This document shows positions 1 to 64,000 of a stretch of 64,000 bases of DNA, one piece after another (the stretch's first letter is position 1; each line of letters begins with the position of its first letter). A program made the translations under genes and the position numbers. Origin of the DNA: a virus; the IMG/VR virus record IMGVR_UViG_3300035703_000072, positions 1 through 64,000 of that record. One strand, 5' to 3'. The notes under the pieces were generated by a model that ran no database searches, was not told the DNA's origin, and saw only the letters and a program-made list of their open reading frames with translations.

Positions 1-646
1 GATAATTATCGGCGGCATTGGTTAAAGTATCGGCTAATTCTGTACCGCCACGCATTACATAACGATCTATTTCTTCTTTAAAATATCCGTATAAAAAAGC
101 GAACTGTTCCGGCTGTTGGCTTTTGAAGTACTCAAAAATCAATTCGCGCTGCTGCTTTTTGAAAAATTCTTTGTCGTCGTCCGAAAGCTCGTAGAAAATT
201 TCCCAACTGTCGGCCACTTCACCATTCATTTTGTAAAGCTTGGTTATACGGCGGAAGCCATCGGCATAACCATCTTCCTGGAACCAATATTTCTTTTCCG
301 AACTCCAAACGAGTTGATCATCTTTTTTATATTTTTTTTCACCTTTCAAACCTTTGTCGGCTAAAGTGCTATCGCGCTTGATGCCTTCCAGGTTATCCAA
401 TTGGATTAGCTTGTATGGCAATGCTGCCAATTCAGGATAAAGCACGTGAAGCGCAAGGCGGTGACCGAGTTCTTCTTCGGTAGTACCATCGTAATACGTG
501 CCGGTTTCCGAGTTGAAATACAAATTTTCGGAGCTGATTGTAGGCAGTATATCAGTTGATAGTTCAGGTTGTTCGCCCTCTGCAAAATAATTTGAACCGG
601 TTACTTTACCGGATTGGTCGAATAGGATGTATAGTTTGTCTGCCAT
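1..646 (-). CDS. Fibre-associated protein of prophage A (C-terminus outside window)
   Basis: The reading frame is open from the ATG at 646 to the window edge, giving 215 residues. The N-terminus (MADKLYILFD, then GSNYFAEGEQPELSTDILP at about residues 17-35) closely matches the N-terminus of the 147-residue protein at 46982-47425 in prophage B, where the same block reads GSNYFTPGEQPENSTDLLP. Both genes lie directly downstream of a fibre gene, which suggests a fibre accessory or chaperone role. The rest is charged and aromatic with no motif I recognise. The 2-base gap to the fibre stop implies co-translation. The gene is real; its function is inferred from position. Confidence 0.75.
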   Translation of the reverse strand, partial: MADKLYILFDQSGKVTGSNYFAEGEQPELSTDILPTISSENLYFNSETGTYYDGTTEEELGHRLALHVLYPELAALPYKLIQLDNLEGIKRDSTLADKGLKGEKKYKKDDQLVWSSEKKYWFQEDGYADGFRRITKLYKMNGEVADSWEIFYELSDDDKEFFKKQQRELIFEYFKSQQPEQFAFLYGYFKEEIDRYVMRGGTELADTLTNAADNY

Positions 647-648
647 GG

Positions 649-2655
649 TTAAATAATATCTGATGATGCGGTTGCTGATGAATCTCCAATTTCAAATCTT
701 TCGAAGTAAGCGCTATCAACGGTCATACCGGAAGCGGCAGATGAAATTGCTAATGAAGGAGTAATGTTTCCAGAACCATTACATATAAAATCAAGGTTGA
801 TAAACATTCTTCCGGCTGTTGCAGCTGAATTTGATGCAATTTGAGTTACCGAAAGCGAACTTAAACCTTGTAGTTGCGGAGTTGATAGAGCAGAAGAAAC
901 TAAACCTAATGCTTCACCACTTAAAAATGATGCAGTTGCAGTTCCTAAAATTCCAAAAGAAATATTTTTAGATACAGCTGGCAATGCCGAAAGATTTACC
1001 CACCCTAAAAGCTTGTACCTTTTTCCGGCCACAACCGGCATAGAACCATTTCCGGAAGCGCCTACATTAAAAATCTTTTGCAATGCAGTAGTATTATCGA
1101 GCGTTCTCGGCGTAGATTGCGACATCCAAGATGGCTTATCCAACTTAGCTGCACGCACATCAGTTAACTGCTTTTGGAGTTTTCCAATGGCCTGTAAAAG
1201 ATTATTTGTCGCTGTTACATCAGAACCGTCAGTAAATGAAATTCCGGTTAGTAAAGCATAATAAGTTAACTGTTGTAACTGAATATTACTTGTACCAACT
1301 ATTCTGTTAGCACCTGTTGAATAAAATCTTCCTCCATAAGTTCCTCCTAGAACCGGTATCCAAGAAAATGACACATCCAATCCGGTACGGAAATCTTGTG
1401 TACGAACCCATGGTCCTAATTGGTTAACGACCCAAAGACCGTTTTGAGTTTGATCTGTTTGTGATAAACACAATACAACATCACCGGTAACTAAGACTAT
1501 TGAACCAACTGTTAAATCCCCACTCAAAGAAACGTTTGTATCTATAGCAACACGCGCCGGTCTTTTTAATTTGATATTGTCGGTATAGCTTTGTGCTGTT
1601 GATAAAGCCGATGCAATAGCAGCCGCTTGTGCTGTTGATACCGGTTTGGATAAATCGGGAGTATTATCTACTTGATCTAAACCGAAAGCCGCTTTGGAAA
1701 GGTCTATCGCTTCATAAGTCAAAAGCCAACTCTCCGAGAAAGGATCTCCGTTTATTTTTTTCAATATAGCGGTGCCGGCGCGCAAAGTATATCCACTAAA
1801 TTCGTCAACAGTAACTCCATTAATTTGAATACTTGGATTGTTATCTACATCGGGGATGCAAAATAAATCTACTTCGGAAACATTATGGATTTTTAAAACG
1901 GTATTTACAGGGTAGAGCTCAGCCGGTAATAGAATAAAATCACCATCCTGGTTGTACACAAGTTTACCTCGGTCGTTAAGTTCCAAAATGGTTTCGCCAT
2001 CGCCATCGGATAAACGGATGGTGCGGTCGCCTTGGGCAAGCACTTGTGTTAGGGTTGGGGTTGTTCCTGATCCTCCGACTATCTGCTCCCAACCACCATC
2101 TTTTCTACCATAAATATTGCCATCCATTGGAGCTTCTCCTATGGTTTCAACGATAGTATCAAATGATGTTTCGGTAACATTTACCTGTGTTACTAATACT
2201 GTATTGAAAGGAATCGGTGGTCTTACAGCTATTTCTCCGGTATCTGTTTCGGTACCGGTAACTTTTAAAATAGAACCTCCGCTGTTCGCAACGATTATAT
2301 CAGTTCTTATCTTGTCTGGTGCTGCAAATGGAATATTTATTACTGTATCTTCACTTGAAAACAAATTGACACCATTAATTCTCCATTGAGCTCCCGCAGG
2401 TATTGTTACATCATTTCCATCAATAGTTATAGTTCCAACGCTTACTACTTCATTAACTGCAAATGTTTGAACTGCATCAATTATTTTTTGAATTTGAAGC
2501 TTTTGAGTAGTACCTCCAACCCTAACAGCAACGTATGAATTTAAAAGCAAATCAACTTGCTCATCTAATTCATCTATAGTTTTAGCGTTTGCAAGTATCT
2601 GATTATACTTCTCATTTATCTGAGTGACTAATGCTATAATCTGTTCTAGTTGCAT
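649..2655 (-). CDS. Tail fibre protein, 668 aa
   Basis: Last large late gene of prophage A before the fibre-associated gene. The N-terminus is helical (MQLEQIIALVTQINEKYNQ), as in fibre attachment regions. The middle, about residues 370-450, has the pattern typical of phage tail fibres: PARVAIDTNVSLSG, a GDVVLCLSQTDQTQNGLWVV stretch and a following WVRTQDF. The last 160 residues form a beta-rich tip (VAGKRYKLLGWV, AVSKNISFGILGTATA) homologous to the end of the fibre at 47425-48363 in prophage B. Probably receptor binding. It has its own upstream promoter and palindrome. Assignment rests on domain pattern and position. Confidence 0.8.
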   Translation of the reverse strand: MQLEQIIALVTQINEKYNQILANAKTIDELDEQVDLLLNSYVAVRVGGTTQKLQIQKIIDAVQTFAVNEVVSVGTITIDGNDVTIPAGAQWRINGVNLFSSEDTVINIPFAAPDKIRTDIIVANSGGSILKVTGTETDTGEIAVRPPIPFNTVLVTQVNVTETSFDTIVETIGEAPMDGNIYGRKDGGWEQIVGGSGTTPTLTQVLAQGDRTIRLSDGDGETILELNDRGKLVYNQDGDFILLPAELYPVNTVLKIHNVSEVDLFCIPDVDNNPSIQINGVTVDEFSGYTLRAGTAILKKINGDPFSESWLLTYEAIDLSKAAFGLDQVDNTPDLSKPVSTAQAAAIASALSTAQSYTDNIKLKRPARVAIDTNVSLSGDLTVGSIVLVTGDVVLCLSQTDQTQNGLWVVNQLGPWVRTQDFRTGLDVSFSWIPVLGGTYGGRFYSTGANRIVGTSNIQLQQLTYYALLTGISFTDGSDVTATNNLLQAIGKLQKQLTDVRAAKLDKPSWMSQSTPRTLDNTTALQKIFNVGASGNGSMPVVAGKRYKLLGWVNLSALPAVSKNISFGILGTATASFLSGEALGLVSSALSTPQLQGLSSLSVTQIASNSAATAGRMFINLDFICNGSGNITPSLAISSAASGMTVDSAYFERFEIGDSSATASSDII

Positions 2656-2677
2656 GGTCTATTTTTTTTGATTTGAA

Positions 2678-2708
2678 CAAATTTACTATTTTTATTTAGA
2701 CTAAATAA
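2678..2708 (-). promoter_or_regulatory. Promoter of the fibre operon with palindromic box
   Basis: On the minus strand a TAAATTTG element (2678-2685) matches the Bacteroidota -7 consensus and lies 22 bases before the fibre ATG. Six bases upstream is a perfect 17-bp palindrome, TTATTTAG-N-CTAAATAA (2692-2708). The same palindrome lies upstream of the capsid operon at 17592-17608. I infer a binding site for a late-gene regulator. Confidence 0.55.
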
Positions 2709-2758
2709 GAATAAGATAAAATTATTAATTGCTGCAAAACAATTCATTACACTTTTCG

Positions 2759-2766
2759 TAGTTTTG
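2759..2766 (+). promoter_or_regulatory. Candidate -7 element for the plus-strand moron
   Basis: TAGTTTTG fits TAnnTTTG exactly, on the strand of the two small plus genes. No good -33 TTG lies at the right spacing. It ends only five bases before the first ATG of the moron, so the transcript would be almost leaderless or translation may start at the internal Met codon at 2787. Confidence 0.4.
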
Positions 2767-2771
2767 TATCT

Positions 2772-2960
2772 ATGGGATTTCTCTTAATGCTTTTTATACT
2801 TTGCGTTGGCGGTTGTTGGCTATTGGCCAAACTGTTTGGCGAGGCTATGTTTGGAAAATCAGACAACAAGAACACTTATGTTGACAAATCAGTACACCAC
2901 CACTACCACGACAACAGAAGTATTAATGTTGATGGGGAAACTTTTAAAAAATTGAAGTGA
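2772..2960 (+). CDS. Small membrane protein, moron gene 1
   Basis: 62 residues, opposite in strand to the surrounding tail genes. An N-terminal hydrophobic segment (MGFLLMLFILCVGGCWLLAKLF, residues 1-22; two Cys) is followed by a polar tail containing HHHYHD (about residues 43-48) and VDGETFKKLK at the end. The start could also be the Met at residue 6. The stop overlaps the next ATG by one base (TGATG), so the two genes form a coupled unit closed by a terminator. This layout is that of a moron expressed in the lysogen. Surface exclusion is a possibility, not shown by the sequence. Confidence 0.6.
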   Translation: MGFLLMLFILCVGGCWLLAKLFGEAMFGKSDNKNTYVDKSVHHHYHDNRSINVDGETFKKLK

Positions 2961-3136
2961 TGAGTAATTTTAGTGACTTTATAAATGCTTTACATTCTAA
3001 CTTACAAGATGATTTAAAAGCATTGGAAGAAAGTGATTTAAAGACAACAAATGTTGAGGCTTATAATGAAAAAATGATTTCTATTAAATCTAAAATTGAA
3101 GTTGTTGCATATATTTTTGATGAATGTTTTGATTAA
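2960..3136 (+). CDS. Small acidic protein, moron gene 2 (58 aa)
   Basis: ATG at 2960 overlaps the upstream stop by one base; the frame ends with TAA at 3134-3136. The product is a small, acidic, probably all-helical protein (MSNFSDFINALHSNLQDDL at the N-terminus, YIFDECFD at the C-terminus) with no signal or membrane segment. Coupling to the membrane protein upstream suggests the two act together. I recognise no family. Coding status is supported by the tight overlap and by the terminator 26 bases after the stop. Confidence 0.55.
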   Translation: MSNFSDFINALHSNLQDDLKALEESDLKTTNVEAYNEKMISIKSKIEVVAYIFDECFD

Positions 3137-3161
3137 TTTTTACCAACCATACCACAAAAAG

Positions 3162-3188
3162 AAACCCGCCAATTACAGCGGGTTTTTT
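3162..3188. terminator. Terminator between moron and tail gene
   Basis: AAACCCGC (3162-3169) pairs with GCGGGTTT (3178-3185) across an 8-base loop and is followed by a T run on plus. On minus an A-flanked stem precedes AAA-rich sequence complementary to a T run, so it could act in both directions between the convergent moron and the gene ending at 3218. Confidence 0.75.
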
Positions 3189-3217
3189 CGTGTGCAAAGA
3201 TTATTTGCATTCGGGAA

Positions 3218-5266
3218 TTAGTAAGCAATAAAGCCATTATCGCCTTCAATAAATCCTGGTATTTCAGCATTGGAAGCGTTGCCGGCTCCAAAGGTACTAC
3301 CATCGGAATTGTAAACCCCACCGCCTTTAAGCATTGTGGCTTTTAAAACGTAAAGGTTAGAATCTTCAAGCGGTCCGTCCGTTTCAAAGTCACCGTTTTT
3401 AATATACTTCACACCATTAATGTAAACGTTTTTATGGGATAGTGCAGCCATTAGTTTACGCCAAATTTCTTTTGTTGTTGGCTCAAATATAAATCGGTCA
3501 CCCTCGTATAAATCGGCGCTTAAAAGCAATGCGCTTGTGTCGGTTTTATGCATTGTGCTTTCCTGCTCTACAACACCTTCAATTTTGGTATAAATTGGTC
3601 GAATTCTGTGACGAATACCCGAAGCATAATAAACATCGTTATTCTCGTCATTCCAATAGTTGATATCCAAAGTATTTACATGTCTAACAGCCACATCTAT
3701 TTGTTCTGATAAAAATTGAATGCTTTGGAAATTATCGTCTGTACAATCAATCCTTACCTTAATTGACTCGTCAATATATGCCGACATATCAATATCAAAT
3801 TGGAATACATCAAATGGATAGACGTCATAAACTGATCCGACAATCACTGTTAATTCAGACAATGCAAATGATTCAGTAATAACCAAAACATCGGCATTTT
3901 TGTTTTCATCAAAGAAAACGCGTTCTATCAAAAACCAAGAACTCCCAATACTAACATAGTTTCCAGCAAGACCCCACTCCGGAACCAATCCATTTAAATT
4001 ATGAAATGCGTTTGCAACTCCAGTGTCATAATCATAGATGTTACCGCTAGTAAAATAAATGCCGACCTTTCCATTGCCTAAATCATATTTCCTAGCGTCT
4101 CTTTTGTCTTTCAATCCTCTGAATGAAGTTACTTGCGTAACCGGTACCGAAATCTCTGATAGGTCCTCTCTTACTACTTTTACCGAGTGATTACCATAAT
4201 TCGATTTGAATTGTGTGGTGATAACATCTGCTGTTTGAAATAACTGTACTTCATGGTAAGGGATTCCAACCTCAACCTCGCAGCTCAATGTGTTTTCATC
4301 TGTTTTGTAATTGGCAGAATCTCCAAATGTTATTCTTTGTGCAAATCGGATTGAGTTTGATTTGCTGATGGCAAAAAATGGAACGTTTACATTGTTATCG
4401 CTAACCGTAAAATCTTTAGTAAAAGAACATCCTAAATGGTCGCGAACATGAAGCGTGTAATCATCAGGGGTTAGCCCTGAAAATATGTTTGATGTTTGCC
4501 AAGTATCTCCATCAAGAGAATACTCTAAATCAAGCCCTGATGTATTTACATTGCTAACGGTAACGGTTGAACCATTTGGCGAGTTAATGAAACTCAAAGA
4601 GAAATTGAATTCGCTAAGTAAAGAAGGTGTAATTATCGGTTGTACAATAAAATCAAATCCACCCGAAACAGTTGCTCCTAAATTCAATGATGAATTTCTT
4701 TGAGCTCTAAAAGTAAATGGATTGTCTGTGTTATCAAGAACCTCAACACCATTATAGCTATATTGTCCGGCTAAAATACTGGTTGTAACAGTTACCATAA
4801 CGTCCGAACAAGGTCCGCCCATTTCCCATATTTCAGACTCTGAGAATTCAATATTTGTCACTTCAAATACTGGAGCCGCTTCTTCGTTAATGATTTCAAC
4901 ACTAACACCCGCAGGAAGTGATGAAGTTGAAAACTCTGCCCCGCCATAATTAGCCTCAATTGTTACAGTTCCCAAGCCGCTACCCGAAGCTCCATTGGTT
5001 GATGTAACGGTAAAAAGTCCGGTGCTATTGTGGTCTAGGTTAAAAGCAGTCTTGTAATTTTCGGATACAAATCCCGATCTGACCATTACCGGTTCGCCCG
5101 GTTCCCCAATATCATAAAGCTGTGGTATTTTAACTTGATTGGCAGCTATTCTATTGGTTTTAAAAGCTTCTAACATATTGAGCGATAAAGAACTCTCAAA
5201 TATTCTAAATGAGGAATTCAAAACTGGAATGTCCTCGAAAGTGATGATGATTTTACTGTTTGCCAT
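3218..5266 (-). CDS. Tail-tip/baseplate protein with SprB-like repeat, 682 aa
   Basis: Large virion protein between the 759-residue tail protein and the moron. The N-terminal 230 residues are beta-rich (KIIITFEDIPVLNSSFRIF at the start). At about residues 240-300 one module reads LEYSLDGDTWQTSNIFSGL, then DYTLHVRDHLGC, the pattern of the SprB repeat of gliding-motility adhesins and other Bacteroidota surface proteins. The C-terminal half looks like a phage tail scaffold, ending in a Gly-rich stretch (MLKGGGVYNSDGSTFG). I infer a host-contact protein. The 3-base gap to the upstream gene shows co-translation. Confidence 0.65.
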   Translation of the reverse strand: MANSKIIITFEDIPVLNSSFRIFESSLSLNMLEAFKTNRIAANQVKIPQLYDIGEPGEPVMVRSGFVSENYKTAFNLDHNSTGLFTVTSTNGASGSGLGTVTIEANYGGAEFSTSSLPAGVSVEIINEEAAPVFEVTNIEFSESEIWEMGGPCSDVMVTVTTSILAGQYSYNGVEVLDNTDNPFTFRAQRNSSLNLGATVSGGFDFIVQPIITPSLLSEFNFSLSFINSPNGSTVTVSNVNTSGLDLEYSLDGDTWQTSNIFSGLTPDDYTLHVRDHLGCSFTKDFTVSDNNVNVPFFAISKSNSIRFAQRITFGDSANYKTDENTLSCEVEVGIPYHEVQLFQTADVITTQFKSNYGNHSVKVVREDLSEISVPVTQVTSFRGLKDKRDARKYDLGNGKVGIYFTSGNIYDYDTGVANAFHNLNGLVPEWGLAGNYVSIGSSWFLIERVFFDENKNADVLVITESFALSELTVIVGSVYDVYPFDVFQFDIDMSAYIDESIKVRIDCTDDNFQSIQFLSEQIDVAVRHVNTLDINYWNDENNDVYYASGIRHRIRPIYTKIEGVVEQESTMHKTDTSALLLSADLYEGDRFIFEPTTKEIWRKLMAALSHKNVYINGVKYIKNGDFETDGPLEDSNLYVLKATMLKGGGVYNSDGSTFGAGNASNAEIPGFIEGDNGFIAY

Positions 5267-5269
5267 AAT

Positions 5270-7549
5270 TTAACGATTTGATTTTAATACTTTCCATTGG
5301 CCTTTGTCGTTTGGTTTTAGATTGAATAAAAACCCTCTCTCCCATCGGCCATCGCTTACTTGATACTCTACTGTTCCATACATATTTGGAATTTCATTGC
5401 CTTGAATAACTGTGGTTCCTTGAACCATTTGCATAACATCAAAGTCGCATTCATGCTCAAATTCAACCCATTCAGCAACAAATCTCGGCGTTCCAAGTTC
5501 TGAATTGATGATGTTACCGTTTTCAACATATTCATTTCTCCCTATCAGCTTTGTTTTTAACTGACTATTAGCCGTTGATGAACCATAGCGAACATAGTCC
5601 ATTGGGTACTTAGCCAATCCGGCAGCGATAACCCAGCCATGATTTAATAGCATATTAAACGGTGAAAATCGTAAACTATCAGCTGTATCCGGAGAAAAGA
5701 TTCCTGTTGGAGCTTGTTCGAAATCATCTTGCCATTTTCTTTGAACAAAAGTATTGGCTGCTGTTTTCTTCAAGTCTAAAAACCATACATCTTCATCGTA
5801 TTGAGTGTCTAATGTAGAATCCAGTTCAAGTGGTTTTCTTCGGCAAAATTCTTTACCGTAACTGTCGGCTCTATACTTTGAAATTCTTGAAAATGTAGCC
5901 TTTACAGATTTAATTACTGTTGTAAAATTTGATTTTCCATTCGGCTCGTCAAGACCTTGGGCTTCGGAATAGTTGCCTCCTAATTCATAACCCATTTGTA
6001 TAGCACTGGCATAATAATCAACAGCTTCACTTCTTTTGATATTTTTGACCTGATTAGGCAGCCTAATAGTCACATTGCTATTGAAAAAATAGCCATAAGG
6101 TTCAATTCTAAGCCTTTCTTTGTTGTTGATTTCCTCGATACCCATTCCAACATTATGAACAGCAATACAAGAAGTTATGGCATCTTTAAGGCTTGTTGTT
6201 AATGGCTTGAACAGATTAGGGTCTGTTTCTGTTGATAAAGGATATTTATCAAAGTTTCTTATCCAAAATCCATGAGTATTTGCAACGTGCGCTCCTGGTC
6301 CATTTTCGGCATAACCTAATTCTGTTCTGCCATAAAATTTTGAGTAAAAAGCATTCTTGCTGGAACTACATATTTCGACCAACCTATCAAGAAGATCATG
6401 CGTGAAGATAAATTTTGATTTTGATGGCTCAAAGTGACTGTCCTCTTCAACAAATAAATCACCGTCGAAATCTGTCATTCTTACATAAAATCTTGCTCTG
6501 CTTGAAGCATAGTTTTTTAAGTCGGCTTCAAGCAATATTTCCAAAGCAACACTATCACCTTGCTCTACTGTAATGTTTTTTTCAAAATCGGGAATTGAAA
6601 GCAATTGATTATGAATATTCAAAACATTGCTATTGTAAACTAAAGCGCCTTCATTAGTTCCGGCTCCAATATGCAACAATGATATCCTTTCTTTTACGTC
6701 GAAATCAATGCTATTTTGATAAGTAGTAAGGTTTATTTTGAAGTAAGCCCAATTCCACTCTGTACTTCCGTTTATGGTATTGAGGCCGTCATAAATGAAT
6801 GGCTTTAGCTTAATATTCCTTCCTTTTACGGTTAAATCTCTAGTCCTGTCAAAATCGGCTAAAATCATCATTCCCGCCGAACCGCTTTGATCGTTACCAT
6901 TTGAAAAGCCGGAAACAGACTTCGCTTGTTCATGGGATTGTGAAACTAAATTTAAAGGAAATCCGGTAGCCTTACTTCTTGTATTACCGTCGTCAGAATA
7001 AACACCAAGCGTAACTTCATTTAAATTGTCGTTATGCTCCCATTTTGACTTTAAAAATATTCTTCTACCGTCCAATGATACTTCATTGATAAGTAACGGA
7101 TCCATAGGTTTACCATCCATTGTATCTGGTCGGTCGATTTCAACGCTTTCAGATTCTCTAGCTTTAATAAGCTGTTCTAATCCTCCTGAATTGAACTTTA
7201 TTTGAACCTGTTCATTCTCAAAGTTCCAAGTTGACATATCTAAATAACCCCAATATGTTCTTACCCAACGGTCTGTTCTAGGGTGCTTTTCGTATTTGGT
7301 AAGCTTTAATGATGCGTTGATGCCCAAAACTTCCCGGGCAAAATTAATGTAATCGGCACCGTCCTCAATAAATTTTAAATTGTTTGAGAATTTAGGAAAT
7401 ATGCCATGATACTCGGTGTTTCTAGCATATTCTTTTTCGTCATTATTCCATCCGATAGGCTCTGTTATAACCAAATCATCGAACCCATCTGATTGACAAC
7501 TTAAAACATACTTTACCCTGTCATTAAAAGCCTGGTTTATATTACTCAT
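5270..7549 (-). CDS. Distal tail protein, 759 aa
   Basis: Follows the tape measure with a 4-base ATGA overlap (7546-7549), the usual place of distal tail/tail-associated proteins in siphoviruses. The sequence is rich in Asn, Tyr and aromatic residues with a beta-sandwich look (MSNINQAFNDRVKYVLSCQS at the start; WERGFLFNLKPNDKGQWKV near the end). The 855-residue protein at 58064-60631 adjacent to the prophage B tape measure is a positional counterpart, but I see no clear sequence match. No catalytic motif found. Confidence 0.6.
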   Translation of the reverse strand: MSNINQAFNDRVKYVLSCQSDGFDDLVITEPIGWNNDEKEYARNTEYHGIFPKFSNNLKFIEDGADYINFAREVLGINASLKLTKYEKHPRTDRWVRTYWGYLDMSTWNFENEQVQIKFNSGGLEQLIKARESESVEIDRPDTMDGKPMDPLLINEVSLDGRRIFLKSKWEHNDNLNEVTLGVYSDDGNTRSKATGFPLNLVSQSHEQAKSVSGFSNGNDQSGSAGMMILADFDRTRDLTVKGRNIKLKPFIYDGLNTINGSTEWNWAYFKINLTTYQNSIDFDVKERISLLHIGAGTNEGALVYNSNVLNIHNQLLSIPDFEKNITVEQGDSVALEILLEADLKNYASSRARFYVRMTDFDGDLFVEEDSHFEPSKSKFIFTHDLLDRLVEICSSSKNAFYSKFYGRTELGYAENGPGAHVANTHGFWIRNFDKYPLSTETDPNLFKPLTTSLKDAITSCIAVHNVGMGIEEINNKERLRIEPYGYFFNSNVTIRLPNQVKNIKRSEAVDYYASAIQMGYELGGNYSEAQGLDEPNGKSNFTTVIKSVKATFSRISKYRADSYGKEFCRRKPLELDSTLDTQYDEDVWFLDLKKTAANTFVQRKWQDDFEQAPTGIFSPDTADSLRFSPFNMLLNHGWVIAAGLAKYPMDYVRYGSSTANSQLKTKLIGRNEYVENGNIINSELGTPRFVAEWVEFEHECDFDVMQMVQGTTVIQGNEIPNMYGTVEYQVSDGRWERGFLFNLKPNDKGQWKVLKSNR

Positions 7550-10500
7550 GGTCTATTCCAATTTATATTTGACATTCTCCAAATCTGATATCCAAAATCA
7601 ATTTTGTTATTGATGATAGGTTTGTTTTTTCTAACAGCATCTGTGTTTCGTTTTAGCTCCTCTAATAGTTCGGCGGAATAACCCGAATCATTGTTCATTA
7701 TGATGTAATCTTTAGTTTTTGAACTTTGATTTTCAAGACTTTCAATTATTGAAGCGTTTACATAATCTTCATAAGCGCCAATGGAAGAGTGTACCTTTTG
7801 ACCTTTGGCCAACTTTACAAGGGTTGGTTTGCTTGGAGTAACAATTGGATTTGAACCATCCGGATCAGATAGAACCTCTTTCTTATATCCGTCCCCAACA
7901 ATCGCCCATTCTTCCGGACCATCTTTACGACCGGTTTTATATTTTGGCAAAGGAGTGGCAAGTAATGTTGCTAACTGAACGGCTCCGATACCTGCATAAA
8001 TAGCAGCAATTGCATTAGCAGAAATACCAAAGTCAAATTTTGGAACCTGAGCCAATGCAGAGATTACAGCTAATGAAGTAGCTCCAATAATTTGAGCTGC
8101 TTGGGTAGCTTTTTGGAAAACTGCAGCATCATATTCGGCCTTGCGTTTCTTTTTTTCCAATGCAACTCGCTTTCTTTCCCTTTCGTTTTCCAATAATGTT
8201 TTCAAAGCTTCATTGTTTCCAGCGGCTTCTATTTCACGATTGTAGTAATCATCATTGGCTTGAATTTCAGCGTCTATATTTGATATTTTAGCAGCAAACA
8301 AGGCATTGGCAAAATCAAGAAGCGCGTCTCTTAACTGCATCCCGATTTCTTTCATTTGCTCGTTAAACTGTTCTTGGGCAATAGCTCTCTCGTCTAAATT
8401 TTCCTTAAAGTCATCGGTTTGTAAAGCATTAAGATCGGTTTGCGCCTTAGCGAGTTTGTTTTCGAGCTCTTTCCTTTTTTCTGTTGAAATCCTTGCGCTA
8501 GCTTCTTTTTCAGAATCTGCATTTAATAAACCTTGAAGTTCATTGATTTGAAGTTGGAGCGCTTCTTTTGCTGCGTTCTTTTTTATTTCAATCAATCTTC
8601 TCTGATGCTCTTCTTCCGCTTGTTGAATTAGTTTATTATTGCCATTGGCAGCTTCTAAGGCATTTCTATAAAGAATGTTTTCAGCATCGAGTGTTTTTTG
8701 CATTTTGGTATCTTCTGCCAACAACTGAGCATCAATACCTTTTTGAACTCTGGCCACTTCACTATCAATAATGGCTTGCTTATCGGTCGCTCCTTTTTCC
8801 TCCAATGCTTTTTTCTCAGCATAGTACTTTTCAAGGATAAGCTTTTCCTCGTTGGTAAGTTTCTCGTTAGCAACTTTACCGGAAATTATAGATTCAATTC
8901 TAGCCTGAGCATCCTTTTTATAAATTGCTAGCTTTTCCTTTGACAAATCCTCAAGACCATCTTTTTCAAGTGCATTTCTAAGTAAATCATACCGCAAGGT
9001 TTCCCCATTCTTAGACTCTTGAAGTTGCTGAATTTCAAGCAATGCATTAATTCGTTCTTCATTGGTAGCATTCTCTGAATCAATAATTTTTTGATTGTTG
9101 TTGATTTCGTTTTGGTAACGGAATTGGCTCAACTGATAAATGGCATCGTTTACTTTCTTAGCGTTCTTCAATCCGTTGTCTTGCTTTTCTTTCTCAGCTC
9201 TAGCAGTAGAATAGATTTGTTCGCGTTCAGCTGTCAATGCAGCAATTTTAGCCTTAATAGCGCGACCTTCTTTTCCGCTTTTATCCGAAAGACCTTTTAC
9301 AAGTTCCTCTTGTGCTTTGATTTCAGCGTCTATAACCTCGATTGTTCTTGGGAGATTGGCAACTTTATTATTAACTCTGGCATCTTCTGCTTTGGCAGTT
9401 TCTTTTTCAGCTTGGCTTAGGCCTTTCAAGTCAGCAAGTCTTCCTTTTGATAGGATTGCCTCAGTTTTGTAAACCGAAAGCTTTCTTTCTTCTTGAGCTA
9501 TGAATGCAGTTGTAATACTACCTTCTCCTTCGTATTTTCTATAATTTTGAAGAGCTTTTGTTTGAAATTTAATCTGATCTGCCAACTCTTTTTGAAGCTT
9601 TATTTCATCATTGATAGCTTTCTTTTTGTCTATTTCAAGGACTTTTGCATTTTCTTTATTGTATTCTGCTAATAATTTTTCGTTTAGCTTTAAAGCTTCT
9701 CCGTATTTATTTACAGCTGTAACCGCTCCGGGAACTACTTTAGCCAACTCGCTAACAATCCTTTGCATTTCCTTTTGTTCTTCAGCTGTTAACTTGGTTT
9801 CTCCACCTAGTTTTTTAGCCTTTTCTTGAAGCTCACCATATCTATCAGTAAGTTGTTTAGTAGAAGCGGCTGTTTTGGTTAATTGCTCTCTGTTTTTTAA
9901 AAAGTTTTCGGAGCTTTCCTTTGTTCTGGCCGCTGTGACATCAACCGATTCATTGAATTTATCTAAAGCGTAAATAGCTGATGCAAGAGCGGTTATAATC
10001 AACATAAGAGCATTTGCCTTTAAGGCTGTATTAAATCTTTGCCATGCGGTTGTTGCTCCAGTTGTAGCCACTGTATTAGCTGTTTGTGCTGCGGTTCCGG
10101 CTACTGTTGCTGTCGTATTTGCTGTTTGAGCTACGGTGGTTTCAACAGTGCCCAAGGCTAAAAGCTTTTGTTGTAGTGATGCGACTACCAAAGCAGCTCT
10201 ATAAGCTAACCATGCAGTAGTAATTATAGTGAGAACATCAATAATAGTTTTCAAATTCCCGGATAAAAATCTGATTCCGCCGGATAAAGCAGAACTTGCT
10301 CCACTGGCTTCGTTTGTATCGAGAATGTAATCTTCCCAAGCAGAAGAAAGGATTTTCAACTCTGAATCCAAAGACTTCAATTGCTTATCGGTCAATGATT
10401 TTAAAGCACCTTCTGAATTCTCATAAGCCAAAGTACTTTCGTTGATTTTCTCAGTATTGTTGGCTAAAATCAAACCAATTTTACCGGCTTCCGCACCGAA

Positions 10501-11811
10501 TAAGTTTGAAGCCAAGGCCAATACTTCCAACTGATCACTACCATCTTTTTGGGCTTTGTTGATTTTTCCTAAGGCATCTTCCAAAGTCAAACCTTGATTG
10601 GCCAAACGAGCAAATGCGGTTGATGTTAAACGCCCGGCACTTTCTGCCTTAATACCGTTATCGGCCAATGTACCAATAATGGCTGCGGTTTTTTCAATTG
10701 GAATGCCTAAGGCACGTGCTGCCGGTGCAAGGTATGAGAATGAATCTCTTAAGCCTTGGAAATCTAAAGCGGAACGGTTGGCACTTTCTGCCAAGATATC
10801 GGTCACTCTTCCTGCTTCTTCGGCTCCTTCACCGTAGGCGTTCAAAATAGATTTAACCAGTGTCGCGCTATCCTCTGCCGTAGCCTGTAGGGCAACCGAT
10901 AAATTGTTAACCGGTTCCAATAGCTTTTCGGCTTCATCTGTAGTGGAACCAAGTTTGATTAACTCGGTGGCCAACTTGGCTACATCGGTAGCACCATTGA
11001 TGCTCGACTTGGCAACATCTCTAATTTTGGCTTCAAGCGGAGCGATTTCCGCTCTTGATTTTCCGGCAATGGCTCCAAGGTTAACCATTTCCTTTTCAAA
11101 CTCACGAACGGTCACAAAAGCATCTTTCATTACAGATACAAACAACTGTATTCCGGTAACTACTCCAAATGCTTCTATCAGCTTTTTGATGCCTTCATAA
11201 GCCGCTTGGGGATAATTACCAACATTACGATTGAACTGTCCTACCGCAGCGTCTGCTGCTCTTACACGGCTATTTAATTTGTCAAACTCAGCTTGGGCTT
11301 TAGCAAGGCGTTTGTTATATTCTTCTTGGGATTCAGAAGCTAGTTTACCGGTAGCGATAATGTCTTTTACTTTGTTTCCGGCCAATGTAACCTGGGCGGA
11401 TAATTTCTTGTATGAGCTTTCAAGTAATCCGTTGGCGATGGCTTGGCGCTTGATTTCAAGATTGGTTTCCGCAAGCAAAGCACGCTCTTTAATCAACGCC
11501 TGATTTGTTGATTCTGTCGCAAGCTGGTTTTTTCTTTTGGTGGAAATTAAATTCTGTTCTAATTGGTCTTGCTCTTTCCATATCTTTAAAGCGCGTTGGC
11601 CTTGAGCATTGGCTTTAGCAGTAGCTTCTTCCAATTCCTTTTGGGTTTTGGCTAACTTCAAACCGTTATTGGCATCGTTCAAAGCAATAATAGCTTGAAC
11701 AAACTCTTTGTTTTTCGATATTGCTCCTTCAAGATTGGCAACGTAATCTTTCCCCCAAGAAAGAGCGTCGTCTGAGATAATATCTCTTCTGGTGATGGTT
11801 CCTTCTGCCAT
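7546..11811 (-). CDS. Tail tape measure protein, 1421 aa
   Basis: Longest gene in the window. The N-terminal 200 residues are coiled coil. About residues 230-450 match the TP901-type tape measure core: MVNLGAIAGKSRAEIAPLE, GATDVAKLATELIKLGSTTDE, LAPAARALGIPIEKTAAIIG. Hydrophobic Ala/Thr-rich segments follow around residues 560-640, then long Lys/Glu-rich coiled coil (about 680-1230) and a C-terminal hydrophobic part. It determines tail length and probably exits ahead of the DNA. A long tape measure and no sheath gene point to a long non-contractile tail. Confidence 0.95.
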   Translation of the reverse strand: MAEGTITRRDIISDDALSWGKDYVANLEGAISKNKEFVQAIIALNDANNGLKLAKTQKELEEATAKANAQGQRALKIWKEQDQLEQNLISTKRKNQLATESTNQALIKERALLAETNLEIKRQAIANGLLESSYKKLSAQVTLAGNKVKDIIATGKLASESQEEYNKRLAKAQAEFDKLNSRVRAADAAVGQFNRNVGNYPQAAYEGIKKLIEAFGVVTGIQLFVSVMKDAFVTVREFEKEMVNLGAIAGKSRAEIAPLEAKIRDVAKSSINGATDVAKLATELIKLGSTTDEAEKLLEPVNNLSVALQATAEDSATLVKSILNAYGEGAEEAGRVTDILAESANRSALDFQGLRDSFSYLAPAARALGIPIEKTAAIIGTLADNGIKAESAGRLTSTAFARLANQGLTLEDALGKINKAQKDGSDQLEVLALASNLFGAEAGKIGLILANNTEKINESTLAYENSEGALKSLTDKQLKSLDSELKILSSAWEDYILDTNEASGASSALSGGIRFLSGNLKTIIDVLTIITTAWLAYRAALVVASLQQKLLALGTVETTVAQTANTTATVAGTAAQTANTVATTGATTAWQRFNTALKANALMLIITALASAIYALDKFNESVDVTAARTKESSENFLKNREQLTKTAASTKQLTDRYGELQEKAKKLGGETKLTAEEQKEMQRIVSELAKVVPGAVTAVNKYGEALKLNEKLLAEYNKENAKVLEIDKKKAINDEIKLQKELADQIKFQTKALQNYRKYEGEGSITTAFIAQEERKLSVYKTEAILSKGRLADLKGLSQAEKETAKAEDARVNNKVANLPRTIEVIDAEIKAQEELVKGLSDKSGKEGRAIKAKIAALTAEREQIYSTARAEKEKQDNGLKNAKKVNDAIYQLSQFRYQNEINNNQKIIDSENATNEERINALLEIQQLQESKNGETLRYDLLRNALEKDGLEDLSKEKLAIYKKDAQARIESIISGKVANEKLTNEEKLILEKYYAEKKALEEKGATDKQAIIDSEVARVQKGIDAQLLAEDTKMQKTLDAENILYRNALEAANGNNKLIQQAEEEHQRRLIEIKKNAAKEALQLQINELQGLLNADSEKEASARISTEKRKELENKLAKAQTDLNALQTDDFKENLDERAIAQEQFNEQMKEIGMQLRDALLDFANALFAAKISNIDAEIQANDDYYNREIEAAGNNEALKTLLENERERKRVALEKKKRKAEYDAAVFQKATQAAQIIGATSLAVISALAQVPKFDFGISANAIAAIYAGIGAVQLATLLATPLPKYKTGRKDGPEEWAIVGDGYKKEVLSDPDGSNPIVTPSKPTLVKLAKGQKVHSSIGAYEDYVNASIIESLENQSSKTKDYIIMNNDSGYSAELLEELKRNTDAVRKNKPIINNKIDFGYQIWRMSNINWNRP

Positions 11812-12401
11812 TATTTTTTCTTTTTAGTGTTTTGTTTTTCGATTGATGAAAGTTTATTTTTTACTTGGGTTTCAAGAGCGTGAAATTTTTCTACAGAAAT
11901 AGTGTAGAAATCGAAATCATAGCCAAGTATCATGGAGTAAGCGCCCATTGTTTCAATAATTGAAAAATCGGAGTGCTCAGCCTCTTTTTTTGGTTTTGGT
12001 AGTTGATCTACAAATCGGTTTATTTTGATAACGATTGCTTCTGATTCTCTTTCAATGCGCTTTAAATCATCGTTGTAGAATTCTTTTCTTAATCTGTAAC
12101 CGTAACCTTGTAGTAGTTCTATTAATTCTTCATGAAAATCAAATGAAAGCGCATCTACAGCGCATTTTATTATGGTGTATTTTTTTTCCAGATACTCAAT
12201 TTCCTTGTACAGATTGAAAACCTTAGAGGTTTTTTGCTTGTTATACCTCTGGTTGAATTCTTCTTGAATAGAAATCCAAATAGCTTGTAATTCCTCTATT
12301 GAGACTTCTTCATCTGCAGAACACAATAGATTCAAATCACCAGTTTCCATGATGTCTAATTGGATAACTTTAGGCAAGGTTCTTAGGTTCTTGTAAATCA
12401 T
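11811..12401 (-). CDS. Probable tail assembly chaperone, downstream ORF
   Basis: 196 residues immediately before the tape measure, with a 1-base overlap with it and a 4-base ATGA overlap with the upstream gene. Mostly helical and charged, ending in a Lys tail (IEKQNTKKKK). This is the slot of the second half of the lambda G/GT chaperone pair. Its frame is -1 relative to the upstream ORF and is open back through an A6 run at 12413-12418, so it may also be made as a frameshift extension. Family match is not visible; the role is inferred from position. Confidence 0.55.
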   Translation of the reverse strand: MIYKNLRTLPKVIQLDIMETGDLNLLCSADEEVSIEELQAIWISIQEEFNQRYNKQKTSKVFNLYKEIEYLEKKYTIIKCAVDALSFDFHEELIELLQGYGYRLRKEFYNDDLKRIERESEAIVIKINRFVDQLPKPKKEAEHSDFSIIETMGAYSMILGYDFDFYTISVEKFHALETQVKNKLSSIEKQNTKKKK

Positions 12402-12847
12402 AGTAAAAGTTGTTTTTTGTAGTAATCGATAATGAAAGGCTTAAATCTTGTTTCAATAACTTGGTTTAAGTTTTCCTCAGTAAGACCGAATAAATCAGCA
12501 GAAAGCCAATTGTCAGAGCTTAGGATATCATCCGTTTTTGGATCAGTTGAACCAAAAAAGAAAACATCATTATATACTGTCATGTAAAACTTATCGAGAA
12601 ACGAGCCGGTGTCTTTTGCATTGAAAGGTTCTCCCGCTCCTTTGGCACCTCCTGTGATTATTTCGGTGGCTTTAGAATAGAATCCGATAGCTTTACCGTG
12701 TATATCCTGACTATCCTCGTTTAACTGTTTTTTGTTTAAACCAATAAGTTCCTCTCGCAATGTTTTGATGTAATCAAACAAAGCTTTCGACACCAATTCG
12801 GGGTCTATTTCTTTGGCTCTTTCTAGTTGTTTATCGAAGTTTGACAT
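12398..12847 (-). CDS. Probable tail assembly chaperone, upstream ORF
   Basis: 149 residues (MSNFDKQLERAKEIDPELV at the N-terminus), between the tail tube gene and the tape measure. Length and position fit the abundant first tail chaperone, which coats the tape measure during tail assembly. Preceded by a terminator hairpin, so its supply may depend on read-through. The last codons contain an A6 run that could allow -1 slippage into the next gene. No domain recognised. Confidence 0.55.
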   Translation of the reverse strand: MSNFDKQLERAKEIDPELVSKALFDYIKTLREELIGLNKKQLNEDSQDIHGKAIGFYSKATEIITGGAKGAGEPFNAKDTGSFLDKFYMTVYNDVFFFGSTDPKTDDILSSDNWLSADLFGLTEENLNQVIETRFKPFIIDYYKKQLLL

Positions 12848-12864
12848 GATATTTTTTAAGCAAA

Positions 12865-12899
12865 AAGAGGACTAAACACCTTTTGAGTGTCGTCCTCTT
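12865..12899 (-). terminator. Hairpin between tail tube and chaperone genes
   Basis: AAGAGGAC (12865-12872) pairs with GTCCTCTT (12892-12899), with an inner ACAC/GTGT pairing. On minus the stem is followed by TTTTTGC, so it looks like an intrinsic terminator or attenuator. It could reduce chaperone and tape measure expression relative to the abundant tube protein. Confidence 0.6.
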
Positions 12900-12918
12900 C
12901 TACAATAAATTTGAATTA

Positions 12919-13113
12919 CTATTGCTTCTGGTCTTTGGCTAGCTTTTTATTGTGATCAATTAATTCATTGAACACCTTTTTAAGCTCGGCCAACTTTGTT
13001 TTAGGCTCTAAAGCTTTGAAAACCCAAACGTTTTGAAACTCTGCTTTAAATTGCTCGAATGTACCGTTCCAATCTTCTGCGAAAGCGATACCCTTGTGTT
13101 TATACCTTGGCAT
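12919..13113 (-). CDS. Small protein after tail tube, 64 aa
   Basis: Basic small protein (MPRYKHKGIAFAEDWNGTFEQ at the start) 10 bases after the tail tube gene and just before a terminator. Single predicted globular domain with conserved-looking aromatic residues; no motif recognised. Tight spacing in the late operon supports it as a real gene. It might be a tail-tube or terminator accessory protein, but nothing in the sequence proves this. Confidence 0.6.
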   Translation of the reverse strand: MPRYKHKGIAFAEDWNGTFEQFKAEFQNVWVFKALEPKTKLAELKKVFNELIDHNKKLAKDQKQ

Positions 13114-13123
13114 GGCCTAAGTA

Positions 13124-14005
13124 TTAAACGATTCCGGCAATTGTTAAAGCTCCGGTACTTTCGTAGGTAGCTTCGGTTTGTTGCACAACACCGTTAAGGT
13201 TGATGTACATTCCGTTCTCGAATCCTGTGCCGGTTAACTCGTAAACACCGTTGGCATCAGCAGCCACAAATGTGTGAGTTTTTAAAGTTCCGTCTGCATT
13301 GTAAAGTTTTACGTTTGCATCTTCCAAAGCAGTTACAACATCATCACCAGCACAACCGGCAGAAGCAGTAAACTTGATAGATGAAGACGTTGGAGTTCCT
13401 GATAATGCCAAAGTAACATCGAAAATACCTTGTAATTCGATGTGCGACCAAGTTGGACGCAATACTACCGGACCGTTCTCAAACTCTTTGTAGTCTTCGT
13501 AAGTAAGCGTTACCGGAGTGTATTGTGGTTTCTCGTCGGTAGCATCTACCATTTTACCTACTTCGATGGTTACCAATTGACCGCGAACTTTAGTTCCGTC
13601 AACTGTACAAGCTTTGATTTCCTGAGCATCGGTGAACTCATAAACACGCATTTTCTTACCGTGGTAAGATGCCAAAGCTCTGTGAGAACAAACACCTAAA
13701 TGGCACTCAAAAGTTCTTACCTTTTTACCATTTTTGGTTTTGTAACGTTTACGAGCTTCGTAATACGTGTCTTCGGTATCAGCAACTGCCAATTGCTCAA
13801 TTTCGTACAAAGGAATGATTTCCTTTGCTGCTTCGGCTGTTCTCCAAGTGGCCAAAGTCTTAGCTGCAGTTGCAGTCGAAAACTCTTGGTCTGTTGGAGC
13901 TAAAGCGTGTCTAACTACCGGACCGTTTAAGCATTGCTCCTTGGCTCCGGTGTTTAATGTCGATGCGTTGTCTTGTGCGCATTCTACGATTCCGTATTGT
14001 GACAT
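13124..14005 (-). CDS. Probable major tail tube protein with C-terminal Ig-like domain
   Basis: 293 residues. The first 200 form a compact beta-rich domain (VRTFECHLGVCSHRALASYH around residues 97-116) in the position of the tail tube protein, after the connector/terminator genes and before the chaperones. Residues from about 205 look like an added Ig/BIG-type domain (SSSIKFTASAGCAGDDVV, GVYELTGTGFENGMYINLNG). Such surface decorations are common on siphovirus tube proteins. Codon use is smooth and GC is slightly higher, as expected for an abundant virion protein. Confidence 0.65.
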   Translation of the reverse strand: MSQYGIVECAQDNASTLNTGAKEQCLNGPVVRHALAPTDQEFSTATAAKTLATWRTAEAAKEIIPLYEIEQLAVADTEDTYYEARKRYKTKNGKKVRTFECHLGVCSHRALASYHGKKMRVYEFTDAQEIKACTVDGTKVRGQLVTIEVGKMVDATDEKPQYTPVTLTYEDYKEFENGPVVLRPTWSHIELQGIFDVTLALSGTPTSSSIKFTASAGCAGDDVVTALEDANVKLYNADGTLKTHTFVAADANGVYELTGTGFENGMYINLNGVVQQTEATYESTGALTIAGIV

Positions 14006-14017
14006 AACTAATGTTTT

Positions 14018-14554
14018 TTAATGGTTACAATTAAATGTGTATTTTAAAATTCCGTTGATTGAAAAGGTGTGAAATGGCTGCATATCATTTTTGAGAATGT
14101 TGTCAAGGTTAAATCCTTTCAATACATTGGTCAATCCTTTTTCAATCCCGGTAACTTCGATAGTTTTTATTCTGTTCAAAAGCTTAATGCATTTTTCTTG
14201 AACTTCTGCATCAACTCTATTGGTGGCATTAGGATATAATACATCCAAATTAAGCATGAAAACAACCTTTATCTTGGCTTCAAACACAACGCCATCGTTG
14301 GTAAGATGCTTCTCGTCCTCTTCGATGAAAAAAACATTTCCGCCTTTAGCCTTTTGGTCGTTGTAATAAACTTCTTTTCGCTCGCTTTTGGAGATATGAA
14401 CTTCCGGAAGGTAAGTTCTTTTGTCGCCAGACAAAACTCTTAAAGCCCTACCGTAAAAATCAACATTTTGAAAGCCCAAATGTTCGCTCAAAACATTCTG
14501 AGTTAACAATATTTTTGCGTCGATTCCTTTGGATGGATATTGATTGTAATTCAT
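14018..14554 (-). CDS. Tail completion/terminator-type protein, 178 aa
   Basis: Overlaps the upstream connector gene by one base and precedes the tube gene. Sequence begins MNYNQYPSKGIDAKILLTQ; a central stretch FEAKIKVVFMLNLDVLYP looks like the beta core of minor capsid/tail terminator proteins. In the standard late-gene order this slot holds the head-tail joining or tail terminator protein. No definitive motif; function inferred from position. Confidence 0.5.
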   Translation of the reverse strand: MNYNQYPSKGIDAKILLTQNVLSEHLGFQNVDFYGRALRVLSGDKRTYLPEVHISKSERKEVYYNDQKAKGGNVFFIEEDEKHLTNDGVVFEAKIKVVFMLNLDVLYPNATNRVDAEVQEKCIKLLNRIKTIEVTGIEKGLTNVLKGFNLDNILKNDMQPFHTFSINGILKYTFNCNH

Positions 14555-15141
14555 TACCAGGCGTTTTGCGTATCAATAGTTGGTTTGACCGGAAATATTC
14601 TATAAGAAGCTGTTTTTACTGCTCTCTCGAACTTTTGCACAAGTCCTTTTGCTACTAATGCTCCTGAATCATTTCTGAATCCCTCAAGTTCCAATTTTAG
14701 ATTAGACATAGCAAACTTTGCGTTTCTCTCCAATAGATTGCTTCGGGATGAAGCCATGAACATTTCAAGAACCATCATTGCTACCTTATAACCTACTGCA
14801 TCGTCAAATAAAACAATATTGCTTTCTATGACTGCATCGTAGCCTACTAATGGTTGATAGTCTTGGTTTTTATCCATTATCAAAGGGAGAACCTCGCGAG
14901 CCGCATTTATTCTAATATCTTCAAGAACCTTATTGAAGTCTTCACCATCACTTGAACCGTAAATTTTATCGGTGGCAGCTAATATGTTTTCAACGGTAAC
15001 CAATGCATGGAACGCGTTAAAAGTTCTGCCTGATTCACCAGTGGAGTTGCCTTCCACTATATCAATAGGGAAGGCTTCCTCTTTAGGTGTGCCGAATCCG
15101 ATTCGATTGGCAAGTGATAATATGGTTTCTTCAGAATACAT
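14554..15141 (-). CDS. Head-tail connector-like protein, 195 aa
   Basis: First gene after the major capsid gene, 9 bases away. The sequence is mainly helical (AREVLPLIMDKNQDYQPLVG near the middle), which fits the gp6/gp15-type helical adaptor that docks on the portal. Position between capsid and tail-completion genes agrees. I see no diagnostic residues, so this is a positional call. Confidence 0.5.
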   Translation of the reverse strand: MYSEETILSLANRIGFGTPKEEAFPIDIVEGNSTGESGRTFNAFHALVTVENILAATDKIYGSSDGEDFNKVLEDIRINAAREVLPLIMDKNQDYQPLVGYDAVIESNIVLFDDAVGYKVAMMVLEMFMASSRSNLLERNAKFAMSNLKLELEGFRNDSGALVAKGLVQKFERAVKTASYRIFPVKPTIDTQNAW

Positions 15142-15150
15142 TAAACCTTA

Positions 15151-16434
15151 TTAAGCTGATTCAACGATGTTAGCTTCGAACACAAGGATTTGCTCTTCGT
15201 TCAACGCATCGATGTACTTAGCTAAAGCAGCATCTGTATTTGTTGATTTCGCAGTAGTTTTTCCAGTAGCTAAGTTGATAGCAGCGATAACTGATGCTTT
15301 GGTGTAGTCAGTGTCTTTGTAGCTGTAAGCACTATCACCTTCTGTTTGTGCGTCTAATGAAGCTGTAGCTTCCTCACAATTCATCAAGTAAATTGAAGAA
15401 ACGTTGTTGATCACCGGCAATGCTAATGCTTGAGAAGATGTGAATTCAGAGAATGGCTCTTCTGTACTCCATTTTTTCAATAAGATGAAAGAACCAGATT
15501 TCTCATACATCACTTTTGGTGATTTACGAGTTTCCTCGGCCAAGATACCGTAAGCTAATTTTCCAACTTTTGGTGAAGTCAAGAAGATTACGTTATCAGT
15601 TGCCCATGGTGTATGAACAGTTCTTACGCCGTCTTTCTCAGTGGTAACAGTTCTATCAACAACAATGATTGTAAGCCCAAATTTACGCTGCATCATAGCG
15701 TTCACTTGCTCCAAATCAGGAGTTGGAACATTAGACCCAACGAAGTTTTGAGAAAACGCATAATTCTCACGTGTTTGTTGATTAGAAGCCAACTTATCAA
15801 AAGTAACATCAGACATCATTAAGATTTTGATACTATCTCCTTTTGCTTTGGCGGCTTTAACGATACGCTTAATGTCGTCGATAGGCTTGGCGTTTGCATC
15901 AGACCATACAGTTGTTGCACCGTATTTGTTTGAAGCTAAATAACCATAGTCAACTCTTACACCTGTTCCAACGTTGTTTTCATCTTCAACCAATCCAACA
16001 CCGGTAGATAAACCTTGCAAGAAAATGAACTCCATTTTCTCGTGGATACCCATAACGGCTTTCTTAGTATCGTCGAAAATCTTCTCTACCAAAACAGAAG
16101 TTTCAACATTACGAGCTTTAAGCACGTCGATATCAGACATTTGTTTTTCCGTCAACTGTAATTTTAAACCGGTTTTTGGAATATCACCAGAGGCGGTTCC
16201 AAAAGAGTCTCTTTTTTTCAATGGCAAAGACGAATCTAAAGCCACGATGTCAGCTGCAACAATATTTGAGTTTACGGTTAAACTCTTCCATTGTAAGTCA
16301 ACTGAAAGTTCTTCGGTTAACATTTCCTTGTACAAGTAAGTTAACTGAGTTTTTTTACCATTTACTGTCTCTTCAATGGTTTTAGCAAGCGCACTGAAGT
16401 ACGCAATGAACTGTACGAATAATGATTGATTCAT
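15151..16434 (-). CDS. Major capsid protein, prophage A
   Basis: 427 residues, preceded by scaffold and decoration genes and followed by a connector gene. Features agree with an HK97-type shell protein: helical N-terminus, long central domain (IKILMMSDVTFDKLASNQQT, TPDLEQVNAMMQRKFGLTII), and higher-GC, well-biased codons. No cleavage protease gene lies nearby, so assembly probably uses the separate scaffold at 16866-17537 without maturation cleavage of this protein. It is unrelated by eye to the capsid protein of prophage B. Confidence 0.8.
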   Translation of the reverse strand: MNQSLFVQFIAYFSALAKTIEETVNGKKTQLTYLYKEMLTEELSVDLQWKSLTVNSNIVAADIVALDSSLPLKKRDSFGTASGDIPKTGLKLQLTEKQMSDIDVLKARNVETSVLVEKIFDDTKKAVMGIHEKMEFIFLQGLSTGVGLVEDENNVGTGVRVDYGYLASNKYGATTVWSDANAKPIDDIKRIVKAAKAKGDSIKILMMSDVTFDKLASNQQTRENYAFSQNFVGSNVPTPDLEQVNAMMQRKFGLTIIVVDRTVTTEKDGVRTVHTPWATDNVIFLTSPKVGKLAYGILAEETRKSPKVMYEKSGSFILLKKWSTEEPFSEFTSSQALALPVINNVSSIYLMNCEEATASLDAQTEGDSAYSYKDTDYTKASVIAAINLATGKTTAKSTNTDAALAKYIDALNEEQILVFEANIVESA

Positions 16435-16438
16435 GGCC

Positions 16439-16837
16439 TTAGTCTTGAGTGAAACGGATTAATGGTAATGCTGTTTTTACAGCCGACAAAATGGAACTGA
16501 TTCCATATTTAGAAGCGTTTTTGTTAACTGTTCCACGTACCAATACAGATACAAATGGTTTTGCAGTTAAAACACTCGATACAACAACACCTTTGTAGGT
16601 ATGGTTAGATGGCAATGAGCCGTAGTTGGCTCCTGAAACCGGCATTGGTTTCAAAACTCCGGTAGCAGTCTCTTCGATAACGAGGTGACCGGCAGGGATA
16701 ACTGTTGGAGAAAACCCAGTAACGTCTAATGTTTTTCCGCCCGGAATTACTTCCAAGTTTGAAACAATAACGATACTATCGTTTGCTGTGTCAAAGCTAT
16801 TTTCTGTGTTGTTTAAATTAGCGGTAGTTCCCGACAT
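16439..16837 (-). CDS. Capsid decoration-like protein, 132 aa
   Basis: Small beta-rich protein (MSGTTANLNNTENSFDTAND, later VLKPMPVSGANYG and VSVLVRGTVNKNASKYG) lying between scaffold and major capsid genes, 4 bases from the latter. Length, Gly/Val-rich beta pattern and position resemble lambda gpD/SPP1-type head decoration or stabilisation proteins. Family membership needs a profile search; the position is the main argument. Confidence 0.6.
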   Translation of the reverse strand: MSGTTANLNNTENSFDTANDSIVIVSNLEVIPGGKTLDVTGFSPTVIPAGHLVIEETATGVLKPMPVSGANYGSLPSNHTYKGVVVSSVLTAKPFVSVLVRGTVNKNASKYGISSILSAVKTALPLIRFTQD

Positions 16838-16865
16838 AACTTTAAATTTTTAGATTAGACAATTT

Positions 16866-17537
16866 TTACAGATCACCAACCATTTTAGCAACAACTGCAT
16901 CGTCTGCTTTAATTTCGGCAGTTCCACCACCTCCAGCAGCCGGAGCATATTGATTATTATTGGCATTAGTTTGAGTTAACTCGCCGTATTCAGTTTCCAA
17001 AGCTTTGATTTGGTCCTCAAAAGGAGTGTCTGAATTAACATCGATACGGTTTTCCCAATTCTTTCTGATGCTTTCCGGGATGTTTTTCAACACCTCAGAT
17101 TTACCAAAAAGCTCCGATGCAGTAGCGCGTTTTTGCTCAACAATTTTCCCAGTTTTTAAACTTTCGATTTCCGATGAAAGAGATTTGTTTTGTTTCAAAA
17201 GCGCTTTAGCCCAAGCCGGAGCATCTTTATCAACTTCAATTTCTTCGTCATCATCATCATCGTCGTCACCTTTACCGCCTTTTCCTTTTGCTTTTTCTGC
17301 GTCAGCTTTTGCTTTTGCATCGAGAGTACGAACTCTATCGTCCTCCTTAGCTACCGCCTCAAAGTCGATTACTTCGTTGTAATCGTTGATGATAGCATCA
17401 ATAGCATCGTCGTCAGCATCGTCAGCTGGTTTTGGCGCAAGTTTAGCCGCATAAGCGTCTAGCCTTTTTGTGGATAAGTTAGCCTTAGGGTATAGAGCCT
17501 TAAGTCTTGCCTTGATTTTTTCTGGTGTAACAGCCAT
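16866..17537 (-). CDS. Capsid scaffolding protein
   Basis: 223 residues from the ATG at 17537 (MAVTPEKIKARLKALYP); an upstream in-frame TTG at 17573 lies inside the predicted -7 element and is unlikely to be used. Highly charged: a Gly/Lys linker and a run of about seven Asp (GGKGDDDDDDDEEIEVDKD), coiled coil, then a Gly-rich hinge and short C-terminal helix (DAVVAKMVGDL). This architecture is that of siphovirus scaffold proteins, directly upstream of decoration and capsid genes. Confidence 0.75.
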   Translation of the reverse strand: MAVTPEKIKARLKALYPKANLSTKRLDAYAAKLAPKPADDADDDAIDAIINDYNEVIDFEAVAKEDDRVRTLDAKAKADAEKAKGKGGKGDDDDDDDEEIEVDKDAPAWAKALLKQNKSLSSEIESLKTGKIVEQKRATASELFGKSEVLKNIPESIRKNWENRIDVNSDTPFEDQIKALETEYGELTQTNANNNQYAPAAGGGGTAEIKADDAVVAKMVGDL

Positions 17538-17570
17538 AATTAAAATGTTAGTTAGTAATATTTTAGATAA

Positions 17571-17613
17571 CAAATGTAATAAAATTTATTTTTATTTAGT
17601 CTAAATAAAAATA
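17571..17613 (-). promoter_or_regulatory. Promoter of the capsid operon with 27-bp palindrome
   Basis: On minus, TACATTTG (17571-17578) is a perfect TAnnTTTG element 33 bases before the scaffold ATG. Just upstream, 17587-17613 is a perfect palindrome with 13-base arms around a central base; its 17-bp core (17592-17608) is identical, apart from the central base, to the one before the fibre promoter. It sits about where the -33 element should be, which suggests an activator site. Confidence 0.6.
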
Positions 17614-17631
17614 ACTTAGTTTTTCATAAAA

Positions 17632-17656
17632 AAACCACCTCAAAAAGAAGTGGTTT
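17632..17656 (-). terminator. Terminator before the capsid operon
   Basis: AAACCAC (17632-17638) and GTGGTTT (17650-17656) form a hairpin, followed on minus by a T run. It separates the TerL-portal-small gene unit from the capsid unit, which has its own promoter just downstream. Confidence 0.7.
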
Positions 17657-17666
17657 ATTTAGCAAA

Positions 17667-17999
17667 TTACTTATAAGAATATTCGATACGCCGTTTGACA
17701 TTTTCGTGGCAATCTCTAACCAATGGCTCGGACTGGATAACCTTGTCAATCTCCTTTTGGTTCTGATTGAAACTAAAATCGGTTGGCGGTTTGAGTATTT
17801 TAGCATCAATCATGTGATTTTTAAAAGTGTAAACCGTTTGCAATGAAATGTTGTGCTTCTCGGCCATTTCCTTTACCCAACTAGACCTGAACTCTTTTAA
17901 ATTGCTGATTTCATCACAAAGTATCTTTCTCTCGTAAGTGAATTCAATACTGTTGTGCTTGAAATAATTGATGATATTCTGTTTTAGTTGCTGATTCAT
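17667..17999 (-). CDS. Small HTH-like protein between portal and scaffold, 110 aa
   Basis: Basic protein starting MNQQLKQNIINYFKHNSIEF. A stretch at about residues 40-65 (WVKEMAEKHNISLQTVYTFKN) has helix-turn-helix spacing, so DNA binding is plausible. It is the last gene before a terminator and the palindrome-bearing capsid promoter, which makes it a candidate regulator of the downstream late genes. That link is inference; no family is recognised with certainty. Confidence 0.55.
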   Translation of the reverse strand: MNQQLKQNIINYFKHNSIEFTYERKILCDEISNLKEFRSSWVKEMAEKHNISLQTVYTFKNHMIDAKILKPPTDFSFNQNQKEIDKVIQSEPLVRDCHENVKRRIEYSYK

Positions 18000-18009
18000 G
18001 ATATAAAAT

Positions 18010-18246
18010 TTACGTTGCCTTTATGTGACCTTTGGCCACTAGAAAATTTATCCTTTGAATAACTTCAACTCTTTGGCTTTTTGAAAGCGCACTTTCTTTC
18101 CTTTGAATTTTATAGTACTCTTCAATTAACGAGTCGTAGTTCTGCTCTACCTGCTCGATTTTTGCTTTTATTTTTGGCTGCCTTTTTTTGAAAGGTAGAA
18201 TAAAAGGAAAAAACACCCATGTTAAAATTAGCTTTATTGATTTCAT
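18010..18246 (-). CDS. Small protein after portal, 78 aa
   Basis: Starts one base inside the portal stop region (ATG at 18246). The N-terminus is hydrophobic and basic (MKSIKLILTWVFFPFILPFKKRQP), compatible with a membrane anchor or signal-like segment, followed by a helical charged domain (EQVEQNYDSLIEEYYKIQRK). Function unknown. The coupling to the portal gene supports expression. Confidence 0.55.
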   Translation of the reverse strand: MKSIKLILTWVFFPFILPFKKRQPKIKAKIEQVEQNYDSLIEEYYKIQRKESALSKSQRVEVIQRINFLVAKGHIKAT

Positions 18247-19661
18247 TATACGCTAGCATTAGGTTGTGTTGATTCTGACTTGATTTTTTCAATTTCTTCT
18301 GTTGGATTTTCAACCATGTTAAGCATTTTGATTGAAGTTTCAGTCGATAACAATCCAGCTTCTTTAAGCCCCTTGATGATGTTTGAAGCCGACTCCAAAT
18401 CATCAGGAAGTATTGAATTGAAATTGATGTCGTAATACAAATCGGTAGCATCTTTTTTCAATCCGATGTTAGTTGTTGTAATGCTTCCGGAAATCAATAT
18501 ATTTATGATTCTTTCAATCATCGTTCTGTTCTCTCCCTCGTTGCTCATAGCCTTGATAATGGCATCCAAGAACATCAACTTTAAAGCAACTCCCGATGTG
18601 TTACCCAATGACTTCAAATTGTCAAATGATAGGTCAGGTGTTTGAGAAATTGAGAATATCAACTTCCAAATAAGTTCGAGCTCGTTCTTATGGCTTTCAT
18701 TTCCTCCCGATGATTCGATGAACTTTGCATCGCCATGAACATACTTACCGTCTTCGTCTTTCTTCATGGCCAAATTGATAACCTTACCATCATCATCCTT
18801 ATCAGGAAGCGCTGTTATCTCGCCATAAGTAGCTAAAATTGGGTGAGCTGTTCTATCGTTGGCTCCACCGCCTTTAGAAATTGCCACCTCGAAACGATCT
18901 ATCAACTCTTTAACATCAAACCATTCCGGCTCGTCTTGCGAAACGTAAACAATAGGAATTCTATCGAAGCCATGAGGAAGCGAACTAATCAGTTTTAATG
19001 TTCCATCGGCATCATTGATGATATAAGACTTGGAAGCATCCCATATCTGAACATTGTTAACGGTTTTCTCGTCCAACGTTTGAGTTTGATACTCCCACAT
19101 AAACAATATCATATCGCCATTGGCATCGAAGTAAGGCGTCATTGTGCCTTTAGAGTTGTCTAAAACCTTTGTTTTGATTTCTTTTTTGGCATTCAATCCT
19201 AATTTAGCAAGGATTTTATTGAAAATGCCATCTTGCTTCATATCTGAAATATAAAAGTTCAAAGCGCCTTGGGTTTCGGTTTTCTTTAAGTAAACCAATT
19301 TTTGAATGGCAGCATCAATTCGGTTGTTTTTCCAAATCAATGAAATCAATTTGGTTAAATCGTTTTCAACTGATGGAATAAGAGTAACCGGCTTTCCTAC
19401 TTCGAAAGAAGTAGAAGTAGTTGATATTTTTTTGGCAAAGTTGATAGGAATTCTAACAGCTCTAACAAGTTTTGATTTTTCACCGGTTCCAACGGTTTTA
19501 TCCTTTTGGATATTTCCAACTTGTGTTTGCCTTTGGGTTCTGTCGAACTCCTTAAGCTCTTTTTTATAAGCGGTAATTTTTTGAGGGTCTTTTGTTTTTA
19601 ATTTGATTTTCGCAATTGCCGATTTCGGATCGGACAATATAAGCTTCAACAGTTCTTCCAT
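18246..19661 (-). CDS. Portal protein, SPP1 gp6-like, prophage A
   Basis: 471 residues, 17 bases after TerL. The order TerL-portal-scaffold-capsid and the sequence (VRIPINFAKKISTTSTSFEVG near residue 70; DLSFDNLKSLGNTSGVALKL near residue 345; helical C-terminus rich in Glu/Lys) match the SPP1 gp6/phage_prot_Gp6 portal family. It forms the dodecameric DNA channel at the capsid vertex and docks the terminase. It does not resemble the prophage B portal candidate. Confidence 0.85.
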   Translation of the reverse strand: MEELLKLILSDPKSAIAKIKLKTKDPQKITAYKKELKEFDRTQRQTQVGNIQKDKTVGTGEKSKLVRAVRIPINFAKKISTTSTSFEVGKPVTLIPSVENDLTKLISLIWKNNRIDAAIQKLVYLKKTETQGALNFYISDMKQDGIFNKILAKLGLNAKKEIKTKVLDNSKGTMTPYFDANGDMILFMWEYQTQTLDEKTVNNVQIWDASKSYIINDADGTLKLISSLPHGFDRIPIVYVSQDEPEWFDVKELIDRFEVAISKGGGANDRTAHPILATYGEITALPDKDDDGKVINLAMKKDEDGKYVHGDAKFIESSGGNESHKNELELIWKLIFSISQTPDLSFDNLKSLGNTSGVALKLMFLDAIIKAMSNEGENRTMIERIINILISGSITTTNIGLKKDATDLYYDINFNSILPDDLESASNIIKGLKEAGLLSTETSIKMLNMVENPTEEIEKIKSESTQPNASV

Positions 19662-19678
19662 GATTTCTGATTTATTTA

Positions 19679-21130
19679 TTAGTAATTTATTGATTTCAAT
19701 ACCTCTTCCGGTGTTTGTAAAACTTTAGACTCTGAATTAAAAGCGATGTGGCCATAACGCATATCATCCCATATATGATTGAAATTATCAATCGGTTGAT
19801 TGATGGCAATTCCATTTATCTCTCGCATTCTATAATTCTGTTGCTCTTTTAAGGCTTGCTGATAAAGATGGTTTTTAACGATATGAATCTTTTTAGTCTT
19901 CATAGAGTTAAGCCAGAACATTACCGACTTGGTTTTGCTAATTTTAAATGCATTAACGAAACCTTCTTTTCTAAGCCCTTTTACCATTTCAACGGTTCCT
20001 TTGTTCTCTCCGGTATATTTATCAGCAGAATCGCAAGGGATAATTGCTTCTTTATCAATTCCATTCGCATCAAGCACAGCGGCTAATTCTCCGGGCGTTT
20101 CGATTGGTTGATATGTCAATGGCTCGTACCAAATATTATATTCGTCCTCAGCGTATTTTCCGAGCACGTTCGGGTCTGTTGTAAATCCAAAGTCAATTGG
20201 GTAAATAGCTGCTTTATCTTTTGGAAACTCTTCAATCCACTCAACGTATGGAAATATGACGCCTTTCATAGCTCCACGCAATCCAAGTCCATAAACCTTC
20301 CAATTGAATTCATCGGCGGTTCCGTTAGCAATATTGGTCGGATGTGGTGGCGGTTGGTTTGATTTAGTCACCGGCTCGACCTTTCCAGTGCCTTTGTTAT
20401 AGCACATAATTATCGAATCCTTAACGATGTAAGAACCGGGTTTCCACGGCTCCCAAGAAAGGATTTTGTTTTTCTCTTGTGGAGAAATGAATTTGTTATT
20501 TTGGTATGTAGTTCTTAAAAAAGCGACATCGGGACGACAAAGTACATTGTCAAAAAACCAGTGATCAGTAACCGAAGGGTTGTAATCAGCCCACCAAAAT
20601 TTACGACAACGCAATTCCACCTGGTCAAATACTTCTTGTCGGATGAACATCATTTCATTGAAGAAAGCATAATCACAACCTCCACCATGCTTTCCATCCC
20701 CAAGGAAGTAAATTGTACTGCCGTTTATCTTGAAACTCTTAACCTCTTTAGCTCTATGGAATGGATTTGGAAGACCGTAATCATCCAATCGACGTTTGAA
20801 ATCATCGTACAAAGTAGTTTTGAATTCGTTGTAGGTTTCCCGGTAAATATTGATGGTGCAGTTCTTCTCTACATAAAGGCAAAGCCAAATGATGATATCA
20901 ACACCGGACCAAGTTTTTCCGGAACGCGAAGAACCTTCCAAGGCACAACCTCTGTAACCACCAATAAGCTCGTCTCTTTCGTTGTACAGCTGCTCATTGA
21001 TGGCTTTGTAAAGCAGCGCATAATTCGGGTTGGTTTCCTCGTCGATTATAGTAAGGCGCTTTCGTGAAATGTCAATATCCCTTTCTTTCAAAAGGGTTTC
21101 AAGTTCTAACATTTCGGCATCGGTGAGCAT
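19679..21130 (-). CDS. terL: Terminase large subunit, prophage A
   Basis: 483 residues. ATPase Walker A GSSRSGKTW at about 66-74 and a Walker B-like DYAFFNEMM around 160, with Asn-Glu where Asp-Glu is usual. The nuclease domain shows acidic residues in IYPIDFGFTTDP, IIPCDSADKY and WDDMRYGH, as in RNase-H-fold terminases. It packages DNA into the procapsid through the portal. The start overlaps the ParB-like gene stop by one base. Full length, no sign of decay. Confidence 0.95.
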   Translation of the reverse strand: MLTDAEMLELETLLKERDIDISRKRLTIIDEETNPNYALLYKAINEQLYNERDELIGGYRGCALEGSSRSGKTWSGVDIIIWLCLYVEKNCTINIYRETYNEFKTTLYDDFKRRLDDYGLPNPFHRAKEVKSFKINGSTIYFLGDGKHGGGCDYAFFNEMMFIRQEVFDQVELRCRKFWWADYNPSVTDHWFFDNVLCRPDVAFLRTTYQNNKFISPQEKNKILSWEPWKPGSYIVKDSIIMCYNKGTGKVEPVTKSNQPPPHPTNIANGTADEFNWKVYGLGLRGAMKGVIFPYVEWIEEFPKDKAAIYPIDFGFTTDPNVLGKYAEDEYNIWYEPLTYQPIETPGELAAVLDANGIDKEAIIPCDSADKYTGENKGTVEMVKGLRKEGFVNAFKISKTKSVMFWLNSMKTKKIHIVKNHLYQQALKEQQNYRMREINGIAINQPIDNFNHIWDDMRYGHIAFNSESKVLQTPEEVLKSINY

Positions 21131-21849
21131 TAGATTATCGTTTGTCTGTCGCGGTTTTTGTAGTTGTAAACACGCTCGATATTATAGATGTAGTTCTTCA
21201 AATCGCCCTGCTTATCCATTCCGTTAGGGTTCTGTTTGATTTTGTCTTTTAGCACCTCAAAATCGCACTTACCGGCATTGAGAATGGCTTGAACGGCACC
21301 GATTAAATAGCGGTCTTTTGAGAAGCGATACTGACCGAATAATTCATCTGTCAAACGCAATAAGTCTTTGGTGCTTTCGATGTGGTTTGCTTTGAATTCT
21401 CCGCTCTCAAATTCTTCTTTACACTTAACCTTTACGTTGTTCTTCATTAGCAAACCAGATATGGTCGAGATAGATATCTTAAACTCCCTAGATATCTCAC
21501 CCAAAACAACATAATCTTGAATACCCAATCGGGAGTAACAGTTCAAAAAATCATTTATAGTCCATTTTTGCCCGCGAGAATTTAGCCTGGCTATTTGTTG
21601 AAGAGTGAAATCGTTTTTGATTAAATAGTAAACTGGTTCCTCGCAAGCAACGCTTGTTTCAAATCTATGTTGGCCATCAATAATTCTTAAAAGACCATCA
21701 ATCTCTTTAACGATAATGGGGCAATAAGGCAGCATGTTAAAGCCGCTTTTGACATCATCAGTCAACTGCTCAACTTTTTTTCTGTTGATGTTTCTATTAC
21801 CGTTTATTGTTGAGAATAAAGAGTAGTCTTTTGTTTGAAGGATTTTCAT
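21130..21849 (-). CDS. ParB/sulfiredoxin-fold protein, 239 aa
   Basis: The N-terminal third has the ParB nuclease-fold signature IIDGQHRFETSVA (about residues 57-69) after NRNINRKKVEQL; the remainder is helical with possible HTH (ISREFKISISTISGLLMKN). Proteins of this type are frequent in Bacteroidota phages near terminase or methylase genes, where they may act in DNA modification or segregation. It is directly coupled to TerL (1-base overlap). A second ParB-type domain is fused to a methylase at 23957-25423. Confidence 0.75.
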   Translation of the reverse strand: MKILQTKDYSLFSTINGNRNINRKKVEQLTDDVKSGFNMLPYCPIIVKEIDGLLRIIDGQHRFETSVACEEPVYYLIKNDFTLQQIARLNSRGQKWTINDFLNCYSRLGIQDYVVLGEISREFKISISTISGLLMKNNVKVKCKEEFESGEFKANHIESTKDLLRLTDELFGQYRFSKDRYLIGAVQAILNAGKCDFEVLKDKIKQNPNGMDKQGDLKNYIYNIERVYNYKNRDRQTII

Positions 21850-21859
21850 GATGATACAA

Positions 21860-22033
21860 TTAGTTATTTTCTACAAAAACATCACTTTCTTTGAGGGTTA
21901 TTTTGAATTTATCGCCATCTGTACTCTCGGCAAAATCTAAAAGAGCATAGCCAATCAATACCGGATCAACTGTTTCTTTTCCGTCGATGAATATTCTGTT
22001 GTTTACAATTTCGATTTCTGAGTTTCCGGTCAT
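21860..22033 (-). CDS. Small protein, 57 aa
   Basis: ATG at 22033 (4-base ATGA overlap with the AP2 gene stop), TAA at 21860-21862, ten bases before the ParB-like gene. The product is acidic and beta-like (MTGNSEIEIVNNRIFIDGKE at the start). The overlap on one side and short gap on the other argue for a real gene. No family recognised. Confidence 0.6.
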   Translation of the reverse strand: MTGNSEIEIVNNRIFIDGKETVDPVLIGYALLDFAESTDGDKFKITLKESDVFVENN

Positions 22034-22296
22034 TGGTTAGCTTTTTTTAGGATTTGAAGAGGTTTATTTAAATTTAGAGCAATGATTTTTCGGTCTCTTC
22101 CTTTTGCTGCCTCTCTATCATTATCATAAAAACCACACTCATATCGAACGCCTTTAACAGTAATAGAAGAAACCCACTTTTGGGCTTGGATATTCCAAGT
22201 AACACCTGTGTACTTTGATACTCTTTTATGGGTTACGGCCTCTGATTGTTTACTGTATAGCATAAATTCAATTTTAAAATACTGCTGTCTTTCCAT
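22030..22296 (-). CDS. AP2/ERF-domain protein, 88 aa
   Basis: The ATG at 22296 is preferred; an upstream TTG at 22311 is in frame. After a short N-terminus comes an AP2 domain: KYTGVTWNIQAQKWVSSIT, then GVRYECGFYDNDREAAKGRD, the YxGVxW...W...I...G.....G.F....EAA pattern of this DNA-binding fold. AP2 domains occur in phage homing nucleases and small regulators; no HNH motif is present here. It lies just downstream of the RNA island. Confidence 0.75.
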   Translation of the reverse strand: MERQQYFKIEFMLYSKQSEAVTHKRVSKYTGVTWNIQAQKWVSSITVKGVRYECGFYDNDREAAKGRDRKIIALNLNKPLQILKKANQ

Positions 22297-22323
22297 TAAG
22301 GCATTTGCCAAGCTGTCAGTCTT

Positions 22324-22384
22324 TTGATAATTCAGCGTGGTTTGTCGCCGGCCGTTTCAAGAGCTTTGAAACAATCATTATCAA
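22324..22384 (-). ncRNA. Candidate structured RNA 1 (nested hairpin)
   Basis: An outer 8-bp pairing TTGATAAT (22324-22331)/ATTATCAA (22377-22384) encloses an inner 7-bp hairpin GTTTCAA/TTGAAAC (22354-22360, 22366-22372). It lies between the tRNA-like gene and the AP2 gene and has no ORF of its own. Folding alone supports it; strand is assumed from its neighbours. Confidence 0.35.
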
Positions 22385-22437
22385 GGCCTACGTTTCCGAC
22401 AAGAAAAGATTTATGAAGAAACGGCTACTTAACTACG

Positions 22438-22544
22438 TGGAGAAGAGAGGACTCGAACCTCTGACGCATCTGATTAAGTTTAGATCTCCCCAAATAAAAA
22501 CTACACTACAATCAAACCGCTCTAACCAACTGAGCTACTTCCCC
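22438..22544 (-). tRNA. tRNA-like gene 1 with oversized anticodon hairpin (identity unresolved)
   Basis: On minus: acceptor GGGGAAG/CTTCTCC (one G-U pair), D arm GCTC/GAGC, variable GCGTC, T arm AGAGG-TTCGAGT-CCTCT, discriminator A. The anticodon stem GTTTG/CAGAT closes a 40-base loop instead of 7, and the pairing can extend by three bases inward (GTTTGATT/AATCAGAT). Total 107 bases, CCA not encoded. The body is almost identical to the element at 37350-37436. No anticodon can be assigned with confidence. It could be a tRNA with an insertion, or a tRNA mimic. Confidence 0.6.
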
Positions 22545-22639
22545 GATTTGCTCGTCTGTTCCGAACCGTCAAGCTACTTAGCTAATGATTTCACCCTATT
22601 CTGGAAATTGATTTCCCGCCATAAACCGTTAGGGCTTGG

Positions 22640-22682
22640 TGCGTGTCCTATCTGCTTACTCCACGCATTCACTATTGCAGAT
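22640..22682. ncRNA. Candidate pseudoknot in RNA island
   Basis: Two interleaved 6-bp pairings: TGCGTG (22640-22645) with CACGCA (22662-22667), and ATCTGC (22650-22655) with GCAGAT (22677-22682). The a-b-a'-b' order and loop lengths 4, 6 and 9 fit an H-type pseudoknot on plus. Adjacent sequence at 22603-22616 is a short self-complementary hairpin. No ORF of merit crosses it. Strand and function are unknown. Confidence 0.35.
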
Positions 22683-22697
22683 GAATATTTCTTTTTG

Positions 22698-22770
22698 TAG
22701 CAAGAGCGGGATTCGAACCCGTGACCTTCGGATTATGAGTCCGACGAGCTGCCGACTGCTCTATCTTGCG
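22698..22770 (-). tRNA. tRNA with CAU anticodon (Met or Ile2)
   Basis: 73 bases on minus. D arm GAGC/GCTC, anticodon stem TCGGA/TCCGA around CTCATAA (anticodon CAU), variable AGGTC, T loop TTCGAAT, discriminator A. The first acceptor pair is C-U and the outer T-stem pair is A-C, so it is slightly degenerate. It lacks the three G-C pairs of initiator anticodon stems, so elongator Met or, after lysidine modification, Ile2 is likely. Phage tRNAs of this kind can top up codon supply or replace cleaved host tRNAs. Confidence 0.85.
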
Positions 22771-22775
22771 ATGTT

Positions 22776-22854
22776 AGGCTTCTATATGTGGCTCGTCTTA
22801 AACACCGGATTATGCCACATTCTTATCCGATACGAGTCTGCACGAGTGAAGCCT
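22776..22854 (-). ncRNA. Candidate closed-stem RNA beside the tRNA
   Basis: A 7-bp closing stem AGGCTTC (22776-22782)/GAAGCCT (22848-22854) bounds 79 bases. Inside are ATGTGGC/GCCACAT (22786-22792, 22814-22820) and CGGAT/ATCCG (22806-22810, 22825-22829), which interleave as a pseudoknot with favourable loop lengths on minus. It sits 5 bases upstream of the tRNA on minus. No T arm, so not a normal tRNA. Confidence 0.4.
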
Positions 22855-22861
22855 TTTTATT

Positions 22862-23098
22862 TTAACCAAAAGCAACTTTTGAACGTCTTTTTCTTTTTAC
22901 CATGTTGCTCTGACGAGTTGCAATATAAGTCCCATACTGCTTTGGAGTAACTCCATAATCTGGAGGAAACAAAGTTCTAGGAGCATCGCCCATTGACGCA
23001 CTTTTTTTAAATTCAATTGCGGATTTATTCGCTGTTTGTGCTGCTGATCCTAAACCAAGCATCGCTGCTGCCATTTTTAGATAAGTGTTTTTTCTCAT
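22862..23098 (-). CDS. Small protein with N-terminal hydrophobic segment, 78 aa
   Basis: Begins MRKNTYLKMAAAMLGLGSAAQT, a basic start and Ala/Leu-rich segment like a weak signal or membrane helix. The rest is basic, with a Pro/Tyr-rich middle (TLFPPDYGVTPKQYG) and a Lys/Arg tail (MVKRKRRSKVAFG). It has its own promoter with the palindrome TTGTATTTTATACAA at a fixed distance. It may be a DNA- or head-associated peptide. Unknown family. Confidence 0.55.
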   Translation of the reverse strand: MRKNTYLKMAAAMLGLGSAAQTANKSAIEFKKSASMGDAPRTLFPPDYGVTPKQYGTYIATRQSNMVKRKRRSKVAFG

Positions 23099-23122
23099 AA
23101 TTTCTACTGTTTTAAATCATTC

Positions 23123-23163
23123 CAAATATAATATTTTATACAATTCATTTGTATTTTATACAA
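23123..23163 (-). promoter_or_regulatory. Promoter with TTGTATTTTATACAA operator
   Basis: On minus, TATATTTG (23123-23130) is a TAnnTTTG element 25 bases before the ATG at 23098. Eighteen bases upstream lies TTGTATTTTATACAA (23149-23163), which differs by one base from the palindrome at 25486-25500, also 18 bases from its -7 element. Shared regulation is inferred. Confidence 0.55.
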
Positions 23164-23181
23164 TTAAAATTTCAAATTTTT

Positions 23182-23664
23182 TTAAGGTTGCTTTGCTGAT
23201 AAAGCCTTGGCAACGAGTTCATCAAGGCGTCTTTGCTTTTCAGGACCAAAACCATCTTCAAGGATAATCGGGTTTTCTTTATCGCCTTGTACCTTGATTG
23301 TTCGGGATGGATAAAGCGCTTCAAGTTTACTGATTTCCTTTTTGATGTTGTTCACAACGGCCATTCCTTTCGGAGTGCCTTTGTATTCATCTTTCATGTT
23401 CCGGATGTCTTGCTTTAATTCAGCAATACGCATGATGCGCTTCTGCTCAATTGTTGAAGCTTCCTCGCGCTGCCAATAAACGTATGCTTTATCAAGCAGG
23501 TTCTTGGCTTGGCGACGTCCTACCGGTATGCCGTTCTTGTCTTTGAATTGCTGAGTGATGTTTTTAAGTATCAAATAATCGGGCACGCCGTTGATTATCC
23601 ACCCTTGAATGATGAATACACGTTTTTCAGTTTCGATTTTACTTGACCTTGCACCTCTTATCAT
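23182..23664 (-). CDS. Probable terminase small subunit
   Basis: 160 residues: basic start (MIRGARSSKIETEKRVFII), an HTH-like helical N-terminal domain (GWIINGVPDYLILKNITQQF), a long charged helix and an acidic C-terminal tail ending LVAKALSAKQP. The pattern of HTH, central oligomerisation helices and terminase-binding tail fits TerS. It lies upstream of TerL in transcription order with the RNA island and four small genes between. No decisive motif, so moderate confidence. Confidence 0.5.
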   Translation of the reverse strand: MIRGARSSKIETEKRVFIIQGWIINGVPDYLILKNITQQFKDKNGIPVGRRQAKNLLDKAYVYWQREEASTIEQKRIMRIAELKQDIRNMKDEYKGTPKGMAVVNNIKKEISKLEALYPSRTIKVQGDKENPIILEDGFGPEKQRRLDELVAKALSAKQP

Positions 23665-23670
23665 AGCTAT

Positions 23671-23910
23671 TTACGCTTGGGGAAACAATGATTTTATGAT
23701 GCTAAGAATATCTCTTTGCTCTTGAACAATTGCTCGAATTTTTGCTGCTTCTTCCTCTCGCATCTTTTGAATGACCTCTGGCAAGCCATCCATTGAAGTA
23801 TTTGTCAACGCTTGTAAAGCATCTAGTCGACCGTCAAGCCTTTCTTGTAAAAGGTCTTTTATTGAATTAACAGTTGCACTCATGATTTTAAGTTCTTTAT
23901 CGTTATCCAT
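23671..23910 (-). CDS. Small helical protein, 79 aa
   Basis: Six bases before the TerS-like gene. Two starts are possible, ATG at 23910 or 23883 (MSATVNSIKDLLQERLDGRL). The protein is strongly helical and charged, with a coiled-coil look (KMREEEAAKIRAIVQEQRD). It could assist the adjacent small terminase, but this is only a positional idea. Confidence 0.5.
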   Translation of the reverse strand: MDNDKELKIMSATVNSIKDLLQERLDGRLDALQALTNTSMDGLPEVIQKMREEEAAKIRAIVQEQRDILSIIKSLFPQA

Positions 23911-23956
23911 GTCGGTAGAATTGTGATTTTACTACAAAACTACTGCAATTTTTTCA

Positions 23957-25423
23957 TTAATCTATTGCTTCAAGCTCTTCTCCGAGGTTCAATTCAGGAT
24001 AGTTTTCTTTGATTTTCTTCGGGTCGCCTTTGTAAAACACCAATACATTTTGGTGCATCTTACCGACTTTGCGACCGCCATTGAACTGTCGCTTAACTCT
24101 GATGGCTAAGCTTCCAACGGTATTAACCAATATGATTTCGTTGTACAGCTCCATTCCGGCATCCTTAAAGGCTTGAATAGTATCTGAAACAAAGTTGTAA
24201 TAGAAGCCTTTTTTATCGCGAACATCACCCACAACAAAGCAAGCGAAACGGTCGTCTTTCAACTGAGCGACTGATTTCTTGATGATAGAGAAGTAAACCT
24301 CTTTAAAGTCTTTGTAGTCCATATTGGATAAGTCTTTCGGGTCGTCGCTGTACTTTTCAAGGTCGGCGTATGGTGGGCAGGAGTAAACGAAGTCAACACC
24401 TGTGTTGTCAAAAGTATCAAGTACTTCATTGCTATCGCCATCAAACCAAAATGCTTTATCAATGCTTAAAATAGAGGCTTGCTTTCTATTGGCTTCCACC
24501 TGGTCCAAACGCAAATCTATACCGGCATAATGATAACCAAGCACTCCGGCAACAATACCCCGAACAGAACCACCGGCGAAAGGGTCAAGGATTTTACCAC
24601 CTTCAGGACAGAACCAACGGTATGATAACTCACAAAGCACTGGGTCGAAGATGCTCGCGCCCTCGTAAACGTGTAAGCCTTTCTTCTTGGCATAATCAAT
24701 GATTTCATCCCAAGAAGGCTCGCGCTTTAATGACTCGCGCATCTTGTTTCGTAATTCGTAAATAGCGGTCGATTGTCCGCTTTTTGCAATCAGTTCAACA
24801 TCTTCTCGGGTTTCCTGAGAATTGAACCCTAAAGACAACCATTTACGCTTTCTGTCTTGCCAAACACCCGAGCGAGTATCTAAGATTGAAAAAGGTGGAA
24901 AGATAAAACTATCTTTAAGCGATGCCGGAACAATCTTTTCAGAACTTCCACCAAGTTCACTTTCTTTAAGCATTCCCTCAAAAGCAATATTGTCAAATTC
25001 GGGTATGTTTAACATCGTTTGTAAATCGGGAAAATCAAGGTTAAAGTTCTGAACAAATTCAAGAAGTCCTTGCTGGGTAATTTTAGCATAGGCAGAAGAA
25101 TATACCAACACAAGCTCGGCGGCTTCTTGCATACTCTCGCAGTCAATGAAAGTGGCCGGAAGAAGCTCGGGAACATTGTAACCCGATTTTGAAACCATAT
25201 CCAAATCAAGAAAACGGTGGCGACCATCCAAGCAATACAAAATACCTTCACTCTCCCATACTTTGAACGGATCGGCGAATTGGTATTTAAGCAGCGACTC
25301 AATGAGTTTTTTGTCGCCATTGCTTATCCATTCTTTGAAGTTTTCTTGCTGAATGAATTGAAGATTTCGCCATTGGATAGGCTCTGTTTTAATGATTCTT
25401 GATGTAATTGTCTGATTACTCAT
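23957..25423 (-). CDS. ParB-domain/DNA methyltransferase fusion, 488 aa
   Basis: N-terminal ParB nuclease-type domain with CLDGRHRFLDLDMV (about residues 63-76). C-terminal amino-methyltransferase: AdoMet motif ILDPFAGGSVRGIVAG (about 276-291) and catalytic motif YSCPPYADLEKY (about 344-355), followed by motif-like FACFVVGDVRDKKGF. It methylates an adenine or cytosine exocyclic amine in a sequence set by the target region. No restriction enzyme gene accompanies it, so it is probably an orphan phage methylase for restriction evasion or control of packaging or expression. Confidence 0.85.
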   Translation of the reverse strand: MSNQTITSRIIKTEPIQWRNLQFIQQENFKEWISNGDKKLIESLLKYQFADPFKVWESEGILYCLDGRHRFLDLDMVSKSGYNVPELLPATFIDCESMQEAAELVLVYSSAYAKITQQGLLEFVQNFNLDFPDLQTMLNIPEFDNIAFEGMLKESELGGSSEKIVPASLKDSFIFPPFSILDTRSGVWQDRKRKWLSLGFNSQETREDVELIAKSGQSTAIYELRNKMRESLKREPSWDEIIDYAKKKGLHVYEGASIFDPVLCELSYRWFCPEGGKILDPFAGGSVRGIVAGVLGYHYAGIDLRLDQVEANRKQASILSIDKAFWFDGDSNEVLDTFDNTGVDFVYSCPPYADLEKYSDDPKDLSNMDYKDFKEVYFSIIKKSVAQLKDDRFACFVVGDVRDKKGFYYNFVSDTIQAFKDAGMELYNEIILVNTVGSLAIRVKRQFNGGRKVGKMHQNVLVFYKGDPKKIKENYPELNLGEELEAID

Positions 25424-25459
25424 GGGTTGTAAAAATGTTTTTTTGGAAATATTCTACAA

Positions 25460-25500
25460 CAAATGTAGCAAAATATACGATTGAATTGTATATTATACAA
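25460..25500 (-). promoter_or_regulatory. Promoter of the methylase with TTGTATATTATACAA operator
   Basis: On minus, TACATTTG (25460-25467) is followed 36 bases later by the methylase ATG. Eighteen bases upstream is TTGTATATTATACAA (25486-25500), a perfect 15-bp palindrome apart from its central base, matching the operator at 23149-23163. Confidence 0.6.
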
Positions 25501-25507
25501 ATGAAAA

Positions 25508-25529
25508 AACCGCCCTTAATCGAGCGGTT
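25508..25529 (-). terminator. Terminator after DUF4942 methylase gene
   Basis: AACCGC (25508-25513) and GCGGTT (25524-25529) form a stem with a 10-base loop. On minus a TTTTTT run follows. It closes the transcript ending in the gene at 25561, directly before the next promoter. Confidence 0.75.
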
Positions 25530-25560
25530 ATTTAGTAATTGTTTGATTTTTAACTATTTA

Positions 25561-26943
25561 CTATTTTTTATATTGATCATGTAAAACAAATCCTTTGAGT
25601 TCTCCGTAGGCTTTGTTGAGTAAGAACCAAGAATCATTTTCTTTGAATTTGACGTGCATAGTTCCTTTTTTGAAGAATTTAACGTCAAAAAACCCCCATT
25701 CATACCAAGTATTAGGTTCAATTTGAAACAATTTCTCGTGTTTTGAGTTGTAATTGAACCTGTAAAGACTTCCTATTGTGTTATAATCTCTTCCGGTGAT
25801 ATTGCAAAGCACTTTTACCAAATCATCAATCTTTCTAAGTCCGTAGGTGTCATATTTCACATTGAAGCCCATGTATGACATTGTTTCCATGATTCCCTCA
25901 ACGATAAACTTTTTGTTGAGCATGTGCCCGGAGTTGGTTTTCCATCCTTCAACACCGAATCGGTTCTCGTGGGTGTATTTTGTAAAGTTGTCAATGGCTT
26001 CTTCGAGTGCTCTGTTGAAAGTTTCTTTTCGGGTTCCGACAATGATTTCAAGCATTCGATAAATGTTTCGCATGGTAAAAGGAACTTTTTCTTGCGTTTC
26101 GACAAACTTATTGATGTCTTTCATCACTCCGGAAGTAACGTACTTCTCCATGTTCATTTTTTGGAATATGTATTTCCAAGATTGCTTTTGGAGAATTTTT
26201 GAAAACTGCTCCTTGCTTGTGATGTCCTTGTCGTGTCCGATTTGCAAGTTGATTGAAGACATGTTGATTTGGCCAATCATTAAATTAACGGATTCGATTT
26301 CGGCTTTCATTCGGTCAAACATCTTCATGGTTCCAACATAACGGTTAACGAGTGCACGTACTTCATTGTATTGCATGATGCCTTCGCCTTGGATTTCCTC
26401 TTCATCCTCTCCCATAAAAAATCCTTCAAACTCGAAATCCTGACTTTTGATAGGCTTGTGCAATCTGATCAGTCCAACCTCTACACCGGTGGTTCTTTCG
26501 GCATCGGAGAAACAATCCCCGAGATTTTCAGTTTGGCCGTAATCTGAAATGATGCTTCTAAGTCTTGGATATGGTCTTTCAATTGTTGAATAATTGCAAA
26601 GCGAAACTATTTCGCATCCATCGGGCGCGACTTCCCAAGCGTGTATGATGTGCTTTTCGGCGTTTGAGAAAGGCGGGTTCATGTAAATAGCATGAACGTG
26701 GCTGATTTGTTCCGGCTTGCATTCGAAGAAATTCTCGCCAATAAGCGTGGATTTTTGCTTTACGATTTGCTGTAGGTCTTTATTGATTTCCATGCTGAGT
26801 ACTTCTTTAGCTCCATTGGAAAGGCAATAATCAACTATGTTGCCTTTTCCGGCGTGAGGTTCAAGTATTACTCTGTTTTTACAATCCAAATTCATCATTT
26901 GGATTACTTCGGGTGGTGTCGGATAGAATTCTGAATGGAACAT
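25561..26943 (-). CDS. N6-adenine methyltransferase with DUF4942, 460 aa
   Basis: N-terminal methylase: FYPTPPEVIQMM, motif I VILEPHAGKGNIVDYCL (about residues 24-40) and motif IV YMNPPFSNAEKH (about 86-97), the NPPF form of adenine methylases. The C-terminal half (about 220-430; FTMRNIYRMLEIIVGTRKET, WKTNSGHMLNKKFIVEG) resembles DUF4942, often fused to such methylases on Bacteroidota mobile elements. No nuclease partner is adjacent. Together with the methylase at 23957 it gives the phage two modification enzymes. Confidence 0.85.
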   Translation of the reverse strand: MFHSEFYPTPPEVIQMMNLDCKNRVILEPHAGKGNIVDYCLSNGAKEVLSMEINKDLQQIVKQKSTLIGENFFECKPEQISHVHAIYMNPPFSNAEKHIIHAWEVAPDGCEIVSLCNYSTIERPYPRLRSIISDYGQTENLGDCFSDAERTTGVEVGLIRLHKPIKSQDFEFEGFFMGEDEEEIQGEGIMQYNEVRALVNRYVGTMKMFDRMKAEIESVNLMIGQINMSSINLQIGHDKDITSKEQFSKILQKQSWKYIFQKMNMEKYVTSGVMKDINKFVETQEKVPFTMRNIYRMLEIIVGTRKETFNRALEEAIDNFTKYTHENRFGVEGWKTNSGHMLNKKFIVEGIMETMSYMGFNVKYDTYGLRKIDDLVKVLCNITGRDYNTIGSLYRFNYNSKHEKLFQIEPNTWYEWGFFDVKFFKKGTMHVKFKENDSWFLLNKAYGELKGFVLHDQYKK

Positions 26944-26946
26944 AAA

Positions 26947-27021
26947 TTAGTGTTTACAGATTGTACAAATACCGTTTTTGAATAACTGAACGGTAAAACA
27001 GCGTTTGCAGTACTTGAACAT
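26947..27021 (-). CDS. 24-residue CxxC/CxxC microprotein, copy 1
   Basis: ATG at 27021, TAA at 26947-26949: a 24-residue protein starting MFKYCKRCFTVQLF and ending ICTICKH. It is packed between two genes with gaps of 2 and 3 bases. Two CxxC pairs could bind one zinc ion as a minimal zinc ribbon. A second gene at 28865-28939 encodes a clear paralogue (15 of 24 positions identical by eye). Conservation of the cysteines and frame argues strongly for translation. Function unknown. Confidence 0.65.
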   Translation of the reverse strand: MFKYCKRCFTVQLFKNGICTICKH

Positions 27022-27023
27022 GG

Positions 27024-27236
27024 TTAATTGATTTCTAATTCAAATCGGCCGTTGATGTCATAGGCCAATGTGTTAGTTATAATTTCTTCGAGCTCGTCAA
27101 TCATTTCCTCTTGCTCTTCAAATTCGTATGCTCCGGTTCTGACGTTCCATTCTGCATGGAAAGGAGATTGGTCTAATCTGAATTGGAAAATGTTTGCGTC
27201 GATGGTTGTTGATGGTGTGAATAATAAAGTTGCCAT
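27024..27236 (-). CDS. Small acidic protein, 70 aa
   Basis: Two bases before the microprotein gene. Beta-like first half (LLFTPSTTIDANIFQFRLDQ) and an acidic helix (EEQEEMIDELEEIITNTL). The 3' arm of an 8-bp hairpin (27237-27271) ends exactly at its ATG, so translation may be controlled by structure. No family recognised. Confidence 0.55.
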   Translation of the reverse strand: MATLLFTPSTTIDANIFQFRLDQSPFHAEWNVRTGAYEFEEQEEMIDELEEIITNTLAYDINGRFELEIN

Positions 27237-27271
27237 AATATTGCTTTTTGTGTTAAACCTTGAGCAATATT
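27237..27271 (-). promoter_or_regulatory. Hairpin abutting a start codon
   Basis: AATATTGC (27264-27271 read on minus) pairs with GCAATATT (27237-27244 on minus), with a 19-base loop. The 3' arm ends at the base before the ATG at 27236 and would mask the ribosome entry region. Confidence 0.4.
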
Positions 27272-27291
27272 GGGTTGACTCTTTGGAAGTA

Positions 27292-27519
27292 TCAAGGAAT
27301 AATCGAGATTATTTTGTCTGAATTATTAAAGCATTTCGATATAAATTCAGCATGTAGTAAAGCTTCTGACTTCTCTTTGGTGTCGATTATTTCATTACCG
27401 GTAACGTTATAAGGAATCCTTGCGATTTTAAATTTACCGGCTAAATCTGTTCCTACAATATTCCATGACGATTTTGATTGGGAATGTACTACTTTGGTTT
27501 TGATGTTTGGATTTTGCAT
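27292..27519 (-). CDS. Small protein, 75 aa
   Basis: Starts MQNPNIKTKVVHSQSKSSWN. The pattern VVHSQSKSSWNIVGTDLAGKF, then KIARIPYNV and LLHAEFISKCFN, reads as a small beta-beta-alpha fold as found in many phage early proteins of Bacteroidota. Four bases before the next gene upstream. Function unknown. Confidence 0.55.
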   Translation of the reverse strand: MQNPNIKTKVVHSQSKSSWNIVGTDLAGKFKIARIPYNVTGNEIIDTKEKSEALLHAEFISKCFNNSDKIISIIP

Positions 27520-27523
27520 GTTT

Positions 27524-27718
27524 TTAAAATAAGGTTAATTGTTGATTCTGTTTTTTTTGATAGTCATTTGTCTGCGCACACATATTGGCGGAATACTTCG
27601 AGGGTTCTGAGCAACCACCAAACCACATTTTTTTACAACTGTAAGCATTACCCCAATCTTCATGTGGCTTAATAATCAAATGAGCACATTTAAAGCATTT
27701 GATTTTTGATTTTTCCAT
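27524..27718 (-). CDS. Cys-rich small protein with C-terminal clamp-type peptide
   Basis: 64 residues. Cys at CFKCAH (about 8-11), then further Cys in SCKKMW, GGCSEP and NMCAQT suggest a zinc-bound fold. The last residues are QNQQLTLF, matching the bacterial sliding-clamp-binding pentapeptide QL(S/D)LF at the usual free C-terminus. The 75-residue protein encoded just upstream ends in the same QLTLF. I infer docking to the host beta clamp. Molecular role unknown. Confidence 0.6.
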   Translation of the reverse strand: MEKSKIKCFKCAHLIIKPHEDWGNAYSCKKMWFGGCSEPSKYSANMCAQTNDYQKKQNQQLTLF

Positions 27719-27719
27719 T

Positions 27720-27947
27720 TCAAAATAGTGTTAATTGAGGTTTTTCTTCTTTCACATTTTCCCACAGTTCCGGCCACATTTCCATGTATTTTTTCATGTA
27801 CTCAAGCGGTTGCTTTTCGACCATCAATAAGTCCGGGAAATTCTGTTTGAATTTGATTAGCGGAACTTCTACAGCATCGGGAGTAACACCGTATAGGATA
27901 TTACCTTTTCGGCTGTAGAAGTATAGGTTTTCAAGGTGTGGAATCAT
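27720..27947 (-). CDS. Small protein with C-terminal clamp-type peptide, 75 aa
   Basis: MIPHLENLYFYSRKGNILYG at the start, aromatic and helical, ending ENVKEEKPQLTLF. The terminal QLTLF is the consensus form of the beta-clamp-binding motif. The stop is one base before the next gene. The body shows no further domain I recognise. Confidence 0.6.
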   Translation of the reverse strand: MIPHLENLYFYSRKGNILYGVTPDAVEVPLIKFKQNFPDLLMVEKQPLEYMKKYMEMWPELWENVKEEKPQLTLF

Positions 27948-27957
27948 TGGCTAATTT

Positions 27958-28158
27958 TTATAACTCATCATCATTAATATCTTCTCTTTCATGTAGAATT
28001 TGCAAAAGCCTTTCAGGTTTTAAAATATAACCTGCTAACGCTTCATCAGTTCCAAATTTTCCGCAGTCCGAATAAAAATCTATTATTATTTTTCCGTCTT
28101 CAATCTTTATTTCGGCAGATACTTTTTGCTCTTCTTTTGGTTTGTATAGCAATCCCAT
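27958..28158 (-). CDS. Small acidic protein, 66 aa
   Basis: MGLLYKPKEEQKVSAEIKIE at the start, acidic tail (LHEREDINDDEL). Contains GKIIIDFYSDCGKFGTDEAL, a beta-hairpin-like stretch. Three bases after the ASCH gene, so part of the same transcript. No family recognised. Confidence 0.5.
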   Translation of the reverse strand: MGLLYKPKEEQKVSAEIKIEDGKIIIDFYSDCGKFGTDEALAGYILKPERLLQILHEREDINDDEL

Positions 28159-28161
28159 AAC

Positions 28162-28842
28162 TTAAAAGTTTTCCGGTTTTTCGATGCGTTCGAATTCGAT
28201 TACCCACACCCACGGATTTTCGTTCCAGGATTGTTCACCGTTGATAGACTTCCATAGTGTCATGAAAGAAGAACGAGCATCGGCACAACCAGAAGTATCG
28301 CCTTTATAATCTCGATACAGTAGTCTTGTTTGAAAGTTTTCTACCGGCAATTTAACATCTTTCAAAACTCCTTCACTTATTGCATCTTCCTCTGAAATAT
28401 CCTGAAGTCTTTCTACTCGGATATCTTTGATTTTAAGAAACAAACGGCAAGCTTCTTTTGGCATAAACAGAGAACTTCTTTTATACCAACCAAGAACTCT
28501 TTGACTATTTTTGAATATTGAAGACGGGGGATTATCATTGTATGCAATTGATGTATAGGCATTATCTGCTATAAATTTCCATTTTTGCTTACCTGTTTTA
28601 GTTAATCCGTTTTTTCTCCAAAAACCATATTGATAGAAGCTTTCTCTCACCCAAAGCACATCGCCAACTTCACCGTATGGGCATATAAAAGTATCAGGCC
28701 TTGTTAAAACATCAGGAGGTAACATGCCGGTAGTAATCCACTCAAGCGCTTTACCTTTAACAACTCTCCTTGTCTGTAATTTGGTTCCGTTTAAAATCGC
28801 CTGAACCATAGGCGTGCTGAATAAAATTGGTTTGAAATTCAT
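28162..28842 (-). CDS. ASCH-like domain protein, 226 aa
   Basis: The N-terminus KPILFSTPMVQAILNGTKLQ, followed by TRRVVKG, and the later CPYGEVGDVLWVRESFYQYG are the hallmark segments of phage ASCH-like proteins (a PUA-related fold thought to bind RNA or nucleotides). Length is normal for the phage group. It lies in the early/middle gene cluster. The role in the phage is unknown; RNA binding is an inference from the fold. Confidence 0.8.
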   Translation of the reverse strand: MNFKPILFSTPMVQAILNGTKLQTRRVVKGKALEWITTGMLPPDVLTRPDTFICPYGEVGDVLWVRESFYQYGFWRKNGLTKTGKQKWKFIADNAYTSIAYNDNPPSSIFKNSQRVLGWYKRSSLFMPKEACRLFLKIKDIRVERLQDISEEDAISEGVLKDVKLPVENFQTRLLYRDYKGDTSGCADARSSFMTLWKSINGEQSWNENPWVWVIEFERIEKPENF

Positions 28843-28864
28843 ATTGATTTGATTTATGGGTTAT

Positions 28865-28939
28865 TTATCTTTTACAAATTGTGCATTTGTCATCTCTGAA
28901 CAATTGCATCGAGAAACAGTGCTTGCAATACTTCCACAT
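28865..28939 (-). CDS. 24-residue CxxC/CxxC microprotein, copy 2
   Basis: ATG at 28939 overlaps the PcfJ stop by one base (TAATG); TAA at 28865-28867. Product: 24 residues, starting MWKYCKHCFSMQLF and ending KCTICKR. Cysteine spacing, length and the first and last blocks match the gene at 26947-27021. Translational coupling to PcfJ supports expression. A zinc-binding micro-ribbon is the simplest reading. Confidence 0.65.
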   Translation of the reverse strand: MWKYCKHCFSMQLFRDDKCTICKR

Positions 28940-30243
28940 TAGGCAGATTGTTTTTTAGGGTTACGTTTTTTCTTTGCTGAAGCTTTCCGAATTAATGGAA
29001 CGCTTTTCTTCATCAGTTCGAGAATTCTATCGTGATAATCAGTATTCGAGTTAAATTTTCCTCTGCACTGGATAACCTCCCAACTTTGAATGCTAAACTC
29101 AACTGTTTCTGTTCTCACTCCATTTACTCGGGCGGAAAAAAGCAATGAGTGTGTTTTGGTATAGTAATCGTTTGTGAACACGCAGTGCTTTAATTTCTTG
29201 CCCTCTTCCTTAAAATCATCAATATTCTGCAATGGTTTGATGGTTAATTCTCCATCGACAAACTCAAGATTCAAGAATCGTTTCATTCGCTCGATGTAAG
29301 CCATGTTCTTCTGTTTGATGTTGGCTTCTTTCTCCTGCTCTCTCTGTATTCTTCTCTTTTCAACTAAAGCATCATGAGCCGCATTCAAGTCCTCAGGACA
29401 AATGTATTTTGGATTGTGTAAGTCCTTCCCGAAATGGCTCAGCAAATTGAGGTAGTCATACCAAATACCAGGGTCTTTGATTTCGTACTTATGGCGCAGT
29501 GTTATTTTTATCTGTGGCCAATATCTTGAATGATCTGAATCTTTGTATAAGGCATGTTGCAAAATTTCTTTTTGCTTCGACTTGAGAAGCGTTTCAATCT
29601 TAGGAGACATCCTAACTTTTTCAATCAAACGTCTATAGTCGCAATCATGCTCAAAGCAGTCAAGGCTATACTTTTCAAACTGAGGTAGGAACTGAGCACC
29701 AGGACAATTGTAATCTGAAGCAAATCGGTCGTAATCGTTTCCTCTCCAACTTCTCGTATTCACATATCGTACTTCATAAGTTCCTCTGAATCCATCGCCA
29801 TAGAAACAAGGCAAAGCTCCAACAATTACTCTCTTATCTTTTTCATAATCTTTCCACTCTTCGAAAAGTCTATGGAACGAGTACTGAGGTTTCTTCTTCT
29901 TTGACATGTGCTTCCAACATGATAAGTAACGCATCACTTGGAATCGGCCAAATACTTCAGCTACGCCAAAAGTGATAATTCTTGTTGCCATGCCACCGTT
30001 CTCTGTAGCTACTTTTTTGAGCTGCCTTCCACATGAAGGACACTCTACTCCGGAAACTTCCTCTTGCCACATTTGCATTTCAGGTTTCCATTGGTGGTTA
30101 CATTCTAAACAGATGAAGTTCTTGTAATGGGTAGTAAAGTAAAACTCATGCTTTGATATGATGTAAGGCTCATGCTCTTTAGTTGGAAGAAGTCTTTGGT
30201 GCAAATCCCAAACCTCTATCTGTAACTTGGTTTTCGGTTTCAT
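28939..30243 (-). CDS. PcfJ-like protein
   Basis: 434 residues. A zinc-ribbon-like segment (ICLECNHQW...VECPSCGRQ, about residues 38-72) precedes a long central domain. The C-terminal third carries the PcfJ signature: GKKLKHCVFTNDYYTK, then LLFSARVNGVRTETVEFSIQ and QCRGKFN. It overlaps the PcfK gene by one base. PcfJ and PcfK are an obligate pair on conjugative plasmids and many Bacteroidota mobile elements; the molecular role in phages is not established. Confidence 0.8.
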   Translation of the reverse strand: MKPKTKLQIEVWDLHQRLLPTKEHEPYIISKHEFYFTTHYKNFICLECNHQWKPEMQMWQEEVSGVECPSCGRQLKKVATENGGMATRIITFGVAEVFGRFQVMRYLSCWKHMSKKKKPQYSFHRLFEEWKDYEKDKRVIVGALPCFYGDGFRGTYEVRYVNTRSWRGNDYDRFASDYNCPGAQFLPQFEKYSLDCFEHDCDYRRLIEKVRMSPKIETLLKSKQKEILQHALYKDSDHSRYWPQIKITLRHKYEIKDPGIWYDYLNLLSHFGKDLHNPKYICPEDLNAAHDALVEKRRIQREQEKEANIKQKNMAYIERMKRFLNLEFVDGELTIKPLQNIDDFKEEGKKLKHCVFTNDYYTKTHSLLFSARVNGVRTETVEFSIQSWEVIQCRGKFNSNTDYHDRILELMKKSVPLIRKASAKKKRNPKKQSA

Positions 30244-30761
30244 TATCCAAATAGTGTTGGTTGAACTTCTTCTTTCTGCTCCGGCTTAGCTTCAGTCTTT
30301 TTAGACTTTGCCGTCATCTTCTCGAGCGCTTGTGTAACAGCCAGCTCTTTGGCTTTTTGTTTAGCCTCTTCGATTTCTTCAGGAGAAAGAGTGATTTCAT
30401 TCTTGAGTTGCTCTTTGATCTCCGGAATGTATTTTGACTTCTCAGTTTCAAACAAAACCTTTTTGGCTTTCTCTTTTTCTTCTTCAGATAGTTCTACACC
30501 TCGGTTGATAATTACATTGGCGCTGATAGCTGCAACGTCTTTGATGTTGTCCTCGTCGTAGTAGTGTACAGCCCATCCAAATACTTCTTCATCTGAGTAT
30601 CCGGCACAGCCTCCATCCTTGGCGCACTTCAAAACATAGTTGCAGCATTCCTCAAGGCTCTTGTGTGGTTTTTGATAGTTGGCAGCGAACAGTTCATCTT
30701 CAGCTGCACGTTTGTCAAGGTAGTTTTTGATTGTTTCTTTGAAATGTTGTGATGATTTCAT
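30243..30761 (-). CDS. PcfK-like protein
   Basis: 172 residues, directly upstream of PcfJ. N-terminal PcfK pattern: HFKETIKNYLDKRAAEDELF, then CCNYVLKCAKDGGCAGYSDE and VFGWAVHYYDED. Acidic helical middle, Lys-rich linker, and a C-terminus VQPTLFG that resembles a clamp-binding peptide (QPTLF). The ATG follows a CCGAGCAA motif by one base. PcfK plus the clamp-type tail suggests a replication-linked function for the pair (inference). Confidence 0.8.
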   Translation of the reverse strand: MKSSQHFKETIKNYLDKRAAEDELFAANYQKPHKSLEECCNYVLKCAKDGGCAGYSDEEVFGWAVHYYDEDNIKDVAAISANVIINRGVELSEEEKEKAKKVLFETEKSKYIPEIKEQLKNEITLSPEEIEEAKQKAKELAVTQALEKMTAKSKKTEAKPEQKEEVQPTLFG

Positions 30762-30778
30762 CTTGCTCGGTTTTAAGG

Positions 30779-30952
30779 TTATTGTACTTGATTAAATTGT
30801 TTTTGTTTTTCCTGAAGAAGCTCGACCGGAATCCTCTTTGCTTTTACGAGTTGGCCGACTTTGTATTCGATTTGGTCTCTCTGCTTCCGAGAGAGCTTGC
30901 TTTGCTTGTTGATGATGAGGATGTACTCGTCAATCATTTCTGTTCTTGTCAT
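30779..30952 (-). CDS. Small helical protein, 57 aa
   Basis: ATG at 30952 (MTRTEMIDEYILIINKQSKL); an in-frame TTG lies 18 bases upstream. Helical, basic C-terminus (ELLQEKQKQFNQVQ). Lies between PcfK and an unknown gene in the early transcript. Function unknown. Confidence 0.45.
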   Translation of the reverse strand: MTRTEMIDEYILIINKQSKLSRKQRDQIEYKVGQLVKAKRIPVELLQEKQKQFNQVQ

Positions 30953-30956
30953 GTTC

Positions 30957-31382
30957 TTAGTTGGTTTCAAATTGTATTTTAGTTTGATAGTCTCCGTTGT
31001 AACCTCGCTTTACGCATTCTTTTACAAATGCTTCAGGAGTTTCAATATTGTATTTTAAATCCTCGTGAATCAAGTATCCAATGTCTCGGTAGTAGAAGAC
31101 CTGAAATCTTCTCCGGTTGCATCCGTAGTTTTCAATCTGTTCAATGTATTCATCATTCGATAATTCTCTTTCGCAGATTATTTCCCAATTGTTTTCAGCT
31201 CCACTCTTGCGAGAACCATTCATGCTATCGATGATAAATGCTATCTGACAACCCGATTTTGATTCCCTTTTATAAAATCCATACTTGATTATGAATTGAT
31301 GTTTAGAAACCTTGCTCTTGATGAACTTAATCTCATCTTTGGTAAATGGTTCTCTTTTTTCAGCAAGTTTCATTAAGTCCAT
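30957..31382 (-). CDS. Unknown early protein, 141 aa
   Basis: Starts MDLMKLAEKREPFTKDEIKF. Two blocks, KYGFYKRESKSGCQIAFIID and RRRFQVFYYRDIGYLIHEDL, have a mixed alpha/beta appearance with many Arg/Tyr. No catalytic pattern recognised. Co-directional with the surrounding early genes, 4 bases from the next. Confidence 0.5.
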   Translation of the reverse strand: MDLMKLAEKREPFTKDEIKFIKSKVSKHQFIIKYGFYKRESKSGCQIAFIIDSMNGSRKSGAENNWEIICERELSNDEYIEQIENYGCNRRRFQVFYYRDIGYLIHEDLKYNIETPEAFVKECVKRGYNGDYQTKIQFETN

Positions 31383-31398
31383 TTGGTAATTTATTATA

Positions 31399-31854
31399 TT
31401 ACAAGTTACGTAAAAAAAGCTCTATATCCTGAGCCAAATCGGAATAATTCAAGGCGGTATATCGTAATACTTTCCAACCTTGTGCAGTGGCCAAATTGTA
31501 CTTTGAGCAGTCTTTCGAGTATCCGGCGATGGTAGTATGACCTGACTTGTCTGACATCAATCCCTCATACTCGATGGCCAACTTCAATTCCGGGACCGCA
31601 TAATCAAATCGAAACTTACGTTGCAGATCAAACTGATGCTCTTTGACATACTCCGGAATCAATCCTTGCTGTTGGAATGCCTTGAGGATAAACTCGATGG
31701 TGTTCTTCTCGATGCTTACCTTTTCAATTTTTATTGGAGCTGGTTTTTTAAGTTGAGACATTACTGCATCGGTGTTTTTTTTAATCTGTTCCTCAACTGT
31801 CATTCCTCGTTCCTGAACTGCCTTCAGGTCTTTGTCTGTCCAACGTTTTGCCAT
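31399..31854 (-). CDS. PD-(D/E)XK-type nuclease, 151 aa
   Basis: The C-terminal two thirds read FRFDYAVPELKLAIEYEG, then GHTTIAGYSKDCSKYNLATA and GWKVLRYTALNYSDL. The D...E-x-E core followed by a K-D-x-x-K-x-N helix and GW-x-V-L-R-x-T strand is typical of small VSR/DUF559-like PD-(D/E)XK nucleases found in phages. It probably processes branched or nicked DNA during replication or recombination. Catalytic residues appear intact. Confidence 0.7.
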   Translation of the reverse strand: MAKRWTDKDLKAVQERGMTVEEQIKKNTDAVMSQLKKPAPIKIEKVSIEKNTIEFILKAFQQQGLIPEYVKEHQFDLQRKFRFDYAVPELKLAIEYEGLMSDKSGHTTIAGYSKDCSKYNLATAQGWKVLRYTALNYSDLAQDIELFLRNL

Positions 31855-31855
31855 G

Positions 31856-32212
31856 TTAAGTATTTTGAATATTTATTTGATTAAAACTCTCCCAATCTTT
31901 CTCAGTCCATTGCTTAACTGACTTGCCCCATAAGTAGTGCCTTGGTGACTTTCTCAGCACATCGAGAACCTGATATAAATTGCACGTCTTTTTAAACTTT
32001 CCGGCGGTCTCTTGCTCTTTGGCTTTTTCCTTTTCCTTTTCGATTCGCTGGAGTTCTCTCCACTCTTTATTCATAGCTCTGACCTTTTCCTTGTTTTTCT
32101 CGTACCATTCTTTTTTCTTCTTGGAAACCTTTTCTTTGTTTTTATGGTACCACGCTCTTTGAACTTCAAGGGTGTGTTCTAATTGATTTTTTTCGCTCGG
32201 TATTAGATTCAT
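31856..32212 (-). CDS. Basic coiled-coil protein, 118 aa
   Basis: Two near-repeats of WYHKNKEKV / WYEKNKEKV (about residues 21-45) form a Lys/Glu-rich helix. The C-terminal part (YQVLDVLRKSPRHYLWGKSV) may be a small HTH-like domain. Repeats of this kind occur in HNH-associated and other phage DNA-binding proteins. One base from the nuclease gene, 4-base overlap with the gene upstream. Function unknown. Confidence 0.5.
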   Translation of the reverse strand: MNLIPSEKNQLEHTLEVQRAWYHKNKEKVSKKKKEWYEKNKEKVRAMNKEWRELQRIEKEKEKAKEQETAGKFKKTCNLYQVLDVLRKSPRHYLWGKSVKQWTEKDWESFNQINIQNT

Positions 32213-33057
32213 AATATTGCTTCTTTGAATTTTTGAAAATCTGATTTAAACTGCTTCAGGTAGTTGCTTACCATAATCGATTTACATCTGTTGATTACAA
32301 CTCCAAGATGCTTTCCTTTCGATACATTCTCCTTGGCAGCATCCAAAGTGTCTTTGAAACTTCTCCTTCCCTCATTCTTGGCAACATCTTGTTTCAGCTC
32401 GGTAATGTAAATGTGCTCTTGCTGTTTGTAAAGGTTCTTCTTTTGTTGGTCGTCTTGAGGAAGCTTTGCTTTGACATCATCGTACAAAAGCCAAGCATCA
32501 TTTGAATGGTCAAGTTCGGCTATATCATCGAATACTGATTTTAAAAAGTCCTCTCTGATTTTTGCCTTTTCCTCTTCTGTTGGACCTTCAACCGGAGTAT
32601 ATGAAAGCAGTTTGGTTTTTGCTTCGTTGTATTCCGGATTCTGTTTCTTGTAAGCCATATACTGATTCAAGACTTCAGATGTTGTGTTGATGCTCAGCTC
32701 CGGTAAAAGATTGAAGTCGGTTCCGTCCGATCGCTTCAACTCTCTTGACATTGCAAGTCTGAAAGCCTCATAAACTTCCGTTGGTCTTATGTTTTTGAAC
32801 TTTGGAGTAGTGGTCAAGAATAGTAACCAGTCTTTGGCCATCTCGCTATTCTTTTCACGAACCTGAAGAAGTCTGATGATATCGTTGGTTAGTTTGGTTT
32901 TTGTATCAACAGAGCTTTCAACGATAGACGCCTGGGATATTTCCATTTTCAACATCTTCGGTAAGTTCTCGTACAAGCTCTCCGGGATCAATTTCGGCAG
33001 GTTTGTAACCTGGATTTGGATTTGGTTTTCGCTCGTTGTTAGTTGTTGGGTTTGCAT
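32209..33057 (-). CDS. Putative replication-associated protein, 282 aa
   Basis: Sits between a DnaD-like initiator gene and a nuclease gene. Contains TTPKFKNIRPTEVYEAFRLA at about residues 86-105, a helical block I associate with helicase-loader or replication proteins of Bacteroidota phages, and a basic C-terminus (NRCKSIMVSNYLKQFKSDFQ). The ATG at 33057 lies 140 bases inside the upstream gene; internal Met codons at about 32955 and 32946 are alternatives that would shorten the overlap. Confidence 0.5.
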   Translation of the reverse strand: MQTQQLTTSENQIQIQVTNLPKLIPESLYENLPKMLKMEISQASIVESSVDTKTKLTNDIIRLLQVREKNSEMAKDWLLFLTTTPKFKNIRPTEVYEAFRLAMSRELKRSDGTDFNLLPELSINTTSEVLNQYMAYKKQNPEYNEAKTKLLSYTPVEGPTEEEKAKIREDFLKSVFDDIAELDHSNDAWLLYDDVKAKLPQDDQQKKNLYKQQEHIYITELKQDVAKNEGRRSFKDTLDAAKENVSKGKHLGVVINRCKSIMVSNYLKQFKSDFQKFKEAIL

Positions 33058-33781
33058 GAATATTATTTTTTAGCCAGTTATTAAAATGGGTTAAAAAGTC
33101 TTTTTTGTTAGGGTGTAGCTTTTCGATGTTACCGAGATAAAGCACAAACTCATCTAATTTTTTTGGAATTATCTCGGGAGTAACTTTGAATTGCATTGCT
33201 GTTGTTTCAATCCAAGAAGGCGATTCGGTTTTTTGAATAAAAGCGTGCTGAACATTTTTTGAATTATCGAACTCTTTTTTTAAAATATCCTCTTCTTTTC
33301 TTTTCTCTTCTTTACTCTTCTCTTCTTTACGGATAACTTCCGCCATTCCGGCGCGGATTGGTGGGTTTCCGGCGCGGATTGAATCGTTTTCAGTACTAAA
33401 AGCTTCCAATACGGCGGAATATTGAGGAATTTCTGTTTTCCTTTTTCGGTATGCATCCGCTACACTATCAACAAATTTTTGGCTCCAAATCACATCGTAA
33501 TTCTCATAAAGGAACTTATCAATTGCTCCCAACTTTGACAGATCATTCAGTATGTCTCTGAGCTTATTTTCATCAACTCTACAGACAGATGATAGGTACA
33601 TTAGGACTGAATCATCTTCGATGTGAATGAAATGGTTTTTAGCCTTCCCAAGTTGCTCCAAGAGCTTGAACCAAGTAGCGTAACCATCGTTACCATACTT
33701 TTGCTCTATGATGTGCATTTTACGACCGTGGGTGCAGTCGTGTGGAAAGTAGTCCACATCCTTACGCTGTTCTCTTGCCAT
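32918..33781 (-). CDS. DUF4373-like replication initiator/DnaD-type protein, 287 aa
   Basis: The N-terminus KDVDYFPHDCTHGRKMHIIE, then KYGNDGYATWFKLLEQLGKA, is the DUF4373 (Lin1244/Lin1753-like) winged-helix pattern seen in phage replication organisers. A charged linker (EEKSKEEKRKEEDILKKEF) leads to a second helical domain (HPNKKDFLTHFNNWLKNNI) as in DnaD-type proteins, ending in a Pro/Asn-rich tail. It likely binds the origin or loads the helicase. The 3' 140 bases overlap the next gene. Confidence 0.75.
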   Translation of the reverse strand: MAREQRKDVDYFPHDCTHGRKMHIIEQKYGNDGYATWFKLLEQLGKAKNHFIHIEDDSVLMYLSSVCRVDENKLRDILNDLSKLGAIDKFLYENYDVIWSQKFVDSVADAYRKRKTEIPQYSAVLEAFSTENDSIRAGNPPIRAGMAEVIRKEEKSKEEKRKEEDILKKEFDNSKNVQHAFIQKTESPSWIETTAMQFKVTPEIIPKKLDEFVLYLGNIEKLHPNKKDFLTHFNNWLKNNIHANPTTNNERKPNPNPGYKPAEIDPGELVRELTEDVENGNIPGVYR

Positions 33782-34112
33782 GAGCCGGAAATAAATTATA
33801 GGTTAAACAAGGTTCACACATCCCTTTATCGTTGCTTATAATGCCTTCAGCGATTTGTAAAAGGCGGTTGTACTTATCTCTGAAGATTGCATCATAAAGC
33901 ATTAGGTCTCTGAATTTCTTTTGATAGTAGATTACATGGTCATGATGCACTCCAAATACATTCCCTATCTTTTGAAAGGTGTAGTACTTTCTGCTTCTCA
34001 GAATAACCGATACAGCTATTCTTGCATCAACATTCTTTCTGTTTCTCTTTCTTTCAAAACAGTTACCTTCAAATATCTCATTTGCCTTGTGGCATAGTTC
34101 AATGTGATTCAT
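33762..34112 (-). CDS. DnaA domain IV-like DNA-binding protein, 116 aa
   Basis: The centre reads VDARIAVSVILRSRKYYTFQ, then KIGNVFGVHHDHVIYYQKKF: the HTH of DnaA domain IV, where host DnaA has a R-x-H-S/T-V-Y core. Here the equivalent is HHDHVIYY. Only this DNA-binding domain is present. It overlaps the initiator gene by 20 bases and the helicase gene by one. Probably targets DnaA-box-like sites in the phage origin, or competes with host DnaA. Confidence 0.75.
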   Translation of the reverse strand: MNHIELCHKANEIFEGNCFERKRNRKNVDARIAVSVILRSRKYYTFQKIGNVFGVHHDHVIYYQKKFRDLMLYDAIFRDKYNRLLQIAEGIISNDKGMCEPCLTYNLFPAHGKRTA

Positions 34113-35776
34113 TACTTGAATAGGTTTACTACGTTATCAATAAAGCTCATATCCATTTCATCGGTGGCTCCGGTAATGGTGTTACCGATATGGCGTTTCT
34201 CCTGAATCATTTGGTACATTTCCTCATCAATGGTGTTCTGACCAAGGAAGTAGGTACACATGACATTATTCTTTTGGCCAATACGGTGCGCTCTGTCCTC
34301 GCACTGGGCACAATCCGCATACGTCCATGGGTACTCGATAAATGCTACACGACTTGAAGCGGTAAGCGTGATACCTACACCGGCAGCTTTAATGTTACAA
34401 ACAATGAGCTGCACCTTCGGATCAGTTTGGAAACTGTCAATTGCCTTTTGCTTTTCTTCAGAAGTCATTCTGCCATTAACTGAAACCGCATTCGGGAACA
34501 ATCTTCTTACCTCGTCACCAATCTCATGTAGGTTGTGGAATAAAATCAGCTTCTCTCCGGCTTCCAATACCTCTTGAACGAACTCTTTAACCTCGTTCAT
34601 CTTTCCTTTGGCGGAGATTTGTTTTAATGCTCCCATACGCACCATGATTTCGCCTCGAAGCTTGCGAGCGATTTCCTCATCGTTACAACCTTTTTCCTCA
34701 AGCCACTGTACAAAATCATTCTTGGCTTTGTTATACTCGGCCCGGTTCGTGATATCACAAAGGATAGTTTGGCGTTGTTTATCCGGAAGGTCTTTGGCCA
34801 CGTCTTTTTTCTCTCGTCTGAAGAAACAATGAACGTTAAGCATGTAGTTCAGCTCTCTGAGGTTAGAAGCGCCGGAACCACCTTCACAGTATCTTTCTCG
34901 GAATGATTTCTCATTGGCCAATTTTCCAATGATGGCCAGCTGAGGTAATGCATCGATAGGTTTGTTGACAATCATAGTACCGGTTAAACCAACTCGGTAG
35001 AGTTTACCTATTGCGATTTGCAAGGCGATTTTGGTTTGTTGGGTGTTACGGTCTTTGCATCTGTGAATCTCGTCTATAATGACAGAATTGAATAGTTTAA
35101 CTCGGGGATTCATAACGATGTCGGACGACTTGTATGGTTTCTTGTCCGGCATCTTATCCACGAAGTACTTCTTCATCGATTCGTAGTTGACAATGAATAC
35201 ATCAATACCGGCTACCTCATGGTAACGATGCCAGGTGTCTTTGATTTTGTCCTCAAGGATGATGGCTTTCTTTCCGGTCCACATTTCCCATTCACGTTTC
35301 CAATTGATTTTGGTTGATGCCGGACAAATTACCAGGCATGGGAAAGTAATCTCGTTGTTGTATTTCTGTGCTGAATAGATTGTTGCGATGGACTGCATTG
35401 TTTTACCAAGACCTTGCTCGTCGCCATTGATAAAACGTTTTAATTGTAGGCCACGTGCAACTCCTTGAAGTTGGTATGGTCTTGGCTTGAATCCATTTTC
35501 TCGGTTGTAAATGTCAATCTCAAAGGCTAAATCGGGCATAGGTGGTATTTCTCCGATTTCTTCAGGAACACGTGTCTGAGCGACAATCCACTCAGCACGT
35601 GTTTTTTTCTGAATTTCTTCGAGCGCATCACGTTGAGAAAATGGAACAGTCCAAGATTTGCGAGCCATTACAAACTTGGCTCCGGGTATCATCTTGATAA
35701 GATTGGTATTGTGAACCCGAAACCGTGTGTATGGTATTTTTACGTGAAATTCTGTTGGATGTTCAATAATTTGCAT
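34112..35776 (-). CDS. SNF2-family helicase, 554 aa
   Basis: Full set of SF2/SNF2 motifs: FINGDEQGLGKTMQSIATIY (Walker A), VIIDEIHRC (DEIH, motif II), YRVGLTGTM (motif III), and QCEDRAHRIGQKNNVMCTYF (motif VI). The N-terminal 80 residues (FHVKIPYTRFRVHNTNLIKM) resemble HARP-type extensions. Length and motifs fit phage SNF2 helicases involved in replication or recombination. The start codon overlaps a CCGAGCAA motif. Codon use is like its neighbours. Confidence 0.9.
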   Translation of the reverse strand: MQIIEHPTEFHVKIPYTRFRVHNTNLIKMIPGAKFVMARKSWTVPFSQRDALEEIQKKTRAEWIVAQTRVPEEIGEIPPMPDLAFEIDIYNRENGFKPRPYQLQGVARGLQLKRFINGDEQGLGKTMQSIATIYSAQKYNNEITFPCLVICPASTKINWKREWEMWTGKKAIILEDKIKDTWHRYHEVAGIDVFIVNYESMKKYFVDKMPDKKPYKSSDIVMNPRVKLFNSVIIDEIHRCKDRNTQQTKIALQIAIGKLYRVGLTGTMIVNKPIDALPQLAIIGKLANEKSFRERYCEGGSGASNLRELNYMLNVHCFFRREKKDVAKDLPDKQRQTILCDITNRAEYNKAKNDFVQWLEEKGCNDEEIARKLRGEIMVRMGALKQISAKGKMNEVKEFVQEVLEAGEKLILFHNLHEIGDEVRRLFPNAVSVNGRMTSEEKQKAIDSFQTDPKVQLIVCNIKAAGVGITLTASSRVAFIEYPWTYADCAQCEDRAHRIGQKNNVMCTYFLGQNTIDEEMYQMIQEKRHIGNTITGATDEMDMSFIDNVVNLFK

Positions 35777-35793
35777 TGCTCGGCGTGTTAAGA

Positions 35794-36396
35794 TTAATCA
35801 GCGAAAGCTGAGTTGTTCTTTTTGGCTTTTGGTCCTTTAGCTTTTGGTTCAGGAGTTTCTTGTTCTTCTTCCTCTTCTTCTTCGTTAAACATTTGAAGTT
35901 GTGCTCTCTCGGCGTGTTTGCCTTCCATGTAGGCAAGTACTTCACGTTTTAAGTGGTCGATGTCCTCAATAAATTGAGAAATGAATTTGTACTTAGTGCC
36001 TTCCATGTCAACTGATGGAGCAGTAAGTGAAAGAGGGTCGCCTGACTCAAGCAATCTGTTTCCGGAAAGTGTAACGTAGTTGAGTCCTTTCTTTTCCATG
36101 ATGTCAACTGAGCCAACATAGAACTTGAAGAACTCTTCAGTAACGGAATGCTCTCTATCTTCGAGATAGCTTTCAGGTCTTTCGAGAGCTGATTGTACTA
36201 AGGCTTCATCGGTTACTTGTTCGCATAGGAAAGCGAAGTGCGGAATGAGTTTACGGAAGCACGCTCTGAGGTCGTCGTGGATTGGGGCATCTGAAGATAC
36301 TTTGTTCAGATTGTTTTGGTCGATGTCCTTTTGTTCGAATTCGTAGTTTAGGAACAACGAGCTTCTGATGGACGCTTTTCTGATAATGATGTTCAT
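35794..36396 (-). CDS. Early protein with acidic tail, 200 aa
   Basis: An alpha/beta first part (MNIIIRKASIRSSLFLNYEF, later GLNYVTLSGNRLLESGDPLS) leads to a helix ending AQLQMFNEEEEEEEQE and a Lys/Pro-rich tail. An acidic tail next to a helicase gene is reminiscent of SSB-like or annealing accessory proteins, but I see no OB-fold signature. The QLQMF block before the acid run could be a weak clamp-binding motif. Coupled by overlap to the gene at 36396-36641. Confidence 0.55.
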   Translation of the reverse strand: MNIIIRKASIRSSLFLNYEFEQKDIDQNNLNKVSSDAPIHDDLRACFRKLIPHFAFLCEQVTDEALVQSALERPESYLEDREHSVTEEFFKFYVGSVDIMEKKGLNYVTLSGNRLLESGDPLSLTAPSVDMEGTKYKFISQFIEDIDHLKREVLAYMEGKHAERAQLQMFNEEEEEEEQETPEPKAKGPKAKKNNSAFAD

Positions 36397-36641
36397 TAGG
36401 ATAAAGTGATTTTGGTTAATAATTTATTTGATTCTTCTCTTTCTTCGATTTGCATCTTGTAGTTTTCAATGTCTTTTGTGATAGAGTCTATCTCAACATT
36501 ATTAAGTTCGTGAAGCCTTATACATACCACTTCGATAACTTTGCTTCTGTCTTTTGGTGATAGGTGATGAGTTAGAATTTTCAAAATCTCGTTCGAAATT
36601 TCTTCTCTTGGGTCTGTTTTTGCTGGTTGATTAAAGTCCAT
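36396..36641 (-). CDS. Small helical protein, 81 aa
   Basis: MDFNQPAKTDPREEISNEIL at the start; fully helical and charged (DIENYKMQIEEREESNKLLT). One-base overlap with the next gene. No motif recognised. Confidence 0.5.
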   Translation of the reverse strand: MDFNQPAKTDPREEISNEILKILTHHLSPKDRSKVIEVVCIRLHELNNVEIDSITKDIENYKMQIEEREESNKLLTKITLS

Positions 36642-36644
36642 GTG

Positions 36645-36941
36645 TTAGTTATTTAGGATTAAAAAATACTCTTTGAATCGGTTGTCGGTTAGCTCCGATT
36701 GAACCGGAACACCGTAATCATCTTTCAGGTCTTTTACTCGCCGTCTGAGGTCTCCAATACCGTAGCGAACCAATGCTGAGGTAGTGGTCAGCCTTTCGCC
36801 TCTGAGCATAGCCTCGTAAACTATTCGGCATTGATTTGAAAAGCGCTCTTTGTTCTTCTCAAATATGGTTTGGCTTTCGAGATTGTTCTCACGATGAACC
36901 GGTGGGGCGGTGAAGTCGATTGAAAGTTGATTAGTGTTCAT
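36645..36941 (-). CDS. Winged-helix-like protein with N-terminal clamp-type peptide, 98 aa
   Basis: The N-terminus MNTNQLSIDFTAPP has a QLSIDF block close to clamp-binding consensus. The rest (CRIVYEAMLRGERLTTTSAL, then RYGIGDLRRRVKDLKDDYGV and the terminal EYFLILN) is a clear small winged-helix pattern of the type found in Bacteroidota phage early genes. DNA binding is likely. Three bases separate it from both neighbours. Confidence 0.65.
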   Translation of the reverse strand: MNTNQLSIDFTAPPVHRENNLESQTIFEKNKERFSNQCRIVYEAMLRGERLTTTSALVRYGIGDLRRRVKDLKDDYGVPVQSELTDNRFKEYFLILNN

Positions 36942-36943
36942 AG

Positions 36944-37333
36944 TTATGATGGGCTATAAGTCATTTCTGCTTTTGCTTTGCTGATAAGTGTTCTGCACCA
37001 ATCGAGCTGATGGGTACATGCTCTGTTTACTCTCTCACACCAATTGACCATGTAGTTCTCATCTTCACAAAGAGCATCAGCAAACTTGTTGGCGGTGGTT
37101 GCCGGAAGTGCTGACAGCTTTTTCATCTGTGCGATGATTTGGCCATTGAGTTTTCGGTCTCGGTGGATTTTTGCATCGGCAAGTAGTTTGCCGGTACGAG
37201 CCATTTGAGCAGCGCAGTAGTTACCTCTTTCGACTGCTTCCTGAACATCTTCGGACATTTCGGTCTCGATGGTGCTTTGGATGGCTTTCAGCTCCTTGCT
37301 GATTTCTTCTAATGTGGCGATGTGGTTTAACAT
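36944..37333 (-). CDS. Helical early protein, 129 aa
   Basis: MLNHIATLEEISKELKAIQS at the start. Mostly helical with AAQMARTGKLLADAKIHRDR and WCERVNRACTHQLDWCRTLI; Cys and Trp are clustered in the C-terminal half. No enzymatic motif. It is the first protein gene after the tRNA-like element in transcription order. Confidence 0.55.
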   Translation of the reverse strand: MLNHIATLEEISKELKAIQSTIETEMSEDVQEAVERGNYCAAQMARTGKLLADAKIHRDRKLNGQIIAQMKKLSALPATTANKFADALCEDENYMVNWCERVNRACTHQLDWCRTLISKAKAEMTYSPS

Positions 37334-37349
37334 ATCTACTTAGTTTTAG

Positions 37350-37436
37350 TGGAGAAGAGAGGACTCGAACCTATGACACCATCGCTACCACTTTTACAGA
37401 TAGCCAATGCGCTCTAACCAACTGAGCTACTTCTCC
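37350..37436 (-). tRNA. tRNA-like gene 2 with extended anticodon hairpin (possible GUA)
   Basis: On minus: perfect acceptor GGAGAAG/CTTCTCC, D arm GCTC/GAGC, variable GTGTC, T loop TTCGAGT, discriminator A. The anticodon stem CATTG/CGATG closes a 20-base loop that can pair further (GCTATC/GGTAGC). The apical region contains CTGTAAA, the usual loop of tRNA-Tyr(GUA), so a scanner may call Tyr. One T-stem pair is mismatched. 24 bases at the 3' end match tRNA-like gene 1. Standard function is uncertain. Confidence 0.6.
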
Positions 37437-37441
37437 TTTTT

Positions 37442-37505
37442 ACACCCGGATGTGCGGTTCCAATTTTAGTATGCTTGTTAGCTTTTACTTTTGCAGTCCG
37501 GGTGT
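37442..37505 (-). ncRNA. Closed-stem element next to tRNA-like gene 2
   Basis: ACACCCGGA (37442-37450) and TCCGGGTGT (37497-37505) form a perfect 9-bp stem around 46 bases with little internal structure and no ORF. On minus it precedes the tRNA-like gene by five bases. It may be a processing element or a separate RNA. Confidence 0.45.
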
Positions 37506-37514
37506 GGTTTATTG

Positions 37515-38495
37515 TTATACTTCGTCCGGATCAGTATCGAACCCTTTTATCCATTTTGGTTTGTATAGCTTTCTAACCTCATTATTGTGGTCAAAGAAGT
37601 TGTACGACTCATCAAATCTATTTTGCTCAATACATTGATTGAGTTTTGAAATAGCGTACTTGTATTCCCTTTTTCCATATTCCAAGAATGATCTGTCAAT
37701 CTCAATGATTGAGTAGTTTTTCTTTTGGTCACAAGCAATTACAAAGTATCTACATAGAAATTCTTCTTCAGTGTCAGCATCATCATAGATACCACCTTGC
37801 ATGTAATACTTATCATTTGTAATGGTTCGCTCTACTTTTGTAGGTTCTGCATCTGAAATGAACTTCAAGTCTATTTTGATGCCTTTTCCTTTGCCGTCGA
37901 TAAAACCAATGATATCCCAGCCATCGTAAGTAAACCTTACCTTAACCTCTGTTTCGGTAATATGGTTAAGGATAGCAGCTATTTTCGGTTGGCTTTTTAG
38001 GTAGTCGGTAAGTTCTTTAGCATTGTCGTACATTTCTTGACTAACACACTTCTTACCGCTGTTAACTGCTTCGATATATGGTAAAAGCTCGTTGTATGTT
38101 TTTTCAAAATTTCCGCTTTTGTAGTTGTTTGAAAACGCCTCTTTTGGTTCTATTCCACTAAGTACATCTTCGCAGAAAGCAACTTGATTTTCTGTAGATG
38201 GAGTTTTGTTGATAATGGTAAATACTTCAGCTACTTTTTCACTCTCAAGCATCATCATGTGGCATAACTCGCCTCTCAACATATCTTCAGTTTGTTTCCA
38301 AACTTTTAACTTATAATCAATTGCATGTCTTGGGGATTTCAAAAACTCTTTCAAAAGCGAAAACGAAAGTGTTACGTCTCTGTTTTTGAATCTTTCAATC
38401 ATAAGAACACTTTTGTCTTTCGGTTCTTCAATAGGTGGCATCTGTGTTTCGATTACTTCAATCTCTGAATAACCGAGTGCTAAATCTTTGCTCAT
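37515..38495 (-). CDS. PD-(D/E)XK exonuclease (RecE/Cas4-like), 326 aa
   Basis: Belongs to the PDDEXK-like exodeoxyribonuclease group: TLSFSLLKEFLKSPRHAIDY at about residues 35-54, LRGELCHMMMLE (about 70-81) with the conserved G-x-x-x-H, then WDIIGFIDGKGKGIKIDLKF (about 193-212) where D and the D-x-K provide the metal-binding core, and YYMQGGIYDDA (the Q-x-x-x-Y box). Paired with the Sak4-like ATPase next door it forms a 5'-3' resection/recombination module. Confidence 0.85.
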   Translation of the reverse strand: MSKDLALGYSEIEVIETQMPPIEEPKDKSVLMIERFKNRDVTLSFSLLKEFLKSPRHAIDYKLKVWKQTEDMLRGELCHMMMLESEKVAEVFTIINKTPSTENQVAFCEDVLSGIEPKEAFSNNYKSGNFEKTYNELLPYIEAVNSGKKCVSQEMYDNAKELTDYLKSQPKIAAILNHITETEVKVRFTYDGWDIIGFIDGKGKGIKIDLKFISDAEPTKVERTITNDKYYMQGGIYDDADTEEEFLCRYFVIACDQKKNYSIIEIDRSFLEYGKREYKYAISKLNQCIEQNRFDESYNFFDHNNEVRKLYKPKWIKGFDTDPDEV

Positions 38496-38497
38496 AA

Positions 38498-39355
38498 TTA
38501 TGCTGGTTTAAGTTCTTGAAGTTTGTTTTGAAGTTGTAAAACTTGTTCTGCTGAAGCATTAAGTTTTTTTTCAGAGATAGCTTTTAAACAAGCCTCAATC
38601 TTTTCTGAACCTAAAGCAATTGTTCTGTTTAAATCTCTATCGTTCAATTCAGGAATTACAATGGTTGGCTCTTCTCCATTTTCACACCATTGCAATAACA
38701 TTTTTCCAGTTTCTTCACTTGGAACAAACTCAGGTTTACCCATAAACAAACCTGTTCTGTCTTTAGAAGAAGTTGCATTGTGTCTGATATCAATTTCAAG
38801 ATTAACTGTTAGTTCGTACTCAAATCCCTCTCTTGTCATTTCTTTTAGACCAGCTTTCTCAACCTTTATTTTTCCATCTCCTCCTTTTGTCATTTCGTAG
38901 TCTTGCTTACGTCTAACAGTAGTAATGATGTGACAATTTGAAGATAGAATTGTGTCAATGAAATTCTGATGTCTTGGAGTAACTTTTGCCCAATCTTGGT
39001 ATTTTCCTCCTAAAGAATCTACTATGGCTAAACAGCCTCCTTTTCCATCCCATTCATGAGTAATACTGTCTATGATTATAACTTCCATTCCAGCTGACTC
39101 ACATTCTTTTATTGCGTTTATGTAACGCTCAGGAGTATAAGGTGCTTCTAATGTTAAAACATTATAGTCACCAAGATTTGCATACAGATCTGCACTACCG
39201 TTTTCTGTATCAATAATTGCTACTTTGGATAAATCTCCTTTGGCAAGTCCTTTTGCTATAAGTATAGCTGAATAAGTTTTGCCTCCGCCACTAACAGCGG
39301 ACAGACCAAGTCTGATTTTTGCTTTTTGGCGTGTTGCCTTTCTTAATGTGCTCAT
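38498..39355 (-). CDS. RecA-like ATPase, Sak4-type recombinase, 285 aa
   Basis: Walker A GLSAVSGGGKTYSAILIAKG (about residues 17-36), acidic IIDTENGSADLYAN, Walker B EVIIIDSITHEW (about 91-102), and HIITTVRRKQDYEM (sensor-like). Length and motif order fit the AAA_24/Sak4 family of phage single-strand annealing proteins. It works with the adjacent exonuclease in phage recombination. Two bases separate the genes. Confidence 0.85.
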   Translation of the reverse strand: MSTLRKATRQKAKIRLGLSAVSGGGKTYSAILIAKGLAKGDLSKVAIIDTENGSADLYANLGDYNVLTLEAPYTPERYINAIKECESAGMEVIIIDSITHEWDGKGGCLAIVDSLGGKYQDWAKVTPRHQNFIDTILSSNCHIITTVRRKQDYEMTKGGDGKIKVEKAGLKEMTREGFEYELTVNLEIDIRHNATSSKDRTGLFMGKPEFVPSEETGKMLLQWCENGEEPTIVIPELNDRDLNRTIALGSEKIEACLKAISEKKLNASAEQVLQLQNKLQELKPA

Positions 39356-39372
39356 TTGTTCTATTAATTTGA

Positions 39373-39555
39373 TTATTTATTACCGGCCTCGTGCCAGTGC
39401 TCGTACTTATTACATTCTCGTTCTTCCTCAGCATCGGTTGGTGAACATTGTTTCTCAAGAAGGTGTATCCACCACCACATGAATATCACCGTAAACATTC
39501 CTATCAAAACCGCTATGCCTATGCACACAACTATTATTTCGATTACGTCTCTCAT
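39373..39555 (-). CDS. Small membrane protein, 60 aa
   Basis: One long transmembrane segment (IEIIVVCIGIAVLIGMFTVI, extending into MWWWIHLL) after a short N-terminus (MRDV), then a hydrophilic tail with two Cys and many Glu (SPTDAEEERECNKYEHW). Early phage membrane proteins of this size often affect host membrane or exclusion. A second membrane gene follows upstream at 39559. Confidence 0.6.
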   Translation of the reverse strand: MRDVIEIIVVCIGIAVLIGMFTVIFMWWWIHLLEKQCSPTDAEEERECNKYEHWHEAGNK

Positions 39556-39558
39556 GGA

Positions 39559-39690
39559 TTAGCTGATGTAAAGTTGATATCCGTAATACATTGCTCCGAT
39601 TAGAGCGACAATGGCTACCACCATTAGGAACTGAAGAAATCTGTCTCTTAGGAAGATTTTGTAAAAGGTTTCGTCGTCGTAGTTTCTCAT
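39559..39690 (-). CDS. Small membrane protein, 43 aa
   Basis: ATG at 39690, TAA at 39559-39561. The N-terminus is hydrophilic (MRNYDDETFYKIFLRDR), then one transmembrane helix (FLMVVAIVALIGAMYYGYQL). It overlaps the gene upstream by 4 bases (ATGA) and is 3 bases from the gene after it. The two consecutive small membrane genes form a pair. Function unknown. Confidence 0.6.
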   Translation of the reverse strand: MRNYDDETFYKIFLRDRFLQFLMVVAIVALIGAMYYGYQLYIS

Positions 39691-39827
39691 GATAAATAGA
39701 TGTCGGTTTTAATGGTTGTGTTTGATAGTTTCAAGTGAAGTTCTGCATACACCAAGGTTGTGAACTCAATGCCATTTTTGTTTTGAGAAATGGCGGTCTT
39801 TGCAGTTTTGACAATTAGCTGTGACAT
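39687..39827 (-). CDS. Small protein, 46 aa
   Basis: The ATG at 39827 is chosen because an upstream start at 39884 would overlap the preceding gene by 70 bases. Product MSQLIVKTAKTAISQNKNGI onward, beta-rich, ending TTIKTDIYLS. Overlaps the gene upstream by 13 bases and the membrane gene by 4. No family. Confidence 0.5.
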   Translation of the reverse strand: MSQLIVKTAKTAISQNKNGIEFTTLVYAELHLKLSNTTIKTDIYLS

Positions 39828-40147
39828 AGTGTTGGGGATGTTAGGTTGAACAAATCGGTTTTGGTTAACACCGGAACATTCCAAAAGGTTGCTCCGTTGA
39901 ATTCGATGTTGAGTTTGAAAACTCTGTCTTTGTAATCAGTGAAGAATACTGTTGTGAATTTCTGAGCGAAGTTTTCAATTGAGTTATCAATTGACATTGG
40001 GCTCGGATTTCCGCCGATGTTGTATCGGGTTGGTTTACCTTTTGCGATTACTAAATTTTCAATTTCTTGAAAGCTCATTTGCTCACGCTTTCCATCAACA
40101 ACTACTGTGATGTTTTTTTTACTGAAATCATTTACTATCTTTGTCAT
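39815..40147 (-). CDS. Unknown early protein, 110 aa
   Basis: MTKIVNDFSKKNITVVVDGK at the start. Small alpha/beta protein with a Gly-rich turn (TRYNIGGNPSPMS) and beta-rich end (FKLNIEFNGATFWNVPVLT). Two CCGAGCAA motifs precede it (40166-40173 and 40202-40209). Function unknown. Confidence 0.5.
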   Translation of the reverse strand: MTKIVNDFSKKNITVVVDGKREQMSFQEIENLVIAKGKPTRYNIGGNPSPMSIDNSIENFAQKFTTVFFTDYKDRVFKLNIEFNGATFWNVPVLTKTDLFNLTSPTLCHS

Positions 40148-40191
40148 GTTCTATTTGATTATGCCTTGCTCGGCGTTAATTAGATTTGATT

Positions 40192-40217
40192 AAACCACTT
40201 CTTGCTCGGGGTGGTTT
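40192..40217. terminator. Hairpin with CCGAGCAA in its loop
   Basis: AAACCAC (40192-40198) and GTGGTTT (40211-40217) form a stem; the T run follows on plus, only a short one on minus. The loop read on minus contains CCGAGCAAG, a motif found three more times near early gene starts. Could be a regulated attenuator in the early transcript. Confidence 0.5.
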
Positions 40218-40222
40218 TTTTA

Positions 40223-40438
40223 TTAGAAGAAACTTTCTAATGTTCCTAAAGCATCATCAATACTTTCCTTTGCTGACTCCAATACTTTTAAGTCATTGTA
40301 AAGACCAATCTTTTCCTCTGAATCAGTTTCGTTGTCAACGGCAGTTTTAACTATTTTGATTTGCTCATTGATTATTGCTTCTGAAAACTTTAGGTTTTCT
40401 ATTGCTTGTTGGATTTGTGTTGCGGATAATGTGCTCAT
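40223..40438 (-). CDS. Small helical protein, 71 aa
   Basis: MSTLSATQIQQAIENLKFSE at the start; entirely helical, acidic (DNETDSEEKIGLYNDL). Second gene of the early operon after the Cro-like gene and its neighbour. No motif recognised. Confidence 0.55.
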   Translation of the reverse strand: MSTLSATQIQQAIENLKFSEAIINEQIKIVKTAVDNETDSEEKIGLYNDLKVLESAKESIDDALGTLESFF

Positions 40439-40443
40439 GTGTT

Positions 40444-40641
40444 CTATTTTTTAATTCGATTTTTACTTCTGTTGGCGATGGTTCTAACGGCTTGCTCTCC
40501 GTTTATCTTCCCCTTTCGGGTGGAGTTGCCGGACACCACTCTCGACAACTCCTTCTTCAGCATTGAAGCTTCTTCTAACATCATCCCGGCAATACTCTCC
40601 AACCGGTCGATTCTTCGTAATATTTTGGCATCTGAACTCAT
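40444..40641 (-). CDS. Small basic protein, 65 aa
   Basis: ATG at 40641 overlaps the Cro-like gene stop by one base. Coiled-coil N-terminal half (ILRRIDRLESIAGMMLEEAS) and a basic tail (RTIANRSKNRIKK). Probably DNA- or RNA-binding by charge only. First genes of the rightward early block are often regulators. Confidence 0.5.
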   Translation of the reverse strand: MSSDAKILRRIDRLESIAGMMLEEASMLKKELSRVVSGNSTRKGKINGEQAVRTIANRSKNRIKK

Positions 40642-40847
40642 TACGCTGTAACTGTTTCAAATATTTGCTCATCAGTCAAACCATGTTCGCGATAAACTTT
40701 AACCGCTGCCATTTTCGTTAAGTTATCGCTGTTACGCTGAGCCAATTGCTGAACGTTTCTCTCAGAAACTCCAAGAGCCAAAGCTGTACTTAATCGAAAT
40801 TTCTTGTCGTTTAACAGTTTTTCTATGATTAATTGTGTCACTTTCAT
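40641..40847 (-). CDS. Cro-like DNA-binding protein, 68 aa
   Basis: The ATG at 40847 (MKVTQLIIEKLLNDKKFRLS) is chosen because longer starts run through the operator region. HTH: STALALGVSERNVQQLAQRN (about residues 19-38). It is the first gene leaving the switch region on minus, directly opposite the S24 repressor, as Cro in lambda. Likely represses the lysogeny promoter when early transcription starts. Full length for this class. Confidence 0.75.
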   Translation of the reverse strand: MKVTQLIIEKLLNDKKFRLSTALALGVSERNVQQLAQRNSDNLTKMAAVKVYREHGLTDEQIFETVTA

Positions 40848-40956
40848 GGTATTTTGTGTATTTTTGTTCGTATATATATGCAAATATACACACATTGTGC
40901 ATACCTGCAAACTTTTTGCACACTTTTTTACACTTTGTGCGTAAATTTTTTTCAAC
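40848..40956. promoter_or_regulatory. Lysogeny switch: divergent promoters and operators
   Basis: On minus, TTG (40908-40910) and TATATTTG (40881-40888) are separated by 19 bases, a full Bacteroidota promoter for the Cro-like gene. Operator-like repeats of TTGTGC/GCACAA occur at about 40894, 40917 and 40936 and TTTGTGTA near 40854. On plus only a near match TACACTTTG at about 40930 is seen for the repressor. Repressor and Cro presumably compete here. Confidence 0.65.
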
Positions 40957-41658
40957 ATGGCAGAAACACTGACACCGGAAGAGATTAAGAGGGCTCGTGT
41001 ATCACTAAACATGACACAATCGCAGTTCGGAGAGATGCTTGGCGCTAAGCTCCGAACAGTACAATCATGGGAAGATGGCAGCCGAAATATGAAAGAGGCC
41101 ACGGTTATGTTACTTGAGCAAAAACTCAATACGCACAATACCACACAAAGTGTAAATGATGCTGCTGAAGCCTACAATATTGAAGTTTCTCATATCGATG
41201 GCTTGCGCTCAAGTGTAATGCACGTGCCACTGGTTAACCAGTACGCCTATGCCGGTTACCTATCGGGATTTGCCGACAATGAATATGTAGACAACTTGCC
41301 GAAAATACCATTCATACTTGATAAGGAGTATAGGGGAGAGTATCTCTGCTTTGAAGTCAAAGGAGATAGTATGGAGTGTGATTCTGAAGAAAGCATTCCG
41401 GAAGGTTCTATACTATTGTGCCGGAATGTGCGTAAGGAATATTGGAGAAACAAGCTGCACATACACAAGTGGGATTTTGTGATAGTTCACAACACTGATG
41501 GCATATTGGTAAAGCGTATCATCAAGCATGATGTTGAGAACGGCATTATAACAATTCACTCCCTAAACGAGTTTTATCAGGATAGAGAATTACATTTGAA
41601 GGATATTCAACAAATATTCAACATAGTAGAAATACAAACTAAAAGGAAAAGACGATGA
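40957..41658 (+). CDS. Phage repressor, XRE-S24 (LexA-like) family
   Basis: 233 residues. N-terminal HTH MTQSQFGEMLGAKLRTVQSW (about 19-38). C-terminal S24 peptidase domain: self-cleavage site Ala-Gly in YAYAGYLSG (about residue 99), catalytic Ser in KGDSMECD (about 137), and Lys in ILVKRIIKH (about 185). It maintains lysogeny by binding the operators at 40848-40956 and is inactivated by RecA-stimulated cleavage. Overlaps the next gene by 4 bases. Confidence 0.9.
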   Translation: MAETLTPEEIKRARVSLNMTQSQFGEMLGAKLRTVQSWEDGSRNMKEATVMLLEQKLNTHNTTQSVNDAAEAYNIEVSHIDGLRSSVMHVPLVNQYAYAGYLSGFADNEYVDNLPKIPFILDKEYRGEYLCFEVKGDSMECDSEESIPEGSILLCRNVRKEYWRNKLHIHKWDFVIVHNTDGILVKRIIKHDVENGIITIHSLNEFYQDRELHLKDIQQIFNIVEIQTKRKRR

Positions 41659-42167
41659 GAAAAATTATTGCATTGCTATTGATCTGCAGCAGTTCATTAG
41701 CTCAAGAAAAGTTTGAATACAGCGAAACAGCATTTACTGATTACGTTGTTACTGAAGTAAACGGTGATGTAAAAACCATTTACTCAAAAGCCTTGAACTG
41801 GATAAAAGAAAATTATGTAAATCCGGATGAGGTAATCAAGATGACAATGGATAATGAAAAAATCAGATTTCAGGGTTATAAAGCCAACTTTCTTTGTATG
41901 GGTTCAGTTTGCTCAAATGCTTCCTATACAATAGAGATTAGCTTCAAAGATGGTAAGTACAAGTTTGACCCAATGCAATTGAAGTTAATGAATAATGCCG
42001 GGAGTTATGAAGTGCCTCTTTCTGATCTTAGAATTTACTATGACAAAAAAGGTAAAGTAAAAAAAGGTTCTGAAGAAGCGTTACAGAGCTTGTCTGACTT
42101 ATTCAACGGTCTTAATTTAAGTCTGAAGGATTACATCAACGGTAACACCAAAAAAGCGGACTGGTAA
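41655..42167 (+). CDS. DUF4468-like secreted protein, 170 aa
   Basis: Signal peptide MRKIIALLLICSSSLAQE with a plausible cleavage after SSSLA. Mature part: SKALNWIKENYVNPDEVIKM, then NEKIRFQGYKANF and YTIEISFKDGKYKF, which is the DUF4468 pattern (envelope proteins with a TBP-like beta fold in Bacteroidota). It is coupled to the repressor by ATGA overlap, so it is expressed in the lysogen: a candidate conversion or exclusion factor. The two Cys in FLCMGSVCS are notable. Confidence 0.7.
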   Translation: MRKIIALLLICSSSLAQEKFEYSETAFTDYVVTEVNGDVKTIYSKALNWIKENYVNPDEVIKMTMDNEKIRFQGYKANFLCMGSVCSNASYTIEISFKDGKYKFDPMQLKLMNNAGSYEVPLSDLRIYYDKKGKVKKGSEEALQSLSDLFNGLNLSLKDYINGNTKKADW

Positions 42168-42412
42168 TGTTAGAGGTTAACGAAAAGGTTTTCAATTTTA
42201 TTCAGGCTCTCAAGTCAAGCGGTCGAATTGAGTTCGACAACGACTTCTGTGAGGCAATTGGTCTGAAGAAACAAAACCTAAATAACATCAAGAACGGAAA
42301 GAACTTCTTTGCAACAAAGCATATAAACCAAATATGTAAGGTTTTCGGAGCTAATGCAAACTACTTCTTTGGCACAGAGGACAACATGTTCCGCCGTTTA
42401 AAGAGTAAATAA
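42167..42412 (+). CDS. Small XRE-like HTH protein, 81 aa
   Basis: The start overlaps the previous stop (TAATG). HTH segment: DFCEAIGLKKQNLNNIKNGK (about residues 22-41), then HINQICKVFGANANYFFGTE, the closing helices typical of small XRE-family repressors. It is the last gene of the lysogeny operon and stops beside the att region. It may tune the switch or integrase expression. Confidence 0.75.
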   Translation: MLEVNEKVFNFIQALKSSGRIEFDNDFCEAIGLKKQNLNNIKNGKNFFATKHINQICKVFGANANYFFGTEDNMFRRLKSK

Positions 42413-42660
42413 TATCGTCAATAATAAAATTCAAATTCAATAATTCATAGTATCATTCCAAGATAATTGTAGCTTACAAATCAGCGGTTTAAGATATCAT
42501 TCCCGATAGCACATTCTCTGTTAATCAGAGGGTCCTTGGTTCGAGCCCAAGAGGGGGAGCAAAAGCCGGAAGTTACACCACCAAAGACTTCCGGCTTTTT
42601 TTATCAAAACCACTTCAGCATTGTAGCACAGTTATCGTCAATAATAACGTCAATAATTAA
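42413..42660. other. Attachment-site region with tRNA-Asn 3' half
   Basis: 42518-42559 is the 3' half of tRNA-Asn: loop CTGTTAA (GUU anticodon), stem TCAGA, variable GGGTC, T arm CTTGG-TTCGAGC-CCAAG, acceptor AGGGGGA and discriminator G. The 5' side cannot complete the tRNA. Direct repeats flank it: TATCGTCAATAATAA at 42413-42427 and 42633-42647 (partial copy 42648-42658), and TATCATTCC at 42451-42459 and 42495-42503. These look like integrase arm sites on both sides of a core, as in attP or a tandem-prophage junction. Confidence 0.75.
42561..42602. terminator. Strong terminator after the att core
   Basis: A 13-bp stem AAAAGCCGGAAGT (42561-42573)/ACTTCCGGCTTTT (42587-42599) followed by a T run on plus; the A-rich 5' arm also gives a T run on minus. 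It would end the lysogeny operon of prophage A and insulate the integrase. Confidence 0.85.
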
Positions 42661-42665
42661 GCTAC

Positions 42666-43919
42666 ATGAAATCAGAAAGAATCTTACTGCCCAATGGCTG
42701 CAGCTGTAGCCGTCCATCTGTATTTCCCAAAAATTGGAAAACGTGTGATAAGTCAGCATTGAAACTGTATTGGCGCATTCAGTACTATTTCTATGACCCG
42801 AACTTTCCCAAGCCAACAACTCCAATCGTTGTAAAGGGAATGAATGAATACAAATCATTGGCCGATCGGAGAGCAGTTACTCAAATGCTTATCGATGATG
42901 AACTTGATGCACTCATCAACAAAGGTTTCAATCCTTACCTGAAGAAATACACAGCGCTTGAACCTGAGAAGCCAAAAGCAGAACTCAATCCGGATTTGCC
43001 ATTCGTGGAAGCCTTTCGTTTGGCATCCAAAAAGGTGAAAGGTTCAAAAGAACACCTGGACCAAATTCGTTTTGCAATCAACCGGTTTGAAAAGTCAGCA
43101 GCTCAACTTCGTATAACCGATGTAACCATTGGCCAACTTAAAAGAAGTCAATTCAAAGAGGTATTGGATAACCTCGATTTAACGGATAATTATTTCAATA
43201 AGTTCAAAAGCTACTTCTCGAGCTTGTTCTCCGTTCTTATCGAATGGGAGTGCTGCGAAAACAACATTACTCGTGATATTAAGAAGCGTGTTGTGGTCAA
43301 AAACCAAAGAGAAGTACTCAGTATCGAATGTGTGGCCAAGATACTTGAGAAGCTAAAGCCAAATCTTTACGAGTTTTACCGATATGGAAAGATATTCCTT
43401 TACTCCGGTTCTCGAAGCCGTGAACTTTTTTCAGTTCAAGCCAAGCACGTGAGACTTGAGAAGCAAGAATACGATGTACTGATCAAGAAAGGCAGTCAGT
43501 ATGTTTGGGAGACAAAGGTTATAATCAAAAATGCAATTCCTTTTTGGAGAGAAATAGTATCGTTGGCCAAGTCACCTGAAGATTATTTGTTTTCTGAAGG
43601 ATTGATTCCAGGACTGAAGAGTATAAGCTCCCGACAAATTACAATCAGATGGCGTAAGCATGTAAAGGCAAAGCTTGTATTCTACAAAGATGAGGTTCGG
43701 GAAAAGGCTGAGCTTGACAAATTTGGTATTAAAGATTACGAATTGATCTCCGCTGACTTCTATTCGATGAAACATACCTTTTTGGATTTGCTTGATGAGG
43801 TTCATGCTGAGAATACTGCTCAGGAAATGGCAGCGCATCGTTCGGGCAAGATAACCAAGGTTTACGCTGTTGGAAGTGTTAAGCGGAAGAATGAGCGATT
43901 GAAGCAGATATCAGTATAA
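42666..43919 (+). CDS. int: Tyrosine integrase, prophage B
   Basis: 417 residues. The catalytic core shows GSRSRELF (Arg I, about residue 245), a Lys in the beta hairpin after VLIKKGSQY, YSMKHTFLDL (motif H-x-x-R replaced by Y-x-x-K, then His), AAHRSGKITKVY with His and nucleophile Tyr at about residue 400. The N-terminal part is a SAM-like core-binding domain. It integrates at tRNA-Asn; the att region lies 6 bases upstream. Belongs to prophage B because no att repeat follows it before the lysis genes. Confidence 0.9.
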   Translation: MKSERILLPNGCSCSRPSVFPKNWKTCDKSALKLYWRIQYYFYDPNFPKPTTPIVVKGMNEYKSLADRRAVTQMLIDDELDALINKGFNPYLKKYTALEPEKPKAELNPDLPFVEAFRLASKKVKGSKEHLDQIRFAINRFEKSAAQLRITDVTIGQLKRSQFKEVLDNLDLTDNYFNKFKSYFSSLFSVLIEWECCENNITRDIKKRVVVKNQREVLSIECVAKILEKLKPNLYEFYRYGKIFLYSGSRSRELFSVQAKHVRLEKQEYDVLIKKGSQYVWETKVIIKNAIPFWREIVSLAKSPEDYLFSEGLIPGLKSISSRQITIRWRKHVKAKLVFYKDEVREKAELDKFGIKDYELISADFYSMKHTFLDLLDEVHAENTAQEMAAHRSGKITKVYAVGSVKRKNERLKQISV

Positions 43920-43926
43920 AAAGAAA

Positions 43927-43947
43927 GGCACACCTTGTGAGTGTGCC
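43927..43947 (-). terminator. Terminator for late genes of prophage B
   Basis: GGCACAC (43927-43933) and GTGTGCC (43941-43947) form a 7-bp stem. On minus it is followed by TTTCTTTTT, so it ends the leftward late transcript before the convergent integrase gene. Confidence 0.7.
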
Positions 43948-43988
43948 CTTCCGCCCCAAATCTACAATATGAACATGCCAATTGTATG

Positions 43989-44543
43989 CTACGCTTTTTT
44001 AATCCTGCTCAGTATTCCTAAAACCGGATTTGTAAATGCAGTAATGCCCTCTATAAGTTTAGGAGCAAAATATATGATAGCAATAAGATAAAGCCACCAT
44101 GGTATTTGACTGATTTTTTTTGATAAGTACTCATCTGTTTTCTGCTCAAAGGACTTCTCGGTTTTTTCCTTTTCTTTTACTTTCTCTTTTGTATTTGAAG
44201 TTTCGCCAATAGTAGCTCTGAACTGAAGCTCTCGTTTGATTAAGTCATAGTAAAGTTCATAACCATTATCACCGGAACTTTTTTGATGGTTTAAACTTGC
44301 CAATATACGGTCGACAGCTCGATTAACTTCAGCATCAAAATCACGATTCCCGGTATCACTTTTTTGTACCGGAATTACAGACTTATCATTGATGGCTTTG
44401 TTCTTTTCAGTAATATGGCTACTGTCTTTTGATTTTTCTGAAAGATTAGTTTCTTTGGTGCTTTTGTTTTTTTCTGAATTTGTTTTCATGGTACCGCATC
44501 CTATAAATGAAAATGCGATAATTAATGCTAAGTACTTTTTCAT
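43989..44543 (-). CDS. Candidate unimolecular spanin (lipoprotein with C-terminal TM)
   Basis: 184 residues. Lipoprotein signal MKKYLALIIAFSFIGCG with lipobox Cys at 16. The middle is very charged and helical with little hydrophobic content (EKNKSTKETNLSEKSKD; NTKEKVKEKEKTEKSFEQK). Near the C-terminus is a TM helix (IPWWLYLIAIIYFAPKLIEG). An outer-membrane lipid anchor plus inner-membrane helix is the topology of u-spanins such as T1 gp11. It is the last gene of the lysis cassette, overlapping the amidase gene by 4 bases. Confidence 0.65.
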   Translation of the reverse strand: MKKYLALIIAFSFIGCGTMKTNSEKNKSTKETNLSEKSKDSSHITEKNKAINDKSVIPVQKSDTGNRDFDAEVNRAVDRILASLNHQKSSGDNGYELYYDLIKRELQFRATIGETSNTKEKVKEKEKTEKSFEQKTDEYLSKKISQIPWWLYLIAIIYFAPKLIEGITAFTNPVLGILSRIKKA

Positions 44544-45085
44544 AATAAATCTTCGTAACGTTTTATGATTTTGGCCATTTCTACAGCCAACTTTTCTTTG
44601 TTTGATTTGTATCTTCTAACATCATCAGAATTGGAAATGAAACATAGCTCCAATAAGCAAATGATACCATCTTCACGCATCAATGCCAATCTCCCTCTAT
44701 GGCTATCTGATTCTGTTTTTACCCCTCTGTTTTTAATTCCGAGAATTGATGCGGTCAAATCTGAAAGCTCTTTCGCAAAGGCACGGTCTAATCTATCAGA
44801 TTCAGCTTCAATCAAAGCAGTAGTTCCAGTGGCCGATTTGTTTTCGGCGGCATCAAAATGAAACTCTATTATAACAGAGCCATTTCCGGTTTTTATTCTC
44901 TGAAGAACAGTTCCGAGTCTTTCATCATCATTGTCCTTGATAACTTTTAAGCCAATTTTTTCACATTGCTTAATTACCAAGTCACGAAATTCAACTGTTA
45001 GATTGGCTTCGTGATATCCGTTTCCGATTGCTCCCGGATCCGGTTTTAATCCGTTTGGGTTATGACCCGCTAATAAGAATACCAT
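44540..45085 (-). CDS. N-acetylmuramoyl-L-alanine amidase (endolysin)
   Basis: Amidase_3 fold, 181 residues, no signal peptide. Zinc ligands and catalytic Glu are visible in LLAGHNPNG, GYHEANLT, IEFHFDAAEN and CLLELCFISN, in the order His-Glu-His-Glu. Cleaves the glycan-peptide bond of host peptidoglycan; needs the holin encoded just upstream for access. Normal length for a single-domain phage amidase. Confidence 0.9.
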   Translation of the reverse strand: MVFLLAGHNPNGLKPDPGAIGNGYHEANLTVEFRDLVIKQCEKIGLKVIKDNDDERLGTVLQRIKTGNGSVIIEFHFDAAENKSATGTTALIEAESDRLDRAFAKELSDLTASILGIKNRGVKTESDSHRGRLALMREDGIICLLELCFISNSDDVRRYKSNKEKLAVEMAKIIKRYEDLL

Positions 45086-45088
45086 AAT

Positions 45089-45646
45089 TTAATTTTCGTT
45101 TGCTGTTTCGCCTTTAATTGAGCGCCAAGCACTCCAAATCTTGTTAGACATAAGTTTTATCCTTTCAAATAAGTTAAACCCGCATTTAGGTAGATTCTCG
45201 TGTACAATTGAGAAACCTTCATTCAAACAGAATAGTAAAAGAATGAATGTAGGGAGTGTTATTTCGGCATCGGAAATGCTTTCATATCGTAGGTTTTTAA
45301 TAAAAAACACCTTTTGAAATTTGTACAGTATCAGCGGGAATCCCATATACACCATTCCCTTGACAAACATCTTTTTGAACTTGTCGGAACTGAAGCCTTC
45401 GCCTTTACCGAAGAACCATTTGTCTTTTCGGTCGGCTTTTTTTTTCCACTCGAAATAGGAACCTAAAACACCGGTTACCAAGTCGGCCAAGAATAGCCAA
45501 AAAAGAATCCAGGCAACGCCTTTGAAATCAACTACCGGTGAAACAACTACTGCCGGAGCGATTGTAAAAAATACAGCTGTTGGCTTTTTAATGATGAATG
45601 AAAAAAGAGTGAAGTTTGGTAGGGCTACCGCTAAAAAGTTTCTCAT
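45089..45646 (-). CDS. Holin, phage_holin_4-like
   Basis: 185 residues with hydrophobic segments at about 20-40 (TAVFFTIAPAVVVSPVV), 46-66 (WILFWLFLADLVTGVLGSYF) and 130-150 (TLPTFILLLFCLNEGFSI). The LADLVTGVLGSYFEWK block is the signature of toxin-secretion/phage-lysis holins. Three bases before the amidase. Larger than classic holins but usual for this family in Bacteroidota. Confidence 0.85.
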   Translation of the reverse strand: MRNFLAVALPNFTLFSFIIKKPTAVFFTIAPAVVVSPVVDFKGVAWILFWLFLADLVTGVLGSYFEWKKKADRKDKWFFGKGEGFSSDKFKKMFVKGMVYMGFPLILYKFQKVFFIKNLRYESISDAEITLPTFILLLFCLNEGFSIVHENLPKCGFNLFERIKLMSNKIWSAWRSIKGETANEN

Positions 45647-46563
45647 GACTTGATTTGTATTGTGGAAATATTTCCGGTTCTAATTTCGATTACTTCTAAA
45701 ATTCGCTTTTGATTGTTTTGATATGGTCGCCATCGACCGGCAAGCGTGCAGTTGTATTGACCAACGCAAGCAGTGGCAATGAATTCGTAAATAGGGCTTT
45801 CGAACATTGGACGGTGTTCGTTGGATAGGTAGTAGGCAGCCAAGGTGCTTTCGGGAGTTTCGTAACCATGCGCAACCGATTCACCAAAGAATAACGCACC
45901 GGAAGCTTCATAGCGCTCGAAAAAACCTGAATGCGACAAACTATCGCTTTCTTGCAATTGGAGTGCTTTGTCCTTAGCTAAGTGATACAAATCCAAGCTG
46001 GTTTTGTAAGGAGAAAGTCCGAGTTCTTTTCGGTGCTCATTGTTTAGCTGAATGATTTTCGATTCTTTTTCACTCATATAGTCTGCCGGGATTTCTCTTT
46101 GTGGAAATGGCACGAATACTATTTCCTTTTCGCATGAAGTTAGGAGAAACAGTACCATCAAAGACAAGCCAATCAAAAGCAACTTTATAGGAGTAGGCAC
46201 TTCCTTTTTTTGAATTCGCAATTTAACGGCGATGGTTACCCAATAGATAGCGTAAACTACTATTGAGCCATCAAAAAGAAACTCCGATTTGTACTGTGGA
46301 AAAAAAACAGCGGTTCCGGATCCGGATAAAAATCCTATAAGCGTCCAAAGGATATCCCATTTGTCGAAATTGGACTTTTCAATTTGGGCTTGCATCCATT
46401 CGTGGCCACCACCGGCTAAACCCCCAAATACAAATGAAGCAAAAGCAATTCCAATAAATACTCCGGCATTATGTGGATAAGAAGAAAATCCGGTAATGTG
46501 GCTGATATAATTCCAAACAAATAAGCCAAGAATGCCATGGGCAATGTTAAAGATAGTTTTCAT
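45643..46563 (-). CDS. Membrane protein with CAP (SCP/PR-1) domain in lysis cassette
   Basis: 306 residues. The first 150 are hydrophobic with about four membrane segments and glycine-rich SFVFGGLAGGGHEW. An internal lipobox-like FLLTSCEKEI (about 142) marks the boundary to a CAP-like domain: NEHRKELGLSPYKTSLDLYH, SHSGFFERYEASG, FGESVAHGYETPES, YEFIATACVGQYN. CAP domains may be muralytic or adhesive. It is coupled by ATGA to the holin gene. It may be a fusion of a second holin-like gene and a secreted CAP protein. Confidence 0.75.
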   Translation of the reverse strand: MKTIFNIAHGILGLFVWNYISHITGFSSYPHNAGVFIGIAFASFVFGGLAGGGHEWMQAQIEKSNFDKWDILWTLIGFLSGSGTAVFFPQYKSEFLFDGSIVVYAIYWVTIAVKLRIQKKEVPTPIKLLLIGLSLMVLFLLTSCEKEIVFVPFPQREIPADYMSEKESKIIQLNNEHRKELGLSPYKTSLDLYHLAKDKALQLQESDSLSHSGFFERYEASGALFFGESVAHGYETPESTLAAYYLSNEHRPMFESPIYEFIATACVGQYNCTLAGRWRPYQNNQKRILEVIEIRTGNISTIQIKS

Positions 46564-46979
46564 AGTTTGTATAGTCTAATGTGAACAATGTTGTTGTAAG
46601 TGCCTTTCAGCATGTGGCGCCATACGTTGATAAATGTAAATCGAGTGAAGAACCAACGCTGAATGATTAATTCAATCGGGTAGTTAAGCGCAATCATAAC
46701 CGAGAAAAACTCGTTATCGATTTGATATCCAACGTTGCCGTTGCTATTTCTCCAATCGTGAATGAAGCTCGCGAGCTCCCAACGAGATTTGAATCGGGAA
46801 CGAACGAAAGTCGGACCGTCATAACTGAACTTTCCGGCTTTAAAATCTTCCCAAGCAAAAGTGAAAAGCTCGCGAATTGGATGTTTAAAATCCAATCCGT
46901 TCATTTCGGCGTGCATCGACTCATAGGCTTGCTTGAGTTCCTCCGGCAAAAAGTCTTTATACCACTTGTTTTTTCTCAT
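46560..46979 (-). CDS. DUF1353-like protein, 139 aa
   Basis: Contains SRWELASFIHDWRNSNGNVG (about residues 66-85) and NEFFSVMIALNYPIELIIQR. The SFIHDW...D.EFF pattern resembles DUF1353, common in phage late clusters and possibly a peptidase-like or amidase-related fold. Overlaps the CAP gene by 4 bases and is 2 bases from the fibre-associated gene. Function unknown. Confidence 0.5.
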   Translation of the reverse strand: MRKNKWYKDFLPEELKQAYESMHAEMNGLDFKHPIRELFTFAWEDFKAGKFSYDGPTFVRSRFKSRWELASFIHDWRNSNGNVGYQIDNEFFSVMIALNYPIELIIQRWFFTRFTFINVWRHMLKGTYNNIVHIRLYKL

Positions 46980-46981
46980 TG

Positions 46982-47425
46982 CTACAGCTTTCCGGCATTT
47001 ATGAATAAATCATCTAAGGCTTCTTCATTCAGTCCAAGTTGGAGAGCCAACTGATTTAAAAGAGCATCCTTTCTCTCAAAAACGACAGCATCATTCCAAG
47101 CGATTTTAGCATACGTCTTATTCGGTTCAGGGAGTCCGTTTATAGTAAGGTCAATTTGTGACAAGTCGAATTCTGCAAATGCCAAGGCAAGGCGCAACTG
47201 TCTGCGTGAAACCGCTTCAGGAACGCTTGCTTTTTTGGCTACAGCTAATTGTTCAGCTGTAGCACCTTCATAGAAGAATCTCTCAGCACGGTTAAACTTT
47301 CTGACCAAATAGTTATCAATAGGCAATAAGTCAGTTGAGTTTTCAGGTTGTTCACCAGGTGTGAAATAGTTTGAACCTATTACAGTTTCATCTTCAGCAT
47401 ATATTTGGTATAGTCTCTTTTCCAT
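46982..47425 (-). CDS. Fibre-associated protein of prophage B, 147 aa
   Basis: N-terminal MEKRLYQIYAEDETVIGSNY continuing with FTPGEQPENSTDLLP is homologous to the protein at 1-646 of prophage A, which has FAEGEQPELSTDILP in the same place. The rest, SVPEAVSRRQLRLALAFAEF and NGLPEPNKTYAKIAWNDAVV, resembles tail fibre assembly or tip-maturation proteins of other phages. One-base overlap with the fibre gene. Confidence 0.65.
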   Translation of the reverse strand: MEKRLYQIYAEDETVIGSNYFTPGEQPENSTDLLPIDNYLVRKFNRAERFFYEGATAEQLAVAKKASVPEAVSRRQLRLALAFAEFDLSQIDLTINGLPEPNKTYAKIAWNDAVVFERKDALLNQLALQLGLNEEALDDLFINAGKL

Positions 47426-48363
47426 TATAAAAGGGTATTATAAGATGAGGTATTAGGTCCTAATGCCACACAAGTGAACACTGAATTTTTTCGAGTTTTT
47501 GCACCTGCAGGAGAAGATGATATTTGTATTGCAGGAATTAATGATCCTGATTGATTACATTCTAAAACTCCAAATCCTAAAATACGTCCAAAAGGTGCTG
47601 CTGAATTACTTGTAGTGACTGTTCCTCCATAGTTAACAACCCTTGCCATTGATATAGCTGCTAATCCTGTTTCATTGGTTATAACTCCAAAAACATGTAT
47701 TGACATATGTGCCACTGTTGATGTGCCTAAAAATCCTAATGATAGGTTTTTAGAGACTGCAGAAAATTCAATGAAGTTGCAATTGAAGTAAACTAAATAT
47801 CTTGTTCCGGCTACTATTTGAATAGCTCCATCACTATCAGCACCTCCTGAAAATATCCTTTGTTGAGCAGTAGTGTTTAAAAGAGAAAAATCATCTACTT
47901 GAGCCAAGTACAAAGGATTGTTTTGTTTCTTGTTCAATAGGGCTATTAAATCAGTCTGAGAGCTAATTGAACCGGCTATACTTCCCCAATTTGCTGAAGT
48001 CAAATATCCATTTGGATTGGAGGAACGTGGATAATAGTTTAAAGCCAAAAGGTCAATTAAATCCGTTTGGTCTAATACATCTCCCTCGATGTCTCCCCAG
48101 TTCGTCGTTCCTGAAATCATTCCCAAACTCGCACGTGTGTACAATACCGGGAGCAATGCAGTTACCAAATTAGACATAGTTGTATGAACAACTCCGTTAA
48201 CTGTAAACTGAGATACTTCCTCGTAGTCACACAATTTCAGTTTGCTGTCGTAAGCGTTTACAACGGCCATCTTATCGCCAATAACATGTGGCATGAAATT
48301 CTTGAACGATGGAATCCCATTGAAAGAAAAAGTTTGAGTGTCTATGTTTACAATTACATTCAT
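47425..48363 (-). CDS. Tail fibre protein, prophage B (312 aa)
   Basis: Shorter fibre with beta-rich N-terminus (NVIVNIDTQTFSFNGIPSF), repeated NWGDIEGDVLDQTDLIDLLA / NWGSIAGSISSQTDLIALLN motifs (about 108-127, 144-163) and a tip domain (VAGTRYLVYFNCNF, AVSKNLSLGFLGTSTV) homologous to the end of the prophage A fibre. The tandem DQTDLI units are typical fibre shaft repeats. Likely receptor binding. Overlaps its neighbours by 1 and 4 bases. Confidence 0.8.
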   Translation of the reverse strand: MNVIVNIDTQTFSFNGIPSFKNFMPHVIGDKMAVVNAYDSKLKLCDYEEVSQFTVNGVVHTTMSNLVTALLPVLYTRASLGMISGTTNWGDIEGDVLDQTDLIDLLALNYYPRSSNPNGYLTSANWGSIAGSISSQTDLIALLNKKQNNPLYLAQVDDFSLLNTTAQQRIFSGGADSDGAIQIVAGTRYLVYFNCNFIEFSAVSKNLSLGFLGTSTVAHMSIHVFGVITNETGLAAISMARVVNYGGTVTTSNSAAPFGRILGFGVLECNQSGSLIPAIQISSSPAGAKTRKNSVFTCVALGPNTSSYNTLL

Positions 48364-48884
48364 TGCAATAATGTGGTTTTAAATCCGGAACTTCTACCGG
48401 TTGATGAACAAGAGTTACTACACTTCCAACTTGAATAAGTATCAAGGTTTCTCTCAATGAAAAGAACCACGTCTTTCATTAAGGTATTTGCTTCCTCTTT
48501 CTTTTTGTAATAGGTGTTTCTTCTATCTTCCAATGGTACCGGTTGAGAATGTGGATTCAATTTGGTCACAACTCCGTGGCTTGTTGAAACCATTGGAGCT
48601 TCGATAATCATTCGAGCATAAGCAAAGAATGATATCACAGCATCAAATCCTGAGAACTCAATTAATCGCTCATTGTAAGTGTAGGTTCCGCCTTCAATTA
48701 ATTTTTTCCAGGCTGGGTCTTCTTTCTTTTCGAGCAGATCAAAATAAAAGTCCTCGCAAACCAATGGCTTGAAGTCAAACTTTTGAGCGGCATCGATATA
48801 ATTGTTGAACTGTTCCTCATCCAAACCAATTGCAATTTGAAGAAGTGATGAAGCTTTTGCTTTATTAGTTAGTCGTGTTGCCAT
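48360..48884 (-). CDS. DUF6712-like head-tail connector, 174 aa
   Basis: The start at 48884 (MATRLTNKAKASSLLQIAIG) avoids a long overlap with the portal gene; only 20 bases overlap. FDFKPLVCEDFYFDLLEKKE, then SGFDAVISFFAYARMIIEAP and PLEDRRNTYYKKKEEANTLM, are features of the DUF6712 family in Bacteroidota phages, next to portal and capsid genes, consistent with an adaptor at the portal. Role inferred from position and family. Confidence 0.65.
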   Translation of the reverse strand: MATRLTNKAKASSLLQIAIGLDEEQFNNYIDAAQKFDFKPLVCEDFYFDLLEKKEDPAWKKLIEGGTYTYNERLIEFSGFDAVISFFAYARMIIEAPMVSTSHGVVTKLNPHSQPVPLEDRRNTYYKKKEEANTLMKDVVLFIERNLDTYSSWKCSNSCSSTGRSSGFKTTLLQ

Positions 48885-50301
48885 CTGGATTTGGATTTTG
48901 AGGTTCAACGATTTTAGGTTCTCCGAGCATTGCCTTAGCAACTTCATTGGAGTATCCGAAGATGTTTTCCAACATGGCCACACCGGCATCGTAAGAAGTG
49001 ATTTGTTCTGAAACAGATTTCTGTATCTCAAGGATTGCAGTAACACCTCCAACAGAACCACGTAACTGAGCTTGTGCAACTCTAATCTCTTTGGCTGCCA
49101 ATTGTTCTTCAGATTGTGGCTCAGGAGCTCCGGCAGTCTTTGTGATATCAACTCCTTGCTGATAGTTAACTGTACCATCATCAAGCAGGCTGTACTGTTT
49201 GATAGTCCAATTTCCTGAAGGGTTGATTTCTGACTTGTAGCCACGGAATAACTCAGCGAAAAAAGTTTCAATCTTTTCTTGGTCACGAGAAATGATAGCG
49301 TTGTAAACCGATTGGGCTTTGATTAAATCCTCACCTGAAGTATTTCCGAGCTTTCCGGCAACATAGTCTACCAACTGTGGAGGAATGTTCTTGAATGCTT
49401 TACGGATGAAGTTAGCGGATGAGCTTTCAAAGTGAGCGTACTTGTCAGCACGGATCTCATTTTTGATTGTATCAAACTTGAAGTTTCCGGATTTCTCTCT
49501 TTCGTCATCCCATTCATCCTCAACAACAATTTTAGAAGAAGAACCCTCAAATCCTGAAGCTTTTTCAAGATTACTGAAGAAGTCTTTTTTGTCTTGTTCT
49601 TTTGGAAAAGCTCTGTGTCTTATGAAAGTCAAATCCTCAAATCCTCTTTTGGCCGTTCCGTTGTAGTATAGTCCGAGTTGGTGCTCGGTATCTGCAAACA
49701 AATAAGCTCCCTCAATCAATGAAGTTGGATAATCATACTTATCATTCAGTTTCAAGAAAGCGATTTGACCTTTGTAGTTTTCCCAACCACCGGCAGCTTC
49801 TACTTGAGCAGCGATAACATCAGGTCTTGGATTGTAAGAGTCGAAAACATCGACTTCCTCTTTTTTCAAATCCTTGCCCCATCCGTTTGGAGACACCAAT
49901 ATTTTTCCGATGTACTCTTTACTGTCTTTTTTACCAAGACGGCATAGAGAATAGGGAATGATTTTGAAATGGTCTTTGTCATAGTTGGCGTTGTAGCCTA
50001 CCAAAACGAAAACGCCCTGGTGTCTTGACAAAGGTTCGCAAGCATCAAAAAGTAGATTGTTCGGGTTGTATGGAAATACTCCTTCAGAAAGATTGACTTT
50101 GGATAAATCAACTTGAAAACCGGCACCGCCCAAGAATCGTTCGTATAGCCACGCACACTGAAAAGCAGTAGGAGAGCTGTCGATTAGATTTTCGACAACA
50201 AGAGGCTTGAGGTTATCTTCGCCATTGAAAATAACCCCAAATCGTTTATTGTAAACCGATTTTCTCTCTTGTTTGTATCTTTCGATTACTTTGGACTTCA
50301 T
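48865..50301 (-). CDS. Portal-like protein, prophage B (478 aa)
   Basis: Near the end of the head block, between capsid-related genes and the connector. Core segments LYERFLGGAGFQVD, SRHQGVFVLVGYNANYDKDH, TSLIEGAYLFADTEHQLGLY and the helical C-terminus (RGSVGGVTAILEIQKSVSEQ, SYDAGVAMLENIFGYSNEVA) fit phage portals of Bacteroidota with a long crown/stem helix region. No similarity to the SPP1-type portal of prophage A seen by eye. Pro/Asn-rich tail at the end. Confidence 0.65.
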   Translation of the reverse strand: MKSKVIERYKQERKSVYNKRFGVIFNGEDNLKPLVVENLIDSSPTAFQCAWLYERFLGGAGFQVDLSKVNLSEGVFPYNPNNLLFDACEPLSRHQGVFVLVGYNANYDKDHFKIIPYSLCRLGKKDSKEYIGKILVSPNGWGKDLKKEEVDVFDSYNPRPDVIAAQVEAAGGWENYKGQIAFLKLNDKYDYPTSLIEGAYLFADTEHQLGLYYNGTAKRGFEDLTFIRHRAFPKEQDKKDFFSNLEKASGFEGSSSKIVVEDEWDDEREKSGNFKFDTIKNEIRADKYAHFESSSANFIRKAFKNIPPQLVDYVAGKLGNTSGEDLIKAQSVYNAIISRDQEKIETFFAELFRGYKSEINPSGNWTIKQYSLLDDGTVNYQQGVDITKTAGAPEPQSEEQLAAKEIRVAQAQLRGSVGGVTAILEIQKSVSEQITSYDAGVAMLENIFGYSNEVAKAMLGEPKIVEPQNPNPDGNTTN

Positions 50302-50305
50302 AGTC

Positions 50306-51151
50306 TTATGCTAAGGCTTCTAATTCGTTTTTGAATTTTTCAACTACTGCTTGAGCGTTGGCGATTGCCTCAGCATTGTCAGGCTCATTGGTTGACAAAT
50401 CTTCCAAGTCTTGCTCTGCTTTGGCCAAATCGAATTCGATATCCTCTTTGGTTCTTTCAGCAGCATCCTCAGAAGTTTCTTCAGCTGAAGTAGTTTCATC
50501 GCAAGCAGGTACTTCGTCTTTTATCTCTTTAGCCAAACCATACAACTCTGCTCTTTCATCATCGCTTAGATTTTTATAGAACTTAGTCAAGCCTTCGATG
50601 GTAGTTGCCTTAGTGGTTTTGTTGATTTTAGTCAACAAAGAAGTGGCTTGCTCAACCGTCAAAACTTTGTCGCCAACTACGACACCAATTGCTTTGGTTT
50701 CGGTTTCTTTGGCCGGTTCTAACAATGATTTTTTGTAAGCCTCGATTTGCGCATCAACATCCTCAGGAAGTTTGGCGAAAAGAATTTTACGATTTGGATT
50801 TGCTGCTAACAATTCGATAGCGATTTCATCCGTTAAGTTTGCGTTTGAGTACGCAATGCTTGTCCCTCTTACCGGAATGGTTGTCATTTCGTTTAAGCGG
50901 AAAGCTCCTAATGTGATAACTTTTTTTGACATGATTTTCTTTGGATTAAGGTTTTTGATATTCTTAATGTAACCAGCGTACTTACTCGTACAGTGACTAC
51001 AAGTTTCTCCGAAAAGCTTGAAGTGAAGCTCAAATAGATATTTTAAATAAGGGACACCGTTATCCTTACCGCTCACGATGGTTTGATAATCAGCATCCCA
51101 TAATTTTTTTAGCTTTTCGTTTTCTTCCGAATTAAGGTGCTGGAGCAACAT
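50306..51151 (-). CDS. Head-associated protein with CxxC and acidic tail, 281 aa
   Basis: ATG at 51151 (MLLQHLNSEENEKLKKLWDA), 20 bases inside the preceding gene; the TTG before it is less likely. ETCSHCTSKYAGYIKNIKN (about residues 50-68) has a CxxC as in several Bacteroidota phage virion proteins. The middle has beta structure (KVITLGAFRLNEMTTIPVRG) and the C-terminus is helical and acidic (DIEFDLAKAEQDLEDL). Located between tail-tube-like and portal genes. Role unknown. Confidence 0.5.
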   Translation of the reverse strand: MLLQHLNSEENEKLKKLWDADYQTIVSGKDNGVPYLKYLFELHFKLFGETCSHCTSKYAGYIKNIKNLNPKKIMSKKVITLGAFRLNEMTTIPVRGTSIAYSNANLTDEIAIELLAANPNRKILFAKLPEDVDAQIEAYKKSLLEPAKETETKAIGVVVGDKVLTVEQATSLLTKINKTTKATTIEGLTKFYKNLSDDERAELYGLAKEIKDEVPACDETTSAEETSEDAAERTKEDIEFDLAKAEQDLEDLSTNEPDNAEAIANAQAVVEKFKNELEALA

Positions 51152-51725
51152 AAGTGTTGGTATCAATCCACGTTTGAGTGGCTTCTACACCTCCGGCCAA
51201 CAAAAAGATTTTTAAACGAGTAGCTTCTTCCTCGCCTTCTTTGGTAGCACAAATGATTGTTGATGTACCTGAGTTAGCAGATGAATCAAAATCATCATTT
51301 GTGATAAGCATTCCGGATTCGAAACCGGCAATCTTATAAGTTGTTTCTCCGGCAACTCCGGTATCAACCATTTTATTGATGGTAAATACACGAGCTCCTT
51401 CAGCTAATTCTTGGATTCTCTCTTGCTCATTGTCTCCAATGTACAAAGGCACAAACTCATCAGTATGAGTATAACCGTTTCCGTAATCACCAACTGCTAA
51501 AGCGTGTTTAGCTTTGTGTGATTTATCGTTACCGGCTGCTTTGAAAAGCTTTTTACCTGATTTAAGAACAAGAGTAGTAATCTTTGTATTTCGGTTTGCT
51601 AAAATGGTGGCTTCACGGTCGATGTCCGCCCAGTTTCCATACCATTTTTCGGCAACACCTTGTTTTGGTTTGAACCCACAAGCTCTTGTGAATTCTCCGG
51701 CTAAGTCAGTATTACATTCTGCCAT
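51132..51725 (-). CDS. Probable tail tube-like virion protein, 197 aa
   Basis: Follows the capsid gene after a terminator. Beta-rich, with KLFKAAGNDKSHKAKHALAV, TINKMVDTGVAGETTYKIAG and FESGMLITNDDFDSSANSGT. Size and texture fit a tail tube or head-stabilising protein. It starts MAECNTDLAGEFTRACGFKP, with Cys at 4 and 16. Its location inside the head block makes the tube call tentative. Confidence 0.45.
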   Translation of the reverse strand: MAECNTDLAGEFTRACGFKPKQGVAEKWYGNWADIDREATILANRNTKITTLVLKSGKKLFKAAGNDKSHKAKHALAVGDYGNGYTHTDEFVPLYIGDNEQERIQELAEGARVFTINKMVDTGVAGETTYKIAGFESGMLITNDDFDSSANSGTSTIICATKEGEEEATRLKIFLLAGGVEATQTWIDTNTYVAPAP

Positions 51726-51740
51726 GACATATAATTTTTA

Positions 51741-51764
51741 AAAGGGAGCTTTTACACTCCCTTT
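51741..51764 (-). terminator. Terminator after the major capsid gene, prophage B
   Basis: AAAGGGAG (51741-51748) pairs with CTCCCTTT (51757-51764); on minus a TTTTAAAAATT tract follows. Placed between capsid and downstream genes, it could set high capsid relative to downstream expression. Confidence 0.7.
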
Positions 51765-51777
51765 GATTTTACAATGA

Positions 51778-52839
51778 TTACAACGCTGCTTTTAAAGCGT
51801 AAGGGTTCGTCATTTTGAAGTCTAACATGTAGTTAGCTTTGATCCAAAACTCTTCTTTGTCACCGCCGATGTATTCCATCACGATATTGGTTAAAGAAGC
51901 CTCATCATCAACACCTACTTGTAAGTACTCTTTACGAGTCAACAAGGCAAAGTGAGGTAAGTGGATTGTTGGAGTAGTTCCGGTAACGAAATCTTTCTTT
52001 TTCCAACGGTCGTAGTGTACAACCGGTACCAAGCTCTCTCCATCAACGGAAAGGTTTCCAACACCTCTTTGAGTAAGGTCAACGTTTGACTGTAAGCCAT
52101 AACCGTTAGCACGTTTTACCCACTTCTCGTAGTTTTTGAACAATCTGTTTGATGTCATCAACATATCCGGGTCGAAGTCATAAACATCTTCTGTCAATGC
52201 CTCGTAAGTGTCAAGAGCATAAGTTGCTCCTAAGTCTAACTGAGTTGTCATTGCACCGGTATTTTTGGTCAATGTCACGAAGTTGTCTGCGAACTCAGGC
52301 AAAGTTTTCAAATACGCCAACGTAGGAATCAATCCTTTGTCAATTGTATTATAGAACGGTACCATTGTAGCCTCATCGGTCAAGATGTTTTGAGCAGCGA
52401 TATCTTTATCGGCCATCAAAACGATACGTTGTAAGTCCAAAGCCATAGCTTTAGATACCAAGTCTTGAATGAACAATCCAAGAGCAGTTCCGTCAAGGTC
52501 TTTTCTTGAATATCCATTATTCAATCCCCATTGGATGAAAGAAGATTCGAAGTCTGAGTAACAGTACTTGATTTTTACTTCTTGCAAAGTAGGATTCCAA
52601 AATTGTGAGAAAGCTGGGAACTCAGGAGAGATACCGGCACCACCACAACCTGCTGATTTTTTTGTCACATACTCGAAACCTTTCATAGCAGCGACTTGTT
52701 GTCCGCCTTTGATGCCTGGTACGATTTGGAACATGTTTTCTGTTGGCTGATAGAAGGTATCATTCATTACTACTTCACGTAGGTCTTGAATGTATCTTTT
52801 GTCATCTGCCAAGTCTTTGAAATTGTCGATTAATTCCAT
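51778..52839 (-). CDS. Major capsid protein, prophage B
   Basis: 353 residues following the protease/scaffold gene, higher-GC codons. MFQIVPGIKGGQQVAAMKGF near residue 36, CGGAGISPEFPAFSQFWNPT (about 65), a long helix-rich middle and the end ANYMLDFKMTNPYALKAAL resemble Bacteroidota phage HK97-fold capsid proteins. The N-terminus has no long delta domain, which agrees with scaffold being supplied by the upstream gene. Confidence 0.75.
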   Translation of the reverse strand: MELIDNFKDLADDKRYIQDLREVVMNDTFYQPTENMFQIVPGIKGGQQVAAMKGFEYVTKKSAGCGGAGISPEFPAFSQFWNPTLQEVKIKYCYSDFESSFIQWGLNNGYSRKDLDGTALGLFIQDLVSKAMALDLQRIVLMADKDIAAQNILTDEATMVPFYNTIDKGLIPTLAYLKTLPEFADNFVTLTKNTGAMTTQLDLGATYALDTYEALTEDVYDFDPDMLMTSNRLFKNYEKWVKRANGYGLQSNVDLTQRGVGNLSVDGESLVPVVHYDRWKKKDFVTGTTPTIHLPHFALLTRKEYLQVGVDDEASLTNIVMEYIGGDKEEFWIKANYMLDFKMTNPYALKAAL

Positions 52840-52868
52840 AACAGTCGTAGATTATTAATTAGTTAGTT

Positions 52869-54104
52869 TTACTTTTTTTCTCTGAATTCTTTGGCTTTCT
52901 CAGGGTCGTAACCTTTGGCTCCGCCTTTACCGCCTTCCGGTTTTTCTCCCGGTGGTACTTCGTAAGAAGATTTGATTGTCTCAAATTTCTTTTTGGTTTC
53001 TGTTTGAAAATTCGCTTGATTCTCAGCTACAATTTTCAATGACTCATCAGTTTCGGCTAATGATTTCTCAATTTTTTTGGAGAAAGTCGCGAACTGAGAA
53101 CCCAAACTTTGAATTGACTGCATAACCTCTTGCATGGTAGGTTCTGCTGGTGGGTCAGCCGGTGGAGTTGCTTCGTTGATTTCGGTAATTTTACCGTCAA
53201 CTGTTACAATGCTTCCACCATCAGGGAGTAAATGAGTGTCATCATCAACCGAATTACCGGCATCATCGACAACTTCGTCTCCCACTTGTGGCTGTTCGGC
53301 ATCGGTTTTTACAGTTACGATTTTTCCATCAGCTAAAGTGATATCGATATCGAATTTTTTACCGGAATTGTCGCCAAACAGTTTCTTGAAAAAATTTGTT
53401 TTTGACATATTAAAAGTGTTTAAAGATTTACGTTGATTGTAGTTGAAATATCTCTCGAAGAAGTCTTGAATGATATTTGGATTTTTGTCGATGGACTCGA
53501 ATATCTCAGGGTTTTTATCGAGGAAGTCGGTAACGATTACACCAAGGTCATTTGGATTTGAGGAAAAAAGAGCATCGGTCGCTGCCGGATCGTCAACTAA
53601 GTCTGAAGAAACAAAGCTTTTCAATATTAAAGACTCAACCATTTCTTTTTTGCCTTCTTCATTCTCCAACTGAATCATTTCCCAATCGCACATTACGACA
53701 ATAGAATTTCCGAACATATCCGGATTTGATGCCGCCATCTTAACGATGTAGTCATACATTGAGATTCCTTTTCCTTCAACTTGCACATCTTTCGTGATGG
53801 AATCGAGATAAAGGTTTGCATATACCTTTTGGTCTCTTAACTCAAATTCTTTGAATCTACCGATGAAAGTTCCCAAGGAAGTAGCACACATGTTCGGGTG
53901 GCCGAATCGGGATTTGATACCATTTTTGGAAGCGTTACCTTCAGCAACAAGGTCGTTAAGGAATTGCTCACTGAAGTAAGAATCATTTTTGTTCTTACCA
54001 AACTTTGCTATTTCTACGTTTTTTAAGATGCCATTGTCGGCATCAACGTTTACATTTTGCTGTACTGAGAAGTTTGGTAAAGAATTGAATTGTTTCTTTG
54101 ACAT
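52869..54104 (-). CDS. Prohead protease/scaffold fusion (Mu gpI-like), 411 aa
   Basis: N-terminal half: NGIKSRFGHPNMCATSLGTF (about residues 57-76), IGRFKEFELRDQKVYANLYL and SNPDMFGNSIVVMCDWEM match the phage I-like/U35 protease layout with candidate His in FGHP and Ser in FGNSIVV. The C-terminal half is Gly/Asp/Lys-rich with coiled coil (MQEVMQSIQSLGSQFATFSK), i.e. scaffold, ending YDPEKAKEFREKK. It directs capsid assembly and cleaves itself. An internal Met at about residue 230 (MSKTNFFKKLF) could give a separate scaffold. Confidence 0.75.
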   Translation of the reverse strand: MSKKQFNSLPNFSVQQNVNVDADNGILKNVEIAKFGKNKNDSYFSEQFLNDLVAEGNASKNGIKSRFGHPNMCATSLGTFIGRFKEFELRDQKVYANLYLDSITKDVQVEGKGISMYDYIVKMAASNPDMFGNSIVVMCDWEMIQLENEEGKKEMVESLILKSFVSSDLVDDPAATDALFSSNPNDLGVIVTDFLDKNPEIFESIDKNPNIIQDFFERYFNYNQRKSLNTFNMSKTNFFKKLFGDNSGKKFDIDITLADGKIVTVKTDAEQPQVGDEVVDDAGNSVDDDTHLLPDGGSIVTVDGKITEINEATPPADPPAEPTMQEVMQSIQSLGSQFATFSKKIEKSLAETDESLKIVAENQANFQTETKKKFETIKSSYEVPPGEKPEGGKGGAKGYDPEKAKEFREKK

Positions 54105-54127
54105 CGTAGTAATGTATTATATTACAG

Positions 54128-54135
54128 CAAATGTA
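54128..54135 (-). promoter_or_regulatory. -7 element of the head operon, prophage B
   Basis: TACATTTG on minus, 24 bases before the protease/scaffold ATG, fits TAnnTTTG exactly. No clear -33 TTG at the right distance, so an activator may be needed. No palindrome like those in prophage A. Confidence 0.5.
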
Positions 54136-54195
54136 GAATAATGTTCAAAGCGAAGTGGTTACTGAAGATTGACTATCATTTTGTACCTTTACAAC

Positions 54196-54486
54196 ATGAT
54201 AATCGTTTACACAGCACTCATTCTCGTTGGTATCGTAGCTTGTTGGCTATGGTACAAAGCTGTGTTCGCTTTCTTCGGATGGCTAAACAAAACCATCAAC
54301 AAAAATAAAATCGCCGAACAAAACAATCCATACATCGCAGCTCACAAAGCCAAAATGCTGAACGATAAAAACTATGAAGAGTATTTGGATTGGATGGCCA
54401 AACACGGCCACGGAGTTCCGGTACCAAAAGCAATGACCAGAGAGGATTGGGAAGCCTCTGAAAAAATCAAGAGATTAACTTCGTAA
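54196..54486 (+). CDS. Small membrane protein, plus-strand moron of prophage B
   Basis: ATG at 54196 (MIIVYTALILVGIVACWLWY): one N-terminal TM helix, then FGWLNKTINKNKIAEQN and a hydrophilic C-terminal half (EYLDWMAKHGHGVPVPKAMT). 96 residues. It is the only plus gene in the prophage B late region and ends 20 bases inside the convergent HTH gene. A weak TACCTTTA element lies 5 bases before the ATG. Expressed from the lysogen probably; unrelated in sequence to the prophage A moron but similar in plan. Confidence 0.6.
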   Translation: MIIVYTALILVGIVACWLWYKAVFAFFGWLNKTINKNKIAEQNNPYIAAHKAKMLNDKNYEEYLDWMAKHGHGVPVPKAMTREDWEASEKIKRLTS

Positions 54487-54688
54487 CTATCTTTTTGATG
54501 CTCGAAGCCGATAGCTTCTGTTCTTCAGCTATCAATTCGTAACACTCATACACCGCAACACCATCGGAGCGCATCAGCTCAAACCTTTCCACTATCTTAA
54601 TGTTTCGTGACCAAGACGGGTCAACCACCCCAAGCTTCTCGAGTTCCTTGATTTCTTTTTCCAAGTGTTTGAGCTTCGTGTACAACAT
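54467..54688 (-). CDS. Small HTH-type protein, 73 aa
   Basis: ATG at 54688, directly downstream of a good promoter. Coiled-coil N-terminus (MLYTKLKHLEKEIKELEKLG) and a C-terminal HTH-like part (AVYECYELIAEEQKLSASSI, KKIVTKLIS). Longer starts would overlap the Cys-rich gene. A self-standing promoter inside the late cluster suggests a regulator, possibly of the adjacent moron or head operon. Its 3' end overlaps the moron by 20 bases. Confidence 0.6.
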   Translation of the reverse strand: MLYTKLKHLEKEIKELEKLGVVDPSWSRNIKIVERFELMRSDGVAVYECYELIAEEQKLSASSIKKIVTKLIS

Positions 54689-54692
54689 ATTA

Positions 54693-54720
54693 CAAATATA
54701 GTAATATAAAATATTACCAA
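54693..54720 (-). promoter_or_regulatory. Promoter of the HTH gene, prophage B
   Basis: On minus: TTG (54718-54720), 17-base spacer, TATATTTG (54693-54700), then the ATG four bases later. Both elements fit the Bacteroidota consensus. The promoter overlaps the last codon of the Cys-rich gene. The transcript would be leaderless or nearly so. Confidence 0.6.
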
Positions 54721-54980
54721 CGTCCTTTCGGGCATTGATGTTCTTTGCTCCGAACCGCCGGAGACAAAGGACAACCACAACCGCCTTCCTCTTTGGAACA
54801 GTACAATCCCTGAATTTCACTCAAGGTAAAATCGGGGAGTAGTGCTGTATGAAGCCCATACTTTGAAGCCGGACACGTCGCACATATCTCAGCACGACGT
54901 TTGGCTTCTTCTTTTGTGGTTTGATCTCCGCCGGTGAAGTAGTTACCCCAACCGTTCAATATGTCTTTTGCATTAGCCAT
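54714..54980 (-). CDS. Cys-rich protein after tape measure, 88 aa
   Basis: Six Cys in two clusters: EICATCPASKYG (about residues 32-43) and LYCSKEEGGCGCPLSPAV (about 59-76), then HQCPKG. Zinc binding is likely. Overlaps the tape measure by 8 bases. Proteins of this form are typical tail-cluster companions in Bacteroidota phages; function unknown. Confidence 0.6.
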   Translation of the reverse strand: MANAKDILNGWGNYFTGGDQTTKEEAKRRAEICATCPASKYGLHTALLPDFTLSEIQGLYCSKEEGGCGCPLSPAVRSKEHQCPKGRW

Positions 54981-57792
54981 GACTTGCGCCGTTTACTGTG
55001 TCAATGTATTTCTGATTCTCGCTGTGAAAGTAATCCAATCCCAAAGATGGTGGAGGTAACTGTTTGTTAGCTTCAGCAATCTTTCCGGCCAACATGTCAT
55101 AGTCAAATAACATACCACTTGATGAGGTAGAACCTAATGAGCTTGAAATACCAAATGATGTTGGAATACCACCACCGGCAAACTTCTTACCTCCGCCTAA
55201 TTGGTTTATCCAACTGAGTAAAGGTCTGAACATCGTTGTTGACTTCTTGTTGATGATAGCCTCTCCACCTTCAGCCTCAAAGCCTGGTACTCCATTCACA
55301 GTGAAAGGTATTCCACCATTGCTATGACTCGGACCTTCAAGAACATCTCCTTTGGCGAACTTCACTCCTGAAACTTTCATAACGTTTGCCAATCCAAATG
55401 CACCGGCTTTGATAGCAGCAAATTGCGCTCTAACAACTGAAGTAGGGTCACCCGGAATCAATTGTGAAAGATACGCTTTTTGAATTGCTAAGAACATATC
55501 GACTGAAGCCAATGCAGTAGATAGCTGTTTGTTCTCTCCGAAGAAAGCGCTTGTCAACTGACCTATTTCTCCAATGGCTTGGCGGGCATTATCTATCTGT
55601 GCGATTCGTCCATCCCTTTCTAACTTATCTTTAGCACCTTGATACTTCTTATTGATTTTATCAATGTCTGCTCCGGTCTTTTCTGCTGCTGCTACTTCTT
55701 GAAGTCTGTCTTGCTCAAGTCTTCCTAATTGAATAGCTAAGTTATCTTGAAAAACCAAATCCTCATAGGCTCTTTGGTTCTCCAAATCAATAGCTTGCTT
55801 TTCCTTTTCGGCTTCAGCTCTTGCCGTGTTGTTCTCGTCTTGTCTTAATTGGTAATCATCACGGATAGCTTTAATCGCATCCTGATATTGAGTTTCAGAA
55901 ATGATGCCTTGCTCAAATCGGATTCTTTCAAAGTTGAGTTGTTGCTCAAGAATACCATCAAGTCGACGTTGTTCCTCTTGCAATACAATATCACTGAAGA
56001 ACTTCTGACTATCAATTTTGCTTTGGTTAGCATCGATGTAAGCCTGAAGCTCACGGTTAGCATTATCAACTACCAACTGAGCTTGTTTATCAAGGAATTC
56101 ATTTTTAGCGTTGTTCTGATCTGTCAGTAACTTGAGTTCATCGGCTTTGCTTTTCGCTGAAGCATTGAATTCGGCTTGAGCGATTTTCAATTTCTTGTCG
56201 CGAACTTGTTCGGCCAACTTCACTTCTTCAGCTAAAGTTTTGGCTCTTACTCCTTGCTGAGAAAGGAACAAATCAAGCTCAGCCTTAGCCAATGCTGAAG
56301 CATCGGACAAAGCCTTTTTACGAGCTTCCTCTGCTTTCTTTCTGCGTTCCTCTGCTGCGGCTTCAGCTTTCTCAATCAATGCGTTTTGGCGATTAATGAT
56401 TTTCTCTTGCTGAGCTGTAGACTGGTTGTATATTTCAATCTTAGCCTCTTCAGCTTTGGTAATCAAATCAACTTCTTCCTGAGTGATTTTACCAAGGTTC
56501 AAAAGTTGGTAAGCATACTCAACACCACGCTTTTGAAGTTGAGCAATTTCTTCCTCATTCAAAGCACCTTTCAATCGAGCTGACTCAACCGCTTGTCGGT
56601 ATTCCTCATCAGCAAGTGCAGCATTCTTTTTGAACAAATCCTCATTAAGCTTTTCGGCTTTGGCCAACAATGCAATACGCTCTTGCTCCGACTTGGTTCT
56701 GTCTTTTGATTGCAATATCAATCGGGCAATCTCTCCCTCTTGCTTTTTGTTGTTGACTGATTGGATAGCTTGCTGATCTGCCAAGTCTTGTTGAGCTTCT
56801 TTAAGTGCTGCGGCATCCCTGGCAGCGTTCTGCATTTCTTTCCCTAACTCCTTGAGTGAGCCTATCGGGTCGGAGAAGAACTTCCCAAGTTTGGTAAATA
56901 GATCTCCTACTGATTTCAGATTTGATATGAATGCAACGATGGTTTGTTGAACCACTCTGATAACTGCTCCAAACGCTGCAAAGCCTTGTTCGATTTTATC
57001 AACCAAAGGGTCAAAGGTTCTGAAGTAACCAATAAGCAAAGCGATGGCAATTACTATCAATCCGATTCCGGTTGCTGCTACTGCCAAAGCAAAGATTCTC
57101 ATTGCACCGGTTCCGATGTTGGTAGCTCCAGCCAAACCTTTTTGAGCTTGTGCAGCTCCCTCGGTTGCAGTTGCTGAATTCCTCATTGATTTCCAATTCT
57201 CTGAAATGGCATCAGTAAAAGGAGAGATTACACTCGTTCCGGTTTGGTAAACACGTTGAAGGCCTGAAAGCTCAGCACTGTAAAAGCCAGTTTCCTGAAT
57301 AGCTTCCATAACACCTTCTTTGTATCGGCCAATGTTGAGAATGCGCTTATCTTCTTCAGAACCGGTCTTTCTCAAGAAGTTGGTATTCTCATCGATTTTA
57401 CGGTTGAGTTTATCCATCAGCTCGGCTTCTTCTTTCACATTGACGTTGAGCTGGTCTTTGATTTTGTTCAACTCGGTTATGGCTGACTTAGCTTTTGCCC
57501 TGGTGTTGATTTCCTCATTGAGAAGCACGTTTACTTTTTCCGCTACCGGAATAGCTTTTCCGTTGGCCGTAACAAGAGCCTGAAGTACTTTTTGATTGCT
57601 TGTGTACTCGCTGCTTAACTTCTTCAGGGAAGCCTCTAACTTGATAGCAGATTCACTGTTTCCCTCGCCTGACTTTTTGAGCTTGTCAAGTTCCTCACGT
57701 GCTTGGGTAATTTCCTTTTTCAATTCTGCTGACTTGGCTACAACTGCATCTGTACCTAAGTCCAATTCGAATAATTTTATTTTATCAGCCAT
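54973..57792 (-). CDS. Tail tape measure protein, prophage B (939 aa)
   Basis: Long coiled-coil protein (MADKIKLFELDLGTDAVVAK at the start). A membrane-type segment GTGAMRIFALAVAATGIGLI (about 230-250) is followed by IVIAIALLIGYF. Then several hundred residues of Ala/Lys/Glu coiled coil (AEAAAEERRKKAEEARKKAL) and a Gly/Ser-rich end with FKEVLSD-like repeats lacking; near the C-terminus GVPGFEAEGGEAIINKKSTT is seen in other tape measures. Shorter than that of prophage A, so the tail should be shorter. Confidence 0.9.
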   Translation of the reverse strand: MADKIKLFELDLGTDAVVAKSAELKKEITQAREELDKLKKSGEGNSESAIKLEASLKKLSSEYTSNQKVLQALVTANGKAIPVAEKVNVLLNEEINTRAKAKSAITELNKIKDQLNVNVKEEAELMDKLNRKIDENTNFLRKTGSEEDKRILNIGRYKEGVMEAIQETGFYSAELSGLQRVYQTGTSVISPFTDAISENWKSMRNSATATEGAAQAQKGLAGATNIGTGAMRIFALAVAATGIGLIVIAIALLIGYFRTFDPLVDKIEQGFAAFGAVIRVVQQTIVAFISNLKSVGDLFTKLGKFFSDPIGSLKELGKEMQNAARDAAALKEAQQDLADQQAIQSVNNKKQEGEIARLILQSKDRTKSEQERIALLAKAEKLNEDLFKKNAALADEEYRQAVESARLKGALNEEEIAQLQKRGVEYAYQLLNLGKITQEEVDLITKAEEAKIEIYNQSTAQQEKIINRQNALIEKAEAAAEERRKKAEEARKKALSDASALAKAELDLFLSQQGVRAKTLAEEVKLAEQVRDKKLKIAQAEFNASAKSKADELKLLTDQNNAKNEFLDKQAQLVVDNANRELQAYIDANQSKIDSQKFFSDIVLQEEQRRLDGILEQQLNFERIRFEQGIISETQYQDAIKAIRDDYQLRQDENNTARAEAEKEKQAIDLENQRAYEDLVFQDNLAIQLGRLEQDRLQEVAAAEKTGADIDKINKKYQGAKDKLERDGRIAQIDNARQAIGEIGQLTSAFFGENKQLSTALASVDMFLAIQKAYLSQLIPGDPTSVVRAQFAAIKAGAFGLANVMKVSGVKFAKGDVLEGPSHSNGGIPFTVNGVPGFEAEGGEAIINKKSTTMFRPLLSWINQLGGGKKFAGGGIPTSFGISSSLGSTSSSGMLFDYDMLAGKIAEANKQLPPPSLGLDYFHSENQKYIDTVNGASHG

Positions 57793-58067
57793 TATATTAC
57801 TGTTAATTTGATGATGTTGCTTAGTATGTTCACTTTGCCGTCAAGACTTAAAATACGGCATTGAATGTTTAGTACTCCGGTTGAAACCGGTGTAAGTTCA
57901 AATCCGTAAATCGGTTTGTCAGTTCCGGCATAACGTAGTTTATAATTGTCACCGTTATAAATCTCGCCTTGCCATATTCTGATGGTTTCTCCGAGATTGA
58001 TAGTTTCCTCGACCTTGCCAAGTCCAAAGGATATCATTGGCCGTTTATTTCTGTAATTTAAAATCAT
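57792..58067 (-). CDS. Small tail-cluster protein, 91 aa
   Basis: Beta-rich (MILNYRNKRPMISFGLGKVE; YKLRYAGTDKPIYGFELTPV), immediately upstream of the tape measure with one-base overlap and 4-base ATGA overlap with the large tail gene. It resembles a small Ig-like tail protein. Not a typical chaperone. Confidence 0.5.
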   Translation of the reverse strand: MILNYRNKRPMISFGLGKVEETINLGETIRIWQGEIYNGDNYKLRYAGTDKPIYGFELTPVSTGVLNIQCRILSLDGKVNILSNIIKLTVI

Positions 58068-60631
58068 AGTGTATATTCTGCTGAGGTTACTGCCATTATT
58101 GAAATCCTAACTTTCGTAATATTCCACGCTGAGAATGTCTGAAGTAAGTCAGTAGGACTTCCCTCTGTCTTGATGAACTCTCCAACTTGAAACCATGTAC
58201 CACCAAAACCGCCAAAGCCTTCTATCTTCAACAAGTAGTTAGTTCCTGAAGGAATCCCGGTATGAGCATAAGCCACTTGATAAATGAAAGTATTAGGTAA
58301 GAAAGCATTCGGATCAGGACCAACAACCGAAACGCTACTTATTGAAAGCGTGGCCGGATAAGTAGGCGCTACATAACAAGAACCATCCAACACTATTGAA
58401 GGAGACAAGCTATTCTCAAAAGTCAAGTATGAACTTCCGGAGATTATTGTAATTCCAAACTTGTAGCCAAGTGCGTTGTATGGAAGCATCGATATCGGGA
58501 ATGATACCACACCACCAACTAAGAATGCAGTTATTGGAGTGGCCATTGGTATCTGAGTAAACACTAATGTTGATGTAACAGACAGCTCTCCACGATATAC
58601 GTTTACAATCACTTGTACCGGTTGGTCATAATCAGTCGTTACCGGAAGTGAAACAATACAAGCGCTCACTGTTGGTGTTCCAATCTCAACTGTGTAATCA
58701 GGGTTGGTTGGATTGGCCACATCAGTAGGAGTGAAGTAATCAACCTCAATCAATTCAACTCGTGTCGGTTTTGATTTGGTGAAGCCGTTAACCTTGTTCA
58801 AAAGGAAGTAACCGCCAAGCTGTCTGATGTACTTCAGTTTGCTAAAATCAACATTGGCCACATCGATAGCATTGAGCCATAAATCAACCGGAATCAATTT
58901 GGCTTTGTTGAATATTGAAGTGATAGGAGCGTACCAATCAAAAAGAATTTCATTGAAGCTCATTCTGAAATAGCTTTCACGGTAGTAGGTGTTTACACTC
59001 ACGGTGCCGCCGAGAATATTACTTCCGAGAATGATGGTTTGATTTTTCTTCTCAGCTCTCAGCAAATAGAATCGGCCGTCCAAATCCTTATACTCGACCG
59101 TTTCGTCGTCTTTGATTTGCTTCTCCCAAATCTTGTAGGTGTTAGAACCTCCGAGAAAAGTGCTTTGCAATCTTTCCGGAGAATAGAATATTGATGTCAA
59201 AAGAGTAGTATCTTCAGGAAGCGTTTCATTATCGATACCGAGATAACCATCATTGTGCTTCATCTCATCATCATTGTACTTGTATCTGAAGTAATTCCTT
59301 TTTGCGTAGTTGCCAAACTTTGGTTTTTCATTGACTTTGGCCACGAACTTATCGCTCCAATCATCAAGATTGGGATTCTGAAGAAGCTCGTACAACGTTA
59401 AGAACTTAATGTGATTGCGGTACTTATCCTTGAAAGGTGTAAGGCCATAACGAACCATGATGTCTTTGACAAAATCGGTAACCTTCATATCAATGAAAGC
59501 CTGGTCAAATCCAAGAGTAAAACCGGTAATCAAGTTGATAGTGTTTTCTCCTCCGGAAATTGACATGGTAGTTGTTGAGTAAGGTGTACTTTGTGCTGTT
59601 GGAGCTGTGATCAATATTTTATCTCCTACGTTCAAATTCAAATCAATGTAGTTGCCATTGGTTATATCCAATGTAGTTGAACTAACAAACTGATTCGTAT
59701 TCGTGTTGAATACTTGAATTGTAATAACACCGGTTGTATTGTTGCCCGTTACACTGTTGTAAGTAATGGTTTGAGCTTCGAAGTTTAATCGGAATAAACC
59801 TTGAACTAAAGAACCGGTTGAGGCATTATAGTAAGTGTTATCGAAAGCATTCACGTTGGGAAAGAAAGCCACATTTGATATTGAGCCATAAAACACGCCA
59901 CCAATACCATCACCATACGGATACTGAACTTGATTAGTTATAACAGCAGTTTCCTGAGTTGTGATTGGAACAAGGATAGGCTCTTCCAAGCTAACCGGTT
60001 TTGGATAGCTAAGCCAATCGTTCTGAAACTTCTCATGTTGGAAAACAGTTCCCTCAAAAGTCCAACCGATATAATCAAAGACTTTTTGCCATAAGTACGG
60101 AATGCTCGCCGATGGTACCTGAAAATCAATGTTCACATTAAATCCGGCGGCATTGTTTCCGTTATAGTCGGCCAAGATGTAACGATAAGGCAGTGACAAG
60201 TTGGTCCAGGTCTCAACGATGTTGGCTAAGTTCTTCACGTGATTAAGTTCAGACAATCCAAGCTCTGTCATCTTCCTATTCTCAATTGAACGGTAGAAGT
60301 CAACCACGCCTTCGTAAAAAGTAAATACATAGTCTTTCTCGTTTGAATCAATCAAAACCGCTGTGCCTTGGTAAATGATATGCTCTCCGGTATCTGTGTC
60401 TATCACATCACAAGAAAGTAGTCTGTATGGCAGCATAGATTGATTACCAACCAACGAAACAGATTCAATGATCCTAACGTTGTTGGCCGTCTTTTTAATT
60501 TTGACTTGAGGCATGAAGTTAGAATTACGAGTTGTCAAGTTCGCAATGTCATTGACTTGCTTCACTTCAGCAAAACTTGTCTCCGGATAGGTTTCTACCT
60601 GGTCGCCATTTAAAAAAACTAAGTAACTCAT
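58064..60631 (-). CDS. Large tail/baseplate protein, 855 aa
   Basis: MSYLVFLNGDQVETYPETSF at the start. The first 380 residues look like a distal-tail/hub fold (KVFDYIGWTFEGTVFQHEKF around 185); the C-terminal third has Ig-like repeats (TVSACIVSLPVTTDYDQPVQ; VYRGELSVTSTLVFTQIPM). Position beside the tape measure matches a tail hub. It precedes rather than follows the tape measure in transcription. No lytic motif seen. Confidence 0.6.
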   Translation of the reverse strand: MSYLVFLNGDQVETYPETSFAEVKQVNDIANLTTRNSNFMPQVKIKKTANNVRIIESVSLVGNQSMLPYRLLSCDVIDTDTGEHIIYQGTAVLIDSNEKDYVFTFYEGVVDFYRSIENRKMTELGLSELNHVKNLANIVETWTNLSLPYRYILADYNGNNAAGFNVNIDFQVPSASIPYLWQKVFDYIGWTFEGTVFQHEKFQNDWLSYPKPVSLEEPILVPITTQETAVITNQVQYPYGDGIGGVFYGSISNVAFFPNVNAFDNTYYNASTGSLVQGLFRLNFEAQTITYNSVTGNNTTGVITIQVFNTNTNQFVSSTTLDITNGNYIDLNLNVGDKILITAPTAQSTPYSTTTMSISGGENTINLITGFTLGFDQAFIDMKVTDFVKDIMVRYGLTPFKDKYRNHIKFLTLYELLQNPNLDDWSDKFVAKVNEKPKFGNYAKRNYFRYKYNDDEMKHNDGYLGIDNETLPEDTTLLTSIFYSPERLQSTFLGGSNTYKIWEKQIKDDETVEYKDLDGRFYLLRAEKKNQTIILGSNILGGTVSVNTYYRESYFRMSFNEILFDWYAPITSIFNKAKLIPVDLWLNAIDVANVDFSKLKYIRQLGGYFLLNKVNGFTKSKPTRVELIEVDYFTPTDVANPTNPDYTVEIGTPTVSACIVSLPVTTDYDQPVQVIVNVYRGELSVTSTLVFTQIPMATPITAFLVGGVVSFPISMLPYNALGYKFGITIISGSSYLTFENSLSPSIVLDGSCYVAPTYPATLSISSVSVVGPDPNAFLPNTFIYQVAYAHTGIPSGTNYLLKIEGFGGFGGTWFQVGEFIKTEGSPTDLLQTFSAWNITKVRISIMAVTSAEYTL

Positions 60632-61782
60632 AGTTTCAATCCGTTTCTTGTTGGAAGCTCGAATTCAACTTCCATGTTATAGATTTCTGTTTTCGGTTTG
60701 GTCAGTGGGAAAGAAGTTGATTTGAGCGTTACCTCAATCCAGTCTGAAGGTTCTGATTTGGTATAGCGTTCTCCGGTAAACATCAAAATCTTGATGCTCT
60801 CGGTAATGCCTTCCAAAACCAACTTTTCTTCAGCATTCAATCTTTCATAAATGCACTTGATTGTATCAGTGGTAGTCTTTCCGGTTTGTAGTGTTGGCGA
60901 TACGGTATCTTCAATGTTACTGAAGTCGTTGGCCAACTCTGATTCATATCGGGAGTTTCTATTTCTGAAATGGTCTTTCTTGAAAAGCCAATAGTTCCAT
61001 CGGCCGTACTTGTTCAGGAACTTGATGTAAATACCGCAATCTGATTCTTCTTTGTCCAAGTAGATAATCGGGTCCTGAAGAACATCGTCATTTGATATTC
61101 TCAAAACGTTGTTACCGGTCACAAGCGGAAGAAAGTTTTCGATTGTTTCATCTGTTCGTCCATCGCAGAGGTAAAGCGATGTGATACGCCCTTTTCCTTC
61201 GAATGTATAATGAAGTCCATTGGTAGTATTGGTAAGTGTGAACTCAGCCGTTGGGTAATTAGTGTAGAATGAAATCTCAAAAGGGTAGCCTTCCCAATAC
61301 TTCAAATATGTTTTGTTGTTGCTTCGGTCTTTCACCGGAGACAGAACAATGTAATTTGCATCGGCAATCAGTATTTCGTTCTTCTTCCAAGTCTCAAGGT
61401 TTTCGACTCCGGCCAAGAATTTCAAGTTACGTGTAGCTGTAACCGAAACACTTTCCTCAAGGTTTATTTTCAGGATAAGTGTGTCGTTTAGGTAGTGGCC
61501 ATTGGTCACATCGTAGGTGAAAGTTGAAGAATCTGCACCATTGAGGTCAGGCACAACCGTTTCCGCAAAGTTGTTCGTGTTGATAGCCTTTTTGATGTAC
61601 TCCAATAGGTTGAAGTAGAAGAAGCCGTTTGGAGCCGGATAGATAACGGCATTGATTCCAAGTCCGGTTATTTCACAGTTAATCGGCGCTTGCAGTTCTG
61701 AAGCGTTGAAGATTAGAATATGATTGTTGTAAGCCATCAACAACTTGGTTGTTGAAATGTCTTTTTGGAATACTATAGCCAT
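60628..61782 (-). CDS. Tail protein, 384 aa
   Basis: The start at 61782 (MAIVFQKDISTTKLLMAYNN) is preferred to 61827, which overlaps the small membrane gene. Beta-rich tail protein with aromatic surface (YLKYWEGYPFEISFYTNYPT; WLFKKDHFRNRNSRYESELA). Coupled by ATGA to the 855-residue protein, likely part of the same tail complex. Unknown family. Confidence 0.6.
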   Translation of the reverse strand: MAIVFQKDISTTKLLMAYNNHILIFNASELQAPINCEITGLGINAVIYPAPNGFFYFNLLEYIKKAINTNNFAETVVPDLNGADSSTFTYDVTNGHYLNDTLILKINLEESVSVTATRNLKFLAGVENLETWKKNEILIADANYIVLSPVKDRSNNKTYLKYWEGYPFEISFYTNYPTAEFTLTNTTNGLHYTFEGKGRITSLYLCDGRTDETIENFLPLVTGNNVLRISNDDVLQDPIIYLDKEESDCGIYIKFLNKYGRWNYWLFKKDHFRNRNSRYESELANDFSNIEDTVSPTLQTGKTTTDTIKCIYERLNAEEKLVLEGITESIKILMFTGERYTKSEPSDWIEVTLKSTSFPLTKPKTEIYNMEVEFELPTRNGLKL

Positions 61783-61895
61783 TTGATAAAAGTGATAAGT
61801 CCATAAATCATAAAGAACACTACCCAAGTGAATAGGAACTTGAGTACTTGTCTGTGAATGGTGTTGTGTCTATTTTTTTTGATTCTGCTTTTCAT
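61773..61895 (-). CDS. Small membrane protein, 40 aa
   Basis: ATG at 61895, TAG at 61773-61775. MKSRIKKNRHNTIHRQVLKF is basic, followed by one TM helix (LFTWVVFFMIYGLITFIKWL). Its end overlaps the tail gene start by 10 bases, which suggests coupling. Small size; could be a holin-like or membrane anchor protein. Weak evidence beyond topology. Confidence 0.45.
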   Translation of the reverse strand: MKSRIKKNRHNTIHRQVLKFLFTWVVFFMIYGLITFIKWL

Positions 61896-61896
61896 A

Positions 61897-61962
61897 TCAG
61901 TTTTTTTGAGGTCTGTATTTTTTGCTCTTTGCTCTTTGCTGTCTGTTTGGTTCTTTTTCCAT
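61897..61962 (-). CDS. Possible 21-residue basic peptide
   Basis: ATG at 61962 overlaps the neck-protein stop (TAATG); TGA at 61897-61899. Peptide MEKEPNRQQRAKSKKYRPQK and one more residue, strongly basic. Coupling favours translation but the sequence is simple and could be non-coding. Confidence 0.3.
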   Translation of the reverse strand: MEKEPNRQQRAKSKKYRPQKN

Positions 61963-62432
61963 TATGCTGCCATTAAAATTGATACTACGTCTGATTGTAT
62001 TCTCTTGAAATAAATATCTCCGAACTCGTCGAACATCTCCTGAAGGTCATTCGCTAAGAAGTCATTCACAACACTCGAAACAACCTCGCCCTGGTTATAC
62101 TCATTCGGAACTTTGATTCCCTCTTTTGCAATCTTTCGGGCAATCAAGAAAGCAAACTGACTTTTCTTTTCTCTGAACTCCGCCGGAAGCGAACTCTTTG
62201 TGTCAATCCAATCCTCAATGGCTTTTCTCGGTGGGAACTTACCAGGCTCTCTGCCATGCTCCATAAACTGAGAATGAAACGCTCCAAGCATTATCATCTT
62301 ATCGCCATCGACAACCGGCTCCAATTCTTGCTCATAATCTCCGGAAGCTCTCAAACCTAACTCAATGTACTTAGCAATGAGCTTCAGCCTTAGCCTCTCC
62401 AAATACTTGAGATAGATTGCTTCCTTTTCCAT
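61962..62432 (-). CDS. Neck/virion morphogenesis protein, 156 aa
   Basis: FMEHGREPGKFPPRKAIEDW (about residues 56-75) is the G-R-x-P-G-K-x-P-P...W box of phage virion morphogenesis/HK97 gp10-like neck proteins, followed by REKKSQFAFLIARKIAKEGI and a helical end. It likely joins head and tail. One-base overlap with the gene upstream. Confidence 0.7.
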   Translation of the reverse strand: MEKEAIYLKYLERLRLKLIAKYIELGLRASGDYEQELEPVVDGDKMIMLGAFHSQFMEHGREPGKFPPRKAIEDWIDTKSSLPAEFREKKSQFAFLIARKIAKEGIKVPNEYNQGEVVSSVVNDFLANDLQEMFDEFGDIYFKRIQSDVVSILMAA

Positions 62433-62893
62433 TATGCCGGGATGTTGATTGAAAACTGAACTTTGAGACCGTCAAGATTTTCGTCGTATATGTTTTCTAC
62501 TTCAATCATCTTCCATCGTGTCACCTGATAGTTGTCACAGTCGGTTATCATATTCACAAACTGCATGGCCAACTCTTTCAACTTCTTGATGTGGGTATCA
62601 TACTTGTACTCATAGCTTGGGTCGCTTAGTTTTGATGATGCCAATATCAACAGCTCTCCATCGCATTTGATTGATTCAGCAGCACTGAATGAATTGAAGC
62701 GAGGGTCATCATCAACCCATAGCAATTTGAAGTACTTGTTTCTTTCCTCAAACGGTTTATTTTCATCCTTAGAATGATCTGCCAAGTTCTGCCAATGGTC
62801 TTTACCATAAGCATAATGAAACAATGGTTCTGCCGGTGCCGGAGGATTCAGCTCGTTAACGAGGTTTTGAATTTTTTCTTGCAATGATGCCAT
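62432..62893 (-). CDS. Tail terminator-type protein, 153 aa
   Basis: HYAYGKDHWQNLADHSKDEN near residue 25, then HIKKLKELAMQFVNMITDCD and a final beta strand LDGLKVQFSINIPA. The pattern alpha-beta with an N-M-I-T-D-C-D-N helix end is known from Bacteroidota phage neck/terminator proteins. One-base overlap with the downstream gene and 38-base overlap with the upstream gene. Confidence 0.55.
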   Translation of the reverse strand: MASLQEKIQNLVNELNPPAPAEPLFHYAYGKDHWQNLADHSKDENKPFEERNKYFKLLWVDDDPRFNSFSAAESIKCDGELLILASSKLSDPSYEYKYDTHIKKLKELAMQFVNMITDCDNYQVTRWKMIEVENIYDENLDGLKVQFSINIPA

Positions 62894-63470
62894 CGTAATT
62901 CTTTTTTATGTCATTAATCTTTTTAGTGTGTGCCATGTCTCTGAAAACAATCGAGTAGGGCAGTTTCAATATTTCATTGTGCTTGAGCAAATCCGGCTCC
63001 ATCGCTTTGAGGGAGTTGTAATAATCGTACTCTTGCAGTTCTTCAGCTCCGGCTTCTATTTCTTCAGGCGTTAATTCTGAATGAAGTCTTTCTTCTTCAG
63101 CAGCTCTAAGAACTTCCAACTGATCTGTGATGAATTTCAGCGCTGAGAAAACATTGAATATCTCAAGAAGCATAAAATCCTTTTCGCTAATTCCGTAAAC
63201 CACTTTAAAGGTTTCATACATGTTCTCCTTCTTGAATGAATTCCGAATCATCAGTATCTCTTCCCACGTGAACTTCCAAAAGTTCTCTTGCTTAGGCTTG
63301 ATTATTTTGGTTCTGAAGTACTTGTACCTCCTGAGCATTGGATTTGCCTTGACATAGTTCTTAACCATGTGCTCAACGATTTCCTTTTCTTCATTGCTGA
63401 ACCTTTCAAACTCGAACATTCTCGGTCTTGAGAAGATTAGCTTATCTAAGCTGTTCGCGAACTTCCCCAT
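62856..63470 (-). CDS. Unknown protein next to TerL, 204 aa
   Basis: MGKFANSLDKLIFSRPRMFE at the start, helical, with FSNEEKEIVEHMVKNYVKAN and an acidic region (LHSELTPEEIEAGAEELQEY) before a basic end (KNYDGIIARKNSKPR). Overlaps TerL by 25 bases and the next gene by 38. Could be a terminase partner or connector; no family recognised. Confidence 0.55.
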   Translation of the reverse strand: MGKFANSLDKLIFSRPRMFEFERFSNEEKEIVEHMVKNYVKANPMLRRYKYFRTKIIKPKQENFWKFTWEEILMIRNSFKKENMYETFKVVYGISEKDFMLLEIFNVFSALKFITDQLEVLRAAEEERLHSELTPEEIEAGAEELQEYDYYNSLKAMEPDLLKHNEILKLPYSIVFRDMAHTKKINDIKKNYDGIIARKNSKPR

Positions 63471-64000
63471 GTTTGACTTCCTCCTTTCTGGTCATAGTAA
63501 ACAAAGTAGCCTCCGGCTTCTGTGATGTGGTCAAAGCCACTTGTTTTGTCAGGTTCTCCATTTTTGTACACTTGATTCTCTAAAGCTTCAGTATAATTCG
63601 AGCATCTGTCCGTATTGACGTAATATAATATATTACCATTGGAATCCAAAAAAGCAAGATTAACAGCATTAACCCGGTCTTTTACAAATGGATTCTTAGA
63701 TAACTTACGAACAACAAAGCCAGCGCCTTTCAGTAAGTCTATATCGGATTTTCCGGCAGCGTTACGGTTACCACCTGAAGCATCGGGATAAACAATGATT
63801 TTGAAGTTCGGAAACTTCTGTTTGATGAGCTCGATTATCTCGGCAGTATCGTAAGCGTTGACTATCTCATCAACTGCTGATTTGATTCTGACCTTTTTCT
63901 TGATGGCTGGTAAGCCATTGGCTTGCTTCCAATCAATCTCTTTCTCATCTACCACATGAACTACAGCGTTCATTTTGGTAACGTTGAAATCCAATCCAAT
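63446..64000 (-). CDS. terL: Terminase large subunit, prophage B (nuclease domain; N-terminus outside window)
   Basis: The frame is open through the right edge, so only the last 184 residues are present. RNase-H-fold nuclease: first Asp in IGLDFNVTKMNAVV, second in IIVYPDASGGNRNAAGKSDI, then VVRKLSKNPFVKDRVNAVNL with the third acidic residue in KDRVNAVN. It cuts concatemeric DNA during packaging. The strand and gene order place the rest of prophage B beyond 64 kb. Unlike the TerL of prophage A in this domain. Confidence 0.85.
   Translation of the reverse strand: MGLDFNVTKMNAVVHVVDEKEIDWKQANGLPAIKKKVRIKSAVDEIVNAYDTAEIIELIKQKFPNFKIIVYPDASGGNRNAAGKSDIDLLKGAGFVVRKLSKNPFVKDRVNAVNLAFLDSNGNILYYVNTDRCSNYTEALENQVYKNGEPDKTSGFDHITEAGGYFVYYDQKGGSQTWGSSRTA

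What the first reader, a model, noticed from the sequence alone, without database searches (positions are those of the whole stretch)
26947..28939. Pair of 24-residue zinc-ribbon-like microproteins
Genes at 26947-27021 and 28865-28939 encode 24-residue proteins with the pattern M-x-K-Y-C-K-x-C-F...Q-L-F...C-T-I-C-K. Both are squeezed between larger genes, one by a TAATG overlap. At 75 bases they fall below usual gene-calling limits. Two paralogues with retained cysteines argue for a functional, possibly undescribed family, perhaps acting on polymerase or ribosome like other tiny phage zinc proteins.
Basis: partly seen in the sequence, partly recalled or inferred. Interest (0 to 1): 0.65.

Follow-up and report, generated by a model that had tools for sequence, protein, structure and literature searches.

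The report
Tiny phage zinc-ribbon protein family
Two overlooked 24-amino-acid genes in this phage belong to a real, previously unlisted family of miniature, probably zinc-binding proteins carried by unrelated viruses, those with a known or inferred host infecting mostly Bacteroidota bacteria; the family is genuine, but what it does is still unknown.

Summary
Both 24-codon ORFs exist at the stated coordinates, on the minus strand: MFKYCKRCFTVQLFKNGICTICKH (27021→26947) and MWKYCKHCFSMQLFRDDKCTICKR (28939→28865). They are the only such ORFs in the window. They are real genes. I found homologues in Sphingomonas phage PAU, Chryseobacterium phage MA9V-3, about two dozen IMG/VR contigs and a Flavobacterium sasangense prophage; the two cultured-phage copies are unannotated. 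Across 34 loci (28 distinct DNA sequences, 25 distinct proteins) the four Cys (CX2C-X10-CX2C) and Lys3, Lys6 and Lys23 never vary. Substitutions are mostly synonymous (pN 0.18, pS 0.72). No Pfam, PHROGs or NCBIfam family covers them. AlphaFold gives a β-hairpin (pLDDT 82). The gene occurs in at least three unrelated phage contexts: siphophage-like phages (this window), Mu-like prophages and jumbo or large phages. It usually sits at or near the end of an early operon, and these groups share no convincing neighbouring gene. Copy 1 holds the ancestral position; copy 2 is seen only here. Most likely it is a minimal basic zinc ribbon that binds nucleic acid or conserved host machinery during early infection. 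Family status is well supported; function is inference.

The parts
26947..27021 (-). Microgene copy 1, MFKYCKRCFTVQLFKNGICTICKH (24 aa), CX2C-X10-CX2C
   Evidence: homologues; selection
28865..28939 (-). Microgene copy 2, MWKYCKHCFSMQLFRDDKCTICKR (24 aa); TAATG overlap with the upstream PcfJ-domain gene
   Evidence: second hit in the same record
27024..27236 (-). 70-aa gene (family F3) directly upstream of copy 1; upstream of the microgene in group A relatives as well
25561..26943 (-). DNA methyltransferase with a DUF4942 domain, directly downstream of copy 1; same order apparent in L065
23957..25423 (-). ParB-like plus N6/N4 methyltransferase protein (family F0), conserved downstream neighbour in group A
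   Evidence: domains found on the homologue in L013
28162..28842 (-). 226-aa gene downstream of copy 2 (phrog_874, unknown function)
28939..30243 (-). PcfJ-domain gene upstream of copy 2
   Evidence: PF14284, 4e-38
25508..25529 (-). Intrinsic terminator-like hairpin after the methyltransferase that follows copy 1; probable end of the early operon
40881..40911 (-). Exact match to the Bacteroidota promoter pattern TTTG-N19-TAnnTTTG upstream of the early region, divergent from a gene read as a repressor-like HTH gene (sequence start only)
   Evidence: the only zero-mismatch match in the window, but the total number of matches is not above chance

Best explanation
The two ORFs are genuine genes of a conserved, uncatalogued phage microprotein family (24-28 residues as a rule). 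Each product probably folds as a minimal zinc ribbon: a beta hairpin whose two CX2C knuckles hold one metal ion. It is probably made late in the early operon and works alone, using its invariant lysines (K3, K6, K23, with K/R15 nearly so) to bind nucleic acid or a conserved part of the host gene-expression machinery (RNA polymerase or ribosome), and so helps the phage during the early-to-late switch. Shown: gene reality, family, selection, invariant Cys and Lys, genomic position. Supported by prediction: the fold. Inferred: metal binding, expression timing, target and effect.
For: Homologues with intact cysteines in PAU (77% identity, E=2e-5 with a family-branch query), MA9V-3, 23 IMG/VR loci, one Flavobacterium prophage and six further divergent members. 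25 distinct proteins: all four Cys and K3, K6, K23 invariant. Mean pN 0.18 against pS 0.72; third codon positions change about twice as often as first or second. AlphaFold hairpin, mean pLDDT 82. Net charge +4 to +8 in four members. Groups A (siphophage-like), B (Mu-like; portal and Mu-F found by Pfam) and C (PAU, MA9V-3 and others) share no convincing neighbour within about 4-6 kb except the microgene (one weak link, F40), so the target is likely host-encoded or nucleic acid. In five group-B loci the stop codon abuts a hairpin plus T-run; in MA9V-3 such a hairpin follows the CX2C core and overlaps the 3' end of the open frame. Precedents: Haloferax one-domain zinc-finger micro-proteins (PMC10716476, PMC6562870) and TraR/lambda Orf73, small phage proteins that bind RNAP (PMC9239242), read here at abstract level.
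Against: No experiment shows translation, metal binding or a target. Foldseek finds no significant match, as expected for 30 residues; PDB and Pfam sequence hits are partial or below cut-off. The model has pTM 0.35 and was run on a 30-residue version with an upstream in-frame start. Lys conservation could serve folding or a protein interface rather than nucleic acid. Position at the end of an early operon fits many accessory functions. Shared neighbours were sought only inside the fetched loci.
Confidence: 0.45

Rival explanations
1. Counter-defence or host-takeover accessory: the microprotein inhibits a host immune or metabolic enzyme and spreads between unrelated phages as a single-gene cassette.
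For: Occurs in unrelated phage contexts with no convincing common neighbour; copy 2 in this phage lies at a position without a counterpart in relatives; the neighbourhood holds DNA methyltransferases.
Against: Very strong conservation, including lysines, across unrelated phages is unlike typical fast-evolving counter-defence proteins; position at or near the operon end is stable within each phage group. PADLOC was not scanned.
Confidence: 0.25
2. Small subunit or cofactor of a phage protein encoded by the same phage (methyltransferase, ParB-like protein, replication protein).
For: In group A it lies in a conserved order F3 - microgene - (methyltransferase or F18) - F0 - F1 - F2.
Against: Groups B and C mostly lack those neighbours, and even within group A the next gene varies (DUF4942 methyltransferase, F18, F0 or F60).
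Confidence: 0.15
3. Regulatory leader ORF (attenuator): translation of a Lys/Cys-rich short ORF controls the next gene or the terminator.
For: In five group-B loci the stop codon is directly followed by an intrinsic-terminator-like hairpin.
Against: Cys spacing and non-Lys/Cys residues are conserved at the protein level with pN far below pS; no unusual RNA folding in six members (z -0.85 to 0.55); most group-A members have no terminator there and the next gene starts a few bases on; in group B the upstream gene often ends only 1-8 bp before the ORF.
Confidence: 0.07
4. Chance or decayed ORFs without function.
For: Only 75 bases; no annotation of the ORF in the two cultured phages.
Against: Expected number by chance about zero; 25 distinct conserved proteins under purifying selection.
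Confidence: 0.02

Closest known systems
One-domain zinc-finger micro-proteins of Haloferax volcanii (e.g. HVO_0758; PMC10716476, PMC6562870)
   Same: Stand-alone proteins under 70 aa built around two C(P)XCG-type knuckles for one zinc ion
   Different: Archaeal chromosomal proteins, longer, with P and G in the knuckles; no sequence relation shown. Ours are 24-28 aa as a rule, phage-borne, with K instead of P/G (C-K-x-C, C-T-I-C-K)
TraR / lambda Orf73 (small DksA homologues that bind RNA polymerase; PMC9239242)
   Same: Small phage- or plasmid-borne proteins, with a zinc-binding Cys motif (own knowledge), that act on host transcription
   Different: TraR is 73 aa with a helical RNAP-binding part (the latter from own knowledge); no homology found here, and ours has no room for that part
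Pfam zinc ribbons and RING halves (RecR_ZnF PF02132, zf-P11 PF03854, zf-C3HC4_3 PF13920, bL33 PF00471)
   Same: Paired CX2C knuckles at similar spacing
   Different: Matches partial; the hits shown for the window copies are below gathering score
Mu Com, bL36 and archaeal RpoP/Rpb12 (compared from own knowledge only)
   Same: Very small proteins with one zinc site acting on RNA, ribosome or polymerase
   Different: Longer; none appeared among the Pfam hits

Membership tests
New phage microprotein family (consensus MFKYCKKCFxMxLFKNGKCTICKK) | CX2C-X10-CX2C with K3, K6, K23 | tested here: met
   both window copies and all 25 distinct proteins
New phage microprotein family (consensus MFKYCKKCFxMxLFKNGKCTICKK) | Stand-alone ORF, not a domain of a larger protein | tested here: met
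   24-28 codons from start to stop in nearly all; MA9V-3 copy runs to 44 residues into a terminator-like hairpin
New phage microprotein family (consensus MFKYCKKCFxMxLFKNGKCTICKK) | Purifying selection on the protein | tested here: met
   pN 0.18 / pS 0.72
Zinc ribbon (fold class) | Two CX2C knuckles on a beta hairpin | tested here: met
   sequence and AlphaFold model with strands 6-11 and 16-21, pLDDT 82; Cys geometry not measured
Zinc ribbon (fold class) | Binds Zn(II) | not testable with these tools
   needs ICP-MS or UV-vis titration
Any curated family of Pfam, PHROGs or NCBIfam | Convincing profile match (above the curated cut-off where there is one) | tested here: not met
DksA/TraR | Profile match to the family | tested here: not met
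   no Pfam hit to the family even at E up to 10
Attenuator leader peptide | Conserved RNA structure over or after the ORF across members | tested here: not met
   no unusual folding of the ORF; terminator only in some contexts

The most novel reading that the evidence does not exclude
A 24-residue, metal-held mini-ribbon is among the smallest dedicated host-directed regulators encoded by phages: it docks as a single zinc knuckle pair on conserved Bacteroidota RNA polymerase or ribosome and has been exchanged between unrelated phage lineages because its target is universal among their hosts.
Probability: 0.25. Interest if true: 0.68.

Novelty: new member of a known kind. Interest (0 to 1): 0.45.

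Why it matters
Genes of 75 bases are below the limits of standard gene callers, and this one is missed even in isolated phages (PAU, MA9V-3). It is conserved across unrelated phages, at least some of which infect Bacteroidota, so it likely touches something common to those hosts. A synthetic 24-residue peptide makes the metal, fold and partner directly testable.

Tried and rejected
Chance ORF: rejected. RNA element or leader ORF: no folding signal and protein-level selection. Cellular origin: no full-length match at E<=1e-6 beyond F. sasangense in 400 family and 396 phylum genomes; looser hits are 13-18-residue partial matches, some with stops. No match in plasmids. Larrie, the closest cultured phage by its methyltransferase, has a 75-base gap before that gene but it holds no microORF. 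Weak tblastn hits in Staphylococcus and Mycobacterium phages (E 3-8) were judged chance. Foldseek and PDB sequence search gave nothing convincing. Conserved minus-strand 'F28' next to the microgene is only the antisense reading of the microgene itself. Fremin et al. 2022 (small phage genes catalogue) is not held, so I could not check whether the family is listed there.

Full report
What is there. Both ORFs lie on the minus strand at the stated coordinates. Copy 1 is MFKYCKRCFTVQLFKNGICTICKH (27021→26947), copy 2 MWKYCKHCFSMQLFRDDKCTICKR (28939→28865). Copy 1 has a 2-nt gap to the 70-aa gene before it and a 3-nt gap to a DUF4942 methyltransferase after it; copy 2 shares TAATG with a PcfJ-domain gene. 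The window is part of a 69.9-kb IMG/VR virus record, and these are the only two copies in it. No other ORF of the window has this architecture, and 40 random windows gave none.

Homologues. tblastn found unannotated copies in Sphingomonas phage PAU (219 kb; between gp234 and gp235, E=2e-5 with a branch consensus) and in Chryseobacterium phage MA9V-3. Profile-guided scans of IMG/VR gave 23 loci, and a scan of 84,980 species genomes gave one prophage in Flavobacterium sasangense. A DNA pattern scan added six more divergent members (L065, L069/L084, L072, L094, L096, L097). Carriage in sequenced host genomes is rare: F. sasangense itself is the only hit in 400 genomes of its family and 396 of its phylum at E<=1e-6.

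Conservation and selection. Over 34 loci, 28 distinct DNA sequences and 25 distinct proteins, C5, C8, C19, C22, K3, K6 and K23 never vary; position 2 is F (22 of 25), W or I; position 4 is Y or F; M11, F14 and K/R15 are nearly constant. Among the first 22 distinct sequences mean pN is 0.18 and mean pS 0.72; between the two window copies pN is 0.18 and pS is saturated. Third codon positions change about twice as often as the others. The ORF shows no unusual RNA folding. The constraint is on the protein.

Fold. AlphaFold on a 30-residue version (L033, upstream in-frame start) with 19 rows gave pLDDT 82 and a hairpin with strands 6-11 and 16-21. This fits a minimal zinc ribbon. Metal binding was not tested. 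Foldseek against PDB and BFVD gave no significant match. Pfam, PHROGs and NCBIfam hold no family for it.

Context. Three kinds of surroundings were seen. Group A (this phage, L013, L016, L017, L021, L022, L023, L027, L033, L065, L096): as a rule a 70-aa gene F3, the microgene, a variable gene, then a ParB/methyltransferase protein and small genes, with terminase further on in several. L065 has F3 - microgene - an ORF beginning MFHS like the DUF4942 methyltransferase, as for copy 1. Group B (L014, L018, L019, L020/L036, L024, L025/L026/L028, L030): Mu-like prophages, identified by Portal_Mu and Phage_Mu_F, where the gene lies near the end of the early operon; in L024, L025, L026, L028 and L030 its stop codon abuts a terminator-like hairpin. 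Group C: PAU, MA9V-3, L031, L032, L034/L035 and others, with different neighbours. Within the fetched loci the first-pass groups share no gene family except the microgene and its antisense reading, plus one weak link (F40) between L021 and two Mu-like loci. L094, found later, carries an F0-like gene a few genes downstream.

Two copies. Copy 1 sits where related phages keep their single copy. Copy 2 has no counterpart; all other records examined have one copy (a second 8-residue hit in one record at E=0.02 is chance). Copy 1 is closest at DNA level to L016 (83%), copy 2 to L013 (77%). Old duplication and separate acquisition cannot be told apart with 66 bases.

Mechanism. Because phage groups without common neighbours keep not only the cysteines but also lysines, the partner is probably something that all their hosts provide: nucleic acid, RNA polymerase or ribosome. 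I prefer this (0.45 for the whole statement) over counter-defence (0.25), subunit of a phage protein (0.15) and leader ORF (0.07). Everything beyond the family, its selection and its predicted hairpin is inference.

Novelty. A previously uncatalogued protein family (in the libraries searched), but of a known kind: stand-alone mini zinc-finger proteins (PMC10716476, PMC6562870) and small phage proteins acting on host machinery (PMC9239242, PMC11323111). A catalogue of small phage genes exists that I could not read (Fremin et al. 2022).

Noticed in passing
window 27720-27947 (-), 27524-27718 (-), 30243-30761 (-); homologues in L017, L021, L027: Small proteins with C-terminal QLTLF / QLSLF (or QPTLFG) tails that match the known beta-clamp-binding motif (own knowledge); the tail is kept in the 71-82-aa F17 family, and relatives encode their own DnaN clamp (F13). 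Suggests a set of small clamp-binding phage proteins.
   Followed up: partly
L014:8963-10174 (-): Mu-F-like head protein whose C-terminus matches a CdiA_C (PF18451) domain: looks like a MuF-type polymorphic toxin in a Mu-like prophage.
   Followed up: no
L016:6080-6325, L017:6047-6325 (+): 81-92-aa Cys-rich protein (family F60) encoded directly after the microgene, several CX2C pairs; possibly a second zinc protein in the same cassette.
   Followed up: no
window 22697-22770, 37349-37436, 22438-22544 (-): Three tRNA-like genes, two called by ARAGORN (Met, and one with anticodon atc) and a third only by Rfam.
   Followed up: no
window 27524-27718 (-): 64-aa Cys-rich ORF between the two microgenes, no convincing family match; encoded on the same strand.
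   Followed up: no
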